Below are positions 1 to 64,000 of a DNA stretch of 64,000 nucleotides, in pieces. The DNA is from Bacteroides acidifaciens (lineage in GTDB: Bacteria > Bacteroidota > Bacteroidia > Bacteroidales > Bacteroidaceae). How positions within the stretch are numbered: position 1 is the stretch's first letter; each line of letters starts with the position of its first letter. Both the position numbers and the translations under genes were made by a program. The notes under the pieces were generated by a model. The model saw only the letters and a program-made list of their open reading frames with translations, did no database searches and was not told the DNA's origin. The stretch lies in assembly GCF_903181435.1 (NCBI RefSeq), contig NZ_CAEUHO010000004.1, positions 124,001 through 188,000 on the forward strand. Direction: 5' to 3'.

Positions 1-1205
1 GCAATCTTATCGATGCGTTTATTAAACTCTTTTACTGCTTGCTGACCTTGCTCTTCCGAAAAGAAGGCAATTGCAGTAGAACGACTTCCGTTCACGAGCG
101 GATATTTAAAATATAACTTCTTCTGATTGTACCGGAAATAAATACTTAAATCGGGAGTCGGCTGCCAGATTCCATATTGACGGTCGTCCCACTTTTGATG
201 ATCATATACAAATACCCCCAGTTCATCCGCATTCTTCCCTTCTTCCCAAAAAGACATAATCGGAGTCTGCTCTCTCACTGAATTTCCACCAAATGGAGAA
301 ATACGATAAATCATCTCCTTGGAAGGATCTTCTATCCAGCCCATTCCCGTCCAATGAGGATCTTCCTGCGAATAGCTGGTATGAACAGGTGCATCGATAC
401 CCACCCATTGCGATGCTTTGTCGAATACCCGGTCCCACTGCGTTCCGAAACGTTTGACAGGAGCAAAATCCTCCCAACACATATCTAGATATACCTGATC
501 TTCTTTCGACAGATTATTCATCTCTTCTTCCAAGATAACGAACGGATAACCTTGCACCACTTTTACACGAGCGATATAAGTAGCATTCCCTTCCAGATAA
601 TACTTCACCTGATATGTAACAAACAGATCACCTTTTTCCACAGGAATAGTCTCTATCCGTTCAATCTTTTTCCGGCCAGCATATAATACATTATTTCCTA
701 TCTTTCGTTCACCTTTGCGAAGCGAGATAATGGGAGCCGGAGCTTTTACCACCCCGGCTGCCTGTGAACCTGGAATATACACAACCAACTCCTCATTGCC
801 TATTGAAAACTGATTTCCTTCTGACGATACTTTCAACGGACGTTCCACCGCAACAGGTCGGGAACCTGTCGCAGTAAATTCATATTGAAACGATCCTCCT
901 TGCGGCAACACCGCAAAGAAACTTACCGTAGCGTTATACAACAGTCCGTTCTTTACCACCTTTTCCGATAATTGGAAAGGAACAGACTTGTTTTTTATTT
1001 TATCGATCAATGAAAGCGCATCCTCTTTCACTCCTCCTTCAAAAACGACCGGATAATTTACCAGAGTTCTCGGCCAATTATAAGTTGCAATATCAATCAC
1101 ATCCTGTTTTTCGAACCGGACGGATTTCCCGGCAGACATTCTTACCTGTGCCTGCAAGCATACTGCCAATACAATGAATACTACAAACAGAATACGTGTT
1201 TTCAT
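1..1205 (-). CDS. Large secreted protein of unknown family (3' end outside window)
   Basis: An open frame runs from an ATG at 1205 to the window edge without a stop (about 401 residues seen). It starts with a signal peptide (MKTRILFVVFIVLAVCLQAQ), so the product is exported. The visible part is rich in beta-strand-like and aromatic residues, with tryptophan and aspartate clusters such as DPHWTGMGWIEDP and YDHQKWDDRQYGIW. I do not recognise a CAZy family with confidence. It lies 21 bp downstream of a GH105 gene and is the last visible gene of the SusC/SusD operon. A role as lyase, hydrolase or accessory glycan enzyme acting with GH105 is inferred from context only. The C-terminal part is missing. 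Confidence 0.75.
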   Translation of the reverse strand, partial: MKTRILFVVFIVLAVCLQAQVRMSAGKSVRFEKQDVIDIATYNWPRTLVNYPVVFEGGVKEDALSLIDKIKNKSVPFQLSEKVVKNGLLYNATVSFFAVLPQGGSFQYEFTATGSRPVAVERPLKVSSEGNQFSIGNEELVVYIPGSQAAGVVKAPAPIISLRKGERKIGNNVLYAGRKKIERIETIPVEKGDLFVTYQVKYYLEGNATYIARVKVVQGYPFVILEEEMNNLSKEDQVYLDMCWEDFAPVKRFGTQWDRVFDKASQWVGIDAPVHTSYSQEDPHWTGMGWIEDPSKEMIYRISPFGGNSVREQTPIMSFWEEGKNADELGVFVYDHQKWDDRQYGIWQPTPDLSIYFRYNQKKLYFKYPLVNGSRSTAIAFFSEEQGQQAVKEFNKRIDKI

Positions 1206-1226
1206 GGTCTAAAATATTATCAATCT

Positions 1227-2387
1227 TTATAAGTTTGCCACCAATGCATATGCACACCAAAGCATAGGTGCTTGTCCGTGAAGATCTCCCGTCAGTGGCA
1301 GACGGTTGACGTAATGTTCACGACTATTCTTAATCATCGTTCCCTCGCATACAGCCTTTACATCTCCTGCTTCATCAATATAGTTACATAAAGCAATCCA
1401 GCCCTGACGTGCTGCCTTTCCATATTCTTCCGCATCCAGCCAACCTTTCTTCACGCCTACAATCATTGCATATGTAAACATAGCACTTCCCGAAGTTTCC
1501 TCCCACAATTCCGGATCATCTACCAACTGTCTCCACATGCCATGTTCATTCTGGGTCTCTTTCAGTTTTCTCATCATCTTCAGATAACCCTTCATAATGG
1601 CAGGTCTATCTGAGTTATTCTCCGGTAAGATACGTAATAATTCTGCCATTCCCACAGCCATCCAGCCGTTGGCGCGTCCCCAACAATAATGAGCGGAAGG
1701 AGCATGATAGAACAAACCGTTATTCAGTTGCAATGAATCCAGATAAACAACCATTTCACGAGAAGCACGATTGATGTATTTCTCATCTTTTGTCACCCGG
1801 TAAGCCTGTGCCTGAATAGCTGTAATCATAAACATATCGTCCATCCATAAACGTGTTTGCCAGGAAAATCCCTTATCCGCCCACGCTTGTTCGTAGGCAG
1901 TCAGTTTCAGTGTATCAGGAGCCTCCCACTGTGTATCGGCATATTTCATACCCATTTCCAGGTATTTTTCGTCCTTTGTTTGCATATACAGTTCCAAAGG
2001 CAATACGCCAAAAACATTATTATCAACATGGTTTGCCTTAGGTTGCAAATAAGCCTCTGTAGTGAACAACGGTTGGAAGCGTGCTTCAAGTCGTTCCTGC
2101 AACCCGATATTTTGTGTTGCTTTTGCGAACCACAATCCTCCCAACCAAGTACATACATCCGGATAAGTGACCTGTGTACGCGGCTCGTCCACACGTAACG
2201 GACTACCGTACTGCGAATGCCATTGCTCCAAAAAGCGGTTGGATATTTTATTTCCTACAGCCACCGGATCTGCTTCCAGTGGGAAGTCTGTTAATTCAGT
2301 ATTCGCTGTTCCGCGATGTCCGAATGTGAAAGCACATACAGCTACTACCACTAAAAGTAAAGATCCTATTATACTATATTTTCTCAT
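1227..2387 (-). CDS. GH105 unsaturated glucuronyl/galacturonyl hydrolase
   Basis: 386 residues, the usual length for the YteR/YesR (GH105) (alpha/alpha)6-barrel family, plus an N-terminal signal peptide. Family hallmarks are the RLWMDDMFM motif, whose aspartate matches the catalytic Asp of YteR, the segment APSAHYCWGRANGWMAVGMA, and TSGSAMFTYAM near the C terminus. GH105 enzymes remove the 4,5-unsaturated uronic acid that a polysaccharide lyase leaves at the non-reducing end, by hydration of the double bond. Its presence implies a lyase in the same degradative system. It follows the FGE-like lipoprotein gene after 108 bp that hold only a weak hairpin (2437-2451), so it is probably in the same operon. 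Exact substrate (pectin, arabinogalactan side chains or other) is not decided by the sequence. Confidence 0.9.
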   Translation of the reverse strand: MRKYSIIGSLLLVVVAVCAFTFGHRGTANTELTDFPLEADPVAVGNKISNRFLEQWHSQYGSPLRVDEPRTQVTYPDVCTWLGGLWFAKATQNIGLQERLEARFQPLFTTEAYLQPKANHVDNNVFGVLPLELYMQTKDEKYLEMGMKYADTQWEAPDTLKLTAYEQAWADKGFSWQTRLWMDDMFMITAIQAQAYRVTKDEKYINRASREMVVYLDSLQLNNGLFYHAPSAHYCWGRANGWMAVGMAELLRILPENNSDRPAIMKGYLKMMRKLKETQNEHGMWRQLVDDPELWEETSGSAMFTYAMIVGVKKGWLDAEEYGKAARQGWIALCNYIDEAGDVKAVCEGTMIKNSREHYVNRLPLTGDLHGQAPMLWCAYALVANL

Positions 2388-2436
2388 AACTCATACCTAT
2401 TTAATAATTTAATATACCAGTTTTTGCTGTTGGACA

Positions 2437-2451
2437 ATCGGCAAAGCCGAT
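2437..2451 (-). terminator. Small intercistronic hairpin
   Basis: Perfect 6-bp stem with a 3-nt loop (ATCGGC-AAA-GCCGAT on the plus strand) in the 108-bp gap between the FGE-like gene and GH105. There is no strong T-run on the minus strand, so it may only attenuate or stabilise the message. Confidence 0.3.
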
Positions 2452-2495
2452 ATGCCCAGGCAAATTAGTAGATAAAAGAGAATCAATCTCACAAA

Positions 2496-3521
2496 TCAAT
2501 CTATTTTGGGATGTACTAGTCTGAAACCGATTAATTTATTACGTTTCTCTATGGGGAAAGCGCTGCGTGAGGAAACCCGACAAGCATTTGTATTGGTATT
2601 CCATCCTCCACCACGACAGATACGTTTTTGTGGTACATCTGATGGCAACGATTCCGGTCCCGTCGGATCTATCTGATCTTCTCCGCCATATTCTTCATAC
2701 CAGTCAAGACAAACTTCGGCTACGTTACCGGACATATCATAAAGCCCCAATTCGTTCGGTGCTTTCTTTCCTACTTCTTCCGGCCAAAACTGCATAGCTG
2801 TTTGTCCTTCGGGCAATCGGTAACAATTGGATAGATTATATCCTACTTCATCGAAGACATTACTACCGGCATAGATTGTAGAAGTCCGTTTTCTACCACC
2901 ACGGGCAGCAAACTCCCACTGTGCCTCGGTAGGAAGCATAAAATGCAATCCGGTTATCTCATTCAGTTTATTACAAAAGTTCTGCATCTCTGAAAAAAGA
3001 CGATTATCCATTGGCAAGCGAGTACTAGCCTTGTCTTTCCAGGAAAAATTCTCCCACTTACCCATTACATAAGAATATAATTCTTGCGTGACCTCAAATT
3101 TACAAATGTAAAAATCACTAACAGTCACTTTATGCACTGGAAGCTCGTGAATATGAACGTTCTCTCCCTGTTCCGCAGTTCCTCCCATCAGGAAAGTACC
3201 ACCGTTCACAAACACCATATCTTCCTTAATAAATTTTTCAAAAAACTTTACTCGTTCGGGACGTATTTCTGTGGTCCAAACATTTTCCGGATCTGCCGGA
3301 TACCAATCCCTAGCATCTTTGATGCGTGGTATTTTGGTTGCATTTATAGTAGCAGCCTCAAACAAAGAAGGACCTTCCTTTAATGGCTCCGAACTGAAAT
3401 AGGCATCACCCGGTTCTACCGGACGTGATATGTTATCATACTCATCATTATCGCTGCAAGAAGTAGTTGCCATAACCAAAGCAGTACCCAGCATTATATA
3501 TTTTAATGTTTTTATCATCAT
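2496..3521 (-). CDS. FGE-sulfatase-fold (SUMF1-like) lipoprotein of the PUL
   Basis: The open frame extends upstream to 3563. I place the start at the ATG pair at 3521/3518, because only from there does a proper lipoprotein signal follow (MIKTLKYIM...ATTSC, lipobox TTSC) and an AAAGAAAG purine run precedes it. The rest is a formylglycine-generating-enzyme-like (C-type-lectin-like) domain, about residues 100-340, with typical segments FVNGGTFLMGG, LPTEAQWEFAARGG, GLYDMSGNVAEVCLDW, CRGGGWN and IGFRLV. No sulfatase gene is visible nearby, so sulfatase maturation is unlikely. It sits 28 bp after susD, where a SusE/F-like surface glycan-binding protein normally stands. A binding or accessory role at the cell surface is inferred. 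Confidence 0.8.
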   Translation of the reverse strand: MMIKTLKYIMLGTALVMATTSCSDNDEYDNISRPVEPGDAYFSSEPLKEGPSLFEAATINATKIPRIKDARDWYPADPENVWTTEIRPERVKFFEKFIKEDMVFVNGGTFLMGGTAEQGENVHIHELPVHKVTVSDFYICKFEVTQELYSYVMGKWENFSWKDKASTRLPMDNRLFSEMQNFCNKLNEITGLHFMLPTEAQWEFAARGGRKRTSTIYAGSNVFDEVGYNLSNCYRLPEGQTAMQFWPEEVGKKAPNELGLYDMSGNVAEVCLDWYEEYGGEDQIDPTGPESLPSDVPQKRICRGGGWNTNTNACRVSSRSAFPIEKRNKLIGFRLVHPKID

Positions 3522-3549
3522 AGCTTTCTTTTTTAGCGTTAACCGTTGA

Positions 3550-5079
3550 TTAATATCCATCATTCTGCCACATAATCTCCTTATTTCCGTAAGCCAATAT
3601 ATCCGAAAGAGGGATAGGAGCTAGTTTATAGTATGAGCGCATACTATAAAGAGGTTGTTCACTCGTTTCATTATATCCTTCGTCTTTCAAAGCAAAATGC
3701 GCTTTCATAGCATCCTCTGCCAAATCCCAACGAATCAAGTCCGGCCAACGGATACCTTCAAAACAGAATTCTACAAAACGTTCTTTAACAAGATAATCGA
3801 ATACAGACTGTTTATCAAGGAAATCTTCAGCGACTTTAGCTGTCAACCCGGCTCTTTTTCTTACATCATTGATAATAGGCAATATCTTTTCAGACAAGTT
3901 CGCCGAATAGTTCACCTCATTCAACGCTTCCGCATACATCAGTTTCACGTCCGTATACCTTAGGATAGGAATATTATTTCCCCATTCATCAACGGCAGTA
4001 GGCGCATTTTTAGTAGCTCTCAAGAATTTTCTGACATAATAGACATCCGGTTGCGGAGTACTTTTATCTCCATACAAGTTATTAACAATGGTCAGATCTC
4101 TTCTTTTATCATTCTCTTCATAAACGCCATCACCTGCAAGAGACATAGACGCACGGATAGAACCGGAGGCACCAATAAATGTAATCCCATTCAGTTTCTC
4201 ATAGTCCCCCTTATCCTTATTCAATGTAGAAGGTATAAACCAGCCACTGAAACTCTGGCTCAATCCCAAAGCCTTGCCGGCAGTACCACCTAAATACTGC
4301 ACCTCCCACACGCGTTCCTTATCATTATTATACACGTCACTGAAACAATCTTCGTATTTATCGGCCAATTTATAAAGAGTACCTTCCTTGGCAACTACCT
4401 GCGACAAATATTCCGCAGCAGTAGCATAATCGCGCATATACATATAAGTACGTCCCAGCATACCGGCAGCAGCATATTTTGTCACCCGCCCTACTTCACT
4501 GCTTGCCCAGCTTTCCGGCAATCTGTTGAATGCATCCTTAAAATCGGATATAGCTTGTCCGTAAGTATCTTCCTGACTGGAGCGCTTCACCTTATACACT
4601 TCTTCACGAGTGATTTCCTTCGTAATCAGCGGAGCACCTCCCCAGCACCAAGCAAACTGAAGATATGCCAATCCACGCAAAGCATAAGCTTCTCCAATAA
4701 TATGCTTCTTACGATCTTCATCCGTAAACGTTACCGCATCTATTCTACTTAACAGTTGATTACAACGAAAGACCAGCGTCCACCAAGACGACCAAGGCTT
4801 TGACCATCTACTCTCCATAGGAGTATCCATAAACCGTCCTATCGGACTGGAGTTACGAACTTCGTCGGCACGGGTAACAATCGCTTCCAGATAATTCTTA
4901 TTGTAGATCGTTTGCAATTGGGCATAACAACCATTAATGGCAGTCTCAAAATCCTGCGGCGTCTTATAATAATTCTGGTCAGTGTAGATAGAAGGCTGGT
5001 CTACATCCAAGTATCCCTCGCAAGAAGAAAATGCGAACAGACAACTTATCCCTATGATTAATTTATACAATGATTTCAT
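3550..5079 (-). CDS. SusD/RagB-family outer-membrane glycan-binding lipoprotein
   Basis: 509 residues with lipoprotein signal (lipobox FSSC, then EGYLDVDQPS, the usual SusD start). Further family marks are the TPR-like helical region with ALRGLAYLQFAWCWGGAPL, RYTDVKLMYAEALNEVN and the C-terminal region FEGIRWPDLIRW. SusD proteins form the lid on the SusC barrel and bind the glycan at the cell surface. The gene follows susC by 12 bp and precedes the FGE-like lipoprotein gene, the standard PUL order. Ligand is unknown. Confidence 0.95.
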   Translation of the reverse strand: MKSLYKLIIGISCLFAFSSCEGYLDVDQPSIYTDQNYYKTPQDFETAINGCYAQLQTIYNKNYLEAIVTRADEVRNSSPIGRFMDTPMESRWSKPWSSWWTLVFRCNQLLSRIDAVTFTDEDRKKHIIGEAYALRGLAYLQFAWCWGGAPLITKEITREEVYKVKRSSQEDTYGQAISDFKDAFNRLPESWASSEVGRVTKYAAAGMLGRTYMYMRDYATAAEYLSQVVAKEGTLYKLADKYEDCFSDVYNNDKERVWEVQYLGGTAGKALGLSQSFSGWFIPSTLNKDKGDYEKLNGITFIGASGSIRASMSLAGDGVYEENDKRRDLTIVNNLYGDKSTPQPDVYYVRKFLRATKNAPTAVDEWGNNIPILRYTDVKLMYAEALNEVNYSANLSEKILPIINDVRKRAGLTAKVAEDFLDKQSVFDYLVKERFVEFCFEGIRWPDLIRWDLAEDAMKAHFALKDEGYNETSEQPLYSMRSYYKLAPIPLSDILAYGNKEIMWQNDGY

Positions 5080-5091
5080 AATGACAATAGA

Positions 5092-8000
5092 TTAAAATGT
5101 TAAGTTAACTCCGAATATATACTTTCTTGACTGTGGATAAGTGGTATAATCCGCACCACGTACCATCGGATTACTAGGTGAATAGCTATTGACATCCGGA
5201 TTGCCGATATAGTCGGTGAATGTATACAAGTTTTCTGCCGTCACATATATCTTGGCATCCTGAATATGAGATGTTCTCAACCATTTCTTAGGCAATTTAT
5301 AAGTCAGGCTGATATTCTGTATGCGCAAGAAAGACGCATTATAAATAGCCAAGTCCGTCATGTGCATTTGGCCGTCTTTATTTAGAGGCGAGTTGTTACC
5401 CAGACCGTAAGGCAACGGAGTCACTCCATCCCATGACATGTCCACTCCCAGATCAGTTGGTATCGGATTGCCACCGGCATAATCTTCCTTGTAGCAATGC
5501 AGCCATCTTTTTAATCCGTTATAGTTTCCGCGTCCCGTATCCAGACTACGTCCTGCCAGATAAAGTACTTTACCACCAATCTGTCCGCGCAAGAAAACGC
5601 TCAACTCAAAGTTCTTATAAGAGAAGCGATTGGTGAAGCCATACGTCAGGTCAGGATCGTTCGAACCGTAAGGAACCATATCATCGGAGTTGATTTCTCC
5701 ATTTCCGTCTGTATCAACATATCTCACATTCCCCGGAACCTGATTGGTCAATACAGGAACACGCGGACGGCTTTTGTCATATTTACCATCAGGACCAAGT
5801 TCAAAATCACTGTCTGTCAGCAAACCATTCGTGCGGTAAACGTAGAACTGCGAAATCGGTCCCCCTACTTTCGTAATAAAACGGGCGTCATACGCTTCTG
5901 TTATCACATCATCATTACCTCCCATATCAAGTACCTTGTTCTTATTCGCTGCCAAATTGAGCGAAGTAGACCATTTGAATGCTTTCGTATGTATATTAAC
6001 CGTTGTCAGGTCAATTTCCCATCCCCGGTTTTCGATAGATGCCAAGTTCGTCTTTACTGTTCCAAATCCGGTGGCTGCCGGCAATTTCATCGAATAAAGC
6101 AAGTCATCTGTCTTATTGACATAATAATCGACATTTAACTGCACACGATTATTGAACATTGACAAATCGAATCCCAAGTCGAATGCTTTGGTTGTTTCCC
6201 ATTTTAGGTTTGCATTGGCTATGTTTTTAGCATACACACCCACTTGTGAAGTACCTCCGTACACCGTGTTAGTCACATCATAATTAGGTATATAGTCCGC
6301 AGTACCGATACGGTCATTACCGGACATACCCCAAGAAGCACGAAGTTTCAACAGGTTGATAAGTTTGATATCTTTCATAAATTCTTCACCACTAATCTTC
6401 CAACCACCAGATACAGACGGGAACATCGCCCAGCGGTTTCCAGGACCGAAACGGGAAGAACCATCACGACGTACAGATGCCGAAGCTAAATACTTATCAG
6501 CATAATTATAAGAGACACGACCGAAAAGTGAAGAAGTGCGAACAATCGTTCTCGAGCTGCTGGCGTTGGTAGGAGTAGCTCCCATGTTGAGGGTCGGCAC
6601 ACTTTCCAACGGATAGTCCATGGCTCCCATGTTCGTTCTGAACTCATTGCGTTCGTCGATACTCTGACCTAACAATGCTTCCAGTGCATGCTTTTTACCA
6701 AACTTCTTATTGTAAGTCAACGTATTCTGAATACCGGTGCGGCTCACACTGATTGTATTAACAGTTCCTTTCGTTGTCGAACCATTATTAGGCTGCACAT
6801 TGGCAGGAAGGAAATACTCATCAATTCTCATGTCCGAATTATAGTTGAACAATGTCTTAAAAGTCAATCCTTTTATGATTTTAGCTTCTGCCCACAAAGA
6901 AGTATTGAATGTCTTTTTCTCGGTCTTATCTATTACACTCATTAATCTTTCATAAGGATTCACATTGTTACGGTAACTGGCATTAAACCCATACTCACGA
7001 GTATTCTCATCCAAACCGATGATAGGAGGCATCTGTAAGGCACTCATAATCTGCTTATCCTTTCCTTCAGACTCACCTTTATCCTGATGAGAAATGGTAG
7101 GAGCGAAAGTAGCACCCACTTTGATATACTTATTCAGATTTACAGAAGCATTCAAACGGAAGTTGAAACGCTCGAAACCAGTATTCTTCACAATACCTTC
7201 CTGATTGAGATAACCGGCAGAGAGATAAACAGCATACTTCTGCCCTTTGCTCGATACAGATACCTGGTGACTATGCGTGAAAGCATTTTGCAAAATTTGA
7301 TCGATCCAGTCAGTAGTTGGAATATCATTTCTGAATCTCCAGTCGGCTACGTCCGAAGCCGGATTAACCAGCCATTGCTCTTTAATCTGGTCGCCGGAGG
7401 ATCTTTTATTATTGGGCACATACATACTGTTTGTTCCTCCTTTATTCAGATACTTGGCATTAGTATACCATATATTATAGGCGAGCCATTCTTGAGTAGT
7501 CATCATGTCCGGCAATCCGACCGCATTCTGCGTACCGATATAAGACTCCCACGTAATCACCGGCTTGGAGCCCTTAGCTTGTTTAGTTTCAATCAGTATT
7601 ACGCCTGCCGAACCTCTGGCACCATAAATAGAAGTAGCAGCCGCATCTTTCAATACTTGAATAGAAGCTACATCCGAAGGATTTACATCGCTCATGGATT
7701 CCGTAATCACACCGTCCACAACGATCAACGGTGAAGAAGAACCGTTAATAGAACTTGCACCTCTGACCAGCACCTGCATTTCCTCACCGGGAATACCGCT
7801 CGATGTCTGTGTCTGCACACCTGCCAACTGACCGGAAAGCGCATCACTCAAACTGGTAATAGGACGTCCTTCAATAGCGTCCGAAGATATTTTGGAAACC
7901 GAAGTAGTCAGATTGGATTTCTTCACCGAACCGTAGCCTACAACGATCACCTCATCCAGTGCCTTAGAGTCTTCCTCAAGTTTAATAAGGAGCTGGCTTT

Positions 8001-8292
8001 TATCACCTACTTTGACTTTCTTCTCCACAAAACCAACATAAGTAATAACCAACACTGCATTCTTACTTACATTTAAGGTGAATTTACCATCAAGATTAGT
8101 TATCGTACCTACTGTTTTGTTTCCACTTTCCACTACGTTGGCGCCTATAATAGGTTCTCCCATCATATCTGTCACCGTACCGGTCACTTTCATTTGCGCC
8201 CAAGTCATCGTACTCAAGCATAACACAAAAAGAGTAACCAGACATCTTATTTTCCTGCCGGAACTCTTCTTTAGATTGTTTTTGTCGTTCAT
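5092..8292 (-). CDS. SusC/RagA-family TonB-dependent glycan importer
   Basis: 1066 residues with signal peptide ending near TMTWAQ. Domains in order: a carboxypeptidase-regulatory-like beta-sandwich (about 35-105, VTGTVTDMMGEPIIGANV), the SusC signature DEVIVVGYG (about 115-125), a plug domain (about 130-235) with the SIYGARGSAGVILIETK segment, and a long outer-membrane beta-barrel ending in YIFGVNLTF with the C-terminal aromatic residue. It imports oligosaccharides over the outer membrane with TonB energy, in complex with the SusD protein encoded next. A promoter-like box and an upstream motif shared with the 20302 promoter precede the gene. Confidence 0.97.
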   Translation of the reverse strand: MNDKNNLKKSSGRKIRCLVTLFVLCLSTMTWAQMKVTGTVTDMMGEPIIGANVVESGNKTVGTITNLDGKFTLNVSKNAVLVITYVGFVEKKVKVGDKSQLLIKLEEDSKALDEVIVVGYGSVKKSNLTTSVSKISSDAIEGRPITSLSDALSGQLAGVQTQTSSGIPGEEMQVLVRGASSINGSSSPLIVVDGVITESMSDVNPSDVASIQVLKDAAATSIYGARGSAGVILIETKQAKGSKPVITWESYIGTQNAVGLPDMMTTQEWLAYNIWYTNAKYLNKGGTNSMYVPNNKRSSGDQIKEQWLVNPASDVADWRFRNDIPTTDWIDQILQNAFTHSHQVSVSSKGQKYAVYLSAGYLNQEGIVKNTGFERFNFRLNASVNLNKYIKVGATFAPTISHQDKGESEGKDKQIMSALQMPPIIGLDENTREYGFNASYRNNVNPYERLMSVIDKTEKKTFNTSLWAEAKIIKGLTFKTLFNYNSDMRIDEYFLPANVQPNNGSTTKGTVNTISVSRTGIQNTLTYNKKFGKKHALEALLGQSIDERNEFRTNMGAMDYPLESVPTLNMGATPTNASSSRTIVRTSSLFGRVSYNYADKYLASASVRRDGSSRFGPGNRWAMFPSVSGGWKISGEEFMKDIKLINLLKLRASWGMSGNDRIGTADYIPNYDVTNTVYGGTSQVGVYAKNIANANLKWETTKAFDLGFDLSMFNNRVQLNVDYYVNKTDDLLYSMKLPAATGFGTVKTNLASIENRGWEIDLTTVNIHTKAFKWSTSLNLAANKNKVLDMGGNDDVITEAYDARFITKVGGPISQFYVYRTNGLLTDSDFELGPDGKYDKSRPRVPVLTNQVPGNVRYVDTDGNGEINSDDMVPYGSNDPDLTYGFTNRFSYKNFELSVFLRGQIGGKVLYLAGRSLDTGRGNYNGLKRWLHCYKEDYAGGNPIPTDLGVDMSWDGVTPLPYGLGNNSPLNKDGQMHMTDLAIYNASFLRIQNISLTYKLPKKWLRTSHIQDAKIYVTAENLYTFTDYIGNPDVNSYSPSNPMVRGADYTTYPQSRKYIFGVNLTF

Positions 8293-8341
8293 ACACTAAA
8301 TTTTACAAGGTTAATAAATCGTTTACTATTCCTTAGCGGCG

Positions 8342-8349
8342 CAAACATA
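8342..8349 (-). promoter_or_regulatory. Bacteroidetes -7 box of the susC operon
   Basis: On the minus strand this reads TATGTTTG, matching the Bacteroidetes -7 consensus TAnnTTTG, 50 bp before the susC start. No clear TTTG -33 box is seen at the proper distance, as expected of a promoter that needs an activator. Confidence 0.7.
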
Positions 8350-8372
8350 GATAATGTTCATTCATCTCACTT

Positions 8373-8390
8373 GGGGAATAGTATCAAAGA
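8373..8390 (-). promoter_or_regulatory. Candidate regulator-binding motif upstream of susC
   Basis: Plus-strand sequence GGGGAATAGTATCAAAGA matches GGAAAATTGTATCAAAGG at 20376-20393 in 14 of 18 positions. Both copies start exactly 24 bp beyond the outer end of their -7 boxes. Sequence and spacing together suggest the target of the hybrid two-component regulator encoded next door. This assignment is inference. Confidence 0.55.
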
Positions 8391-8395
8391 CCTGT

Positions 8396-8430
8396 AAAAA
8401 CGTCCCAAAGTTATCTTTTGGGACGTTTTT
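8396..8430 (-). terminator. Intrinsic terminator of the hybrid two-component gene
   Basis: Strong inverted repeat AAAAACGTCCCAAA-loop-TTTTGGGACGTTTTT, 17 bp downstream of the minus-strand regulator gene, ending in a T-run when read on the minus strand. The repeat is symmetric, so it could act in both directions. Confidence 0.85.
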
Positions 8431-8447
8431 ACCATAGAAATATGCTT

Positions 8448-11400
8448 TTATACATATTGCTTAAGGTAATTGGCAGGTGCTATGTTATAAGTCGATTTAA
8501 ACACTTTACTGAAATAAGAGGGGTCAGAATATCCGACATCATAAGCCACCTCGGAAACGGTATATTTACCAGTCGCCAACTTCTCGGCAGCCAACTTCAT
8601 ACGTACATTCAATATTAACTTATTAGGTGATACATCTGAAATAGCTTTTATTTTACGAAAGAATTGCGAACGACTCATTCCCAACGCTTCGTGCAGATCA
8701 TTAACTGATAAATCGGGATCTTGTGCTTTTTCGCGAATCAGCTCCATTAACTGTTGCAAAAACTCATCCTCCGCACTCAATTCGTCAACAGGCACCTCGA
8801 TAGCATCCAGTTTTTCACTGAAAAGCTGACGAAGCCGATTACGGTTCTTGATGATACTCTCCAATTTAGCCAACAGAACTTTAGGTGCAAACGGTTTCAA
8901 CACATAATCGTCCGCCATCGCTCCATACCCTTCTTCAATATGTTCATTCAGCGCTTTGGCTGTCAACAGCACCACAGGAATGTGAGCGGTAGTCATTTCT
9001 CCCTTGATTGCCTTACACAGCTCGAGCCCATCCATTACAGGCATCATCACATCACTGACAATCAAATCGGGAATTTGCTCGATAGCCATTTCCAACGCAT
9101 CTTTCCCGTTAACAGCTTCCGATACGATGTACTGCTTCGACAATATAGAAGCGACATACTGGCGCATATCATCATCATCTTCCACTACCAGCACACGACA
9201 TCGGTCGTCATTGTCCGATGCCACAGCATTTTCTTCCTCGATGGGCGCAATACATTCCCGTTTTATCTTTTCCAAATACGTATCTTCATGTGTCTCTACA
9301 AATTCCACATTGGCTTCAGCGAAACATTCCCTTCCTAAGTTCAACTCTACAAAGAACTCGGAGCCATGACCAAAGACACTCTCCGCCCATATCCTTCCTT
9401 TGTGCAACTTCACCACATATTGCGCCATGTTCAGCCCGATACCACTACCAAATAAATCGGCTTTACTTCCCTGCTCCACCTGAAAAAAAGGATCGAATAT
9501 TTTCGACAGATTCTCTTCCGAGATACCTTCTCCACAATCCTTCACAGAAATCACCACATGGTTTTCTTTTTCCAATGAACGTACTTTTATCTGCGTCTCT
9601 TTGGGTGAATGTTTCACTGCATTGGACAAGAGATTGAACACTACCTTCTCCATCAAATCCATATCAATCCAAAGATCATCACCATAATAGGTGTTCTTAT
9701 ATTCGATAGTCAATTCTTTCTTATGTAACAAATCAGAGAAACTGTCGATCTGGCTGGTCAGGAAGGTTCCTATATTGACCCGGCTCAATTTCAACATCAT
9801 AGCCCCATACTCCAGCTTCCGGAAGTCCATCAACTGATTGACAAGCAACAACAACCGATTGGAGTTCTTATAAATCTGCTTCATGGGGAACAAGAATTTG
9901 CCGGGCAACGTTTCATCCTGCAAGATGTCTTCTGACGGACCGGTAATCAAAGTCAGCGGTGTGCGAAGTTCATGAGAGAAGTTTGTGAAAAGTTCAATTT
10001 TCATTCGGTAATTGCGTTCGGTGTTTTCCTTCTCTATTTCTTCTATTCTTCTTTTATACTTGGCGGTCTTCCGCTTATACAGATAATACATTAAAGCACC
10101 GACCAGTGTAAGTGCCAACAAAACATAAATCATTTTCGCCCATCCGGTCAACCAAATAGGTGGATACACAACTACATCCACCGCACTACTTTCGCCCCAT
10201 TCACCATTACTATTGCACGCTTTTACATAAAAAGTATAATGCCCGGCAGGCAAATGCGAATAAATGACTTCATTACGTTCAATATAATTCCAGTTCTTAT
10301 CCAACCCTTCCATTTGGTAAACATATTTATACCCCTTCGGAAAGATATAATCCAACGGAGAAAACTTAATGGAGACAGCCGCATTCTTGTAGGAAAGTTC
10401 CACATGCTCCAAACTGCGTGCATTATCAAATTTCACCTGATCTGTGCCCTCGTCCGAATCCAGACTATTGACAGAAGATATGCGCACCACCGGCAACAAC
10501 TTTTCTTGTTGGGCAACAATTTCTTCAGGAGAAAACTCCGCAATGCCATTGTTTCCACCAATATAAATCCGTCCGTCCTCTGTTTGGAGTAAAGCATTTC
10601 TGGATACCTCATTCAACGGAAAGCCGGTGTCTTTTGTATAATTGACAATCTTCGCGTCTTTCACAGATAGTCGCGATAACCCAACGACGGTAGATATCCA
10701 AAAATCTCCCATTGTCGGATCTTCCAGTACACCACATACGGAATTGTGTATCAATCCTTCTTTTACTCCGAAATGTTCGATAGTTCCTTTCTCCAAGTGA
10801 CAACGATATACACCTAGATTATAAGTACCAATCCAAAGATATTGATTGCTATCCAAATAAAGAAGACTGACGTTTTTGTTCTTCAGAACACTGAAATCAA
10901 TCTGCTCACCTTTGAAATAATGAGCAGCCTCCTTAGGATGATAAGGAAATTTCCATACGCCACTGGTACGTCCGCCAACCAGCATGGTCGTGCCATAAGG
11001 CAATAAATCCTGCGTCAGCATGAATCGAGTGTCTCCATCCTGATTCGTAGAAAAAGAACGGCTAAGTGTCTGCGTCTGCGGATTATAACAGGAAAGTTCG
11101 TTTTCGGCAATCCAGATATTACCCAATGTATCCTTTGCCATCGCACGTATCTGCGCATTGGGCGAAAGTGCGGTCATCTGCCTGCTAATAGAAAGAGTTT
11201 GCAAGTTCAAGGAATAAACTCCTTTATTTAACACATAGAAAAGCACTTCATTTTCACTGTTCCGAAACATATAGTATACTTCATCCTCTCCCGTACAATT
11301 TTTCCCCATTGGCAACGGAATGTTTTCAACCTTGCCATCGGCAAGACTCAATGTACAAATTCCGCTATTGTGGCCGATCCATAACTTGCCCTGCGCTTCT

Positions 11401-12458
11401 ATCAACTTACCATTAACCCTTACCGGCTGATTGACATTGGTAGTCAGCGAATGATACCGGAACAGGTATTGACCGGAATTATAAAACAAGGCACCCTCGT
11501 TGAAAGTACCGAACCATAACGATCCCTGTCTGTCTTTATAAAGAGCCATCAAACGACGTGTTGACAACAGCCCCACAGGAATACGTTCTTCAAATGTCCG
11601 GCGAACGGTATAGGTATATTCATCCATTACTGCCAATCCGTTATCGGTTGCAAGCAACAATGTCGAATCATTATATACCTTTATATCATGCACCTGCCCT
11701 TCCCATAATCCCATATCGGCAGGGAGCTTCACTTTAATCTTCGTCACTGTACGAGTAGAACAATCATAGAGTTGCAAATTTCCCAAGCTTGAAGCCAGCC
11801 AGGTACGCCCTTTCGCATCCAGAAAAATCTTCAGGAAAGCCGGATAGTCCGGTCCGTCAAGAATATACGAGTAATCGGAAGTGCGGGTATCCAGTCTAAG
11901 AATACCTTTATTAGCCACATTCAAGAGAAGGAATTCGTCCGTACAGGGAGCCATGCTGTTGATGTACAATCCTTTCAAGTCTTCCATACAAATGCATTTC
12001 CCATCCCGCAATACATAAACTCCCATTTTGGTAACCACCCAGACGGCCTTATCCGGTGCTATCCACAATCCGACCACTACTCCGCGAGGAAGTTCATCAC
12101 CTTGATAGAGCGTATTCAAATCGATAAATCTTTCCGCAAACGTATCAAACAAAGTCACCCCATTGAAAGTACCGATCCACATTCTTCCCTGTCCGTCGCC
12201 CGTGATACTGACAATGTCATTGGATTGCCTGACCGTCTCTTCCGATTCATAAAAGAAACTCTTTATTTCATAGCCGTCCAAACGATTCAGTCCATCCTTG
12301 GTACCTAGCCATATATAACCCATTTCATCCTGATAAATAGCTTTTACCGTACTGTTGGACAGTCCGTCAATAACCGAATATGAACGGTAGGAACTCTCCG
12401 CGAAAAGAGCATTTATGCTACTTGCGATGAGTATGAGTAATATGATTATTTTCTTCAT
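8448..12458 (-). CDS. Hybrid two-component system sensor/regulator (HTCS)
   Basis: The open frame starts at 12497, but the signal peptide (MKKIIILLILIASS) begins at 12458, giving 1336 residues. Order of domains: periplasmic two-propeller sensor built of Reg_prop repeats (about 20-680, with copies like GYIWLGTKDGLNRLDGY and GSLWFGTFNEGALF), Y_Y_Y domain (about 690-765, with YVYQMEGLDKNW), one membrane helix (about 775-800), histidine kinase with HELRTPLTLI (phospho-His near 828), HATPase with GSGIGLNMAQ, receiver domain with DLIVSDVMMPVMDG (Asp near 1137), and an AraC-type helix-turn-helix at the C terminus. HTCS proteins sense an oligosaccharide in the periplasm and activate the neighbouring PUL directly. 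It lies between the GH42 gene and susC. Confidence 0.97.
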   Translation of the reverse strand: MKKIIILLILIASSINALFAESSYRSYSVIDGLSNSTVKAIYQDEMGYIWLGTKDGLNRLDGYEIKSFFYESEETVRQSNDIVSITGDGQGRMWIGTFNGVTLFDTFAERFIDLNTLYQGDELPRGVVVGLWIAPDKAVWVVTKMGVYVLRDGKCICMEDLKGLYINSMAPCTDEFLLLNVANKGILRLDTRTSDYSYILDGPDYPAFLKIFLDAKGRTWLASSLGNLQLYDCSTRTVTKIKVKLPADMGLWEGQVHDIKVYNDSTLLLATDNGLAVMDEYTYTVRRTFEERIPVGLLSTRRLMALYKDRQGSLWFGTFNEGALFYNSGQYLFRYHSLTTNVNQPVRVNGKLIEAQGKLWIGHNSGICTLSLADGKVENIPLPMGKNCTGEDEVYYMFRNSENEVLFYVLNKGVYSLNLQTLSISRQMTALSPNAQIRAMAKDTLGNIWIAENELSCYNPQTQTLSRSFSTNQDGDTRFMLTQDLLPYGTTMLVGGRTSGVWKFPYHPKEAAHYFKGEQIDFSVLKNKNVSLLYLDSNQYLWIGTYNLGVYRCHLEKGTIEHFGVKEGLIHNSVCGVLEDPTMGDFWISTVVGLSRLSVKDAKIVNYTKDTGFPLNEVSRNALLQTEDGRIYIGGNNGIAEFSPEEIVAQQEKLLPVVRISSVNSLDSDEGTDQVKFDNARSLEHVELSYKNAAVSIKFSPLDYIFPKGYKYVYQMEGLDKNWNYIERNEVIYSHLPAGHYTFYVKACNSNGEWGESSAVDVVVYPPIWLTGWAKMIYVLLALTLVGALMYYLYKRKTAKYKRRIEEIEKENTERNYRMKIELFTNFSHELRTPLTLITGPSEDILQDETLPGKFLFPMKQIYKNSNRLLLLVNQLMDFRKLEYGAMMLKLSRVNIGTFLTSQIDSFSDLLHKKELTIEYKNTYYGDDLWIDMDLMEKVVFNLLSNAVKHSPKETQIKVRSLEKENHVVISVKDCGEGISEENLSKIFDPFFQVEQGSKADLFGSGIGLNMAQYVVKLHKGRIWAESVFGHGSEFFVELNLGRECFAEANVEFVETHEDTYLEKIKRECIAPIEEENAVASDNDDRCRVLVVEDDDDMRQYVASILSKQYIVSEAVNGKDALEMAIEQIPDLIVSDVMMPVMDGLELCKAIKGEMTTAHIPVVLLTAKALNEHIEEGYGAMADDYVLKPFAPKVLLAKLESIIKNRNRLRQLFSEKLDAIEVPVDELSAEDEFLQQLMELIREKAQDPDLSVNDLHEALGMSRSQFFRKIKAISDVSPNKLILNVRMKLAAEKLATGKYTVSEVAYDVGYSDPSYFSKVFKSTYNIAPANYLKQYV

Positions 12459-12497
12459 CAACATTGATTTAAGACAGATTCCTATGGTATTAGACAC

Positions 12498-14573
12498 TTA
12501 TACTTGCTTCTTTATTCTTAATACTTTATATTCCATCGGATTTACGGAAACAATTCCCGCTTTCCATTCTTCTCCCGTCATCACATCGTTGCTCGGATAG
12601 TTGAGTACCACCTGCTGCAAGTCACCAGAGAAGTTAATCAGATAAAGATATGAATTTCCTTTCATATCTTGCAATTCCGCTATTTCCATTAACGGACTGG
12701 CATGGTGAGCAATCGGCTTTAGTGAGGTTTCGGAGATGACCACATTCATTAATTGATCAATCACTTTTTGTTCGGGTACAGTGGCTACATAATACATTTT
12801 CCCATCACCTACCCGATTACAAGTAATGGCAGGAGCGTCTTTGAAATAAGCTCCATTATACCGGGATAAAACAGTAGCCTGCACAGGCTTAACCTTATCA
12901 AACCAATATTTACATATTGCCGTAGAATCAACGTAATCCAGTGTATTGTGCTTTCGTCCGAAAAGAGCTTCCTGCCGCTCGATTTCAATTCCCGCCAACC
13001 GCTGCAAAGGTTGGTAAACCCCTCCATCAAATTTGTGAAATTCTTTATTGCGTACTCCGGTGAGACAAGTCATCACCACAGTAGCTCCTTTTTTCACCTT
13101 TGTTTCTATTTTCTCCGGAAAGTCCGGTGCGACCAAAGCCAAATAGGGAATAATGACACAATCATATGGCGACAGATCAGCGTCTGGAGATACCATATCC
13201 ACCATTACCGAACGAGAGCGCAAAGCTTTATAATAAGCGTATACCTCCCTCAAATATTTCAAATCGGGACAAAAAGTATACCCATTTTCAAAGGTCCAGT
13301 CCGCATCAAAGTCCCGAATGATAGCTGCACGGGCAATCGGCAAGAGCTTTCCGGTCTTTGCGTACAACGCCCGTACTTCATGGGCGGTCTGCTGTATTTC
13401 CTGATATTTATCCCGCTTCACATAATCAGATTCCACCACGCCTACCATCAAATGTTCATGAGCAGACTCGAATGCCCTGAAAGGAAAGAACACGGACATA
13501 TTACAGCCATAAGCCAATTGCTGATGTGTCCACAAACGAACAATGCCATCGGGTACAATCTCTCTTTGTGTCAAGGCAGTGCGTCCCACTTGCTCTTCTG
13601 TTACCCATATATTCTCCTTTCGTCCCCCACGAATCTGCTGCAAGGCAAAAGACACCATCGACGGTTCAAAAGGCTGCCCCACATTGTTGCCATACAGATT
13701 CTCTACAGTACAGTTGATAGGATAATTGTCTATGGACAATACATCACACTCTTTACCAAGCTGATAGAGGTCAATCGTCGTCACAAATCCTCCTCCGCCC
13801 ACATTAGTGGTACAAAGCATTCGGGGAGCTATTTTCTTTATTTCATCCCGTTGCATACGATAAAAATCGAGTGTACAGTCCGAGAAGAAACGTTGATAAT
13901 CCAAGTAAATAGCGGGATTGTCCATGCGACGGGGCAACCATGCCTGGCTGAAAGAATTCAAAGTTTCGCTCCAGAAAGTAGTTCCCCATGACTGGTTGAG
14001 CTTCCCGATAGTCTTATACTTCTTCTGTAACCATTCTACAAAACGCATCCTACAATTCTCACAATAGCAATATGGATCCTCTGTTGTCATTTCATTATCT
14101 ATCTGGAAACCGATAACAGCCGGGGTCTCCTTGTATCTCGCCGCTAATTCGCGGACAATACGGACGCAATAAGTGCAATAAGCCTCGTTATTATAGCAGG
14201 CATGACGACGACGGCCGTATGCTTTCCGCTGCCCATCCACCTGTACTTGCATTATATCGGGATGCGCGTCACACATCCATTTGGGAATAGCAGCCGTAGG
14301 GGTACACAGTAGAGTCTGAATTCCTTTCTTCTGCAACGTATGAATTGCGTTGTCCATCCATTCGAAAGAGAAATTTCCATCCTCACTCTCCAATGCGCTC
14401 CAAGCAAAATCTCCTATACGTACCATATTCAGATGAGCCTCCTGCATCAAAGAAGCATCTTTATCTATTCTTTCCTTCGAAAGCTGTTCCGGATAGTAGG
14501 CCGAACCCACATACATTTGTGCATTTGCAGTTATATTTATCACAACAACAATTGCCAATATATAGAATTTCAT
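12498..14573 (-). CDS. GH42 beta-galactosidase, secreted
   Basis: The open frame reaches 14606. The start at 14573 is chosen because the signal peptide MKFYILAIVVVINITANAQ begins there (691 residues). GH42 marks: GSAYYPEQ at the mature N terminus, GFQIDNEM with the acid/base glutamate near residue 160, the zinc-type cysteines in DPYCYCENC, and NIWVTEEQVG with the probable nucleophile near 326. Later parts match the trimerisation and C-terminal beta domains of the family. GH42 enzymes split terminal beta-galactosides. The gene abuts the HTCS frame and has its own -7 box. A galactose-containing substrate for the whole PUL is inferred from it. Confidence 0.9.
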   Translation of the reverse strand: MKFYILAIVVVINITANAQMYVGSAYYPEQLSKERIDKDASLMQEAHLNMVRIGDFAWSALESEDGNFSFEWMDNAIHTLQKKGIQTLLCTPTAAIPKWMCDAHPDIMQVQVDGQRKAYGRRRHACYNNEAYCTYCVRIVRELAARYKETPAVIGFQIDNEMTTEDPYCYCENCRMRFVEWLQKKYKTIGKLNQSWGTTFWSETLNSFSQAWLPRRMDNPAIYLDYQRFFSDCTLDFYRMQRDEIKKIAPRMLCTTNVGGGGFVTTIDLYQLGKECDVLSIDNYPINCTVENLYGNNVGQPFEPSMVSFALQQIRGGRKENIWVTEEQVGRTALTQREIVPDGIVRLWTHQQLAYGCNMSVFFPFRAFESAHEHLMVGVVESDYVKRDKYQEIQQTAHEVRALYAKTGKLLPIARAAIIRDFDADWTFENGYTFCPDLKYLREVYAYYKALRSRSVMVDMVSPDADLSPYDCVIIPYLALVAPDFPEKIETKVKKGATVVMTCLTGVRNKEFHKFDGGVYQPLQRLAGIEIERQEALFGRKHNTLDYVDSTAICKYWFDKVKPVQATVLSRYNGAYFKDAPAITCNRVGDGKMYYVATVPEQKVIDQLMNVVISETSLKPIAHHASPLMEIAELQDMKGNSYLYLINFSGDLQQVVLNYPSNDVMTGEEWKAGIVSVNPMEYKVLRIKKQV

Positions 14574-14610
14574 AAGATCAGATAAATTTGATTGCATTAA
14601 CGACACCCGG

Positions 14611-14618
14611 CAAAGATA
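14611..14618 (-). promoter_or_regulatory. Probable -7 box for the GH42-HTCS unit
   Basis: Minus strand reads TATCTTTG, a match to TAnnTTTG, 38 bp before the chosen GH42 start and after a hairpin that would end the upstream unit. No clear -33 box. Confidence 0.55.
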
Positions 14619-14703
14619 ATATCCCTTTTTCTAAAATCATGCCACTCAAGCGGATTTTAACAGGAAACTCCATTGCCAATCAACAAGACAGGATCAAACG
14701 GAA

Positions 14704-14728
14704 AGAGCCCGGCACAATACCGAGCTCT
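14704..14728 (-). terminator. Hairpin after the fimbrillin-like operon
   Basis: On the minus strand AGAGCTCGG-TATTGTG-CCGGGCTCT forms a 9-bp stem with one wobble, followed by TTTCC. It lies 53 bp downstream of the 234-residue protein gene. The T-run is weak. Confidence 0.55.
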
Positions 14729-14781
14729 CCCGCAAGCTACATCATCACTGACTCGCACAACTCATTAGGGGCATCTCACTT

Positions 14782-15486
14782 TTACTTGTTTATTTTTGCT
14801 TTTACCTCACCGATAGATTCAGCATTTCCCAATTCTTCCATCGTGAAAGACTCGTTACCCTGATCTTTATCCAATTTCGAAATCAGGATAAAGTCGAAAC
14901 GATTGCCCTTATACTCATTCTTTTTGAGGTCTTTCAGAATCTTGTTGTAAATTTTGGTGTCATCATCTTCACTGGTGTATAAAACCTTCGGCTTCCCTTT
15001 CACCTGAAATTCATACGTATACACACCTTGCTTTTTAGCGTCTGCACCCAACTTGGAAAGGTCGAAAGCAATCCATGTAAATCCACTCTTATCTTTACCC
15101 AACTCGTATCCTCTCAACTGTTTAATCATCAATGTCCCTTCTTCTCCATTCAGTGAGTAATTTGGAATAAAGATAGATATTTTAGCATCCCTGATACTTA
15201 AATTTGCCTTATCAGCCTTTACCTTGTAATAAATAACTGACTTGCTATTTACAGCATGAGTCGTTTTGCTGGATGGATTGCAACGATTTCGATTGTCGGC
15301 GATAAAGGTAATTCCCTTGGCGTTGTAATCAATAGAGCCTTCCTTTAATTGCCAGTTGCCATTCGAGGATAAATCCCAAGGGGTACAGGATACTGATTGT
15401 GCAACCATTGAGGTCGTTCCTGCAACAAGGAATAGAGCCATAAATACGATTATTCCCAACAGTGATTGTTTCTTTATATTTTTCAT
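14782..15486 (-). CDS. Secreted protein homologous to the C-terminal domain of the 502-residue lipoprotein
   Basis: 234 residues with a signal peptide ending near MVAQ and no lipobox. Residues about 35-234 align by eye with the C-terminal 200 residues of the product of 15502-17010. Shared landmarks are VIYYKVKA/VIYYRAKA, AKISIFI/AKVSVYI, WIAFDLSKLG/WYAFDLSKLG, NRFDFILISKL/NRLDFIMISDL and a lysine-rich end. I do not know the family. The pattern looks like a beta-sandwich, perhaps glycan binding, but that is inference. The gene starts 15 bp after the 502-residue gene and ends the four-gene unit that begins at 20302. Confidence 0.8.
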   Translation of the reverse strand: MKNIKKQSLLGIIVFMALFLVAGTTSMVAQSVSCTPWDLSSNGNWQLKEGSIDYNAKGITFIADNRNRCNPSSKTTHAVNSKSVIYYKVKADKANLSIRDAKISIFIPNYSLNGEEGTLMIKQLRGYELGKDKSGFTWIAFDLSKLGADAKKQGVYTYEFQVKGKPKVLYTSEDDDTKIYNKILKDLKKNEYKGNRFDFILISKLDKDQGNESFTMEELGNAESIGEVKAKINK

Positions 15487-15501
15487 AATGATTGAGTTTT
15501 A

Positions 15502-17010
15502 TTATTTTTGTATTTTCTTTTTAACTACGGACAAGGGAGCTACGCCGACTTCTTTCACAAGGAACGATTCAAACTTACTTTTATCGCCCAAGTCTGATAT
15601 CATGATGAAATCCAAGCGATTGAAAGTTGCTCCTTCCACTGCCATCATATCTTTTGCAGCCGCAATCAAAGCATCATACAGATCCGAACCCGATTTGTAG
15701 GTGGTGTCCGAGGTTTCTCCATCCGGTCTGAATTTCATTTCCGCTGTATGCCCTTCTGTTCCAAGCTTCGACAAATCGAAAGCATACCACTGATAACCTT
15801 CCTGGTCTGTCCCTAGTTCTTCGCCTTTGTATTGAGTGATTGTTACAATCCCCTCTGTACCATCAACGTTTATTTTGCCGTCGATATACACAGAAACCTT
15901 CGCGTTGTTCGCAGTGATTATTGTTCCCTGGGTCGCTTTCGCCCGGTAATAAATCACTTTATTGCCCAGTAATGACATAGCCAGACTAAGTCCCTTCAGA
16001 TTGGAATCGCATCTGTTATATCTGTTTGCCGCTGTCGATGTCAATTTAACATATCCGTCCACATAGTCTACCGTAGCACTTGAAACCGTCCAGCCTTTTG
16101 TCATATCAAAAAGATATGGTACTTCCTCTTCCACTTCGTCCGCTTCCCACTTCGACGCTGTGATGCTGTTTCTTTTTCCTCCGGCAAAGCAAAGACCACC
16201 TGCAGGAGCGGTAAAACTAGCAGTATAACTTCCATCTGAACCTACTAGAGTAACAGTCAGTTTCTTTCCTTCGGCACAAGCGGCATTATCTCCATTGGCG
16301 CCTAACATCAGATAAGCCTTGATGCTGTTATTTCCAGACGTGATTGCCGGGAAGCCGTTCAGATTCAATGAAACATCTGTTCCTACGGTGTTGTTGGTTA
16401 CGGCCAGACAAGCCTTCTCCGCATGAATCGCAACTGATTGTGGCGTTCCCACTCCTTCAGGCAGATTCTTGAGATTGAGCACCAACAGTGATGATTGCAC
16501 TGTAGCCGCATCTCCAAAGTTGATAGAAGTAACATCAGATGAATTGACCGCCAACTTAATGGTATGGAATGCAGCCAGGTGAACCGTATTATCGTTGCCG
16601 TTCTGCACCTGCCCACTGTACGAAAACGCATCAAATGCAGCCGTATTAGCCAATTTAGCTGGATACAATACGGTATATCCGCTGGCGTCTACATCAGGAG
16701 CGTAACCGTTAAAAGTGCCGGCATTTGTATTTGCTCCTTCCGCCAGTGTAAAGACCTGTGCATCAGCACCCGCTTTTGCCGGAATAATAGTGAAAGCATC
16801 GCCTTCCGTCCATTTGATAGCAACGGCAGAACCATTGTCTTCATATCCCATACGGGTTTGGGCGTCATTGTCTGTATATGCTTTGATTGAGATCTGATTG
16901 TATGATAATGCGTTATTATGATTATTCTCTAGCATATCTTCATTGCTGCAACCCGTTATAACGATGCCTGCCAAAGCAGCCAAGAGTGATACTGATTTTA
17001 TTGTTTTCAT
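15502..17010 (-). CDS. Two-domain fimbrillin-like lipoprotein
   Basis: 502 residues with a lipoprotein signal (lipobox ITGC, then SNEDML). The N-terminal 280 residues are of the fimbrillin (FimA/Mfa-like) type, with TRMGYEDNG, a VFTLAEGA segment, TVLYPAKL, FHTIKLAV and KRNSITASKW. They match the whole 323-residue protein encoded just upstream. The C-terminal 200 residues match the whole 234-residue protein encoded just downstream. Fimbrillin-like proteins form surface fimbriae or act as surface adhesins or glycan-binding proteins. Lipoprotein export and position in a PUL favour a glycan-binding role here, by inference. Intergenic gaps of 44 and 15 bp indicate one transcript. Confidence 0.8.
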   Translation of the reverse strand: MKTIKSVSLLAALAGIVITGCSNEDMLENNHNNALSYNQISIKAYTDNDAQTRMGYEDNGSAVAIKWTEGDAFTIIPAKAGADAQVFTLAEGANTNAGTFNGYAPDVDASGYTVLYPAKLANTAAFDAFSYSGQVQNGNDNTVHLAAFHTIKLAVNSSDVTSINFGDAATVQSSLLVLNLKNLPEGVGTPQSVAIHAEKACLAVTNNTVGTDVSLNLNGFPAITSGNNSIKAYLMLGANGDNAACAEGKKLTVTLVGSDGSYTASFTAPAGGLCFAGGKRNSITASKWEADEVEEEVPYLFDMTKGWTVSSATVDYVDGYVKLTSTAANRYNRCDSNLKGLSLAMSLLGNKVIYYRAKATQGTIITANNAKVSVYIDGKINVDGTEGIVTITQYKGEELGTDQEGYQWYAFDLSKLGTEGHTAEMKFRPDGETSDTTYKSGSDLYDALIAAAKDMMAVEGATFNRLDFIMISDLGDKSKFESFLVKEVGVAPLSVVKKKIQK

Positions 17011-17053
17011 TTTTCCTTTGTATTAAATTAAACTACTTGAACTTTCTATCTAA

Positions 17054-18025
17054 TTAATCTTCAATATTAATTCCTCCCCCAAAAGACGGAGTATTTCCGC
17101 CTGTCGAAGTATTAGAATCATCCAATATCACTCCATCGCCAAACGAAGGAACAGTAACGATGATGTCTTTGTCTATCGGTGTATCATCCAGATCCCAGTT
17201 ACTGATATTGATAACATGGCGTTTGTCTCCGGCAAAAACGACATCAGACTCCATAACAAAGGTTTTATAACATCTGCCCGTAGTACCGGTTACGTTGATT
17301 TTCAGTTGTTTGCCGGCAGACAGTTTTGCATTGCCGGGATTAGCTCCAAGCACCAGATAAGCTGTCAGCGTGGGAGATGCCGTCATATTGACCAGCTTCA
17401 AAGTGATTTCGTTCGACACAGTAACATTGGTGGTTGGCAGACAGTTTTCGTCCGCCGTCAAAGTGATTTGAGTAGGCGAACCGACATAATCCGGCAACTT
17501 CTTGAACGACAACACCATCACGGAAGATTGTACCGCATTTGCAAAACTGAACGCAGTATAATCGGATGTTGTACCGGCCAGTTTCACAGTATGATAAGCA
17601 GCAATCCCTTTGACGTTTGAGCTTCCATCCTGCTGCTGACCTGCAAAAGAGAAAGTATCAAATTCCTCTACCGACTGAAGCGTACTTGGAAATAACACTG
17701 TATATGTACCATCGCCCACTTCAGGAGCCGTCCCTACAAAAGTACCGACCGATGTGCCTGCTCCTTCGGCCAACGTAAAGACCTGACTCTCGTTGCCATT
17801 ATCCGGTATGATTCGAAAAGCATCGTTTCTCGTCCAACTGGTAATGAGGCCATCCGCCTGATCGACGTATCCCAACCTGGTGTTCAGAGAATTCATTGTC
17901 ACCCTGATTCTCGTAAGACCATCTGCGGGAATCTCGTCTTCATTGCTATTACTGCTGCAACTTGCAACACTTATCGCTGCGAACGATAAAAGCGAAGCTG
18001 CACAGATTGATTTAAGCATTCTCAT
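17054..18025 (-). CDS. Fimbrillin-like lipoprotein
   Basis: 323 residues with lipobox VASC followed by SSNSNEDE. The body is a fimbrillin-like domain (NTRLGYVDQ, SQVFTLAEGAG, YTVLFPSTL, YHTVKLAGT, KRHVINISNW) homologous to the first 280 residues of the next protein. The last 40 residues form a low-complexity tail with a repeated PSFGDG/PSFGGG motif. It follows the 742-residue gene after 48 bp. Function as a surface glycan-binding or fimbria-like protein is inferred from the fold family and the PUL context. Confidence 0.8.
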   Translation of the reverse strand: MRMLKSICAASLLSFAAISVASCSSNSNEDEIPADGLTRIRVTMNSLNTRLGYVDQADGLITSWTRNDAFRIIPDNGNESQVFTLAEGAGTSVGTFVGTAPEVGDGTYTVLFPSTLQSVEEFDTFSFAGQQQDGSSNVKGIAAYHTVKLAGTTSDYTAFSFANAVQSSVMVLSFKKLPDYVGSPTQITLTADENCLPTTNVTVSNEITLKLVNMTASPTLTAYLVLGANPGNAKLSAGKQLKINVTGTTGRCYKTFVMESDVVFAGDKRHVINISNWDLDDTPIDKDIIVTVPSFGDGVILDDSNTSTGGNTPSFGGGINIED

Positions 18026-18073
18026 AATACTAAAAGTTAAGTTATTAATAGATATAAATTAGATAATCATTGT

Positions 18074-20302
18074 TCAAATCCCGGTAGTCACCGATGCCTC
18101 GGTAGGGGACAGAATGGCAACAATAGCCGTTCCACTGGGGCTTGGTATAGATACCGTATAAACGGAACCCTCTTTAGCCACCGATATACCACTAACAAAT
18201 GTCTCTACCTCGTCAGGTTTTCTCATCGGTATAATCAGCGTGATGAATTCGGCATCTTCGCCACTGTTAAGTTCGGTCTGCGAGCAGAGTACCGAACTAA
18301 TGCTTTTATTGTTGCGCAGCGGATCGGTCTTCACGCTCATGGTATTATTGTTCTTTGTTCGCGGAAAATAGAAAAGTGTCTGTCCTGTAAAGTCGTATCG
18401 ACTATCCAGTTTCACCATGCTACTCTTGTGTACTCCTTGCAACAGCCAATTCTTTCCAGTCTTAGCTACAGACGGCCACACATTATACAGTACACCGACC
18501 ACATCTTTCCGGTTGTTCCCGGCAGCCGAGGCAACCTTGTCGTAAACAATAAGAACGCCATTGTTCAGCAACAACATCTTTCTCTTTGCGCTAATGCCTT
18601 CATACTGGAAGCGGGTATATTCTACTTCGCCATAAGCCACATCTTCAGAAAGCTGCTTGACCGCATAATTGCCTATCACATAATCAAAACGCGAATCAAA
18701 TCCCAGTCTACTGTAATAAGATGCGTTCGGCTCTACTTCCGCCTCCGGTATATTGAATATCGGGAAATTCTCGCTCAAGCTTTTGGGTGCGATAAAAGGC
18801 CGGTTGATGCGGAAGCCTTCTGCCGGACGTCCCAAATAGGTGCAGACGTGCGTTCCGTTGAAGATAAAGTTGTCTATCCCAATGCGATGGTCGGGAGCTG
18901 CCTTGTGTTGTGTATAACTTAAATCCATCAGCATATAAGGCGCACGCGGATGATGTCCGGTAGAAAGGATCAATTTATCCTGCACTTGCTTGTAATCCCT
19001 GTCTCCCCGACCCAACAACAGACCGTCATATTTGCTCTTCGAAGTGATGCGGGGAGTGAGTAAAGAGGAGGTTTGTTGAGCGGGGACATCGGCATCGGTA
19101 TCTTTGCGGTTGATGTCGATGGGATAGAGGTCGATGTAGTCATTGTTCCATTGGGTACAACCCACATTGAAACGGAAGTCTTCATACTTACGAGCCATGT
19201 ACAGGTAATACGGATCTTTGAATAAGCGATATCCCACTTTCAGACACCAAGTCATCCCAATACCGGCATCCAGCAAATATTCTCTTCCTCCTTCATACAC
19301 TCCTCCCATGAGTTTTCCCCATCCGGCAGTTTGCCCCGAGTTCATAATGGTACGGCTCATGCGATCCATGATACGCTTGATATGGATACTGTTTTTCAGT
19401 CCGGCCTCATCGTTCAGAAGCAATCCCCAATGCAAAAGCAGGTTGAAGCCGGTATTTGCGTCATAATGAGGTGAATTGTCAGCATCGTAAGAATAATTAA
19501 GGAGTGCATTGTATACCGTATTAAACGAGGTTTTGCATAACGGATATTTGGTGGAGTCGTCGCTATACAGCATCTTCACCCAAAATGCAACGTTCAAAGC
19601 GAACAGTTCCTTGTTGTATCCTGTCGACAGATAGTCTCCTTTATAATAATTGGCTTTTCCCTCCACATGAGTGTCGATGACAGATTCAATAAAGAGTTTG
19701 ATTTCTCCTTTATAGGCTCCCAAGCGTTTCAGACAATAGGCATCTTCCATGATAATGCCCGCCGGCTGTGTGGTGTTGAGATCCCTCAAACTGCCGCTTT
19801 GCCCGTTTTTCTTATCTATTTCTATCTCTTGAAGTAATATCTTATACTGAACTTTAATGTCATCTTTGATTTTCGTAACCAGAAGTTTTTTCAGCTGAGG
19901 GCAGTTATAGTCAACACAAAGGTAAGTAAGGTCTAGATACGGACTGCGTTCCTTAGTAGCTATTTTCGTAAAATTATCAATCCATGCATTAAGAGTATTG
20001 CCTGTGATCGCCGCATTTAAGTTTATCCAAAAGTCAGAAATACGCTTTCTCACCCTGGTGTCTCGTTCCAGTACTTCCTGCCTTGTCTCTTCTCTCGGAA
20101 CATAATCCATCGGATAAATGGCATCGGAATAAGGAGTTGCAACACCCTCTACATAAGACTCGTCCTGACTGTTCCTTGTCTGTCCAGATTCTACCGGAGT
20201 ATCTTGCGCAGCCACTAACTTTTCATCCTCACAAGCTGATAAAGAATAAACGCCGCAGAATAAATATAGAAAACTGAATAGATAACTATGAATATGGTTC
20301 AT
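18074..20302 (-). CDS. Predicted lyase-like lipoprotein (alpha-toroid plus beta-sandwich)
   Basis: 742 residues with a lipoprotein signal (lipobox LSAC, then EDEKLV). The first half is helical, with repeated aromatic helix motifs such as NTGFNLLLHWGLLLND, MGGVYEGGREYLLDAGIGMTW and YYLYMARKYEDFRFN. The second half is beta-rich, with HHPRAPYMLMDLSYTQHK, NGVLIVYDKV and GVLYNVWPS. This two-part pattern is that of the heparinase II/III and PL8-type polysaccharide lyases (catalytic alpha/alpha toroid, then beta-sandwich), but I cannot place it in a known PL family. Candidate catalytic residues are in GHHPRAPY, YYSRLGFDSR and the tyrosine/histidine motifs. It heads the four-gene unit under its own promoter. 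A companion GH105 in the PUL fits lyase activity. Confidence 0.65.
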   Translation of the reverse strand: MNHIHSYLFSFLYLFCGVYSLSACEDEKLVAAQDTPVESGQTRNSQDESYVEGVATPYSDAIYPMDYVPREETRQEVLERDTRVRKRISDFWINLNAAITGNTLNAWIDNFTKIATKERSPYLDLTYLCVDYNCPQLKKLLVTKIKDDIKVQYKILLQEIEIDKKNGQSGSLRDLNTTQPAGIIMEDAYCLKRLGAYKGEIKLFIESVIDTHVEGKANYYKGDYLSTGYNKELFALNVAFWVKMLYSDDSTKYPLCKTSFNTVYNALLNYSYDADNSPHYDANTGFNLLLHWGLLLNDEAGLKNSIHIKRIMDRMSRTIMNSGQTAGWGKLMGGVYEGGREYLLDAGIGMTWCLKVGYRLFKDPYYLYMARKYEDFRFNVGCTQWNNDYIDLYPIDINRKDTDADVPAQQTSSLLTPRITSKSKYDGLLLGRGDRDYKQVQDKLILSTGHHPRAPYMLMDLSYTQHKAAPDHRIGIDNFIFNGTHVCTYLGRPAEGFRINRPFIAPKSLSENFPIFNIPEAEVEPNASYYSRLGFDSRFDYVIGNYAVKQLSEDVAYGEVEYTRFQYEGISAKRKMLLLNNGVLIVYDKVASAAGNNRKDVVGVLYNVWPSVAKTGKNWLLQGVHKSSMVKLDSRYDFTGQTLFYFPRTKNNNTMSVKTDPLRNNKSISSVLCSQTELNSGEDAEFITLIIPMRKPDEVETFVSGISVAKEGSVYTVSIPSPSGTAIVAILSPTEASVTTGI

Positions 20303-20344
20303 AATATTAAAATTTACTGGTTACAGAATTAAAGTTTTATACGG

Positions 20345-20352
20345 CAAAGGTG
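20345..20352 (-). promoter_or_regulatory. Probable -7 box upstream of the lyase-like operon
   Basis: Minus strand reads CACCTTTG, one base off TAnnTTTG, 43 bp before the start at 20302. Assigned mainly because the shared motif at 20376-20393 stands at the same 24-bp distance as in the susC promoter. Confidence 0.5.
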
Positions 20353-20354
20353 GG

Positions 20355-20402
20355 AAATACCAGCTTTTGAATCATGGAAAATTGTATCAAAGGCTGGTAT
20401 TT
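20355..20402. repeat. Inverted repeat around the regulator motif
   Basis: Left arm AAATACCAGCTTTTGA (20355-20370) and right arm TCAAAGGCTGGTATTT (20387-20402) are complementary in 15 of 16 positions across a 16-bp spacer. The right arm overlaps the motif shared with the susC promoter, so the structure may be an operator for a dimeric regulator or an RNA hairpin. Confidence 0.7.
20376..20393 (-). promoter_or_regulatory. Candidate regulator-binding motif upstream of the lyase-like operon
   Basis: GGAAAATTGTATCAAAGG on the plus strand, the second copy of the motif at 8373-8390 (14 of 18 identical, same distance to the -7 box). Confidence 0.55.
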
Positions 20403-20974
20403 TAGTCTCGAAAGGTCAAATAGAGAGATAAATCTGAAAGATAAGAGATTGAATTGTATTCTTATTGACTGGAAGACGAAAAGAGAGAATTATGGTTTCA
20501 TGAACCACTTCTTTTTCGTGCGTACGCTACTCTTCACCAATTTAGTATGCAATTCTTTAATCGTGCATAGTTCAAACCTCTCCTGAATGTATACATAATA
20601 ACCAAGCGGATCAATTCTTTATTCGGGCATGAGAACTCTTCTTTAGACAGTTCATCTATCACTAATATCCAATAGACAGAGGTTAACACAGTAAAATAGT
20701 TTAGTTCTCCCATACCCTAATCTATCAGATAGGACAAGGCGTATAAATACCTCAAACAAGCAGAGATAGTTTGCTTTTCTCCCTGATATAGTTTATCTTT
20801 GCTACCGATATAGTTCATTCTTCATGTGTAATCGCCCGTATTTCTCTCCAAGCTATAATAAAGACGAAGCATGTCTGGCTTTTGACTTTATCTATCTTTC
20901 TTGTTTATCCTTTTCAATTAAATGGCAGTAAATCGGTGTAGTCATTTTTCTCTTCTCTTTCATTCTCCTGTACC
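20403..20974. other. AT-rich gap with possible gene remnant
   Basis: No intact gene. On the minus strand, codons from about 20616 down to a stop at 20490-20492 read DPLGYYVYIQERFELCTIKE and continue to KKKWFMKP. This looks like a protein C terminus with normal composition, but the frame is closed upstream. The rest shows no feature I can support. Confidence 0.35.
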
Positions 20975-21390
20975 CTAATCAATACATCCTGCATCCATAG
21001 TTTTGGGTTCCACCTTATTTTCCCTGCAACATCCCATCAGTGAAAAGAATATTGCCGCTGTATGTACCGCCTCATGTGAACCGGAGAAAAGAGTGTTTTT
21101 TCTGTTCAAAGTCAATGGCCTTATAGAGCGCTCCACCGGATTATTGTCAATGCAGAGCTGTGCATCGTTGACATATCCGGACAATTGTCCAAAACGTGTG
21201 TACATTATAGAATATGGCCTTAGCAATAGGCGATTTCTCAACCGTATGTTCATACTCCTGCTTGCACCATTTTTCCAGTCCTTTGATAATAGGATACGAT
21301 TCTTCCCAGCGAAGCCTTACTACAGCCCCGCCCAGATGTCCTATCCTGATTTTCTCCTCCACAGCATACAGTCTGCCTATTTGTTCATCA
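20975..21390 (-). pseudogene. IS66-family transposase remnant (frameshifted)
   Basis: Two overlapping minus-strand frames together give the end of an IS66 transposase. The upstream frame has QIGRLYAVEEKIR, SYPIIKGLEKWC and EKSPIAKAI. The downstream frame has YTRFGQLSGYVND, then IDNNPVERSIRPLTLNRKN and LFSGSHEAVHTAAIFFSL. The switch of frame falls near 21205-21220. The N-terminal three quarters and the terminal repeats are absent. It is not mobile. Confidence 0.85.
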
Positions 21391-21392
21391 CT

Positions 21393-21770
21393 TCGCCCAA
21401 ACTGAAAGCCAATCAAATTAAGCTCAAAACCAACATCAACTTCAAGGCGGATGCCAAACTGAAAAGGTCAGTCAGCGTCGTACACCTGGAACGAAGCAAA
21501 CTGAAACCCCATTCGGCTTCCTGCTCGAACGAAGAAATAGACAAGCTACTGGCTAACTATTTCAGCAATAACCCGGTATTAACCCACTCCGACTTCCAAA
21601 GGCTCTGCGGGTTTACTCCCACCACTGCCGCACGGCACATCAAACGGCTGAAAGAGGAAAAGAAGTTGAAGAATATCAATACATATTATAATCCGATTTA
21701 TATGCCGATGCCAGGATATTATGGCAAGGCGGAGATAAAAGAGGATAAGGCAAATACTATACAGCAATAA
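21393..21770 (+). pseudogene. 5'-truncated HU-like / winged-helix DNA-binding gene
   Basis: The last 125 codons of a plus-strand frame read as a real protein end. They comprise a basic beta-rich stretch (NQIKLKTNINFKADAKLKRS) like the end of Bacteroidetes HU-like domains, then a helix-turn-helix-like module with LTHSDFQRLCGFTPTTAARH and a tail PIYMPMPGYYGK. Upstream of about 21390 the frame is only the antisense of the IS66 remnant, so the true 5' part was lost at that junction. Family naming is from pattern memory and is uncertain. Confidence 0.5.
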
Positions 21771-21813
21771 AGTAAAGAGTATGAAAAAAGTGTCCAGGAA
21801 GGTATTACCGATC

Positions 21814-21835
21814 ATTTTGCTGACGTCAGCAAAAT
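21814..21835. repeat. Perfect 22-bp palindrome
   Basis: ATTTTGCTGACGTCAGCAAAAT is fully self-complementary and lies between two convergent genes, next to the terminator-like hairpin at 21852-21886. Confidence 0.8.
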
Positions 21836-21851
21836 GGGATTCCTAATAATA

Positions 21852-21886
21852 AATGAGAGACACTTTGCGGCGAGGTGTCTCTCATT
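21852..21886. terminator. Hairpin between convergent genes
   Basis: AATGAGAGACAC and GTGTCTCTCATT form a perfect 12-bp stem with an 11-nt loop, 37 bp past the RhuM-Fic stop. No long T-run on either side, so it is a probable but imperfect terminator. Confidence 0.6.
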
Positions 21887-21922
21887 ATCTACATCTATAC
21901 CACCAATTAATAAGACCTAAAT

Positions 21923-22897
21923 TCAATTATTCTTATTAATCAAATTGACTACTACCTTCACCATCACGTCCTTTTCTTCCGTCCGGCTTTCGGCAATCAT
22001 CAACGTAAGTGCTACTAGCGTATTGTTGCCGATTAACTTCGAACCATCGGATTTATATAATATACCGTTCTTCTCCAAAAACCAAAGAAACAGGAAAGCG
22101 GCAATACGCTTGTTACCGTCACTAAACGAGTGGTTCTTCACGACAAGGTAGAAAAGCATCGCTGCTTTCTCTTCAACGCTCGGATAAAGTTCTTCTCCGC
22201 CAAACGTCTGATAAATAGTATTGATAGAGCTTTTGAACGACTGATCCTTTTCATTTCCAAACAAATCACTGCTTCCGAACTTTTCCTGCAAAAGGTGAAT
22301 GGCTTCCATAGCTTCTTCATAGGTGGCATGAAATTCTTCAGTAGGAGTCGTAGAGTCTACTTCCAATTGCTGGTAATCGTATTTATCCAGTGTATCCAAA
22401 CCGTAAGTGTAATCGGTAATCACACGCAAAAGTCCATTGGCCTCATCCAGCGTCAATTGTTTGTGTTCGATGACGTTGGAAAGAAGACGCACGGTGCTCT
22501 TCAAGTCTTCCAGTTGAACAGCTTTGGCTTGCTGATTAATGGCGTAGCCTTTAATCAGATAATCCTTTAACACTTTGTTTGCCCAGATACGAAATTGAGT
22601 GCCGCGTTGCGACTTTACACGATAGCCGACGGAAGTTATCATTTCAATATTATAATATTCTACCTGATAACTTTTACCATCCAAGGCAGTTGTCGCAAAT
22701 TTTGCGACAACTGGAATCCCTTCTAACTCTTCCTTTTTCGCATTATTAATATGCTTGCCAATCGTTTTGATATCACGATCAAACAACTCTGCCATCTGTT
22801 GGCGATTCAGCCACACCGTCTCATTCTCCAACTTCACATCAATGGAAGTCTTCCCATCCTTTGTCTGAAAAATGACAATATTTCCTCTATTGTCCAT
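21923..22897 (-). CDS. RhuM-Fic/Doc fusion protein
   Basis: The frame opens at 22930, but MDNRGNIVIFQTKDGK at 22897 is the conserved RhuM start, giving 324 residues. The N-terminal virulence-RhuM domain (about 1-170) has VWLNRQQMAELF and RGTQFRIWANKVLKDYLIKG. The C-terminal Fic/Doc domain (about 180-324) has HSFSDGNKRIAAFLF, a match to the Doc-type active site HxFxDGNKR. Fic/Doc domains transfer a nucleotide or phosphate to target proteins. No small antitoxin gene is seen beside it, so self-regulation through the RhuM half is possible. Substrate is unknown. Confidence 0.9.
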   Translation of the reverse strand: MDNRGNIVIFQTKDGKTSIDVKLENETVWLNRQQMAELFDRDIKTIGKHINNAKKEELEGIPVVAKFATTALDGKSYQVEYYNIEMITSVGYRVKSQRGTQFRIWANKVLKDYLIKGYAINQQAKAVQLEDLKSTVRLLSNVIEHKQLTLDEANGLLRVITDYTYGLDTLDKYDYQQLEVDSTTPTEEFHATYEEAMEAIHLLQEKFGSSDLFGNEKDQSFKSSINTIYQTFGGEELYPSVEEKAAMLFYLVVKNHSFSDGNKRIAAFLFLWFLEKNGILYKSDGSKLIGNNTLVALTLMIAESRTEEKDVMVKVVVNLINKNN

Positions 22898-22960
22898 AAA
22901 ATGCCTCCTTGTTTTATGCATTGTGTTCATCCATTACCTTCGTAGTAATGGACGGACACA

Positions 22961-22968
22961 CAAATGTA
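22961..22968 (-). promoter_or_regulatory. -7 box of the RhuM-Fic gene
   Basis: Minus strand TACATTTG matches TAnnTTTG, 64 bp before the chosen start. No -33 TTTG at the usual spacing. Confidence 0.5.
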
Positions 22969-23195
22969 CAACTTTCAAAAAGAAATAAAAATATGAAGCC
23001 GTTTTTCTCAAAGCATTTCACTGTAAATGAGAATATACCCTTGTCTGAACAGAATAAAACAGCGCTTTTTATGATAAAGGGCGAATTACTTATCAATAAA
23101 TAATGAATACCCCACGCGCTTTACCATACATACTGGCTGGCATACTGATACATGAGCGTATTGATTCATTATTAAAGAATTATTTCTTTAATTCC

Positions 23196-23226
23196 TTGCT
23201 CAATCAATCTATTTCCCCTATTTTTG
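23196..23226 (+). promoter_or_regulatory. Promoter of frdCAB
   Basis: TTG at 23196-23198 and TATTTTTG at 23219-23226 with a 20-bp spacer fit the Bacteroidetes -33/-7 consensus. The leader to the frdC start is about 60 nt. Confidence 0.7.
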
Positions 23227-23295
23227 CAGTCTGTAAGAGGTGTAAAACGTTGAAATTTTAGTTCTAACAATTAAATAATTTAAATTCAATCATTT

Positions 23296-24000
23296 ATGTG
23301 GTTAAGTAATTCATCTGTAGGAAGGAAAGTGGTGATGAGCGTTACCGGTATCGCCCTTGTCCTGTTTCTAACATTTCACATGGCGATGAACTTGGTTGCA
23401 ATCATCTCGGCTGATGGTTACAACATGATTTGTGAGTTCCTGGGAGCAAACTGGTATGCATTGGTAGCTACCGCAGGACTAGCCGCTCTTTTTGTGATTC
23501 ACATCATCTACGCATTCTGGCTGACAATGCAGAATCGCAAAGCGCGTGGTAGCGAACGCTATGCAGTGGTTGACAAACCAAAAACTGTAGAATGGGCTTC
23601 TCAGAACATGTTAGTGTTAGGTATTATCGTAATCGTAGGTCTTGGCTTACACCTCTTCAACTTCTGGGCAAAAATGCAGTTGCCGGAACTGATGCACAAC
23701 ATGGGCATGCACGCTGACACACTGACGCTGGCTTATGCCGCTAACGGTGCTTATCACATCCAGCAGACTTTCTCTTGCCCGGTTTACGTAGTTCTTTACC
23801 TCGTTTGGCTGTTTGCTTTGTGGTTCCACCTGACTCACGGTTTCTGGAGCTCTATGCAATCACTGGGATGGAACAACAAAGTATGGATCAACCGTTGGAA
23901 ATGTATTTCTAACATCTATTCTACGATTGTTGTACTCGGTTTCGCACTGGTAGTAGTGGTATTCTTCGTGAAAACACTGATTTGTGGCGGTGCTTGCTAA
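23296..24000 (+). CDS. frdC: Fumarate reductase/succinate dehydrogenase cytochrome b subunit
   Basis: 234 residues with five hydrophobic segments, the single large cytochrome b subunit (type B complex, as in Wolinella and Bacteroides). Several histidines lie in or near the membrane helices (FHMAMNL, HIIYAFW, YHIQQTF, WFHLTHGFWSS) and are candidates for ligands of the two hemes. It anchors the FrdAB subunits in the inner membrane and passes electrons from menaquinol. First gene of the frdCAB operon; frdA follows after 37 bp. Central to Bacteroides fumarate respiration and succinate formation. Confidence 0.95.
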   Translation: MWLSNSSVGRKVVMSVTGIALVLFLTFHMAMNLVAIISADGYNMICEFLGANWYALVATAGLAALFVIHIIYAFWLTMQNRKARGSERYAVVDKPKTVEWASQNMLVLGIIVIVGLGLHLFNFWAKMQLPELMHNMGMHADTLTLAYAANGAYHIQQTFSCPVYVVLYLVWLFALWFHLTHGFWSSMQSLGWNNKVWINRWKCISNIYSTIVVLGFALVVVVFFVKTLICGGAC

Positions 24001-24037
24001 ATAGTAAATTGTAAATGATTAAATTGTAAATAATATT

Positions 24038-26017
24038 ATGATCAAGATAGATTCAAAAATTCCAGAAGGCCCGGTGGCTGAGAAATGGACCAACTATAAA
24101 GCTCACCAGAAATTGGTGAACCCCGCTAATAAACGTCGTTTGGACATCATCGTTGTGGGTACGGGTCTGGCAGGTGCTTCTGCCGCTGCTTCACTTGGTG
24201 AAATGGGTTTCAGAGTATTCAATTTCTGTATTCAGGATTCTCCCCGTCGTGCACACTCTATCGCTGCACAGGGTGGTATCAATGCTGCGAAGAATTATCA
24301 AAATGATGGTGACTCAGTTTACCGTCTGTTCTACGATACTGTAAAAGGTGGCGACTATCGTGCCCGTGAAGCAAACGTATATCGTTTGGCTGAAGTGTCT
24401 AACGCTATCATCGACCAATGTGTAGCGCAAGGTGTTCCTTTCGCTCGCGAATATGGCGGTACACTGGACAACCGTTCTTTCGGTGGCGCACAGGTATCCC
24501 GTACTTTCTATGCTAAAGGCCAGACTGGTCAGCAGTTGCTGCTGGGTGCTTACTCTGCATTGAGCCGTCAGGTAAACGTAGGTACTGTTAAACTGTATAC
24601 CCGCTATGAAATGCAGGATGTTGTCATCGTTGACGGACGTGCCCGCGGTATCATCGCAAAAAATCTTGTAACAGGCAAATTGGAACGTTTCGCTGCTCAC
24701 GCTGTAGTAATCGCTACCGGTGGTTATGGAAACGCTTACTTCCTGTCTACTAACGCTATGGGTTGTAACTGTACAGCTGCTATCTCTTGCTACCGCAAGG
24801 GTGCTGTATTCGCAAATCCGGCATACGTTCAGATTCACCCGACTTGTATTCCGGTACATGGCGACAAGCAGTCTAAGCTGACTTTGATGTCCGAATCTCT
24901 CCGTAACGACGGTCGTATCTGGGTTCCGAAGAAGAAAGAAGATGCTGTAAGACTCCAGAAAGGCGAAATCAAAGGAAGTGATATTCCGGAAGAAGACCGC
25001 GACTATTACTTGGAACGCCGCTATCCGGCATTCGGTAACCTGGTTCCGCGTGACGTTGCCAGCCGTGCCGCTAAAGAACGTTGCGACGCTGGTTTCGGTG
25101 TAAACAACACAGGTTTGGCCGTATTCCTCGACTTCTCTGAAGCTATCAACCGTTTGGGTATCGACGTTGTTCTTCAACGTTATGGCAACCTCTTCGATAT
25201 GTACGAAGAAATCACTGACGTTAACCCGGGCGAACTGGCTAAAGAAATCAGTGGTGTGAAATATTATAACCCGATGATGATTTATCCGGCTATCCACTAT
25301 ACAATGGGTGGTATCTGGGTAGACTACGAACTGCAAACCACTATCAAGGGGCTGTTCGCTATCGGTGAATGTAACTTCTCCGATCATGGTGCAAACCGCC
25401 TCGGTGCTTCTGCATTGATGCAAGGTTTGGCTGACGGTTACTTCGTATTGCCTTACACCATCCAGAACTATCTGGCAGACCAGATCACTGTTCCTCGTTT
25501 CTCTACTGATCTTCCTGAATTCGCTGAAGCTGAAAAAGCCGTTCAAGCTAAGATCGACAAGTTCATGAGCATCCAGGGTAAAGAATCCGTTGATTCTATC
25601 CACAAGAAACTGGGTCATATCATGTGGGAATACGTAGGTATGGGACGTACGGCAGAAGGCTTGAAGAAAGGTATCGCTGCACTGAAAGAAATCCGCAAGG
25701 AATTCGAAACTAATCTGTTTATCCCTGGTTCTAAAGAAGGCATGAACGTAGAGCTTGACAAAGCAATCCGTCTGTACGACTTCATCACTATGGGTGAGCT
25801 TGTTGCTTACGACGCATTGAACCGTAACGAAAGTTGTGGTGGTCACTTCCGTGAAGAATACCAGACTGAAGAAGGAGAAGCAAAACGTGATGACGAAAAC
25901 TTCTTCTATGTAGCATGCTGGGAATATCAAGGTGACGATGAAAAGGCTCCAGTATTGTACAAAGAACCGTTGGTTTATGAAGCTATCAAGGTTCAGACTC
26001 GTAACTACAAGAGCTAA
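24038..26017 (+). CDS. frdA: Fumarate reductase/succinate dehydrogenase flavoprotein subunit
   Basis: 659 residues, full length. The FAD-binding Rossmann motif is [13 protein letters not shown] near residue 41. [17 protein letters not shown] carries the histidine that binds FAD covalently in this family. The substrate-side motif is QIHPTCIP, and later segments [11 protein letters not shown] and [20 protein letters not shown] are typical. It interconverts fumarate and succinate on the cytoplasmic side with FrdB and FrdC. Codon use is strongly biased, as in highly expressed genes, which makes long open antisense frames that are not genes. Confidence 0.97.
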
Positions 26018-26053
26018 TCGGTGAAGTTAAACATTAAAAAGAATTAGAAGAAA

Positions 26054-26809
26054 ATGGATAAGAATATATCATTTACACTGAAGGTATGGCGCCAGGCTGG
26101 CCCGAAGGCTAAAGGTGCTTTTGAAACCTACCAAATGAAAGATATCCCCGGTGATACTTCATTCCTTGAAATGCTGGATATCCTGAACGAACAGCTCATC
26201 AGCGAAAGAAAAGAACCGGTAGTATTCGATCATGACTGCCGCGAAGGTATCTGCGGTATGTGTTCTCTTTACATCAACGGACACCCGCACGGTCCTGCAA
26301 CAGGTGCTACTACTTGCCAGATTTATATGCGCCGTTTCAACGATGGTGACACAATCACTGTTGAACCGTGGCGTTCGGCTGGTTTCCCGGTTATCAAGGA
26401 CTTGATGGTAGACCGTACTGCTTATGACAAGATTATGCAGGCTGGCGGTTACGTAAGTGTCCGCACGGGTGCTCCTCAGGATGCCAACGCTATCCTGATT
26501 GCAAAACCTATCGCCGACGAAGCTATGGATGCCGCTTCTTGTATCGGTTGCGGTGCTTGTGTAGCTGCATGTAAGAATGGTTCTGCTATGTTGTTCGTTT
26601 CTGCAAAGGTCAGCCAGTTGAACTTGCTGCCGCAAGGGAAACCGGAAGCTTTGCGTCGTGCAAAAGCCATGTTGTCCAAGATGGACGAACTGGGCTTCGG
26701 TAACTGTACCAACACTCGCGCTTGCGAGGCTGAATGTCCGAAGAACATCTCTATCAGCAACATCGCCCGCTTGAACCGTGATTTCATCATCGCGAAATTA
26801 AAAGACTAA
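26054..26809 (+). CDS. frdB: Fumarate reductase/succinate dehydrogenase iron-sulfur subunit
   Basis: 251 residues. The N-terminal ferredoxin fold holds the 2Fe-2S cysteines ([11 protein letters not shown] and the later TTC). The C-terminal helical domain holds the 4Fe-4S motif [13 protein letters not shown] and the 3Fe-4S type ligands in [14 protein letters not shown]. It carries electrons between the cytochrome b and the flavin. Last gene of the operon, followed by a strong terminator. Confidence 0.97.
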
Positions 26810-26854
26810 AAAACTGCTAGTTTTCGAGTTGAGAGACAATTTGATTAATGACAG

Positions 26855-26890
26855 AATCCCCAGTCGGCGTGCCGGCTGGGGATTTATTTT
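26855..26890 (+). terminator. Intrinsic terminator of frdCAB
   Basis: AATCCCCAGTCGGC-GT-GCCGGCTGGGGATT forms a 14-bp GC-rich stem followed by TATTTTATT, 45 bp after the frdB stop. The rest of the 361-bp gap to the next gene holds only that gene's promoter. Confidence 0.9.
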
Positions 26891-27102
26891 ATTACACTCT
26901 TCTACAAAGACTATATTGAGGTTTGTGCAAATGCCAAGCGTCTTTCAGAATCATCATTCGGTATAAATAAAGTAATGACATCAACCACTTGCCTCGTTTC
27001 TTGTCATATTCATTAGATATAGATTGCATCTTTCTCAATATGATTTCGAATGTTCATACATGAACGCAAATGCAAATGTGCAAAGAAGTTATAGAATGTT
27101 TG

Positions 27103-27134
27103 TTTGGAGAAGTAACAAAAAGACCCTACCTTTG
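27103..27134 (+). promoter_or_regulatory. Promoter of the AAA/nuclease-like gene
   Basis: TTTG (27103-27106), 20-bp spacer and TACCTTTG (27127-27134): a perfect fit to the Bacteroidetes promoter consensus, about 38 bp before the ATG. Confidence 0.8.
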
Positions 27135-27171
27135 TTTGTATTCAAAGAGAACCTTTAAAAAGGTATAAATT

Positions 27172-28923
27172 ATGGAAGAATATATAGCACCGCGCAGAAA
27201 ACGTATCCCCTATGGTATGATGAACTTCGCAGTAATCCGCCGCGACGACTGTTATTATGTGGACAAAACCCGTTTTATTCCCATGATAGAAGAGGCAGAC
27301 AAGTTTTTCTTCTTTATCCGCCCGCGCCGTTTTGGCAAAAGTCTTACGGTAAATATGTTGCAGCACTACTATGATATACTTGCCAAGGATAAATTCGATA
27401 CCCTGTTTGGCGACCTTTACATCGGGAAGTACCCTACACCAGACCGGAACAGCTACTTGGTGCTATACCTCAACTTCTCCGGAATAGTCGGTGAACTGCA
27501 CAACTACCGCAAGGGACTAGACGCGCACTGCCAAACGATGTTCGACTATTTCTGTGATATTTATGCCGACTATCTTCCTCAAGGCATAAAGGAAGAACTC
27601 GACAAAAAAGAAGGAGCTGTCGAACAAATTGAATACCTGTTTACAGAATGCAACAAGACCAATCAGAGAATTTATCTCTTTATCGACGAATACGACCATT
27701 TCACCAATGCCATCCTCTCGGATATAGAAAGCCTGCACCGATATACGGATGAAACACATGGCGAAGGTTATCTGCGCGCCTTCTTCAATAAAATTAAAGC
27801 AGGAACCTATTCAAGCATCGAGCGTTGTTTCATTACCGGCGTAAGCCCCATGACAATGGACGACCTCACAAGCGGATTCAACATCGGAACCAACTACTCG
27901 CTCACACCGGAATTCAACGAGATGATAGGTTTCACGGAAGAAGAAGTGCGCCAAATGCTCACTTACTACTCCACCACCAGTCCATTCAACCACAGCGTGG
28001 ACGAACTGATAGAAATGATGAAACCATGGTATGACAACTACTGCTTTGCAGAAGAATGTTATGGTGAAACCACTATGTACAACTCCAACATGGTGCTCTA
28101 CTTCGTCAAGAATTACATCCAACGGGGCAAAGCACCTCGGGATATGGTAGAAGACAATATCCGTATCGACTACGAGAAGTTACGTATGCTTATCTGCAAG
28201 GACAAGGAATTTGCTCATGACGCTTCCATCATACAGACATTGGTGAGCGAAGGCTACGTCACCGGAGAACTGAAAAAAGGTTTTCCTGCCGTTAATATTA
28301 CCAACCCCGACAACTTTGTGAGCCTGCTCTACTATTTCGGCATGCTTACTATCAGTGGTATGTATAAAGGAAAGACCAAACTTACCATCCCCAACCAAGT
28401 AGTCCGCGAACAAATCTACACCTATCTGCTGAGTACTTATAACGAGGCTGACCTCAGTTTCAGCAGTTACGAGAAGAACGAACTGGCCAGTGCTCTTGCT
28501 TACGACGGTTCCTGGAAAACCTATTTCGGTTATATTGCCGACTGTCTGAAACGTTACACTTCCCAGCGTGACAAACAGAAAGGTGAATTCTTCGTCCACG
28601 GCTTTACTCTTGCCATGACGGCACAGAACCGCTTCTACCGCCCCATTTCCGAACAGGACACACAGGCTGGTTATGTCGATATTTTCCTCTGCCCGCTACT
28701 GGATATCTATTCCGACATGAAGCACAGCTACATTGTGGAACTGAAATACGCCAAATATAAAGACCCCGAAAGCCGCGTGGAAGAACTACGCCTGGAAGGG
28801 ATTGCCCAAGCTAACCGCTATGCAGAGACCGAGACGGTGAAGAATGCGGTCGGAGCCACACAACTTCATAAGATTGTGGTAGTGTATAAAGGAATGGATA
28901 TGCCGGTATGTGAAGAAATTTAA
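27172..28923 (+). CDS. AAA-ATPase-like protein with C-terminal PD-(D/E)XK domain
   Basis: 583 residues. The N-terminal part (about 1-250) is of the AAA-ATPase_like type, with IPYGMMNF, the phosphate-binding segment RPRRFGKSLTVNML near 45 and the Walker B-like IYLFIDEYDHF near 170. The C-terminal part ends in a PD-(D/E)XK nuclease-like module (about 485-560) with VDIFLCPLLD and YIVELKYAKYKD. The family is amplified in Bacteroides genomes and its role is unknown; defence, toxin or mobile origin have been considered. The gene is alone, between frdCAB and a short orphan transcription unit. Confidence 0.9.
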   Translation: MEEYIAPRRKRIPYGMMNFAVIRRDDCYYVDKTRFIPMIEEADKFFFFIRPRRFGKSLTVNMLQHYYDILAKDKFDTLFGDLYIGKYPTPDRNSYLVLYLNFSGIVGELHNYRKGLDAHCQTMFDYFCDIYADYLPQGIKEELDKKEGAVEQIEYLFTECNKTNQRIYLFIDEYDHFTNAILSDIESLHRYTDETHGEGYLRAFFNKIKAGTYSSIERCFITGVSPMTMDDLTSGFNIGTNYSLTPEFNEMIGFTEEEVRQMLTYYSTTSPFNHSVDELIEMMKPWYDNYCFAEECYGETTMYNSNMVLYFVKNYIQRGKAPRDMVEDNIRIDYEKLRMLICKDKEFAHDASIIQTLVSEGYVTGELKKGFPAVNITNPDNFVSLLYYFGMLTISGMYKGKTKLTIPNQVVREQIYTYLLSTYNEADLSFSSYEKNELASALAYDGSWKTYFGYIADCLKRYTSQRDKQKGEFFVHGFTLAMTAQNRFYRPISEQDTQAGYVDIFLCPLLDIYSDMKHSYIVELKYAKYKDPESRVEELRLEGIAQANRYAETETVKNAVGATQLHKIVVVYKGMDMPVCEEI

Positions 28924-29046
28924 GATAACCTCAGCAATAAAATCATACAGAATCTGAGATTTCACTATGAATAGAAGCATATTGTGCCCGTTAACAGTGA
29001 AAATCCGTAAAAGAATTTAAAAGAGAAACAAATACAATAAAATTAT

Positions 29047-29078
29047 TTGGAAAGGACAAGACAAAGGCTTACATTTGT
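29047..29078 (+). promoter_or_regulatory. Orphan promoter with perfect consensus
   Basis: TTTG (29047-29050), exactly 20 bp, TACATTTG (29071-29078). No protein-coding frame follows before the terminator at 29124-29148. Confidence 0.75.
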
Positions 29079-29084
29079 CATGTG

Positions 29085-29148
29085 ATTTTTTTCATAGTAT
29101 TAGATTTAAGGTTAACAAAGGTTGGAGCAAGGCGTTGCTCCTTTTTTT
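29085..29148 (+). ncRNA. Putative small RNA of about 65 nt
   Basis: The interval between the orphan promoter and a strong terminator would give a transcript of about 60-65 nt. It contains no usable frame: the first ATG (29081-29083, overlapping the expected start region) is followed at once by TGA. The 3' part is a hairpin with a U-tail, as in trans-acting small RNAs. No known RNA family is recognised. Start position is estimated from the -7 box. Confidence 0.5.
29124..29148 (+). terminator. Terminator of the putative small RNA
   Basis: GGAGCAA-GGCG-TTGCTCC followed by seven T residues. It lies 200 bp after the AAA/nuclease gene and could also end read-through from that gene. Confidence 0.85.
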
Positions 29149-29183
29149 ATGCCTATATACGGATTTTTATGTCTATATACAGA

Positions 29184-30308
29184 CTAAGCCAATAATTGAT
29201 ACATTCCCCCTGCCAATACACGAACTACTCCTTTCATCTCCAGTTCGAAAAGAATAGCATTTATCTTATGCACAGGAATATCCGCTTCCACCACCAGAGA
29301 ATTAATTTGTTGATTCCCCCGTTTCTCCAGAATAGTAACTATTTTCTGTTCCTCATCAGACAGTTCGAGGAAAAGACTACGCTGTATATTTGCTTTTTCC
29401 GGAGGGGTTACCAACATATCCCAGCCCATTGCTTTCACAAAATCTTCGGCTGACAATAACAAAGAAGCTCTGTTTTCTCTGATTAACAGGTTACATCCTT
29501 TGGAATATTCATCATTCACACGACCGGGGAAAGCAAAACAATCGCGATGATAGCTTTCGGCAAGTTCGGCAGTAATCAGTGAACCACCTTTCTCTGCTGA
29601 TTCAATGACAATGGTAGCATCACACATACCGGCGACAATACGGTTGCGGCTGATAAAGTTATGCCGGTCGGGATTGGTGCCGGACATGAACTCGGTAAGC
29701 AACCCGCCTCTTTCAAGCATATCAACAGCCGTTTTCCGATGCACATAAGGATAGATACGGTCCAAACCATGTGCAAGGACCCCTACCGTAGGTAGTTCAT
29801 TAGCCAACGCCTCACGGTGCGCATGGATATCAATCCCATAAGCAAGCCCGCTGACTACCAACACATCAGGGCAAAGCGTTTTCAAATCCCGCAAGAAGGA
29901 GGCACAGATTTGGGTTCCATAATCCGTGGCATTGCGGGTTCCTACCATATTTATTACATGAAGGGAGTTTAAATCGGTATTTCCTTTAAAGAAAAGAACG
30001 ACAGGGGCATCCTCACACTCCCGCAAACGGGAAGGATAAGCCTCATCATGAAAAGTAAGACATGAAATCCGGTTCTTCCGGATAAATTCATATTCCTGTC
30101 CGGCACGGGCAATAGCTTGCGGACAATCCAACGCTTCCACTACCCGCCGGCTTATTTCAGGAATACGTTCCGGCAGTTCTTTGCGCAGGCGGAATACATC
30201 AACGGCATTGCCTATTCCGCTTATAAGATGTTTCGCTCCAATGTGCCCGATACCGGGCACCATTGTCAAAGCGATGCTATAAATCTGTTCTTCTTCGGAG
30301 CTATTCAT
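29184..30308 (-). CDS. dprA: DNA-processing protein DprA
   Basis: 374 residues. N-terminal helix-hairpin-helix region (ALTMVPGIGHIGAKHLI), Rossmann-like core with VGTRNATDYG, VSGLAYGIDIHAH and VLAHGLDRIYP, and a C-terminal winged helix (about 310-374, INSLVVEADIPVHKINAILF). DprA loads RecA on incoming single-stranded DNA in natural transformation and is widely kept in bacteria. Its start overlaps the thioesterase stop by 8 bp (ATGAATAG), so the two are translationally coupled. Confidence 0.95.
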   Translation of the reverse strand: MNSSEEEQIYSIALTMVPGIGHIGAKHLISGIGNAVDVFRLRKELPERIPEISRRVVEALDCPQAIARAGQEYEFIRKNRISCLTFHDEAYPSRLRECEDAPVVLFFKGNTDLNSLHVINMVGTRNATDYGTQICASFLRDLKTLCPDVLVVSGLAYGIDIHAHREALANELPTVGVLAHGLDRIYPYVHRKTAVDMLERGGLLTEFMSGTNPDRHNFISRNRIVAGMCDATIVIESAEKGGSLITAELAESYHRDCFAFPGRVNDEYSKGCNLLIRENRASLLLSAEDFVKAMGWDMLVTPPEKANIQRSLFLELSDEEQKIVTILEKRGNQQINSLVVEADIPVHKINAILFELEMKGVVRVLAGGMYQLLA

Positions 30309-30705
30309 TCAGGTAAGGAGCAAAGACGTTATCAAACAATTCGCTGTCGCTCAAACGTCCATTTACTACACATACCGTTTCAACAGTGGATTTCACTACA
30401 ACTTTATTATCACTTTTGCGGAAGATATCCTGGTAGAATACATACTTGATGCCTTCTTTCCTCATATATAGCTTGGACACGAACTCGTCCCCACTTTTCA
30501 GCGGAGTTTTGAAAGCCATATTGATACGTGCCACTACCGGGTCTACGCCCTGCTCATGGAGCACAGCAAAACTTACGCCGACTGAGGTCAGAAACTCATG
30601 GCGGGTATGTTCCAGATAATGCTGATAATTGGCATTGTTCACGATGCCCTGAAGGTCACACTCATAATCGCGTACCTTCATTTCCAATTCATAGATATAG
30701 TTCAT
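30301..30705 (-). CDS. Acyl-CoA thioesterase, 4HBT/YbgC type
   Basis: 134 residues, the normal size of a single hot-dog domain. The YbgC/4-hydroxybenzoyl-CoA thioesterase active-site region is seen in VRDYECDLQGIVNNANYQHY, with Asp in the usual catalytic place, followed by LEHTRHEFL. It would hydrolyse acyl-CoA thioesters in the cytoplasm. Located between the U32 gene (33 bp gap) and dprA (overlap), so the three form one operon. Confidence 0.9.
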   Translation of the reverse strand: MNYIYELEMKVRDYECDLQGIVNNANYQHYLEHTRHEFLTSVGVSFAVLHEQGVDPVVARINMAFKTPLKSGDEFVSKLYMRKEGIKYVFYQDIFRKSDNKVVVKSTVETVCVVNGRLSDSELFDNVFAPYLNE

Positions 30706-30738
30706 TTAAATTGAGAATTAAAAGTTGAGAAATAACGG

Positions 30739-32028
30739 TCAGCCTCTTTTCTGTTCGATATCAAGCCCTTTGAACTTCTTCAGTTCTTCGGTTGATACCA
30801 GTTTATACAGCTTGTCACTGGGACGTATCTTATCCGATTTCATGGAGAAATGCTGTCCCTTCTTCACTGTCTGCACAGGTTCCAAGTCTACGCGGGCTTC
30901 TTCCAAAGTCATAAATAGAGCACCGGTAGTCGGTCCTGTAATGAGAAGTTTATCGCCTACGCTTACTTCAGCAGCTTCTACCAGAAACTCGGAAACTCCG
31001 ATATTAGAGAAGTATTTGACACCTTTACCTACATAAATCTTACGTTCCGTAGCCGCCGAACCATAATTGCGGGTCCATTCTCCCAAACGCTGTCCCAAAT
31101 AATAGCCGTCCCAGAAGCCACGATTGAAAACTGTCTTCAAGCGTTCGTCCCAAACTGCAATCTTTTCATCGGTGAATGTATCTTCCAGATAGGCTTTGAT
31201 AGCTTCCTTATAACATTCTACCACCGTACGCACATACTCAGGACCACGGGCACGGCCTTCAATCTTGAATACACGCACGCCCGCATCCATCATCTTATTC
31301 ATAAAGTGAATGGTTTTCAGGTCTTTCGGCGACATGATATATTCGTTATCAATATCCAGCTCCACATCTGTTTCCTTATCACGGACGGTATAAGAACGGC
31401 GGCACACCTGCATACAAGCACCCCGGTTGGCAGAATGGTTCATCTCATGCAAGGAAAGGTAACATTTGCCCGAAACAGCCATGCAAAGCGCACCGTGACA
31501 GAACATCTCAATACGAATCTGTTCGCCACTCGGACCGCAGATATGCTCTTCCTGTATCTGGCGGTAAATCTCCGCTACCTGTTCCAGGTTCAACTCGCGG
31601 GCTAATACCACTACATCGGCAAATTGCGCATAGAATTTCAATGCTTCCGCATTGGAGATATTCAACTGGGTGGAGAGATGCACTTCCTGCCCTATCCGGC
31701 GGGCATAGTTCATCACCGCCACATCAGCCGCAATCACAGCCGAAATTCCCGCTTCCTTAGCCGCATCGACAATCGTATGCATCAAAGGAATATCTTTATC
31801 ATAGATAATGGTGTTGACCGTCAGATAACTTTTCATCCCGTGTTCATCGCACGTACGGGCTATCTCCCGCAAATCATCAATGGTGAACGTATTAGCCGAA
31901 CGGGCACGCATGTTTAGGTTTTCTATACCGAAATAGATAGAATCGGCACCTGCCTGAATAGCCGCAGCAAGAGATTCGCGCGAACCGACAGGAGCCATAA
32001 TTTCAAAATCTTTCAAACTAAGACTCAT
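30739..32028 (-). CDS. U32-family protein (TrhP/YegQ-like)
   Basis: 429 residues, close to E. coli YegQ/TrhP. U32 marks are the N-terminal MAPVGSRESLAAAIQAGAD, FGIENLNMRARS, and the cysteine-rich FCHGALCMAVSGKCYLS and RGACMQVCRRSY, plus KIEGRARGPEYV. The C-terminal beta domain ends near the stop. Members were first called collagenase-like peptidases. E. coli TrhP and RlhA are now known to work in prephenate-dependent hydroxylation of tRNA uridine 34 or 23S rRNA. A tRNA-modification role is favoured by the divergent dusB gene. Confidence 0.85.
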   Translation of the reverse strand: MSLSLKDFEIMAPVGSRESLAAAIQAGADSIYFGIENLNMRARSANTFTIDDLREIARTCDEHGMKSYLTVNTIIYDKDIPLMHTIVDAAKEAGISAVIAADVAVMNYARRIGQEVHLSTQLNISNAEALKFYAQFADVVVLARELNLEQVAEIYRQIQEEHICGPSGEQIRIEMFCHGALCMAVSGKCYLSLHEMNHSANRGACMQVCRRSYTVRDKETDVELDIDNEYIMSPKDLKTIHFMNKMMDAGVRVFKIEGRARGPEYVRTVVECYKEAIKAYLEDTFTDEKIAVWDERLKTVFNRGFWDGYYLGQRLGEWTRNYGSAATERKIYVGKGVKYFSNIGVSEFLVEAAEVSVGDKLLITGPTTGALFMTLEEARVDLEPVQTVKKGQHFSMKSDKIRPSDKLYKLVSTEELKKFKGLDIEQKRG

Positions 32029-32071
32029 AGAATATATACTTATTTGTATCAGTTAAGCAAATGAATGCGTA

Positions 32072-32099
32072 CAAAGGTAGGCTTTTTTCCGTATTTTTG
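32072..32099. promoter_or_regulatory. Back-to-back -7 boxes of the U32 operon and dusB
   Basis: Minus-strand TACCTTTG (32079 to 32072) faces plus-strand TATTTTTG (32092-32099). The boxes are 12 bp apart, so the two RNA polymerase sites overlap and the divergent genes may compete or be co-regulated. Confidence 0.6.
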
Positions 32100-32152
32100 C
32101 AGCGAAAACAAGAAGTTACTTCAATCATAAACAGTAAATAGCAAAATCATAT

Positions 32153-33148
32153 ATGAAGATTAACCATATAGACCTCGGTGAACACCCTATCCTGCTCGCT
32201 CCCATGGAAGACGTGACCGACCCGGCTTTCCGCTTGATGTGCAAGAAATTCGGAGCGGACATGGTATATACTGAATTTGTATCGAGTGACGCACTGATAC
32301 GTGCGGTCAGCAAGACGGCACAGAAGCTAAGTATCAGTGATGAGGAACGCCCTGTCGCTATTCAGATATACGGAAAGGATACGGAGACAATGGTGGAAGC
32401 CGCCAAAATCGTAGAAGAAGCGCAGCCTGATATACTGGATATAAACTTCGGGTGTCCGGTGAAGAGAGTAGCCGGGAAAGGGGCAGGAGCAGGAATGTTA
32501 CAGAATGTCCCTAAAATGCTGGAGATTACTCGTGCCGTAGTGGATGCGGTAAAAATTCCCGTAACGGTTAAAACCCGTTTGGGATGGGATGCAAACAGTA
32601 AAATCATCGTAGAACTGGCGGAACAGTTGCAAGATTGTGGCATTGCTGCACTGACGATACATGGCCGTACCCGTGCACAAATGTACACCGGAGAAGCGGA
32701 CTGGACGCTGATAGGAGAAGTGAAGAACAATCCGCGGATGCATATCCCGATTATCGGGAACGGAGATGTAACCACACCCCAACGCTGTAAGGAGTGTTTC
32801 GACCGTTACGGGGTGGATGCTGTCATGATAGGTCGCGCCAGTTTCGGACGTCCGTGGATATTCAAAGAGATGAAGCATTATCTGGAGACAGGCGAAGAGT
32901 TGCCACCACTTAGTTTTGAATGGTGCATGGAAGTGCTTCGTCAGGAAGTGATTGACAGTGTGAATCTGCTCGATGAACGTAGAGGTATCCTACATGTACG
33001 ACGCCATTTGGCTGCAAGCCCATTATTCAAGGGGATTCCCAATTTCCGCAATACACGTATTGCGATGCTAAGGGCTGAAACCAAAGAAGAGCTGTTTCAA
33101 ATATTTAATGAAATACTCATCAACAGAGAAAATAATCCAGAAGACTAA
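32153..33148 (+). CDS. dusB: tRNA-dihydrouridine synthase DusB
   Basis: 331 residues. TIM-barrel FMN enzyme: LAPMEDVTDPAFR at the N terminus, INFGCPVKRVAGKGAGAG with the catalytic cysteine near residue 101, TVKTRLGWD, TIHGRTRAQMYTG, IGNGDV and GRASFGRPW for FMN phosphate binding. It reduces uridine to dihydrouridine in tRNA. The C-terminal helical domain is complete. Confidence 0.95.
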   Translation: MKINHIDLGEHPILLAPMEDVTDPAFRLMCKKFGADMVYTEFVSSDALIRAVSKTAQKLSISDEERPVAIQIYGKDTETMVEAAKIVEEAQPDILDINFGCPVKRVAGKGAGAGMLQNVPKMLEITRAVVDAVKIPVTVKTRLGWDANSKIIVELAEQLQDCGIAALTIHGRTRAQMYTGEADWTLIGEVKNNPRMHIPIIGNGDVTTPQRCKECFDRYGVDAVMIGRASFGRPWIFKEMKHYLETGEELPPLSFEWCMEVLRQEVIDSVNLLDERRGILHVRRHLAASPLFKGIPNFRNTRIAMLRAETKEELFQIFNEILINRENNPED

Positions 33149-33205
33149 TTCATTATACCCGTAGCATTGTATCCGTAAAAGTAATACTTGCGGACCAATG
33201 CTCCT

Positions 33206-34171
33206 TTACTTGAACATCGGTTGCGCAAACCACTTCTTGAACATCCAAGTTGCCACTACATACAGCAAGAATGCAGAGAAGAAGCCCACAATGGCATCAA
33301 TGACATAATGCGCCTGAATATACACAGTAGCGCCACAGAGCAACATATAGAAAGGTATAAGGCAAGCGAACAGTCTCTTACTGCCACGCCACGCCATAAT
33401 CATCAGGATAGTAGAAATGCCAACATGCGAACTTGGGAATGCCGCTGTAGGACGTTCGCCCACTTGCTGCGAACCTTCCACTAAGCTATAAAAGAACCCG
33501 TGCTGATATCCCGGACCGGGAAGCAATTCCTGATGATGATTGAAATAATCACCGATAGCAGGAAAAATCCCTTTAGACACATTATCAATCCCGATAGCAG
33601 GGAAATAGAACTGAGGTCCGGCAACAGGTACAAAGATATAAATCAGATAATATATAAAAAAAGAAGTGACAAGCACAAAAGACATCTTTTCAAACCACTC
33701 GAACTTATAAATGAAATAGAACAATGCCACAATCAGCATCATCGGATAATAGAAGAAATATCCCATATTAAATGCTTCACTGACTAGAAGATGCGGGAAT
33801 GTATGGCAGAACCAAATAGCAGGCTGCCCGTTAAAGATAAACTGCTCGGCAGTAGCAAAGACATGATCCAGGTTTGGAAAGAAACGATTAAATTCGAAAG
33901 TATCCGGATACCAGTAAGAAAGCAGGCTCATCTGAATAACAATACGCACAAACGCCGAGAACTTACAAGGGGCAAGGCGATAAAGGTACATCAGCAGAAA
34001 AGTCATTGCGGCAATCATAGCCCTATCCAGCAACATATGCCATGGATGATCCATCCGCTGAAACAGGAATAGAATCAATATGGAAGTCAACAGATTATAA
34101 ATCAATGTAATCTTTTCCACAGCAAACAACCCCTTCCGGGTTTCTACGCGCTTAAATAAGTCTAAAGCCAT
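33206..34171 (-). CDS. PAP2-family membrane phosphatase/phosphotransferase
   Basis: 321 residues with about six hydrophobic segments. The PAP2 signatures are AAFPSSHVGISTI and IQAHYVIDAIVGF, with the two active-site histidines, plus the preceding PVAGPQFYFPA region. It resembles the PAP2_3 branch, which includes inositol-phosphoceramide synthase-like and lipid phosphatases. It likely acts on lipid phosphates or transfers a lipid head group at the inner membrane. Its start overlaps the stop of the epimerase gene by 10 bp, so the two are coupled. Confidence 0.85.
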   Translation of the reverse strand: MALDLFKRVETRKGLFAVEKITLIYNLLTSILILFLFQRMDHPWHMLLDRAMIAAMTFLLMYLYRLAPCKFSAFVRIVIQMSLLSYWYPDTFEFNRFFPNLDHVFATAEQFIFNGQPAIWFCHTFPHLLVSEAFNMGYFFYYPMMLIVALFYFIYKFEWFEKMSFVLVTSFFIYYLIYIFVPVAGPQFYFPAIGIDNVSKGIFPAIGDYFNHHQELLPGPGYQHGFFYSLVEGSQQVGERPTAAFPSSHVGISTILMIMAWRGSKRLFACLIPFYMLLCGATVYIQAHYVIDAIVGFFSAFLLYVVATWMFKKWFAQPMFK

Positions 34172-35169
34172 CCTTCGTTTTTATACCAAGCAATAGTTTC
34201 ACGAACTCCCTTTTCCAAATCATATTCGGGTGCATACCCCAATTCATTAATTGTCGGGATGATATCGCATTGCCAGTTGCGTTGTTTCATTATCTTATAT
34301 TTATCCGAATTCAGGGTACTGCTCTTTCCGGAACGCGTAGCTATGAATTCAGCGAGCAAAGATATAACTTTTAGCACAATTAACGGACATTTCATATGAA
34401 GAACAAATGGATTCCCCAATTCTTTTTGTATCAAGTTCGAAAAAGTACTACTTTTATAGACCTTTCCATCTGTCAGGAAATACGCCTTTCGTGTTACTTT
34501 TTTCTCTATGCCTAAGAAAATAGCCTGCACAATATCTTTCACATAGACGAAAGTCAAGTCCTGACGCCTAAAACCTACAGAGAAATCAACATGTTTCTGA
34601 ATAGATTTCGCCATCAGGAAATAATCTGATTCACGAGGCCCGTAAACTCCCGTAGGACGATAGATGACATAAGGAAAACCGGGAATGCTCTGAATATATA
34701 GCTCCGCTTTTAGCTTACTGAAACCATAAGCTGTATTAGGTGCCGGAACATCATCGGCTTCAATCGGAGTATAATCCTTCTCACGCACAGGGCCGAATAT
34801 GCTCAACGTGCTGATGTATATAAACTGCTTAGGAACCATATTCAACGCCCTCAGCGTATCAATAAAATATTTGGTCTGGAGATAGTTGACATAATCAAAA
34901 GTCTTCTTGTCAGAACATTTGGTAACACCGGCACAATGAATGATATAATCAAATTTGTTATATGTACCTTTGTGTCCGGAGAGTTGGGCACGAAGTTCAT
35001 TAGGGTGCGCAAAGTCCAGTTCCAGAAAATGAATCTTCCGGTTTTTCAGATATTGCTTACTACTTGTAGAACGAATTCCCGCCCATACACCAAACTTTCG
35101 TTTCAGTGCTTCCTCCACGATGAAGCTCCCGATAAAACCGCTTGCGCCCGTAATTAAAATACTCTCCAT
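34162..35169 (-). CDS. NAD-dependent epimerase/dehydratase (extended SDR)
   Basis: 335 residues. NAD-binding GASGFIGSFIVEE at the N terminus, IIHCAGVTKCSD, a serine-rich STLSIFGP strand, and the catalytic YxxxK as YGFSKLKAE, followed by RPTGVYGPRESD. These enzymes change nucleotide sugars or sterol/isoprenoid-like lipids. The specific substrate is not clear. First gene of a two-gene unit with the PAP2 protein, which suggests a lipid-linked or envelope role by inference. Confidence 0.88.
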   Translation of the reverse strand: MESILITGASGFIGSFIVEEALKRKFGVWAGIRSTSSKQYLKNRKIHFLELDFAHPNELRAQLSGHKGTYNKFDYIIHCAGVTKCSDKKTFDYVNYLQTKYFIDTLRALNMVPKQFIYISTLSIFGPVREKDYTPIEADDVPAPNTAYGFSKLKAELYIQSIPGFPYVIYRPTGVYGPRESDYFLMAKSIQKHVDFSVGFRRQDLTFVYVKDIVQAIFLGIEKKVTRKAYFLTDGKVYKSSTFSNLIQKELGNPFVLHMKCPLIVLKVISLLAEFIATRSGKSSTLNSDKYKIMKQRNWQCDIIPTINELGYAPEYDLEKGVRETIAWYKNEGWL

Positions 35170-35239
35170 TATTACTTTCTAGGTTCTGCGTGAATATTAA
35201 TTAAAGTACTCTCACCAAACATTCTTTTTGATAATGCCA

Positions 35240-35247
35240 CAAAGATA
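35240..35247 (-). promoter_or_regulatory. -7 box of the epimerase-PAP2 unit
   Basis: Minus strand TATCTTTG fits TAnnTTTG, 71 bp before the epimerase start. The surrounding 285-bp gap is AT-rich and also holds the rnr promoter. Confidence 0.55.
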
Positions 35248-35418
35248 CAATAAATATAAAATAAAAAGCATTTTGCATTTCTCTTTAAAAAGTATTACCT
35301 CAACTTTAATTGTTATGCTACTCAATTCATAAATATGCCATCCTACCATAAAACATAAAATACAAGACAACCCCGCTATTTTTCTTCCCCCAAAGTTTCC
35401 ATAAGGAAAATAATCGTC

Positions 35419-35426
35419 TATCTTTG
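35419..35426 (+). promoter_or_regulatory. -7 box of rnr
   Basis: TATCTTTG, 28 bp before the rnr ATG. A TTTC near 35396 is a weak -33 candidate. Confidence 0.55.
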
Positions 35427-35454
35427 TAATTACATATTTTTAAAAGACTACATT

Positions 35455-37611
35455 ATGGCGAAAAAGAAAGAAAAGAAAGAGAAAAAAGCCGGCAAGAGAA
35501 TGAGTAAGAAAGAGCTGGCAGCGTTGTTAATAGACTTTTTCCATGCCAAATCCAACGAAATTCTAAGCATGAAATACATTTTCTCGGAATTGCGTCTCAC
35601 CACCCATCCCCAGAAAATGCTATGCGTCGATATACTGCATGACCTTTTAGATGACGATTATATCAGTGAAATAGAAAAAGGGAAGTTCCGCTTGAACAGT
35701 CACGGAACAGAAATGACAGGCACTTTCCAACGGAAGAGCAACGGTAAGAACTCGTTTATTCCCGAAGAAGGGGGTGACCCTATATTCGTGGCCGAACGTA
35801 ATTCCGCCCATGCGATGAATAACGATAAAGTAAAGATAACCTTCTATGCCAAACGGAAGAACAGAGAAGCCGAAGGAGAAGTCATCGAAATACTGGAACG
35901 TGCCAACGATACATTCGTCGGAACGCTGGAAGTGGCTAAGTCATACGCATTCCTGGTGACGGAGAACCGTACGCTTGCCAACGACATCTTCATCCCGAAA
36001 GATAAGCTGAAAGGTGGAAAGACCGGAGACAAGGCAATCGTAAAGGTCACCGAATGGCCGGACAAGGCAAAGAATCCTATCGGGCAAGTAATAGATATCT
36101 TAGGACAGGCTGGTGACAACACTACAGAGATGCACGCCATTCTCGCAGAGTTCGGCTTACCTTATGTATATCCGAAATCAGTAGAAACGGCAGCCGACAA
36201 GATTCCTGCCGAGATTTCTGCCGAAGAGATTGCCAAACGAGAGGACTTCCGCAAGATTACCACTTTCACCATCGACCCGAAAGACGCCAAAGATTTTGAC
36301 GACGCACTTTCTATCCGCAAACTGAAAGACGGATTGTGGGAAGTAGGCGTACACATTGCCGACGTGACACATTACGTAAAAGAAGGCAGCATCATCGACA
36401 AGGAAGCTGAGAAACGTGCCACTTCCGTCTACCTCGTAGACCGTACTATCCCGATGCTTCCCGAACGCCTGTGCAACTTCATCTGTTCACTTCGTCCGAA
36501 CGAAGAAAAGCTCGCATTCTCCGTCATCTTCGACATCACCGAAAAGGGAGAAGTCAAAGACTCACGCATCGTACATACAGTTATCAATTCCGACCGCCGC
36601 TTCACCTACGAAGAAGCGCAGCAGATTATTGAAACCAAAGAAGGCGACTTCAAAGAAGAAGTGCTCATGCTGGATACCATTGCAAAAGCACTTCGCGAGA
36701 GACGATTCACAGCGGGAGCCATCAACTTCGACCGTTACGAAGTAAAATTTGAAATCGACGAGAAAGGAAAACCTATCAGCGTTTATTTCAAAGAATCGAA
36801 AGACGCCAATAAGCTCGTTGAAGAATTCATGCTACTTGCTAACAGAACCGTGGCAGAGAAAGTAGGTCGGGTACCCAAGAACAAGAAAGCCAAAGTACTT
36901 CCTTACCGTATCCACGACCTGCCCGACCCGGAAAAGCTGGAGAACCTGTCGCACTTCATCGCCCGCTTCGGTTATAAAGTACGTACGAGTGGGACAAAGA
37001 CGGATATTTCAAAATCCATCAACCACCTACTGGACGATATTCACGGAAAGAAAGAAGAGAACCTGATAGAAACCGTGTCCATCCGCGCCATGCAGAAAGC
37101 ACGTTATTCTACGCATAATATCGGTCACTACGGACTGGCATTCGATTACTATACGCACTTCACCTCACCCATCCGCCGATTCCCGGACATGATGGTACAT
37201 CGGTTGGTAACTAAATACATGGATGGAGGACGCAGCGTATCCGAAGCCAAGTATGAAGACCTATGCGACCACAGTTCGAACATGGAACAAATAGCAGCCA
37301 ATGCCGAGCGCGCTTCCATCAAATACAAACAAGTGGAATTTATGAGCGAACGGTTGGGACAGATTTATGACGGTGTTATCTCCGGTGTAACCGAGTGGGG
37401 ATTATATGTAGAACTGAACGAAAACAAGTGCGAAGGTCTTGTACCTGTCCGCGATTTGGACGATGACTATTACGAATTCGACGAAAAGAACTACTGTCTG
37501 CGCGGACGCCGCAAAAATAAGACATACAGTTTGGGAGACGCTATCACTGTCCGTGTAGCACGTGCCAACCTGGAGAAGAAACAGCTCGATTTCGAATTAA
37601 TTGAAAAATAA
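35455..37611 (+). CDS. rnr: Ribonuclease R
   Basis: 718 residues. Lysine-rich N terminus, a winged-helix region (about 20-85), cold-shock OB domains (about 85-235), the RNB catalytic domain (about 260-590) with DPKDAKDFDDALS carrying the metal-binding aspartates, HIADVTHYV and HFTSPIRRFPDMMVHR, and a C-terminal S1 domain (about 630-716, GVISGVTEWGLYVEL). A 3'-5' exoribonuclease that degrades structured RNA. Confidence 0.96.
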   Translation: MAKKKEKKEKKAGKRMSKKELAALLIDFFHAKSNEILSMKYIFSELRLTTHPQKMLCVDILHDLLDDDYISEIEKGKFRLNSHGTEMTGTFQRKSNGKNSFIPEEGGDPIFVAERNSAHAMNNDKVKITFYAKRKNREAEGEVIEILERANDTFVGTLEVAKSYAFLVTENRTLANDIFIPKDKLKGGKTGDKAIVKVTEWPDKAKNPIGQVIDILGQAGDNTTEMHAILAEFGLPYVYPKSVETAADKIPAEISAEEIAKREDFRKITTFTIDPKDAKDFDDALSIRKLKDGLWEVGVHIADVTHYVKEGSIIDKEAEKRATSVYLVDRTIPMLPERLCNFICSLRPNEEKLAFSVIFDITEKGEVKDSRIVHTVINSDRRFTYEEAQQIIETKEGDFKEEVLMLDTIAKALRERRFTAGAINFDRYEVKFEIDEKGKPISVYFKESKDANKLVEEFMLLANRTVAEKVGRVPKNKKAKVLPYRIHDLPDPEKLENLSHFIARFGYKVRTSGTKTDISKSINHLLDDIHGKKEENLIETVSIRAMQKARYSTHNIGHYGLAFDYYTHFTSPIRRFPDMMVHRLVTKYMDGGRSVSEAKYEDLCDHSSNMEQIAANAERASIKYKQVEFMSERLGQIYDGVISGVTEWGLYVELNENKCEGLVPVRDLDDDYYEFDEKNYCLRGRRKNKTYSLGDAITVRVARANLEKKQLDFELIEK

Positions 37612-37669
37612 CGAAAGTCGATGTCATTAGCCGTGCTCAAAACATTCTTTGATTTTTAGTTCAAGGAAT

Positions 37670-37750
37670 AGTCAGACAACTACAAGAAGGAAGAATCCGC
37701 TTTTCATATAAACATCAAGAGCAGATTCTTCGCTTCGCTTGAATGACAGA
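37670..37750. repeat. Degenerate copy of a dispersed inverted-repeat element
   Basis: GCAGATTCTTCGCTTCGCTTGAATGAC (37721-37747) matches the right arm of the hairpin at 45657-45684 with few changes. Its left arm is only partly kept (AAGAATCCGC at 37691-37700). It fills the gap between rnr and the next gene. Confidence 0.6.
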
Positions 37751-37788
37751 AACTACGTTCCATCCTATTATAAGATAACTCAGAATCT

Positions 37789-38268
37789 ATGAAAACCCTT
37801 ATTATTGAAGATAAACAACGAATCGAATCTATCATCCTTCACTGTGACGCCTGCTTTGTAGGCATCACAGACCTGGAAGGCAATCCATACGTGATTCCCA
37901 TGAACTTCGGTTATGAAAACGGCGTCATCTACCTTCACTCCGGCCCCGAAGGTGGTAAATTAGAGATGCTGGAACGCAACAACCATGTCTGTATCACTTT
38001 CAGTCTCGGACACAAACTCGTCTACCAACACGAGAAAGTAGCTTGCAGCTACAGTATGCGTTCCGAAAGTGCTATGTGTCGCGGGAAAGTGGAGTTCATT
38101 GAGGATATGGATGAGAAACGCAGCGCATTGAACATCATCATGCGCCATTACACGAACAATGAATTCAGCTACTCCGACCCAGCTGTCCGCAACGTCAAAG
38201 TATGGAAAGTACCAGTAGACCAGATGACGGGCAAAGTCTTCGGTCTGCGAGCCGATGAAAAGCCATGA
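37789..38268 (+). CDS. Pyridoxamine 5'-phosphate oxidase-family (NimA-like) flavoprotein
   Basis: 159 residues with the split-barrel pattern of FMN-binding PNPOx-like proteins: CFVGITDLEGNPYVIPMNFGY near the N terminus, IYLHSGPEGGKLEML, VCITFSLG and a C-terminal KVWKVPVDQMTGK. The Nim/PNPOx-like group binds FMN or heme and reduces small molecules; nitroimidazole resistance is known for some members only. The 3' end runs 14 bp into the GH3 pseudogene region. Confidence 0.88.
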   Translation: MKTLIIEDKQRIESIILHCDACFVGITDLEGNPYVIPMNFGYENGVIYLHSGPEGGKLEMLERNNHVCITFSLGHKLVYQHEKVACSYSMRSESAMCRGKVEFIEDMDEKRSALNIIMRHYTNNEFSYSDPAVRNVKVWKVPVDQMTGKVFGLRADEKP

Positions 38269-38894
38269 AACGGCTTACAACTTCCTCGACCTAGGTTGGA
38301 ATGTCCGTTTATTGTCCGACAGCCAGATTAAGGATGCAGTGCAACGGGCACACAATTCCGATTTGGCGATTCTTGTGGTAGGAGAAAACTCCATGCGTTA
38401 CCACTGGAACGAGAAGACTTGCGGAGAGAACAGCGACCGTTACGAGCTTTCTTTGCCGGGACTTTACCAACCATTGGTTTCTGTATGCAACAGGAAATTC
38501 ATTACCTTTGTACGAGTTCGGTTACGGTTTGAGTTATACGACGTACAAATATGATAATCTCAAACTGTCTGAAGCGGCAATCACTCCCGACAAGAGCGTG
38601 GAAGTAACCGTAGACGTCACGAATACCGGAAAGATGGACGGTGAAGAGACTGTGTAACTTTATATCCGCGATGAATATAGTTCGGCTACCCGCCCTGTGA
38701 AGGAGTTGAAAGATTTTGCCCGCATACCTTTGAAGGCGGGGTAAACGAAACAGGTTTCGTTTACTCTTACTCCCGAAATGCTGTCGTACTATGACGCTGA
38801 TATGCACTACGGTGTAGAGAAAGGGACTTTCAAGATTATGGTGGGAGCTTCTTCACAGGACGCCCAGCTGAAGGGGAGTTTTGAGGTACAATAA
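38255..38894 (+). pseudogene. GH3 beta-glucosidase remnant
   Basis: The first part reads AILVVGENSMRYHWNEKTCG and YELSLPGL, the second-domain region of Bacteroides GH3 enzymes. After a deletion of roughly 80 codons the frame resumes with YATGNSLPLYEFGYGLSYTT and a fibronectin-III-like end (VDVTNTGKMDGEETV, LYIRDEYSSATRPVKEL, FTLTPEMLSYYD, GTFKIMVGASSQD). Two in-frame TAA stops (38655-38657, 38742-38744) sit where the family usually has Gln and Glu, so single base changes explain them. The whole N-terminal TIM barrel is missing. Not functional. Confidence 0.9.
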
Positions 38895-39033
38895 ATTCAA
38901 ACCTGTTTTTCAGATATAACAATTATCCCTACAGTTCAGGGATGAAGTCGAAATCTTTGTTGATAGTTCTCTTTTACAAGACAGTAACGTTATCCGATAA
39001 AAAGAATGACAGTATATGCCTGGGATACTAATG

Positions 39034-39119
39034 ACGTCAGTTCGATAGATGCCTGTACTTTTCGCTTCTTCTCCTTCCCGAAGGGAAGCCATGCGGGCGA
39101 ACATCTATCGAACTGACGT
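39034..39119. repeat. Long inverted repeat with nested hairpin
   Basis: Perfect 18-bp arms ACGTCAGTTCGATAGATG (39034-39051) and its complement (39102-39119) enclose 50 bp. The enclosed part holds a second perfect hairpin, CTTCCC-GAA-GGGAAG. It lies between the GH3 remnant and the 3' end of the CotH gene and could act as a terminator or be a small non-autonomous element. Confidence 0.8.
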
Positions 39120-39165
39120 TAATTAATATAATCTCAGTATTTATCTAACGCAATCTATGGCAATA

Positions 39166-40929
39166 TTAAAGTTTACTGACCTCACCATCTATATAGCTTG
39201 CTCTACCTTTCAACCAATTTTTCAGTTCCTTTACTTTATCATTAAATGATTTAGTATTGTCCCATAGCTCACTATTTCTTTCCACAGATGGTTTAAGCAT
39301 TGCAGCATAATCATCTACATACTGTAACAATGCGTCCAACTTATTATTCTTGAAATCTTGCCAGGTTTTCTTATATATCGCTTTCACACGGCTATCTTGC
39401 AAGAAACGTTGGAAAAATGCAGTTCCGACTCCATTCATGTTACTTGAGAATAATGGCGTATTATAACGCCCGAAATGCTTATTCGTACCTTCATAATCAT
39501 ACGCCCAATCGAAATCCCAAATCGGCCCCATCACATACTTACCATTTCCTTCTTTATGGAGAAAAATACTTTTAGGATGATTTATCTCCATATTGTGCAC
39601 CAAGTTGAGAGTTATCAGATATTTGGCTACCGATTCAATGTCAATCAAATCTACATAAGTATTTCCCGCTAATGGTTCTTTTGCGAATTGTGTCGCAAAT
39701 GCATTGAAGTCCTTCTTCCAATATTCAAACTGCTCTGTGGTTAAATCGGGGTCTTTCACCATTACAGGAAGGTTAAACGCAGTCGATTTGAATTTAGGTT
39801 CATCATCCCAATAAGAATCAAGTTCCCACATGACACTGTTGTTCTCATCCAAATCTACACGATTTTCTTTAACCTCTATCTGTTCGGTCAACAAATAAGA
39901 ACCTTTATAATTGCCATTCAAAACCACATCTACAGGAATTGCGTGATTGGTAAAAGGTAGTTCCAACAACCGTCCTATCTTAAAAGCAACCGAATTAAGC
40001 ATTAACGTAGGGTCAATATGATTCGCCAACAACACATAGTTCTTTGCTTTTCCAAAACCACAGATTTCCGCTTTCTTACTAAGTTTCAGTCGATAAGGCT
40101 TTTTGGGATATCCCCACGTTGAATTACCTCTTCCTTTCACCTCAGTTTTCCCAGTATAGTTCTCATAGACTCCTTTGCCGTTAACTGTCAAAGTTGCTTC
40201 CAAGTACTCGTCTTTGCTTGGTATTTCCGTTATAGACGGGTCTGTTGTCGTAATAGTCAATTCAGGAACAGCAGATAATAAGAACTCAGCCTTTACCGTG
40301 TATTGAAAGGTTTCCCCGTTCCGCATTACAAACTGATAAATGACAGGAGATGCAAAATCAATCTTTGTTATCCCACTTTGCTGTTCCACATCATCCACTA
40401 ATACTTTTACAGCATTCGTAGTAAATGTAGGAATGAGCTCGGATTGTGAGAATGTAACAAGGGGGATGATACTTTTTTCTCCAATAGAAGATGAAACATC
40501 GGCAGCTAAGAATGCATTATTCTTTTTTAAGAAACGAAAAGAAGAAAGCACACTGGTATCTTTCAACAATACTTTCACCGTATATTGTTCTTTACTCCCA
40601 TCTTCTGCCTCGACTGTGAAAACCAATGGTTGAGAATAATCATTCGAGGTAATCCCCGACTCCTGCTCAACTCCATTTGCCGTGACGGATTTCCCATTAT
40701 GTTCGAATATGGCAATCAACGACTTCAAATCATCGTATGCATCTAATGATAATGTTATCACATTCTCCTGAATAGAGGCTTCCACATCATCGGTAATCTT
40801 ATCTTGATTATCAACTTTCAGAATAGAAAAGCCAAGCAACTGCTTCGTAGAAGAAAGAGGAGAATCTTCGTCTTTACAGGCGGAAAATAGAAAGAGGATG
40901 GTTAGAATCCCGAGGATCTTGTTTATCAT
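39166..40929 (-). CDS. CotH-kinase-family lipoprotein with two N-terminal sandwich repeats
   Basis: 587 residues with lipobox FSAC. Two similar beta domains follow (about 30-118 and 120-205), each with an ESGIT/QSGIT plus PLVFTV/PVIYQF plus YTVK pattern. The CotH domain (about 240-585) has KGRGNSTWGYPKKPYRLKL, NYVLLANHIDPTLMLNS, GSYLLTEQIEVKENRV and GPIWDFDWAYDYEG with kinase-like acidic residues. Spore-coat CotH proteins are atypical protein kinases. In Bacteroidetes the role of these surface lipoproteins is unknown. Confidence 0.9.
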   Translation of the reverse strand: MINKILGILTILFLFSACKDEDSPLSSTKQLLGFSILKVDNQDKITDDVEASIQENVITLSLDAYDDLKSLIAIFEHNGKSVTANGVEQESGITSNDYSQPLVFTVEAEDGSKEQYTVKVLLKDTSVLSSFRFLKKNNAFLAADVSSSIGEKSIIPLVTFSQSELIPTFTTNAVKVLVDDVEQQSGITKIDFASPVIYQFVMRNGETFQYTVKAEFLLSAVPELTITTTDPSITEIPSKDEYLEATLTVNGKGVYENYTGKTEVKGRGNSTWGYPKKPYRLKLSKKAEICGFGKAKNYVLLANHIDPTLMLNSVAFKIGRLLELPFTNHAIPVDVVLNGNYKGSYLLTEQIEVKENRVDLDENNSVMWELDSYWDDEPKFKSTAFNLPVMVKDPDLTTEQFEYWKKDFNAFATQFAKEPLAGNTYVDLIDIESVAKYLITLNLVHNMEINHPKSIFLHKEGNGKYVMGPIWDFDWAYDYEGTNKHFGRYNTPLFSSNMNGVGTAFFQRFLQDSRVKAIYKKTWQDFKNNKLDALLQYVDDYAAMLKPSVERNSELWDNTKSFNDKVKELKNWLKGRASYIDGEVSKL

Positions 40930-40955
40930 AGCACTAAATAAAAATGGTTACTTGG

Positions 40956-40985
40956 CAAATATACGGTTTTACCAAGCAACCACAA
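40956..40985 (-). promoter_or_regulatory. Promoter of the CotH gene
   Basis: Minus strand: TTG (40985-40983), 19-bp spacer, TATATTTG (40963-40956), 27 bp before the start. Confidence 0.6.
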
Positions 40986-41017
40986 GGTTATTCTCTCTCT
41001 TTTTTCTAAAATTCTTC

Positions 41018-41965
41018 TTATAGAGGGTATTCCTCAAAAGCGTACAAGATGGTAGACAAATAACGTTCTCCCGTATCAGGCAATAATGCCACAATCATCT
41101 TCCCTGCATTTTCCGGTCGTTTCGCCAGTTCTGCAGCAACATATACGGCAGCTCCCGAAGAGATGCCTACTAACAAACCTTCCTGCTTTGCCAACTCACG
41201 GCTCGTGCGAATAGCGTCATCATTCTGCACCTGGATGACTTCATCCACAATGGAAGCCTTATAATTCTTAGGGACAAAACCGGCACCGATTCCCTGAATC
41301 TTATGCGGGCCGGGCTTTCCACCGGACAATACCGGAGAATCGGATGGTTCCACCGCTACTATCTTTATACTCGGGTCGCGCATTTTCAGCGCTTCGCCTA
41401 CACCGCTAACTGTCCCGCCAGTACCTACTCCGGCCACAAAGATATCGACTTTCCCCTCGGTATCTCTCCATATTTCCAGGCCGGTTGTGCGTAAATGCAT
41501 GGCGGGGTTAGCAGGATTCTCAAACTGTTGTAAGATAACAGAACCCGGAGTGGCTGCTTTCAACTCTTCCGCTTTGGCTATGGCTCCTTTCATTCCGTCC
41601 GCACCGGGCGTCAGAACCAGTTCCGCCCCCAAAGCTTTCAGAAGATTACGCCGTTCGACGCTCATTGTGTCGGGCATAGTCAATATCAGCTTATATCCCT
41701 TGGCGGCAGCTACGAAAGCCAGTCCTACACCAGTATTACCACTGGTAGGCTCGATAATGGTAGCTCCCGGCTGCAAAACACCTTTCACTTCGGCATCTTC
41801 AATCATTGCCAACGCCACACGGTCTTTTACACTCCCCGCCGGATTAAAGTATTCGAGCTTCACTACCAGACGAGCTTTCAGACCATTACTCTTATTATAA
41901 TTGCTGAGTTCCAACAACGGGGTGTTACCTACCAAATCCGTCAATTTTCTTGCTATCTTTTCCAT
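41018..41965 (-). CDS. cysK: Cysteine synthase A
   Basis: 315 residues. Fold-type II PLP enzyme: [12 protein letters not shown] with the PLP lysine near residue 44, [12 protein letters not shown] for substrate binding, [13 protein letters not shown] for the phosphate loop, and ISSGAAVY near the C terminus. Makes cysteine from O-acetylserine and sulfide. Single gene with a long upstream region holding an inverted repeat. Confidence 0.96.
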
Positions 41966-42003
41966 ATATATCTGTTTTTAATTTCCTCTGTTTTAATATA
42001 TGA

Positions 42004-42011
42004 CAAAGATA
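42004..42011 (-). promoter_or_regulatory. -7 box of cysK
   Basis: Minus strand TATCTTTG, 38 bp before the start. Confidence 0.6.
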
Positions 42012-42038
42012 AGGCGGATTCTGTTCAGGGAAAATACC

Positions 42039-42068
42039 ACAGATGTGGTAATTTCATACCACATCTGT
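42039..42068. promoter_or_regulatory. Perfect inverted repeat upstream of cysK
   Basis: ACAGATGTGGTA-ATTTCA-TACCACATCTGT: 12-bp perfect arms, 6-bp spacer, 27 bp beyond the cysK -7 box, the place of an activator or repressor site. Further upstream, ATACTTAATAAAAC is repeated at 42107-42120 and 42147-42160. The rest of the 460-bp gap holds no gene I can support. Confidence 0.6.
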
Positions 42069-42425
42069 CTGAAAACAGTCCTTATTCAAAAGCATTCTTA
42101 TTAATCATACTTAATAAAACAAGGAAAAATGTCTGTTTTATAAGTTATACTTAATAAAACCAATATGTTTGTTATTATGGAGTAGAAACATTATTTTTAT
42201 ACTACATAATATGTATAAAGGTACTTTTCTTGAAACATAAACTGACTCAAGAAAATGATACTTTTGTAATGACACCTCAACAAGTTATTGATTCTATTGG
42301 GTAAATTATTCAGATGACAATCTCCCACCCGAAAATATACCGAAAGTATATCCCGGACAGGAGACCACCATAATAGACAAAACTAACCGTCTGTCCTTTT
42401 CTAAGGTTTTCTTTAAAATCCCTCT

Positions 42426-43334
42426 CTAAAGCTTCCTGATAGAGAAGTCGGCAAAACGAATTTCTTCGTCACGCAACTGGTCTTGCCAACTCCGGTTTTC
42501 GCCCAGATAGCGGTAGATACCCCATTTGGGACGAAGTCCCGTACAGTCCGTGCGCCACATATCCATCTTTTCAGAACTGAATTTCAAGAGAACTTTTCCG
42601 TCTTTTATGCGTGTGATGACTACTTCATACGAACCGTTTTCACCGAAACAGGCTTTTTCTTCTACTTCCACCCAGTTGCCGAGGAAGCCGGCAAGATCTG
42701 TACTGGCAAGGGTAGTAGTGCTTCCGCCACGTTTGTCATAACGTACGCGCAGTTGTTGACCGCCCTTGCTGCCGCTGTTGGAATAAGCAGTCAGGGTAAT
42801 GAGTGGAGAACCGACGTCTGCCGTGCCCGATGAATTATCAATACCCTTCAATTGGTGGAGATGGGAGAATTTGGTTGTCGTCTGGAATCCAGTTGGCAAA
42901 CAGAATTTCCAGCGAAACACCATAGTCTCTCCTTTTTGCCCGACAAGGCTTTTCGGAGATTTATTATCCGTCTTTATCTCATTACGCTGGCGGTCAGTGA
43001 TGTTTGTCAGTCCACGGTCGTCGTCTATCTCAGCATGAATAAAGAAAGCAAATACGTACTTATTTAGCTGGTTGTCATGCACCTGCTGAATATGTTGGAA
43101 GTGCTCTGCCTTATGTTCGCGCGAGGAGTCGGGAGCTTCATGGTTATAGCCCGAACGTTTAATCAAGTCATACGTTTTTGAGCTATTACCGTCAGCGGTT
43201 AATGTGCCATCCACCGGTTGTTCCGGTTTCGGTCCTTCCGGTTTCGGCTGTTCTTTCTCGTCTATCACTTCCGACGAACTGTTAGAGCAGGCGATAAAGG
43301 CAAAAAGAGCTAAGAATAAAATTCCTTTTCTCAT
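42426..43334 (-). CDS. Jelly-roll polysaccharide-lyase-like lipoprotein
   Basis: 302 residues with lipobox IACS region and a Pro/Glu/Lys linker (about 25-45), so it is probably surface-exposed. The body looks like the beta-jelly-roll lyase fold (heparin lyase I/PF14099, PL7, PL20 type). It has DRQRNEIKTDN (like the R-x-E-x-R strand), HLHQLKG (like the QIH strand) and RPKWGIYRYLGEN (like the K-x-G-x-Y strand). Family placement is not firm. It is the last gene of the alginate operon, 6 bp after the esterase-like gene. A lyase or alginate-binding role is inferred. Confidence 0.7.
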   Translation of the reverse strand: MRKGILFLALFAFIACSNSSSEVIDEKEQPKPEGPKPEQPVDGTLTADGNSSKTYDLIKRSGYNHEAPDSSREHKAEHFQHIQQVHDNQLNKYVFAFFIHAEIDDDRGLTNITDRQRNEIKTDNKSPKSLVGQKGETMVFRWKFCLPTGFQTTTKFSHLHQLKGIDNSSGTADVGSPLITLTAYSNSGSKGGQQLRVRYDKRGGSTTTLASTDLAGFLGNWVEVEEKACFGENGSYEVVITRIKDGKVLLKFSSEKMDMWRTDCTGLRPKWGIYRYLGENRSWQDQLRDEEIRFADFSIRKL

Positions 43335-43340
43335 TTGGAT

Positions 43341-44330
43341 TTATTTAATATGGTTGGTCAGGAAATCTACCGACTTGAAGAAAATCTCTTCCATCTTGTC
43401 GGAAGTCTTCGAACTTACGTTATGGTCATAGTATTCATACTTCAACAAGTCACAGACTCCCCCTCTTTTCTTTAAAGCCGATGCGAACATTTCGCTCTGT
43501 TCGCACTCTACCGTAACATCACACGTGCCACATACCAACATGGAAGCAGGAACGTTCTTCTTTGGAATCAGATTTATGGGAGAGGCTTCACGAAGCACTT
43601 TCGGCTCTCTGTCACAGAAGTATGCGATACGCTGGGGGTCTTTTGTTTTCATAGTGATGGCAGCTTTTTCCAGCTCATAAATACCGGAATAGCCTACGAA
43701 AGCCTTTGTACCGGGGACAGTCATCGCAGCTACTGCTGCCAGGTGCGCGCCGGCAGAAGTTCCCAGGAAGCCGAAACAGTCAGGGTTAATGTTCAGTTCT
43801 GCGGCATGCTCCTGTACATACTTCACTGCGTCCAGAATATCCTGGATAGAGACTTTCACCGTTGCATCGGATTGAGGTGCCAATGTATAAGAGACACGCA
43901 CGCCTGTTATGCCTTTCTGTTTCGCCAAGTATTGGGACAAAGACCGGGACGAGCCGTTATTACCGCGCGCCCATCCGCCACCATGAATATAAACAACAAA
44001 CGGGGCAGGCTTCTCTGTCTCGGCAAAGTCTACCGTGAGTATCAGTTCGTAATCCTTATGTTTCTTGTAGACGATGTCCTTGGTGGTTACGCCTTTATAA
44101 TCCTTGCTTTTCAAGCGGTCTGCCTGATAGGTATAGGGAACCATCACATCGGGAATGGTATTCACGTCAATAAACTTTGAGTATTTCTTTGCATACAACA
44201 AGGCGTATGAACCGTCGTCGTTCCGCGTCATCTTCATGCCATAGCGGTTGGAGAACTGCTGTGGTTGCGCTTCTTGTGCAAGGCAGAGAAGCGGCAGCAT
44301 ACACAAACAAAAAATCAGTTTCAGTTTCAT
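43341..44330 (-). CDS. Secreted alpha/beta-hydrolase (esterase-like)
   Basis: 329 residues with signal peptide ending near LCLAQ. Oxyanion motif YIHGGGWARG near residue 116, nucleophile elbow GTSAGAHLA near 195, and a C-terminal YYDHNVS with the likely catalytic histidine. This is the BD-FAE/acetyl-esterase type. In an alginate locus it may remove O-acetyl groups from bacterial alginate, which is inference. It follows PL38 by 48 bp. Confidence 0.85.
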   Translation of the reverse strand: MKLKLIFCLCMLPLLCLAQEAQPQQFSNRYGMKMTRNDDGSYALLYAKKYSKFIDVNTIPDVMVPYTYQADRLKSKDYKGVTTKDIVYKKHKDYELILTVDFAETEKPAPFVVYIHGGGWARGNNGSSRSLSQYLAKQKGITGVRVSYTLAPQSDATVKVSIQDILDAVKYVQEHAAELNINPDCFGFLGTSAGAHLAAVAAMTVPGTKAFVGYSGIYELEKAAITMKTKDPQRIAYFCDREPKVLREASPINLIPKKNVPASMLVCGTCDVTVECEQSEMFASALKKRGGVCDLLKYEYYDHNVSSKTSDKMEEIFFKSVDFLTNHIK

Positions 44331-44378
44331 GTTATCACTTTATATTAGGTACAGATAATCTTATTTCTTCTTCAAATT

Positions 44379-45581
44379 TTATTTCTTCTTTAAAACCAGA
44401 TACGGTATTGTTTCCACATCGGACGTACTGTATTTCAGACCGATGCGCTTTGCCGTATCGACATACTTCTGATTACCCAATGCCGTTCCCGCTTCATAAA
44501 GGAGAATGGCGGCACGGGACTGGTCGAAAGGTTTAATCTGTTTGAATTTCCAGCTTTCGGGATTCAGATAAAACAGATACAGATAATCTACCGCCTGCGA
44601 AGCCACTTTTCCGTTGGAAGCAGGAGTACTCCATAGATTGATGCCTATCTGGCTGGTAATTTGGTTGGCTTCCATTAAGGCTTCCAAAGCGAAAGTGGAA
44701 TAATGCAGGGAGAGAGTCCGTTTCAGTTCCTGGGGTAACGAGCCGTCGTCGGCAATCTGTGCACCCATCTTAGGGAGAATACTTTGTTCCGCCACTTCGC
44801 GGATACGGTCGGTACGGTCCAAGTAAGCCAGTACCATCAAGTGGATGGCTTCGTACCACAAGCCATGATTGTTGGCGGCATGAGATTCCCTTTGCCCTTG
44901 CGTGCTGTTCTCCATCCAATAGCAGAAAGCGGTAGCCCAATCATCGAGTTTTTTCTTATCCGAGGGAGTCCAACTTTTCGAGCCTTCTATCAGTTTGGCA
45001 ACACCCAACGCACGGCTGAAACGGCGCGAGTCAATGAAGCCGGAACCTCTCATTTTCTTCATACCCGGCACAGTTTGGGCGTAAGTCATATTCGGGTTCA
45101 TACCTAGTTTCGGGTCTGTGAACCATGTCCGCAAGTGGTTGGCACATGCTTTGGCGTAGACTTCTTTTCCTGTGATATAATAGAGTACTCCCAGGCAGTA
45201 AGCGGCATCACCGAAACGGTTGGCATTCTCACGTTCGGGGTATTCGTAGACTTCGGGATTTCGTTCACCGTCTTTACGAATATAAGGAAGTCCGTCGGTC
45301 TTGGTAGAATCAGGCCACCAATAGGGAGATAAAGTCATATAATCCCTGGGGTCTTTGCTGGGGGGAAGTTTTTTCTTGGCAGTCACCGATAGAGGAGTCA
45401 TCTTTATATATTTCTCTGCCACCTTTTCCTGAAGTTCAATGTATCGGGTGACCTCTTTCTCACCTTTCTGATAGTCGTTTTTTAGCTGTTCAAGCAATAT
45501 CGCATTAAACGGGCCTAAGGGGGCGGCATTCAGTATCCCCCAACAGAGGCATACAGCCCATATAGCAAAGATTCGTCTCAT
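44379..45581 (-). CDS. PL38-like alginate lyase
   Basis: The frame opens at 45653 inside a repeat. The start at 45581 is chosen for the signal peptide MRRIFAIWAVCLCWGILNA (400 residues). The fold is the (alpha/alpha)-barrel Alginate_lyase type: YMTLSPYWWPDSTKTDGLPY, the RRFSRALG segment, and HAANNHGLWYEA with the Asn-His typical of the active site. This matches the lyase type found with PL6 and PL17 in gut Bacteroides alginate loci (CAZy family PL38). It would cut alginate by beta-elimination in periplasm or at the surface. Confidence 0.8.
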   Translation of the reverse strand: MRRIFAIWAVCLCWGILNAAPLGPFNAILLEQLKNDYQKGEKEVTRYIELQEKVAEKYIKMTPLSVTAKKKLPPSKDPRDYMTLSPYWWPDSTKTDGLPYIRKDGERNPEVYEYPERENANRFGDAAYCLGVLYYITGKEVYAKACANHLRTWFTDPKLGMNPNMTYAQTVPGMKKMRGSGFIDSRRFSRALGVAKLIEGSKSWTPSDKKKLDDWATAFCYWMENSTQGQRESHAANNHGLWYEAIHLMVLAYLDRTDRIREVAEQSILPKMGAQIADDGSLPQELKRTLSLHYSTFALEALMEANQITSQIGINLWSTPASNGKVASQAVDYLYLFYLNPESWKFKQIKPFDQSRAAILLYEAGTALGNQKYVDTAKRIGLKYSTSDVETIPYLVLKKK

Positions 45582-45609
45582 AAATATTTTCTTTAAAGTA
45601 GGTAAGTAT

Positions 45610-45684
45610 GTCATTCGGAGCGAAGCGGAGAACCTGCTTCTGGTATCTGCCAAGGGGCAGGTTCTTCACTACGTTCGGAATGAC
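45610..45684. repeat. Dispersed hairpin element
   Basis: Arms of 28 bp (45610-45637 and 45657-45684) are complementary in 23 of 28 positions with a 19-nt loop. It lies between the SDR and PL38 genes and may end or dampen transcription. A degenerate relative is at 37670-37750. Confidence 0.75.
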
Positions 45685-45701
45685 GGTATCAGCTTTCTTC
45701 T

Positions 45702-46454
45702 TTAAGAGAAGAAACAGCCACCGTTGATGTCAATGTTCGTACCTGTCAGGTAAGAAGATTCGGAGCAAGCGAGGAAGCAAACCAGGTCGGCAACTTCATC
45801 GGCAGTTCCTTCACGACGCAATGCGTAGGAAGCCTTCATACGTTCGCGGTTTTCCGGCGTATTGAAACGGTCGTGGAAAGAAGTGGCAATCGTGCCCGGA
45901 CAGATAGCGTTGCAACGGATTCCCTGAGGACCGAGTTCCTTTGCCATAGAACGGGTAAATGTCATTACCGCACCTTTCGCGGTTGCATACATGGAAGCTC
46001 CGTTGCCACCGCCGTCGCGGGCAGCCAATGAAGAGAAGTTGACGATAGAGCCGCCTGCCGGCATCATCGGAACCACTTCACGGGTGCAGAGGAATACGGA
46101 ACGCATATTGACATCCATCAGGAAGTCATACCAGTCTTCGTCCTGTTCGGTGATTTTCTTACGGCCTACGATGCCGCCCACTACATTCACCAATACATCT
46201 ACCTTGTCGCCAAATGCCTTGTTGCACTCTGCAAAAAGATTCTTTACCGCAGCAGCCTTTGTCATATCACCCTGAACAGCGATTGCTTCGCCACCGACGT
46301 TTTTAATCAGTGCCAATGTTTCCTGTGCATCGGCTTCATTGTCGAAATAGTTCAGGCAAACTTTTGCACCTTCTGCTGCCAATTTCACTGATATTGCACG
46401 ACCAAGGTCGCGTGCGCCACCTGTTACGATAGCTACTTTTCCTTCTAATTTCAT
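45702..46454 (-). CDS. SDR oxidoreductase, probable DEH reductase
   Basis: 250 residues, classical SDR: TGGARDLGRAI cofactor motif, NVVGG, VNFSSLAA, the catalytic YxxxK as YATAKGA near residue 156, and GTNIDINGGCFF at the end. In alginate loci this position is held by the reductase that turns 4-deoxy-L-erythro-5-hexoseulose uronate (DEH) into 2-keto-3-deoxygluconate (KDG). The assignment is by family and context. It follows the MFS gene by 24 bp. Confidence 0.85.
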   Translation of the reverse strand: MKLEGKVAIVTGGARDLGRAISVKLAAEGAKVCLNYFDNEADAQETLALIKNVGGEAIAVQGDMTKAAAVKNLFAECNKAFGDKVDVLVNVVGGIVGRKKITEQDEDWYDFLMDVNMRSVFLCTREVVPMMPAGGSIVNFSSLAARDGGGNGASMYATAKGAVMTFTRSMAKELGPQGIRCNAICPGTIATSFHDRFNTPENRERMKASYALRREGTADEVADLVCFLACSESSYLTGTNIDINGGCFFS

Positions 46455-46478
46455 AATTGTCTTGTTTTTAAAATACGT

Positions 46479-47945
46479 TTATTTTTCTATTTGTTTAATC
46501 TCTCCTACTGTCAGGAAGATGGAACACAGCGATAGCGGCACCAAAGCTCCCAACAGACTGAATAATAATATCCAATTCGTAATATAACTGGCAAAAAGGA
46601 TTGCCAGGATAGTACCCAATACGGCCGAAGCACCGCCCAATCCTGCCAGCGAGCCGACAGATTTGCCACTGTGCAGGTCGCTCGGGATAGTCTGCAAGTT
46701 CGTCATAAAGAACTGGAATCCACCCAGTACCAATGCCATGAAGACGATAGCGACCGGAGCCGTAGTAGACATGATAGCCGCCAGAATGGACGGGATGATG
46801 ATAATCCCACCAAGCAGCATTGCCGCCTTACGGGCATAGTTCACCGTATGTCCCCGGTTTATCAGCCAACCGGAATACCAGCCGCCGGCAATACTTCCCA
46901 ATGCCGCACCTACATACGGAACCCAGGCGGAGAATGCCACCTCTTTGATATTCAAGTGGAACACATCTGCCAGATATAACGGCAGGAATGTCACGAACAT
47001 CCACCAGATAGGGTCGAGGAAGAACCGTCCCAAAATGACAGACCAGTTCTTTCTTACTCGGAGCAGTTCGCCCCAGCTTTTTCCTTTATCCTCGGTTTTC
47101 AGCTCCTGTTCGGGCTGACCGCTTAGGATATAGGTACGTTCTTCTTCTGTAATCCAGGGATGCTTCTTCGGGCCTTCCTTGTTGATAATCAACCAGGGAA
47201 TCAACCAAATCAGTCCCAATCCGCCGACTACAATAAAAGTCAGTTTCCAGCCGAAGGCAATGAACAGCATCAGGATAATAATCGGTGCAAGGATTGAACC
47301 GATGGATGCTGCCGCCCCGAACAATCCCTGTGCGAAAGCGCGTTCTTTCTGCGGGAACCATTCGGCGTTGCTTTTCGTCGTACCGGGCCACGGACCGGCT
47401 TCCCCCAATCCGAGCATCATCCGGAAGAAGGTCAGCGAGAAGATTCCCCGTGAAAGGGATGCTAATGCATCCGCTGCCCCCCAGACGAGCACGCTCCAGA
47501 AGAAACCTTTCCGGCATCCAATCTTGTCGTACAGTTTCCCGGAGACAAGCTGGCTGATACCGTATGCTATCATAAAGAAGATAGTTATCAGACCAAGAAT
47601 ATCTTTCGCCTTCTGCGAAGCATCCGGGTCGTTGCGGTCTATCAAGCCGAGGTCGATAGCGATACCTTCGCGATTGGTTACGAACGTAACGCCGTTTTTC
47701 TCCTTCATCTGTACGTTGGCTACGCTGACAGAATCCCGGTTGCCGTTGGCGGCTGTCAGGATATACTGCTCTCCTGCCAGGACAGCATGATTACCTTTAT
47801 CTGCCGACGCATCCGCTTCGGAAACCAGACGATAGTCGATATTAGCCACCCACATATAGTTGAGCGTACCTCTATCCAGATAGTTGATGATGGTTATCAG
47901 CATGATTAACCCGATAACCATCCATCGGAGTCCTTTTACCTTCAT
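46479..47945 (-). CDS. MFS hexuronate-type transporter with a large first periplasmic loop
   Basis: 488 residues. ExuT/GudP-like MFS marks: KGLRWMVIGLIML and YLDRGTLNY in helix 1, GKLYDKIGCRKG as the cytoplasmic loop motif, EAGPWPGTTKSNAEWFPQKERAFAQG typical of hexuronate carriers, and twelve hydrophobic segments. Between helix 1 and helix 2 there are about 100 polar residues (about 32-120) where ExuT has about 20. It likely carries unsaturated uronate or DEH over the inner membrane. It sits 4 bp after kdgF. Confidence 0.9.
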   Translation of the reverse strand: MKVKGLRWMVIGLIMLITIINYLDRGTLNYMWVANIDYRLVSEADASADKGNHAVLAGEQYILTAANGNRDSVSVANVQMKEKNGVTFVTNREGIAIDLGLIDRNDPDASQKAKDILGLITIFFMIAYGISQLVSGKLYDKIGCRKGFFWSVLVWGAADALASLSRGIFSLTFFRMMLGLGEAGPWPGTTKSNAEWFPQKERAFAQGLFGAAASIGSILAPIIILMLFIAFGWKLTFIVVGGLGLIWLIPWLIINKEGPKKHPWITEEERTYILSGQPEQELKTEDKGKSWGELLRVRKNWSVILGRFFLDPIWWMFVTFLPLYLADVFHLNIKEVAFSAWVPYVGAALGSIAGGWYSGWLINRGHTVNYARKAAMLLGGIIIIPSILAAIMSTTAPVAIVFMALVLGGFQFFMTNLQTIPSDLHSGKSVGSLAGLGGASAVLGTILAILFASYITNWILLFSLLGALVPLSLCSIFLTVGEIKQIEK

Positions 47946-47949
47946 ACGT

Positions 47950-48294
47950 TTACAGGTTTAAGAAGTCTGCACGCACAGGGCTGAACGTATCAATCAGGAT
48001 ACCGGCTTCGAGGCAAACACAACCGTGCAGCTCGTCGGGCGCTACATAGTAGCCGTCTCCGGCAGAAAGGATTTCTTTCTTATCGCCGATGGTTAGTTCA
48101 AACTTGCCGCTTACTACGTAAGTCGCCTGGCTGTGGTAGTGCTCATGCATACTACCTACCGCACCTTTGTCAAATTTCACTTTGACCATCATCAACTGAC
48201 CGTCATACGCCATAATCTGGCGATTTACACCCGGAGCAGGATTTTCCCACTTCAATTCTTTCTCAAACTGATAAGTTTCACTACATGTTTTCAT
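47950..48294 (-). CDS. kdgF: KdgF-like cupin
   Basis: The frame opens at 48333, but the conserved start is MKTCSETYQFEKEL at 48294 (114 residues, normal KdgF size). Cupin metal ligands are seen in MHEHYHSQATYVVSG and in PDELHGCVCLE. KdgF speeds the ring opening of 4,5-unsaturated monouronates from alginate or pectin to the linear keto form. It heads the downstream half of the alginate operon, after the 22-bp repeat array. Confidence 0.9.
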   Translation of the reverse strand: MKTCSETYQFEKELKWENPAPGVNRQIMAYDGQLMMVKVKFDKGAVGSMHEHYHSQATYVVSGKFELTIGDKKEILSAGDGYYVAPDELHGCVCLEAGILIDTFSPVRADFLNL

Positions 48295-48384
48295 ATTTCT
48301 GTCTATTAATGGTTTATTATATTCTCGATTCATTCATAACTCATCTTTTATTAGTTATCTCATCCCATATTAACATCCTGTAAT

Positions 48385-48516
48385 CAAGTTGTTAATTCAC
48401 TGTATTTCAGAAGTTAATTCATCGTTCGTCAAGTGTTAACTGTTGAGTTGTCAAGTGTTAACACTTGAGCCGATAAGTATTAATACTTGAGAAGACAGGT
48501 ATTAATACCTGAGAAA
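48385..48516. repeat. Array of six 22-bp palindromic units (TTAA core)
   Basis: Six consecutive units of exactly 22 bp start at 48385, 48407, 48429, 48451, 48473 and 48495. Each has GTTAAC, GTTAAT or ATTAAT at positions 7-12. The best units are near-perfect palindromes (TCAAGTGTTAACACTTGA, AAGTATTAATACTT, AGGTATTAATACCT). The arms change together so that pairing is kept. The array fills the gap between the PL17 stop (48531) and kdgF. Confidence 0.85.
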
Positions 48517-48530
48517 CGGAAAACTAATCA

Positions 48531-50738
48531 TCATTTCATAAATACTCCGCAACGACCGTTCCAAGCATATATGGTGCCTTCGACCGTCAGGCGGTGTTCT
48601 TTTTCTCTGTCGGTATCGGTGTTGCTCAAGCAAAGCATTACGGAATGCCCACCCTTATAGGTTGCTTTCACCACTGTATAGGAAGCCGTATCCATCACGA
48701 CTTTCACCTCTTCGCAAGATGAGGTCAGGTTACTGGAAGTTTCCCTTACCACATCATATTCTCCATGCGTTTCGATGGAAGTGGCGAATGTATGGTTCTT
48801 CCGTGCTTTTTCCCTTATCAGGAAAGCGGTTTCGTTTCTCAAGTTGAAATCAAAGTCATTAGCGCCCAGACGAAGCATTTTCATTTCTGTTTGCGGAGTA
48901 GTAGCTATACTAATAGTATAGAAACGATCCTTATTGACAAAGGTGAAGCTCGATGTATTTCGGCTCTTGTTCTGCCCCCAGGCTTCCAGCCAAAGATGCT
49001 GATAGCCGTCTTTCGTACCAAGAGTTTTCAGTTCGTTAGTTGCTTTGGCGTAAGGAAAGTTCAGGGAAACGAAGTGTCCGTTATACCAGATAGGGTAATC
49101 GTACTGATGCTCTTTATCCGCATTTGCTTGCAGCACATCCAGGATTAACGGGAATTGCAGGAAAGGGGTAGTCACGTAAGCCAGTGTACGTTTCATCTCT
49201 ATTCCGGGATAGGCATTGGTGTCTTTCGCCACCATTACCTGAAAATGTCCGCCGTTGAAATCATGGTAGATGATGTCTGAATGATAACGGGAAGAGACTT
49301 TTATATCTCCGGCAAAGTGGGATGTTTCGTCCACGACCAATGTATTGTGCGCAATTGTCTGTTTGGCAAACGATTGGTTTTCGCGGGTATAATGACCTTT
49401 ATACTTGGCTTCGATATTCAGGAAGCGGGAAGCACCGTAGTCGGGCAGAATCTCGTTCCCATTGTCGTAATAAGCCATTGTCAGTTTATCAAAATGTCCG
49501 TGGCTCAAGCCGTGTGAGGTAGCTTTCAGTGTCAAGGCGCTATTCAGATTAGAATCTGTGGAGCGGATTACGGCTATGCCGCCTTCATCCCCCTTGCGTC
49601 CGTCACGGAATACACTGCTGCGATAGGTAATCGGGGCAGCTTCTCCGCGGGCAATATCACGGGCTACTTTGAAACCGCCGATAGTAGGGAGATAGGTATG
49701 CTGGTATTTATTTGCAACGGACAATAATGATTTATCCGAAGGATTAACATTATATAATATGTTTACCGCATATACCAGTTCCTGTGCGGAAAGCCCTTTC
49801 AGCAAGGCATCATTAATATGGAAGAATTCGCCTTCATAAGAAAGTTGTATCAATGTGGAGAGGGCTTTTGAAAGAATGCTATCCCGGTAGTTGAAGATTT
49901 TCAAGTCCGGCAGTTTATTCTCGATGCATTGGGCGAAGATGACGAAAGGCCAGATGGCATAACGTTGATAGTAGGCTCCTTCCGTGAAGTAACCGTCGGG
50001 AGAGAACAGGTAATCCATCTGGCGGATAAAGCCACCCCGTTTGCCTGTTCCGTCGGAGCCGTAAAGTGCCTTCTTTACGTAATCTTCACGATTCATCGCA
50101 AAGCCAATCATACCGACGGCGGCCGTAGCCCATGTAGCATGGTTGTGCATTTTATTGAATGTCTTGTTATTTGCATGGTTGTCTCCCATACCGTCCATGA
50201 TGAAGTCCGCCATCGGAACGAAGAGATTCTTCTCGATAGTGGCACGCTGCTTGGGTGAGAGTGTGTTATAGATACAGTCATAAGCAACCGCTGTATGCAC
50301 CAGCCATACACTTTCATTCAGTGTCTGCCAAAACAGACGTCCCGGGACGGGGGAAAGTTGCAGGGGGTGGAACCCTAAAGTAGGGTATAGTTTTGCATAG
50401 GCTTCCAACATATCGCCCACGTAGGCGGCATATTTCTTATCCCCTGTCAACTGATAGGCAACTCCACAATGGAACATGGCATAGTAATTGGATTTATGCT
50501 GTTCGTGTACCACACCGCCACCGCCATCTACGGGAACCGGAACGGAGACAGGAGAGTTTACTGCTGCATCGGCTGCGGCCAACACTTCCGAAAGAGATTT
50601 GTCGAATGCGGGTACTGTCCCCTTTCCTGCCCTCATCTCGTTCACTTCTTCCTGTGTGAAAAGAAGGGACGGATGTTGGGCAAATGAAAAGAGGTATCCA
50701 CCTAAAACCATGAATATGCAAATAATAAGTTTTCTCAT
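48531..50738 (-). CDS. PL17-type oligoalginate lyase (heparinase II/III fold)
   Basis: 735 residues with signal peptide ending at SFAQ. Helical toroid (about 25-360) then beta-sandwich (about 370-735). Active-site landmarks agree in position with the studied PL17 enzyme Alg17C: HNHATW near 198, YYQRYAIW near 254, and LSHGHFDK near 411. PL17 enzymes release unsaturated monouronate from oligoalginate ends. It follows the PL6 gene after 46 bp. Confidence 0.92.
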   Translation of the reverse strand: MRKLIICIFMVLGGYLFSFAQHPSLLFTQEEVNEMRAGKGTVPAFDKSLSEVLAAADAAVNSPVSVPVPVDGGGGVVHEQHKSNYYAMFHCGVAYQLTGDKKYAAYVGDMLEAYAKLYPTLGFHPLQLSPVPGRLFWQTLNESVWLVHTAVAYDCIYNTLSPKQRATIEKNLFVPMADFIMDGMGDNHANNKTFNKMHNHATWATAAVGMIGFAMNREDYVKKALYGSDGTGKRGGFIRQMDYLFSPDGYFTEGAYYQRYAIWPFVIFAQCIENKLPDLKIFNYRDSILSKALSTLIQLSYEGEFFHINDALLKGLSAQELVYAVNILYNVNPSDKSLLSVANKYQHTYLPTIGGFKVARDIARGEAAPITYRSSVFRDGRKGDEGGIAVIRSTDSNLNSALTLKATSHGLSHGHFDKLTMAYYDNGNEILPDYGASRFLNIEAKYKGHYTRENQSFAKQTIAHNTLVVDETSHFAGDIKVSSRYHSDIIYHDFNGGHFQVMVAKDTNAYPGIEMKRTLAYVTTPFLQFPLILDVLQANADKEHQYDYPIWYNGHFVSLNFPYAKATNELKTLGTKDGYQHLWLEAWGQNKSRNTSSFTFVNKDRFYTISIATTPQTEMKMLRLGANDFDFNLRNETAFLIREKARKNHTFATSIETHGEYDVVRETSSNLTSSCEEVKVVMDTASYTVVKATYKGGHSVMLCLSNTDTDREKEHRLTVEGTIYAWNGRCGVFMK

Positions 50739-50784
50739 CTTACATCATTTTCTATTTCAATAATAGTATCGTATGACAACTATT

Positions 50785-53049
50785 CTACTTCTTTTTCAAG
50801 CCGATAGAGAGTTTTTCCAGTTCGCTACCCTCAACCGGAGTATAATCGTATGCTTCGGCATTGATATATGCGGGACGGATATTGTACATCTTTCCCCGTA
50901 TTGCCTGGGGAGTGGTAGTCATCATTCTACCGGAGTTCCACAGATTACAGTTTGCAATGCGTACCTTTTCCCAAGTCGCCTCATCCAGGCGGATAGTTGC
51001 CCCGCCGCGTCCGCTATTATCAAAATTGCAGTTCTCTACTGTCAGTACTTGCGGGCCAATCAGGCGCATGACACTTCCACGTTCTTTGTTGCAACAGTCT
51101 ACAAAAGTACAATGTCTGACAGTAATATAAGGTCCTGCCGTACTTTCATCGCTTCCGCCACGATAAATATTAATAGGTAAACCCAACAGACGGTAGAAAG
51201 AGCAGTTTTCAATCAACATGTCGTCAGCATTATAACGTCCTATATCATCTTTCTCTGCCGCATAGTTGATAGCATCTCCCGACAAATCGCGGAAAAGACA
51301 GTTGCGGATGGTAACGCTTTCGGCAAAAGTAGCTTTGGTTCCTTTGATGGCAAAGAATCCGCCTTCTCCGAAGTTCTGGAACTCGCAGCCATCTACTGTC
51401 AGTGTATAAGGTTGTATCATATCAAAGGCAGTAGAGATTCCTACTTTAGCCAGCGCTTTTCCGGGCTCCAATACGCCATCGAATGTGATATTCTCAATGA
51501 CCAGTTCGCCACCATCGGCAATAGTTACCATATTATCCGGCTTATCTCCGTTGAAACGGACAAGCGGCTTGTTGGCTGCGTCGGCTGCACGGATAGTCAA
51601 CGGTTTGTCAATGAATATAGCACGTTGGATAGAATATGTGCCTTTCGCCAAAATAATGACGCCACCCGGTTCTGCCGAATGAATGACTTCGGACAAGTTC
51701 GTACCCGGAGACACATTGTATTCCTTATGAACATTCGCTGCAGGGTGTACCACTTGGTTCTTAAACCAGGAAGCGCCTTTATCCCTACGTATCGCAGCAT
51801 CGTCGGGCAACTGGGGAGCTTTTACTTTTTCCGTAGTAAATCCCGGAGCCGAGTAGTTCTTTGCCAATTGCACTTTGTTATCTTTGAACTGGATACCCGC
51901 TACGTCGTCAACGGCTATATAAGGTTGGTCGAGTTCTTTATTGATGATGATATTATCCATGAATGAGACTTTTTCCGGTGCAAGAGTACGTTCCATATCC
52001 TTGCCTGTACCAAACTCTATATTCGTGCAATCTACGAATGTGTTACGGTACATCTTGACATCAACAACTTGACAATATCTATTAGGTAACGAATTGGGTA
52101 CGGCATCCATAACTCCCAAAGCTGAGAAGAAACGGGTACCTGCCAAGCCGACCAATACATTATCGTAGATCTGATGTCCGGCATTGACGACACGGATACC
52201 GCCGGTATTACGACGTCCGTTACCGATAAACAAGTTATCATTCACCGTATTGCGGTCACCGTGACGCAGTGCTACCACTCCTTCACATTCCAACAGCGTA
52301 TTGTTGCGGATGATGTTATCACTGGATTTAATAGAAATTACTTCCACTTCACCGGAGCAACGTTCGAACAAGTTGTTCTCAATCACCGTATTTGAAGAAC
52401 TGTAAGCTTGCTGGGAAGTTCCTACACGCATTGTCTCGGCGCCGTTCGAGCCATACACGGGCCTTTCTCCAAAGTAGTTATGGTCAATCCGGTGATGATT
52501 CTCCAGGCAGCGTTTGTCGTTGAGGATGACAATCAATGTCACCCCCAAGTTTAGTTTTCCTGTCAACGAACAATGGTCTACTCTGTTGTGACGACCATAA
52601 AGCAATATATAGCTGTAAGCCTGGTCCCGGCGGGACGGATTGAATTTGTCTATCACACAATTCGTCAGACGACAGTGATTAGCCAGTTCTTGTCCGTTAC
52701 GGAATTCTATTACGGAACCTTTGGGAGCATATCCGTCAGTGAAATGCAATCCGCTGACAGATAGCCACTCGCCCGCTATCCGCAAGGTAGAGCCACCTTC
52801 TATCTTTACTTTTCCGGGATTCAAGGCTTCTATCGTAATAGGAGATTTCTCCGTTCCTTTGCCTATCCATTTCAACTGCATATCTTTGTATTGGCCATCC
52901 TTGATGTAAATCCGGTCGCCCGGTTGGGCAGTTCTTAAGCAGGAAGCTACTTCGGGGAGCGCTACATCGTATCTTTTTGCAAAAGAGACTGACGGTAGCC
53001 CGACAAGCAGGAGCGCTATAATTGCCTTATGTATATTTCGTGTCATCAT
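50785..53049 (-). CDS. PL6 alginate lyase (chondroitinase-B-like)
   Basis: 754 residues with signal peptide ending at VSFA. N-terminal right-handed beta-helix (about 25-400) with the PL6 lysine in VEVISIKSSDN near 241 and arginine in VALRHGDRN near 261, the same spacing as Lys250/Arg271 of chondroitinase B. A second beta-helix domain (about 430-740) makes it the two-domain type of PL6. Cuts alginate, mostly in MG or poly-M/G context; which one is not visible from sequence. The start is one of two adjacent ATGs. Confidence 0.93.
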   Translation of the reverse strand: MMTRNIHKAIIALLLVGLPSVSFAKRYDVALPEVASCLRTAQPGDRIYIKDGQYKDMQLKWIGKGTEKSPITIEALNPGKVKIEGGSTLRIAGEWLSVSGLHFTDGYAPKGSVIEFRNGQELANHCRLTNCVIDKFNPSRRDQAYSYILLYGRHNRVDHCSLTGKLNLGVTLIVILNDKRCLENHHRIDHNYFGERPVYGSNGAETMRVGTSQQAYSSSNTVIENNLFERCSGEVEVISIKSSDNIIRNNTLLECEGVVALRHGDRNTVNDNLFIGNGRRNTGGIRVVNAGHQIYDNVLVGLAGTRFFSALGVMDAVPNSLPNRYCQVVDVKMYRNTFVDCTNIEFGTGKDMERTLAPEKVSFMDNIIINKELDQPYIAVDDVAGIQFKDNKVQLAKNYSAPGFTTEKVKAPQLPDDAAIRRDKGASWFKNQVVHPAANVHKEYNVSPGTNLSEVIHSAEPGGVIILAKGTYSIQRAIFIDKPLTIRAADAANKPLVRFNGDKPDNMVTIADGGELVIENITFDGVLEPGKALAKVGISTAFDMIQPYTLTVDGCEFQNFGEGGFFAIKGTKATFAESVTIRNCLFRDLSGDAINYAAEKDDIGRYNADDMLIENCSFYRLLGLPINIYRGGSDESTAGPYITVRHCTFVDCCNKERGSVMRLIGPQVLTVENCNFDNSGRGGATIRLDEATWEKVRIANCNLWNSGRMMTTTPQAIRGKMYNIRPAYINAEAYDYTPVEGSELEKLSIGLKKK

Positions 53050-53052
53050 TAA

Positions 53053-54732
53053 TTATTGAACTTTTGAGTAATCGTAATCTTGTTTCTGCCAGTACATATC
53101 AAATTCAATAGAACTGGACGAAGGTGCATTCGTGTTATTATACAACTTAAAGTCAACTGTTTTTATGTGTAAAACTCCGATACGTTTTATATTATCAGCA
53201 ACATTATCGACTGATCCTTTTACATTATAATAGAATACAAGCAAAACAGCATCTACATTGGCAACCTTTTCTTCACCTACCTTAAATATATCTGGTGCCC
53301 AAACATCTGTATTAGGCGAAGCCTTTGCACTTGCAATACTAAAACCACGACAAGTTTTAGCTTCCACATCTATTGGGAAAGTAGTCTCATCAATCTTTGA
53401 TAATGTACCGTTCTTCACTTCATCAATCAGAGTTTTATAGCCTGATTTAGATGGGTCAAGCCATAAGAAAGTTAATGCCGGTGTACCATAACAATCTATT
53501 TTTCCTCCTGTCACTTGCGAACTGGAATTTGTTGTAGAATAGAAGTTTCTCAATTGTGTTTTTGAGTTTGCCGGACTATTAATCTGTAATTGCCCTGCAG
53601 AAGCTCCTGAGAAGAAAAAATAGGGATTTACTGAATTATATTCGCTCTCTGAAACCGCCGGTTTATTATTAGCAGAACAAGTAGCAGCTTTATATTTCAT
53701 AGAAACCGGATCTACTACAGTACTCCAATCACTATTTGCATAGACCAATCCCGTTTCTGGAGAGAAGAAAGAAGATAGCTGTCCCTCAATACGTCCCTGA
53801 CCATATACTTTTCTATTCTCCCAGAAATAAATGAAAGGCACTTTCACCACAAACACATCCGTCAAGGTGTGCACTTCGCGTCCGTCGAAATAGGAAATCT
53901 TCAGTACCACCGTATTATCTCCATCTACATAGTTCTCAGATGAAGGTACAACAAACTTCAATTCAGTTTCAGTCTGCAACGTAATAGTACACTCAATATC
54001 ACCTAACAGCACTTTATCAATCTTATTTAGATATGCTCCCTCCAGCACTACCATATCTCCCACGTTGGCTGGTTCAAACACAGTAGTTGTAACCTCAGGC
54101 TGATAACGTTTCACCGTTAACTTGGGTGCGGACGAACTTGACGTCTCCACTTCTTTTGTTCCATTAAAATATTTAAATGTTACAATAGCCTTGTCACTTT
54201 CCACATAAGGAACCTTTACTACTATCTCATTCTCACTTTGTGAGATGATCTCTGCCTCATTTCCTTCTGTCCCCCCTTCGGCAGTGAAAAGAACAGCACT
54301 CACCACATTCATGGAACTACCGGAAAGCAACAAATTATTGCCCATTTCAACTTCCGAGGGCATCCCGGTCTGTGAAACGACAGGAGCCGGATATTCAAGG
54401 GTAAAATCTCCTTCGGACACACCCTCACCTATCGAATTTACCAATACAATTTTACCACTGCGTGCCTGATTTGTCACTTTCAAAGACAAACGCCGGTTGG
54501 ACACTTTCTGTAGGATAACGGCTTTTCCACCACCGATAGTAGCACTTACCACATCATCCAAATATTCTCCGGTAACAACAATCTCACTACCTATGCTTCC
54601 ACTCTCGGGCGAGAAAGAAAGGATTTCCGGTGAACTAACCGCCACATCCTTCATCGATGTAGAATCACAACCACACAAAAAGAATAAACAGACAAACAAT
54701 GATGCCAGACTCCATTTTCTATATTGTTTCAT
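53053..54732 (-). CDS. IPT/TIG-domain lipoprotein (SusE/F position)
   Basis: The start at 54732 gives a proper lipoprotein signal (MKQYRKWS...LCGC). Three TIG-like beta-sandwich modules follow (about 35-115, 120-205, 210-300), each with a GS.I.V.G.YL or related pattern. A C-terminal domain (about 310-560) rich in aromatic residues has FYFWENRKVYGQGR and PALTFLWLDP. Such proteins are surface glycan-binding proteins of the SusE/F/SGBP type. It is 20 bp after susD and would bind alginate. Confidence 0.85.
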   Translation of the reverse strand: MKQYRKWSLASLFVCLFFLCGCDSTSMKDVAVSSPEILSFSPESGSIGSEIVVTGEYLDDVVSATIGGGKAVILQKVSNRRLSLKVTNQARSGKIVLVNSIGEGVSEGDFTLEYPAPVVSQTGMPSEVEMGNNLLLSGSSMNVVSAVLFTAEGGTEGNEAEIISQSENEIVVKVPYVESDKAIVTFKYFNGTKEVETSSSSAPKLTVKRYQPEVTTTVFEPANVGDMVVLEGAYLNKIDKVLLGDIECTITLQTETELKFVVPSSENYVDGDNTVVLKISYFDGREVHTLTDVFVVKVPFIYFWENRKVYGQGRIEGQLSSFFSPETGLVYANSDWSTVVDPVSMKYKAATCSANNKPAVSESEYNSVNPYFFFSGASAGQLQINSPANSKTQLRNFYSTTNSSSQVTGGKIDCYGTPALTFLWLDPSKSGYKTLIDEVKNGTLSKIDETTFPIDVEAKTCRGFSIASAKASPNTDVWAPDIFKVGEEKVANVDAVLLVFYYNVKGSVDNVADNIKRIGVLHIKTVDFKLYNNTNAPSSSSIEFDMYWQKQDYDYSKVQ

Positions 54733-54752
54733 ATTCGTAAGCATTTAAAAGA

Positions 54753-56273
54753 TTAATAACCCGTATTCTGTGCTATCTCTGGATTAATGTCAATCACACT
54801 CACCGGAATAGGCAGAAATGTTTGCCAATCTTCTATATCATTCACCGTATAAGAATATTCCGTATAAAGAAGCTCGCTGTTCAAGTAGTTGTTTACTATC
54901 TGAGTAGCGATACCCCAACGAAGAAGATCAAACCAACGCTGGTTCTCAAAAGCCAGTTCAAGCCTGCGCTCATTACGTACAGCCTTTCTAAAATCATAAA
55001 GACCAGGCAGGTCGGTCAGTGTATACGTAGAAACACCGGCACGTTCACAAACCATATTCAAATACTTCAGATTGTCTGCCGAAGGCCCCGAGATTTCATT
55101 TGTCAATTCAGCATAAAGTAAAGCAATATCAGCCACACGAATCACAGGCCAGTCACTTTCGCCATCATACTGTGTAGTTACAGGATTTACATACTTCTTA
55201 CAGTAACGGCAATTACCTTCCGTCACCCACGTCTGAGTAGTTGTATTGAAATATTTCTGGGCGATATTCACATCCAGACGTTTATCAGCTCCCGCACCTC
55301 TTTGCTCGTAAGCTGCAATAATGTTGTCAGTGGGAGTATTATAACCGGAAGAAGTACCGATAATCACATTTGCACCATTATTGACCGGAGCAAACATATT
55401 GCCGAACGGCGAACCGATACCGGCATTTCCCGAAAGGTAACGAACCGCAAAGATTATCTCCTTATTCATCTCATTGCCAATATCAAAAACCTTATCATAA
55501 GCCACAAGATCACTACCCGATTGCGGATTTCCTACAGATTCACTTTCGAGTACTTCCTTACACAGTCGGGCGGCACGGGCATATTTCTCGTCACCCGCCC
55601 GGTAGTGCGTAGCATATACTTTGGCAAGCAGCGCTTTTGCCGCGTTCAGGTCAGCACGTCCCAAGTCACCGTCCACCATCTTGCCGGGCAACAGTTCATT
55701 ATTGACAATATTCTCCAAGTCTCCTTCAATAAGCGCATATACTTCATCCACCGTAGAGCGTTGCATATCACGGGCCACTTCAGAAGGAACCTTGGAAGTA
55801 ACGATAAATACCGGTCCCCATAAACGGACCAGATTGAAATACTCCAATGAACGAAGAAAAAGTACTTCTCCCTCATATTGGTTCCGCAATGTCTCGTCCG
55901 TCACTACATCAAGGTAAGATATAACATTGTTTACCCGTGCAATTGTGGCATAACAGGCATTCCAATACGTTTCCACCCATTCGTTTTCCGGTACGATAGT
56001 ACCCTGGTCGAGCTGTTCCACCAGTCGTGTAGTATTCGAAGAAGAACCTGCAGCATACATACGTCCGTTATCCGAGCGCAATTCTGTCATGGCCCATTCG
56101 TAATACATCACATCATGCAGGGAATTATAACAACCCAGCACCAGATTATTTACCGACGAAGCATCTTTCACATACTTATCTGCCGCCACTTCCGAATAAG
56201 GATATTGATCCAAATCACAAGCGGAAAATACCATGACGACTAACAATAATCCTATATAATTTATTTTTTTCAT
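54753..56273 (-). CDS. SusD-like alginate-binding lipoprotein
   Basis: 506 residues with lipobox FSAC followed by DLDQYPYSE. SusD/RagB marks: LRSLEYFNLVRLWGPVFI, KALLAKVYATHYRAG, IRVADIALLYAELTNE and FENQRWFDLLRW. It partners the SusC importer encoded 12 bp upstream. Confidence 0.95.
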   Translation of the reverse strand: MKKINYIGLLLVVMVFSACDLDQYPYSEVAADKYVKDASSVNNLVLGCYNSLHDVMYYEWAMTELRSDNGRMYAAGSSSNTTRLVEQLDQGTIVPENEWVETYWNACYATIARVNNVISYLDVVTDETLRNQYEGEVLFLRSLEYFNLVRLWGPVFIVTSKVPSEVARDMQRSTVDEVYALIEGDLENIVNNELLPGKMVDGDLGRADLNAAKALLAKVYATHYRAGDEKYARAARLCKEVLESESVGNPQSGSDLVAYDKVFDIGNEMNKEIIFAVRYLSGNAGIGSPFGNMFAPVNNGANVIIGTSSGYNTPTDNIIAAYEQRGAGADKRLDVNIAQKYFNTTTQTWVTEGNCRYCKKYVNPVTTQYDGESDWPVIRVADIALLYAELTNEISGPSADNLKYLNMVCERAGVSTYTLTDLPGLYDFRKAVRNERRLELAFENQRWFDLLRWGIATQIVNNYLNSELLYTEYSYTVNDIEDWQTFLPIPVSVIDINPEIAQNTGY

Positions 56274-56285
56274 CGTTTTCCTCCA

Positions 56286-59200
56286 TTAAAAATTAATATC
56301 AAAACCGGCAGAAATGGTAGAAGTCAACGGGAACCCACCACGCTGATACCCCGAAATCATTGCACTGGAATAATTACCGGATGTTATACGCGACTCCGGA
56401 TTAATGCCTTTATAGCCACTTCCCCAAATATAGAGCAAGTTACTGCCCGACACATAAAAACGCACACCTGATAACTTAATCTTGCGGGCAGCAGTTGCCG
56501 GCAAGGTATATCCCACTGTAAAGTTACGCAGACAAGCATAAGAAGCATTTTGCAAAGGATAATCAGTAAGCATGAGATCATGCCCCGTTTTCACATTCTG
56601 ATAAGGCGTTTTTCCGTCACCCGGATGTTCTGCACTTACCCAACGGTTCTTTGTGTACTTCTTGTTCCACTTCTTTGTTTCATTATAATATACATCACCA
56701 TTAAGCACTGTGATGCCCTGTACACCCTGAATAAGGAATGAGATGTCGAAATCTTTAATTTGGAAAGTATTGGTGATGCCCCATGTGAAATCCGGGTAAG
56801 GAGTGCCCAACGCAACCCGGTCTTCAGGAGTCAAAGAACCGTCATTATTGGTATCGACAATGCGTATTCCCCCCGGTGCATCGTCTGAAAAATGAGGATT
56901 AGCTGCAATCTCTTCCGCACTATTCCATACACCACACGTTTTGTATCCATAGAATTGAATCAACGGCTCACCCACTTTAGCAAGATAACCCTCATTTCTT
57001 TCACCCAAAGAAATCATTTGTTGTTCACCGCCTAACTCCAATAATTTATTACGCGAAAGTGAGAAATTTATATTAGTATCCCATGAAAACTTACGGCTTT
57101 TCATATTATGCGTATCAAGCTGGATTTCCAAACCTGAGTTACGGACTTTTCCTATATTATTCCAATAGTGTGTGTAACCGGTAAACGATTGCGTCGGTTG
57201 TTCGAACAATAACGCACGTGTCACTGAATAGTAAGCATCTATCGCCAGATTGATACGGTTGTTGAAAAGTCCCAAATCCAGACCATAGTTAAACTCATCA
57301 GTCTGCTCCCATGTAATATTAGAATTAGCCAGCGAAGAAGAGATATTCGCAGAACCATTAACCAATGAACCCGTACCTTTGCCGGTCACGTAATTCGCAC
57401 TGTTCAATACCTCGAGGGCTGCATTATAACTGATACGGTTATTTCCTGTCACACCATACGATGCACGAAGTTTCAAGTTAGAAATAGCCTTGATACCCTT
57501 CATGAATTTCTCTTCACTCACGCGCCAACCCAGTGATACGGAAGGGAACCAGGCATTACGGTTTCCTTTGGAAAAGAGCGATGAACGGTCCAGACGTAGA
57601 GAGGTAGACAACAAATAGCGCCCCAGATAACTATAATTGACACGTCCCAGATAAGATTCCAATACAACATCCGGATATCTGAAAGTTCCCGTACCCGCTG
57701 TATTTCCATTACCCTCACTAGCCAACTCGTAAACGGTGGCAGCATTCAAAGTATGGATGTCATCCGTAGCAAATCCCGTCGCAGCCATAGCCACCCGCTG
57801 ATTCCGTGTCTTTTCTACAGTATATCCCAATAAAGCGTCAAGACTATGGTCTTTATTCTTTCCAAAGTCCAAATGGTAACTCAAGGTATTCTCACTCAAC
57901 AAATCAATATAAAGTGCACTGGAATAAGTAGCACGGCTTGCTTCCTTGTCTTTCGTAGCGTCCTTATTTGCATAATAATAAGAAGGGGCAAAACGAACAT
58001 TCAAGCCGTTGGATGTCTTAAACTGCAATCCTTTACAAAGATCAAGCGTGAGATACATGCTGGCCAATCCTTGCATAGTCTCGCTCCAACGGAAAGTATT
58101 AGTCATTACGCTCGCCGGATTATTATTGGCAGAGCTAAATGGAGACGATTTTTCCAATACACGGTTACCGTCGGCATCCAACAACGGATTTCCATCGGCA
58201 TCCACGGCAGTCGGTGTCATAATATTGTTAAAATGGCTACCCCTTGCAAATCCGGTATATCCGGTCAGGTCTGTGCTATATGCATTGTGATAGACCGGTA
58301 AAAAAGAGGGAGTACGATAGAAATCAATAAAGTTATTTTTCGGACGTTCCGTCTTGCTATACGTACCGGATATATTAACACCCACCATAGCTATCTTTGA
58401 GAGTTTGGTATCCACTTTAGTACGGAAATTCAGTTTGTCCAATGAATTGTTGAGCATCACTCCCTGGTCTTTAGTATAGGCCGCTGAAATAAAATATTTC
58501 GTCTCCTTACGTCCGCCCGAAACACTCATCTGCACATTCGTGATACCTGCCATATCACGCAAGCCCTCTTTCTGCCAGTCGGTAGTCCCCATCTGGCTTT
58601 CCAAATAAGCAGCCCCGCGAGCAGCACTCGGTACTTTCGGACCACCTAAGGCAGCTTCTTCTTCCAATAAACCCAACCATTCGGAAGAAGTCATCATATC
58701 ATGCAACTGATAAGCGTATTTAAACCCCTGATAGAACTTAAAAGAATATTTCGGTTTGTCCGGCGTACCGCTCTTTGTCGTCACCATAATCACTCCATTG
58801 GCAGCACGTGAACCATAAATAGCAGCCGAAGCCGCATCTTTCAAAATTTCAATAGACTTCACATCCGCAGCATTGATAGACGACAAACCACCGGATACGG
58901 GAAATCCATCTATGATAACCAACGGTTCACTATCTGCGGAAATGGAACCCGTACCGCGTACCCGGATAGAAGGAGTCACACCCACTTCCGATGTCTCATT
59001 AGAAACCGTCAATCCAGTCATAGCACCTTGCAAGGCAGTAGTGACATCACTCACCGGAGCATTAATCAATTTCTCGCCTTCCAACTTTGAAATCGAACCT
59101 GTCAAATGAGATTTCGCCTGTGTACCGTAACCGATTACCACAACATCATCCAACATCTTCGAATCTTCTTCCAACGTCACATTCACAACTGTACGTTTGC

Positions 59201-59468
59201 CAACCGCTTCCGCCTTATCAACGTAACCGATATACGAATAAACCAAAATTGTCTTGGAATTAGGAACCTTAATGGAGTATTTACCTTCAGCGTCCGTCAC
59301 AGTACCGGTAGGAACGGCAGCGTCTTTCACTGTCACCGAAGCTCCAATCAACGGACCCTGTTCATCTATCACCTTACCAGTAACTACATGCTGGGAGTAA
59401 ACGTTCAATGTCCCTACCAACAACAGGAACATCATCACGACTTTTTTTAAAATACAGGAGTTGTTCAT
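56286..59468 (-). CDS. SusC-like TonB-dependent alginate importer
   Basis: 1060 residues, signal peptide ending near VYSQ. Carboxypeptidase-regulatory-like domain (about 28-98, VVTGKVIDEQGPLIGASV), the DDVVVIGYG signature (about 107-115), a plug domain with AAIYGSRAANGVIMVTTK, and a barrel ending in TISAGFDINF. First gene of the alginate operon, downstream of a good promoter with a double operator. Confidence 0.97.
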   Translation of the reverse strand: MNNSCILKKVVMMFLLLVGTLNVYSQHVVTGKVIDEQGPLIGASVTVKDAAVPTGTVTDAEGKYSIKVPNSKTILVYSYIGYVDKAEAVGKRTVVNVTLEEDSKMLDDVVVIGYGTQAKSHLTGSISKLEGEKLINAPVSDVTTALQGAMTGLTVSNETSEVGVTPSIRVRGTGSISADSEPLVIIDGFPVSGGLSSINAADVKSIEILKDAASAAIYGSRAANGVIMVTTKSGTPDKPKYSFKFYQGFKYAYQLHDMMTSSEWLGLLEEEAALGGPKVPSAARGAAYLESQMGTTDWQKEGLRDMAGITNVQMSVSGGRKETKYFISAAYTKDQGVMLNNSLDKLNFRTKVDTKLSKIAMVGVNISGTYSKTERPKNNFIDFYRTPSFLPVYHNAYSTDLTGYTGFARGSHFNNIMTPTAVDADGNPLLDADGNRVLEKSSPFSSANNNPASVMTNTFRWSETMQGLASMYLTLDLCKGLQFKTSNGLNVRFAPSYYYANKDATKDKEASRATYSSALYIDLLSENTLSYHLDFGKNKDHSLDALLGYTVEKTRNQRVAMAATGFATDDIHTLNAATVYELASEGNGNTAGTGTFRYPDVVLESYLGRVNYSYLGRYLLSTSLRLDRSSLFSKGNRNAWFPSVSLGWRVSEEKFMKGIKAISNLKLRASYGVTGNNRISYNAALEVLNSANYVTGKGTGSLVNGSANISSSLANSNITWEQTDEFNYGLDLGLFNNRINLAIDAYYSVTRALLFEQPTQSFTGYTHYWNNIGKVRNSGLEIQLDTHNMKSRKFSWDTNINFSLSRNKLLELGGEQQMISLGERNEGYLAKVGEPLIQFYGYKTCGVWNSAEEIAANPHFSDDAPGGIRIVDTNNDGSLTPEDRVALGTPYPDFTWGITNTFQIKDFDISFLIQGVQGITVLNGDVYYNETKKWNKKYTKNRWVSAEHPGDGKTPYQNVKTGHDLMLTDYPLQNASYACLRNFTVGYTLPATAARKIKLSGVRFYVSGSNLLYIWGSGYKGINPESRITSGNYSSAMISGYQRGGFPLTSTISAGFDINF

Positions 59469-59492
59469 AGATTAGTGTTTTAATTTCTGTGA

Positions 59493-59523
59493 CAAACGTA
59501 AGGATTAAAATTGGTAAACCAAA
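59493..59523 (-). promoter_or_regulatory. Promoter of the alginate operon
   Basis: Minus strand: TTTG (59523-59520), 19-bp spacer, TACGTTTG (59500-59493), 25 bp before the susC start. The -33 box lies inside the operator palindrome. Confidence 0.8.
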
Positions 59524-59538
59524 ATTTTGGTCTACCAA
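59511..59538. promoter_or_regulatory. Double TTGGTnnACCAA operator
   Basis: TTGGTAAACCAA and TTGGTCTACCAA stand next to each other and form a 28-bp palindrome with 13 of 14 matching pairs. TTGGTnnACCAA is the core of sites used by FadR-subfamily GntR regulators such as UxuR/ExuR. It covers the -33 box, so the GntR protein encoded divergently would repress the operon until its ligand binds. Confidence 0.75.
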
Positions 59539-59709
59539 TTAATATTTATTAATAATTAGATATAAACCGCTTATAAATAACACGTTACGTGTACCTATAT
59601 ATAAAAGGACAGGAGAATATTTTTACTAGAAAGCTTTACTTTGAAAGATAATATTCGTACTTTTACAGCCGAAACGGAAAAGGTCATCTTTTTAGAATAT
59701 TTATATCTT

Positions 59710-60429
59710 ATGAAAGACGAAATCAATTCGCAACCAGTTAAGCATGTAATAGAACACATAAAAAAACAAATATCAGAACGTCAGATTTTACCGGGAGAGC
59801 GTCTCCCTTCTGAGCGTAAATTATCCGAACTTTTGAAAGTCAGTCGGTCACATGTTCGCGAGGCATTGCAGAAACTGGAATTATACGGTATTGTAAAAAC
59901 ATATCCTCAGAGTGGAACAGTGGTATCCGAATTCTCCAAAGACCAGTTGGATACTATGATTACCGATGCATTGAAAATCAGCAGATATGATTTTTCAAGC
60001 TTGGTTTATGTACGTGTACTTCTGGAAATAGAGGTCTGCAAATTATGCGCAGTAAACCGCACAGAAGAGGATTTGAAGAATATCGAAAACACGCTTGTCG
60101 AACTGGAAGAAAAGTTTGATACAGACCTTCGTGTCGAAAAAGATTTTGCCTTTCACCAGGCCATTGCGCAAGGCGGACATAATCCGGTTATCAGTTCACT
60201 CCTGCTTATTATTACTCCTGATATTTTAAAATATTATCAAAAATACAAAGTTTGTGCCGTTCCTCAAAAAACGGTTCATGCGGAACATAGGGAAATGTTA
60301 CAGAAGATAAAAGATAGGGACAAAGAAGGAATGAAAGAACTGGTGCTCCGCCACTTGGCCAATCTGATTGATTTTGCTAAAATGTCCGCGAAAGGCGATA
60401 TCCCGGAATTCGAATACGGACATATCTAA
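59710..60429 (+). CDS. GntR-family regulator, FadR subfamily
   Basis: The frame is open back to a TTG at 59641, but the ATG at 59710 fits the family start (MKDEINSQPVKHVIEHIKK), giving 239 residues. The N-terminal winged helix has LPGERLPSERKLSELLKVSRSHVREAL. The C-terminal all-helical FCD domain has the metal-binding residues spread in VRVLLEIE, DFAFHQAIA and VHAEHREML. Divergent from the alginate operon with the operator between them. The likely ligand is DEH, KDG or another alginate product, by inference. Confidence 0.92.
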   Translation: MKDEINSQPVKHVIEHIKKQISERQILPGERLPSERKLSELLKVSRSHVREALQKLELYGIVKTYPQSGTVVSEFSKDQLDTMITDALKISRYDFSSLVYVRVLLEIEVCKLCAVNRTEEDLKNIENTLVELEEKFDTDLRVEKDFAFHQAIAQGGHNPVISSLLLIITPDILKYYQKYKVCAVPQKTVHAEHREMLQKIKDRDKEGMKELVLRHLANLIDFAKMSAKGDIPEFEYGHI

Positions 60430-60452
60430 GATACGTAAAAGAATAGATTTAA

Positions 60453-60500
60453 TTAGTTGTATGCGAGAAACTATCCAGTCTCTTGCATACAACTAATTTC
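60453..60500 (+). terminator. Terminator of the GntR gene
   Basis: TTAGTTGTATGCGAGA (60453-60468) pairs with TCTTGCATACAACTAA (60481-60496) over 16 positions with one G-U pair, loop 12 nt, then TTTC. It begins 24 bp after the stop. Confidence 0.8.
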
Positions 60501-60518
60501 GTTTATACATAAAATTAA

Positions 60519-60606
60519 TCATCTGACTATAGTTATTCTTTCGTCTGACTATAGTTAGACGAAAAGTCAACAGTAGTCAGACGAAAGTTCAACTATAGTC
60601 AGACGA
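60519..60606. repeat. Array of four 22-bp palindromic units (CTATAG core)
   Basis: Four units of exactly 22 bp, centred on CTATAG, CTATAG, CAGTAG and CTATAG at 60527, 60549, 60571 and 60593. Unit 2 (TCGTCTGACTATAGTTAGAC plus GA) is self-complementary but for one mismatched pair. The left half of unit 2 and the right half of unit 4 are exact complements. It has the same period as the array at 48385 but another sequence, and lies between convergent genes. Confidence 0.85.
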
Positions 60607-60678
60607 ATAAATTTATTCGATTGAAGAGTTAGTTTTGTGCATACGGAAGGCTAATTGGTAGCAAACTGGCTATTAATC

Positions 60679-61473
60679 TTATTTGATAAGATAAGTAGCC
60701 ACTACCGGATAATGGTCTGATTCCTTATCCGCCCAATAACAAACATTATACGCCTTTACCGTAAAAGCCTCGTTTGGCGCATAAATCAACCAGTCACATG
60801 CGTAAGCCGGACTTGGAACGGGTACTGTCCATGGAGCACCATCACTCAAACAATTTACGGTGAAATACTTTTGAAAAGCAGCCATGGTAGCAGAACCACG
60901 GCGGGAATTCAAATCTCCCCCCAAGATAACAGGTTTATCCAGTTGCTCCACACACGCAAGAATTTCATCAACCTGTTTCAGACGGGTAGCATCTTCGTAT
61001 TTATGGTCCAGATGTGTCGTAGCGAAATAGAATTCTTTGCCTTCCTTCGCAACTTTCACATAGCCGAAAGAACGGACATAATCGCCTTCTTTCAGTACAC
61101 TCAACTTAAAACTCTTTTCCTCGGAAACCGGATATTTGGAAAGAATCACATTTCCGTAATCTCCGCCAGTCGGAATATCGAGCGCATGGGCAAAATAATA
61201 ATATTTCATTCCCGTTAGTTCCGACAGTTTTTTCGGAGTATCCCAAGGGTTAATCTCCGTGTTTCTTTCTATTTCCTGGAGTGAAACGATATCCGGGTTC
61301 TCTTTCTTAATGACTTCGGCAATCTTATCAAGTCCTTGTTTACGACCGCTATACGTGTTGTAAGTCATGGCTTTTACTGTGACCTCTTTCGGTTTTTTCA
61401 CAGGTTTCTGTGCCATTGAAGGTTGTAACAAACAACACAATAGAAACAATGAAATGCATATTCTAAAATTCAT
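60679..61473 (-). CDS. Secreted endonuclease/exonuclease/phosphatase-family protein
   Basis: 264 residues with signal peptide ending SMAQ. EEP fold marks: VKAMTYNTYSG, IVSLQEIERNT with the metal-binding Glu, HLDHKYEDATRLKQ, GGDLNSRRGS with the Asp-Leu-Asn pair, and ESDHYPVVA with the terminal Asp-His. Such enzymes split phosphodiesters or phosphomonoesters. In PULs they may remove phosphate or sphingo-/glycan-linked phosphate. Homologous to the protein encoded at 62932-63765. Confidence 0.9.
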   Translation of the reverse strand: MNFRICISLFLLCCLLQPSMAQKPVKKPKEVTVKAMTYNTYSGRKQGLDKIAEVIKKENPDIVSLQEIERNTEINPWDTPKKLSELTGMKYYYFAHALDIPTGGDYGNVILSKYPVSEEKSFKLSVLKEGDYVRSFGYVKVAKEGKEFYFATTHLDHKYEDATRLKQVDEILACVEQLDKPVILGGDLNSRRGSATMAAFQKYFTVNCLSDGAPWTVPVPSPAYACDWLIYAPNEAFTVKAYNVCYWADKESDHYPVVATYLIK

Positions 61474-61534
61474 ATACGACCAATTAATAAGTAAATGTTA
61501 TCCTGAAAAACAATCTTTCCTACCTGATATAAAA

Positions 61535-62914
61535 TTAATCCTTTTCTATCTTACGAATCTTATGATTCCAATAATCTGAAACGTACAATGCTCCGTCCGG
61601 ACCAAACTGCACACCTTCCGGATGGTTGAATTGCGCTTTATCCAACGGGCCGTCCGTCGTACCGGAAGTGCCCGTACCTGTGTAATTTATCAACATGCCG
61701 TCAGGGGTGATTTTCGCTATACGATGTTTTTTACGGACTGCTACATAAATATTTCCCTCTTCATCCAAATCCATCTGACAAGGCTCTTCCAGTTTGGCTT
61801 CATTTCCCTGACCTTCTGTAAAACCTGCTTTCTCATACTGCCCTACCCAGACATGGAGATTAGAAAATTCGCCTGTCGATATATCATAATCCCCTTTATA
61901 AATCACATCTTTTTCCTGTGAACTCATATACACGGTAGTCCCTGCCTTGTCAAAAAGGATACAGCGGATTTTCACTTTTGACGCATTTTTACCTTCTGCA
62001 TCGGGAAGTTGCACACCGGTTGCCACCATCGTATTCTGCTCCGGGTCATATTTGTAAATCATGGCATTTCCATGAGCTACGGAGAAAACCTCTCCCGTGA
62101 CAGGATGCACACCTACATTAGTGACGCCATTCCCCAAAGAAGGAGTGATTGACCATATTGCAGACAGATTAGCAGCATCATACTGATGCGTAACATTGTT
62201 CCATGGCATCGTTGCAATATGTGCATTGCCCGTAGCGTTGGCATCATTGGATAAGAATAAAGTATTGCCATCCGATGAGAAAGCGACATTCATCATCCTG
62301 AATACAGTTCCACCGGTTCCATCTCCGCGTAAGAAAGTAGCGACCTGATTGTTTTTCGCGATACGGATATCACGGTCATCATCTTCCACGATATACAAAG
62401 CACCTTCCTTGTCGAAAGCGATAGAACCCGGTTTCCAAAGAACCGCTTCCATGAGGGTCCCCTCTTTCTTCTCCGTTTTTGCGGAAGGAACATAACTGCC
62501 GATATAAGTACTTACAATAGGAGACTGAGAATACTCAAACTCCGTTTTATATGTCAGTTCCTGCGCAGCTTCTCCCTGACCGAGATACACTTTCACCGGA
62601 CCGGAGCCGGAACCCCTCTGCACATTGGCAGTAATAATATTCCCCAACGCACCCGTCACTTCGGCATCCACCCCGTTGACTGTCACGCGGATATTATCCA
62701 AATCCGTGCCGAAATGCGTACCGTATAAAGTCAGGCTTGTAGACTTCCCGCCGGCTGTCGGCGTGTACATAGTGATTTTGGGAGTAGCTTCGCCCTCGCC
62801 GATTTCAGGTGTCATATCCTGCCGGTTCTCATCCTCGCATGCGACAAAGCCGATTGACGCAAACATCAGAGAATAGATAGAAAACCGTTTCAAATGATGT
62901 ATCAATGTTTTCAT
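61535..62914 (-). CDS. TIG and NHL-repeat lipoprotein
   Basis: 459 residues with lipobox FVAC. One IPT/TIG domain (about 42-125, ITMYTPTAGGKSTSLTLYGTHF), then an NHL-type beta-propeller (about 150-455) with repeats such as GSIAFDKEGALYIVEDDDRDIRI, EPCQMDLDEEGNIYVAV and HPEGVQFGPDGALYVSDYWNHKI. Common surface protein of Bacteroides PULs, thought to bind glycans. Between two EEP genes. Confidence 0.9.
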   Translation of the reverse strand: MKTLIHHLKRFSIYSLMFASIGFVACEDENRQDMTPEIGEGEATPKITMYTPTAGGKSTSLTLYGTHFGTDLDNIRVTVNGVDAEVTGALGNIITANVQRGSGSGPVKVYLGQGEAAQELTYKTEFEYSQSPIVSTYIGSYVPSAKTEKKEGTLMEAVLWKPGSIAFDKEGALYIVEDDDRDIRIAKNNQVATFLRGDGTGGTVFRMMNVAFSSDGNTLFLSNDANATGNAHIATMPWNNVTHQYDAANLSAIWSITPSLGNGVTNVGVHPVTGEVFSVAHGNAMIYKYDPEQNTMVATGVQLPDAEGKNASKVKIRCILFDKAGTTVYMSSQEKDVIYKGDYDISTGEFSNLHVWVGQYEKAGFTEGQGNEAKLEEPCQMDLDEEGNIYVAVRKKHRIAKITPDGMLINYTGTGTSGTTDGPLDKAQFNHPEGVQFGPDGALYVSDYWNHKIRKIEKD

Positions 62915-62931
62915 GTTTCTGTCTTTTTAGG

Positions 62932-63765
62932 TTAATCGTTTATACTGAACGTAGCTACCACCGGAAAGTGGTCTGATTCTACATAAGCATCATAATACAC
63001 ATCATAGGCTTTCGGAGACATTCCTTCATCCGGAGTGTACAATACGAAATCAATCGCTTTCACCGGAACGGGCGTTCCCGTTGTCAGTCCATAGTTCCCG
63101 TTCAGGCAACCGATTTCAAAACGTTCATACAATATCTTCATCGGGCCGGAGTCGGCTAAAGCATTGAAATCACCAGTCAATATCATTGGCTCATCCAAGC
63201 CCTTTGTCTTTTCGATAATCGTTGTAGTCTGGTTGATACGGTTAGTTTCGTTGCCCACATGAGACAGGTGCGTCACTCCGAAATAGAAACCCTTTCCATC
63301 TTTTTCTGTTTTCACTACTCCCATCGAACGCGGGTAGACATCTTCCACTGTCTCTATTCTCGGCAAATCATAATTCACTTCATCACTTATCGGATACTTC
63401 GAGAGAATCAGGTTTCCATACTCGCCGCCATCCACATCACGGGTTTTGACAAAGAAAGCATAAGGCATTCCGGTCACTTCTTTCATCAGGGCGATAATAT
63501 CCGCTTTCTCCACCTTGTTAGTCTTCGTCTCAAACTCCTGCAAACCTGCCAAGTCCGGATTTATCTTTTTAATCACTTGGGCAATCGCTTCCATTCCCTT
63601 TTTCCCGGAATAAGCTTTCTGCCCGCTATATATATTGTAAGACATGACTTTTACCAATACCCCGTCCTTTTCGTCCGGCGGGGTCACACCGTCATCGTCC
63701 GAACTGCAACCGGCAAACAAACCGCCCACCAACAGTACCAGTAATAAATAGAATTTATGTTTCAT
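62932..63765 (-). CDS. EEP-family lipoprotein
   Basis: 277 residues with lipobox FAGC followed by SSDDDG, so membrane-anchored. EEP marks: VKVMSYNIYSGQK, LAGLQEFETKT, HLSHVGNETNRINQ, TGDFNALADSG and ESDHFPVVATF. Paralogue of the protein at 60679-61473, but a lipoprotein rather than a soluble one. 17 bp before the TIG-NHL gene, so in one operon. Confidence 0.9.
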   Translation of the reverse strand: MKHKFYLLLVLLVGGLFAGCSSDDDGVTPPDEKDGVLVKVMSYNIYSGQKAYSGKKGMEAIAQVIKKINPDLAGLQEFETKTNKVEKADIIALMKEVTGMPYAFFVKTRDVDGGEYGNLILSKYPISDEVNYDLPRIETVEDVYPRSMGVVKTEKDGKGFYFGVTHLSHVGNETNRINQTTTIIEKTKGLDEPMILTGDFNALADSGPMKILYERFEIGCLNGNYGLTTGTPVPVKAIDFVLYTPDEGMSPKAYDVYYDAYVESDHFPVVATFSIND

Positions 63766-63786
63766 TGTTACCTTCTTTTTTATCGT

Positions 63787-64000
63787 TTATCTTATATCAT
63801 TCACAGTTACTTCCACTACCCGGCTGTAGTTCACGTACGGTTTGCTTTCTGCTGTCACCGTAGCCGCAACACGTACATACACCCTGTTCTTGTTGGAAAC
63901 AATCTTATAATGATTCTCTATAAATTCAGTATCACTCATCAGGTCGATGACGTGCGTGCCACTGGCCTTTGTCCCCAGTGAAGAGAGGGTGGCATGGTTT
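63787..64000 (-). CDS. C-terminal part of a PUL lipoprotein-like protein (5' end outside window)
   Basis: About 71 codons are seen, ending ...YVNYSRVVEVTVNDIR and a TAA at 63787-63789. The segment VRVAATVTAESKPYVNYS is like the end of a beta-sandwich domain of the DUF1735/BT_3987-like type, often found before EEP genes in PULs. Too short for a firm call. Same strand and 21 bp before the next gene. Confidence 0.6.
   Translation of the reverse strand, partial: NHATLSSLGTKASGTHVIDLMSDTEFIENHYKIVSNKNRVYVRVAATVTAESKPYVNYSRVVEVTVNDIR

Follow-up and report, generated by a model that had tools for sequence, protein, structure and literature searches.

The question raised by this locus is what maintains a row of 22-bp repeat units between two genes of a Bacteroides chromosome: the shape of a folded nucleic acid, the persistence of a selfish element, or the spacing needed by a protein that reads the DNA. 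The array occupies positions 60519-60606 of the window, a 64,000-nt stretch of Bacteroides acidifaciens (GCF_903181435.1, contig NZ_CAEUHO010000004.1, positions 124,001-188,000 of the forward strand). With a probability of roughly 0.45, it is a row of dyad-symmetric putative DNA-binding sites for stacking dimers, carried by mobile intergenic repeats.

The array and its surroundings

The array contains four units in an exact 22-bp period, as originally predicted, all described here on the forward strand. Unit 1 (F, 60519-60540) consists of a left arm, the core ACTATAGT at 60526-60533 and a spacer ending in CTT; unit 2 (P, 60541-60562) is a near-perfect 22-bp palindrome, TCGTCTGACTATAGTTAGACGA, with its core at 60548-60555; unit 3 (R1, 60563-60584) comprises a spacer, the core ACAGTAGT at 60570-60577, apparently a hybrid between core classes TATA and AGYT, and a right arm; and unit 4 (R2, 60585-60606) comprises the spacer AAGTTCA, the core ACTATAGT at 60592-60599 and a right arm. 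Compared at lag 22, the top-scoring 44-bp stretch gives 31 matches. In 2000 dinucleotide shuffles of the intergenic region this score was never attained (mean 17.8, maximum 25), and the four-dyad score is 23 (p = 0.001, shuffle test). The original prediction also took the units to be palindromic. This holds for unit 2, which is nearly a full palindrome, but not for units 1, 3 and 4, where the 8-bp core is accompanied by a single arm, the left one in unit 1 and the right one in units 3 and 4. The sequence on which the array was thought to be built, GTCTGACTATAGTCAGAC, is absent from all four units, although the sequence in unit 2, GTCTGACTATAGTTAGAC, differs from it by a single transition. The left half of unit 2 (TCGTCTGACTATAGT) and the right half of unit 4 (ACTATAGTCAGACGA) do pair perfectly, as had been noted, and the entire array is enclosed in an imperfect inverted repeat of 108 bp (60509-60616; 60509-60556 against 60569-60616, 83%).

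The left neighbor is the gene of a GntR/FCD-family regulator (59641-60429, + strand), which ends 90 bp ahead of the array; the right neighbor, in convergent orientation, encodes an endonuclease/exonuclease/phosphatase-family protein (60679-61473, - strand). A separate hairpin with 22-bp arms (60451-60498, + strand, 91%) lies between the regulator gene and the array. It is possibly the terminator of that gene, although the terminator scan of 60380-60760 reports 0 intrinsic terminators (a hairpin followed by a T run). A terminator or promoter role of the array itself was rejected, the signal there not exceeding chance. A search of phage records returned 8 at E<=10, the best of them covering 16% of the query, none being a genuine match to the array. 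The Rfam covariance models gave no match to it either; for eight loci Rfam returned only five miRNA-hairpin matches, every one below the gathering score. Elsewhere in the window, 29082-29151 (+ strand) matches Rfam RF04319 (BTncRNA_FopS, 72.2 bits against a gathering score of 56), a family of paralogous Bacteroidetes sRNAs, and 20766-20815 holds a further 22-bp tandem repeat of 2.3 copies.

A second array lies at 48427-48514, with four clear 22-bp units built on TTAA-centered dyads and flanked by degenerate units (48405-48426 and 48515-48536). It had been placed at 48385; its 22-bp units are real, but the clear ones start at 48427 and 48385-48426 is degenerate. Close to it, 48531-50738 matches heparinase and alginate-lyase families, and 54753-59468 presumably encodes SusD and SusC, such that both window arrays are found near saccharide-type genes. 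The genes adjoining 19 other arrays, read by eye, appear to be of many kinds, several of them presumably housekeeping genes.

One period in unrelated core families

The occurrence of the same 22-bp architecture with unrelated sequence at two places had suggested a general class of element. A sequence-blind scan of 464 kb, made up of the window and 20 regular 20-kb samples of the nearest genome (G001) and including 40.6 kb of intergenic DNA according to a crude ORF caller, supports this view: it contains 14 intergenic runs at lag 22 and 8 at the harmonic lag of 44, against at most one at any other lag between 12 and 60, and its coding DNA holds no lag-22 run. The 14 runs correspond to 13 arrays, since two adjacent runs (L136) form a single one, and not all of these are clearly palindromic (L141 at 15049). 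Further 22-bp arrays are thus present in G001, together with at least three more core families, among them GAAAC-N5-GTTTC rows, one row on CACTCNAGTG and one on CACGGCCGTG (dyad scan). The second array of the window belongs to a second dispersed family, which is matched in each of the seven genomes queried, with top E values per genome ranging from 7e-30 to 9.4e-9. The 20 loci displayed have several units in 22-bp phase, and two of them (L122 and L123) are identical across the displayed stretch.

The family of the array at 60519-60606 (family 1) was searched for in 99 Bacteroides genomes with the 301-bp array region as query. It is found in 13 of them at E<=1e-6 and in 75 at E<=1, many of the latter matches being near chance level, and several genomes carry many copies on both strands. 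A family-1 pattern with up to 3 mismatches occurs in 3 of 247 genomes sampled from the order: 12 times in G001, and with 2-3 mismatches in two distant genomes. None of 40 fetched loci has an ORF of at least 70 residues spanning the array (crude ORF caller). With the window included, 25 of the 41 rows fit, by eye, one ungapped 88-bp plan, in which a left-arm unit and a palindrome are followed by two right-arm units; the remaining rows are shortened or shifted or belong to different arm classes. The cores fall into a TATA class, an ARYT class (such as AGTT, AGCT, AATT and AACT) and a GCC-TATA-GGC form. Each array often has a single core class, with some hybrids, and the class varies between species at orthologous loci (orthology judged by flank similarity): at the locus of the window array, TATA predominates in the window and in G001, whereas AGTT/AGTA is found in G091 and AGCT/AGTT in G013.

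The spacing of neighboring cores is locked, although the linkers between them can be free. Neighboring family-1 cores up to 120 bp apart (L001-L100 and the window) are separated by 22 bp in 133 cases, 44 bp in 16 and 92-115 bp in 5, with none at 21 or 23 bp, a count that is not an unbiased sample because similarity to the window array was the basis for retrieving the loci. The ACTATAGT cores of this family are joined by 63 distinct but related 14-nt linkers. Outside the genus, G236 is a 2.2-Mb genome of a different Bacteroidales family, whose cores differ from those of Bacteroides and include CCAGTACTGG, CCTATATAGG, GCTATATAGC, ATACGTAT, CGTATACG and TGCGCA. In 500 kb of this genome, the intergenic runs number 28 at lag 22, 11 at 44 and 8 at 45, with at most two at other lags, and 5 additional lag-22 runs lie inside called ORFs; four-dyad rows show the same preference (25 at period 22, 8 at 44, 4 at 33 and at most two elsewhere). 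Neighboring CTATATAG cores in the same 500 kb are 22 bp apart in 39 of 43 cases. For CAGTACTG (n = 37), the distances are 22 bp in 24 cases, 23 bp in 5, 45 bp in 6, and 44 and 67 bp in one each, and all 24 linkers of the 22-bp pairs are distinct, with a mean identity of 0.32. Fixed spacing combined with free linkers is expected of phased protein sites, unlike plain duplication. Dyad sites at a fixed spacing of whole helical turns and with free linkers, as a phased operator array would have, are therefore present, in family 1 on the basis of similarity-fetched loci. Rows on GCTATATAGC in G236 do hold near-identical units, from which it follows that duplication acts too. These GCTATATAGC rows share a tail of about GAAGTGACCTMTATTAGGTTGTTGCTCCGCGTAGG, with small variants, after some 4 to 10 units by eye, and the tailed rows (L232, L263, L264, L266, L268, L269, L270 and L272) constitute a dispersed minisatellite element. 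Gaps between G236 genes that contain arrays are longer than the others (median 644 vs. 253 bp).

The class is patchy. Allowing up to 2 mismatches, the pair CCAGTACTGG-N12-CCAGTACTGG was counted 196 times in G236 (reversed control: 0) and in none of 37 other genomes of its family. A 20-kb stretch of G394, another member of this family, holds two rows on TTGCAACT. Samples of 100-140 kb gave one lag-22 run in G027, three with weak dyads in G061 and one, not palindromic, in G378; in this last genome, L227 16687-16845 consists of near-identical, non-palindromic 22-bp tandem units. One run was found in a 100-kb sample of G183 and one in a 20-kb stretch, neither clearly palindromic, and a further 278 kb of the order, in fourteen stretches, G183 included, amount to background, with one run at lag 22 and two at 23. 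Lag-22 runs are absent from the samples of G041, G088, G231, G166, G260 and G172 (100-120 kb each), which argues against a universal chromosomal function, and from 100 kb of E. coli and 146 kb covering eight other named loci. A phylum-wide pattern scan matched 0 of 41 but is uninformative, as its pattern missed G001 too.

Folding, mobility and change of the arrays

The main rival explanation is structural: the array would act as RNA or as extruded or single-stranded DNA, forming one long or several short hairpins that block transcription, protect RNA ends or stall replication forks. The region 60505-60620 indeed folds as a very stable long hairpin (RNA -51.6 kcal/mol, z -11.5; DNA z -10.5). 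Pairing was assessed in 32 arrays, the remainder of 41 F-P-R-R rows after dropping 3 off-family or off-register rows and 6 near-duplicates. The spacers of F1 and R1 pair in an array-specific manner (z 3.4, p = 0.001) and are exact complements in 8 of the 32 arrays, and exact complementarity extends to the F1 and R1 cores in 7 of the 13 arrays whose F1 core is not palindromic. Pairing between the F1 and R2 spacers does not exceed chance in the same 32 arrays (p = 0.69). Core pairing between F1 and R1 reaches z 5.9, but all nine unit pairings tested range from 3.5 to 5.9, because the cores within an array are alike.

Other families were examined by an unbiased permutation. The 27 arrays of G236 show no unit-specific pairing (cores 0.850 vs. 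0.848 permuted, p = 0.39; arms p = 0.18 and 0.13), nor do nine other Bacteroides rows, and the second family (17 arrays) shows a modest effect (p = 0.004, 0.04 and 0.005 from the core outwards, 0.45 outermost). The symmetry in G236 is common to the units of an array rather than unit-specific, as expected for the consensus of a dimer. Moreover, a hairpin does not need 22 bp, yet unrelated families have this period in common; the window array lacks a terminator signature; and the orientation of neighboring genes follows no consistent rule, either at 40 family-1 loci (13 divergent, 19 tandem, 8 convergent) or in G236, where arrays occupy 6 of the 12 gaps between convergent genes, 10 of the 23 between divergent genes and 18 of the 78 between tandem genes. 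The structural explanation is thus rather unlikely for the class, which is not defined by hairpins, although hairpin effects may be added in some families.

The arrays are dispersed, and one subfamily offers a view of how. The paralogs L045 and L046 have flanks of 82 and 78 bp in common (98.8 and 98.7% identity), and a search with the L046 region revealed an empty site: G107 is contiguous where G022 has ~243 bp, with the two matches overlapping by 7 bp in G107. Loss of the unit from G107 is the less likely alternative. The subfamily's unit is bounded by GAATGAACTAAT and ATTAGTTCATTTC, beyond which an imperfect direct repeat of ~7 bp is found. The L045/L046 subfamily, as judged at this single site, therefore behaves as a ~243-bp MITE-like unit with the features by which MITEs are recognized, i.e., a discrete short unit, terminal inverted repeats (TIRs) and insertion polymorphism. 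An L046-type element is found in 19 of 158 genomes at E<=1e-8, many of them matching in the array part only. A TIR search of three genomes gave not many matches above the reversed control, with no partner IS evident, and an autonomous insertion sequence with the same ends was discarded as none is evident in these genomes. No transposase could be linked to the element. Mobilization by RAYT was likewise rejected as a general explanation: PF01797 (Y1_Tnp) exceeds the cut-off in one of nine array-rich Bacteroides genomes and is absent from the other eight, and from G236, G027, G061 and G404. It is present in G394, which also has rows, G321 and G403.

Such units could be nothing but passive selfish repeats, minisatellite-bearing MITEs mobilized by a putative transposase and devoid of host function, in which palindromy and homogeneity arise from slippage and template switching. 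The presence or absence of the unit in G022 and G107 with its imperfect direct repeat, the near-identical flanks of L045 and L046, and the G236 elements that combine a common tail with a variable number of sometimes near-identical units all fit this proposal, which also has a published analog in BrickBuilt (PMC4596501). However, slippage explains neither a constant 22-bp distance between centers joined by unrelated linkers nor the identical period of unrelated families, and orthologous family-1 loci retain the array while its core class changes. A purely selfish origin is accordingly considered unlikely.

The proposal that the class evolves by unit duplication and arm conversion is partly supported: near-identical GCTATATAGC units speak for duplication, but duplication alone fails, as the CAGTACTG linkers differ in 24 of 24 cases. 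Units are also lost (L165 has three units, the window four) and cores alter in concert within arrays. In addition, segments may be inverted. L045 and L046 differ chiefly in the orientation of the stretch from the core of unit 1 to that of unit 3; flipping it raises their identity from 0.875 to 0.966, and flipping the middle raises the identity of L048 and L055 from 0.852 to 0.920. This would suit a recombination array, in which each dyad is a recombinase site and short linkers are inverted or shuffled. Six G001 copies (L031-L036) share one asymmetric mismatch in unit 2 (GTCTGAC..GTTAGAC on one strand), three in one direction and three in the other, which points the same way. Nevertheless, inversion fits clearly in 2 of 12 compared pairs, the other ten not being clearly improved, and no recombinase has been tied to the arrays; hairpin loops can undergo minute inversions without any enzyme. 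Site-specific recombination is therefore a very improbable function of the class. Faster evolution of the array than of its flanks was rejected as a general rule, with array identity below both flanks in only 4 of the 12 pairs.

The window's locus itself has been reused. In a Parabacteroides MAG (L170, 459-613), a 22-bp row with ACARYTGT-type cores and other arms directly follows a regulator gene whose product is 91% identical to that of the window over the 127 residues on the contig. The family-1 array is absent at this locus from L164, L166 and B. finegoldii (L176). In G158 (L300, 1780-2560) and B. finegoldii (L176, after 10255), a gene, presumably HU-like, fills the slot after the regulator, and CCTAAA repeats ~22 bp apart are found on its upstream side.

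Proposed phased binding sites and comparison with known systems

In the preferred reading, that of phased binding sites, dyad centers two helical turns (22 bp) apart would place protein dimers on neighboring sites along one face of the DNA, allowing cooperative stacking or wrapping. Small non-coding repeat units would carry the rows between genes, as suggested by the single presence/absence case in one subfamily, and the rows would then change as 22-bp units are lost, the middle is inverted and the cores of an array are replaced in concert. A separate protein, or a separate protein specificity, would belong to each core family, and binding may affect transcription, chromosome folding or foreign DNA. 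Phased sites are favored by the locked spacing, the distinct linkers and the period common to unrelated cores. Against them, a genome with several core families would require several proteins, family-1 hairpins are very stable and their F1 and R1 spacers are exact complements in a quarter of the arrays tested, the CAGTACTG rows contain 23-bp steps, some G236 rows are plain tandem duplicates, and the second family shows modest unit-specific pairing.

A broader version is tentative, and somewhat doubtful. Some Bacteroidales chromosomes might carry at least 100 intergenic rows (extrapolated from samples), with core families that differ between species and serve putative stacking proteins. Such rows could form a layer that organizes or silences the chromosome, with a specificity that turns over in concert as arrays and proteins co-evolve. 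Palindromic repeats between genes are generally regarded as families with no relation to one another. In the present case, families of unrelated sequence from two Bacteroidales families adhere to one strict number, 22 bp, partly with free linkers, and this shared period points to a common machine reading the helix. The function of such repeats thereby becomes directly testable in genetically tractable Bacteroides.

The literature searched, with subscription papers and preprints outside its scope, yielded no description of 22-bp phased palindrome arrays in Bacteroides. No published precedent was found for a general 22-bp rule across unrelated families, the closest case in print being BrickBuilt of Porphyromonas gingivalis (PMC4596501). 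BrickBuilt is a 23-nt minisatellite inside a MITE with a leader and a tail; BLASTn finds it in P. gingivalis only, with leader and tail matches also in P. gulae (PMC4596501). Both systems have a short tandem repeat in a dispersed, always intergenic MITE-like unit of a Bacteroidales genome, and both have predicted long stem-loops. The published description sets BrickBuilt apart by its 23-nt unit, against 22 bp here, and presents a single family rather than a set of unrelated cores in one phase. Its TIRs resemble those of IS5-family elements, whereas no partner IS is evident here.

REP/BIME sequences and their RAYT (TnpA-REP) transposases provide a second comparison, being dispersed intergenic palindromes that are often clustered. 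They differ from the present arrays in the transposase, Y1_Tnp being found in one of nine array-rich Bacteroides genomes and not in G236; no GTAG/GTRG foot was noticed by eye in the aligned family-1 copies. The CGTC-tagged REPs, also reported from Bacteroidetes, are similar in having CGTC at the edge of the palindrome and a 4-bp center. They consist of an unpaired CGTC tag, a stem of 8-9 bp, a loop of 4-5 nt and a CCA-like tail, and clusters are rare (PMC3733652). Here, CGTC pairs with GACG (TCGTC...GACGA), 22-bp rows are the rule, and aligned family-1 copies have no CCA tail by eye.

A parallel for the proposed mode of binding is the Lrp-type protein BarR, an example of wrapping at 4-5 semipalindromic sites in regular phase, which its authors describe as two helical turns apart on one DNA face (PMC10201364). 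BarR sites are single operators beside the target gene, whereas the arrays described here are dispersed rows with many core types and show no target-gene rule. With 15-bp motifs and spacers of 15-17 bp, the BarR sites lie ~30-32 bp apart from start to start (PMC10201364), so that BarR is a precedent for regular phasing rather than for 22 bp.
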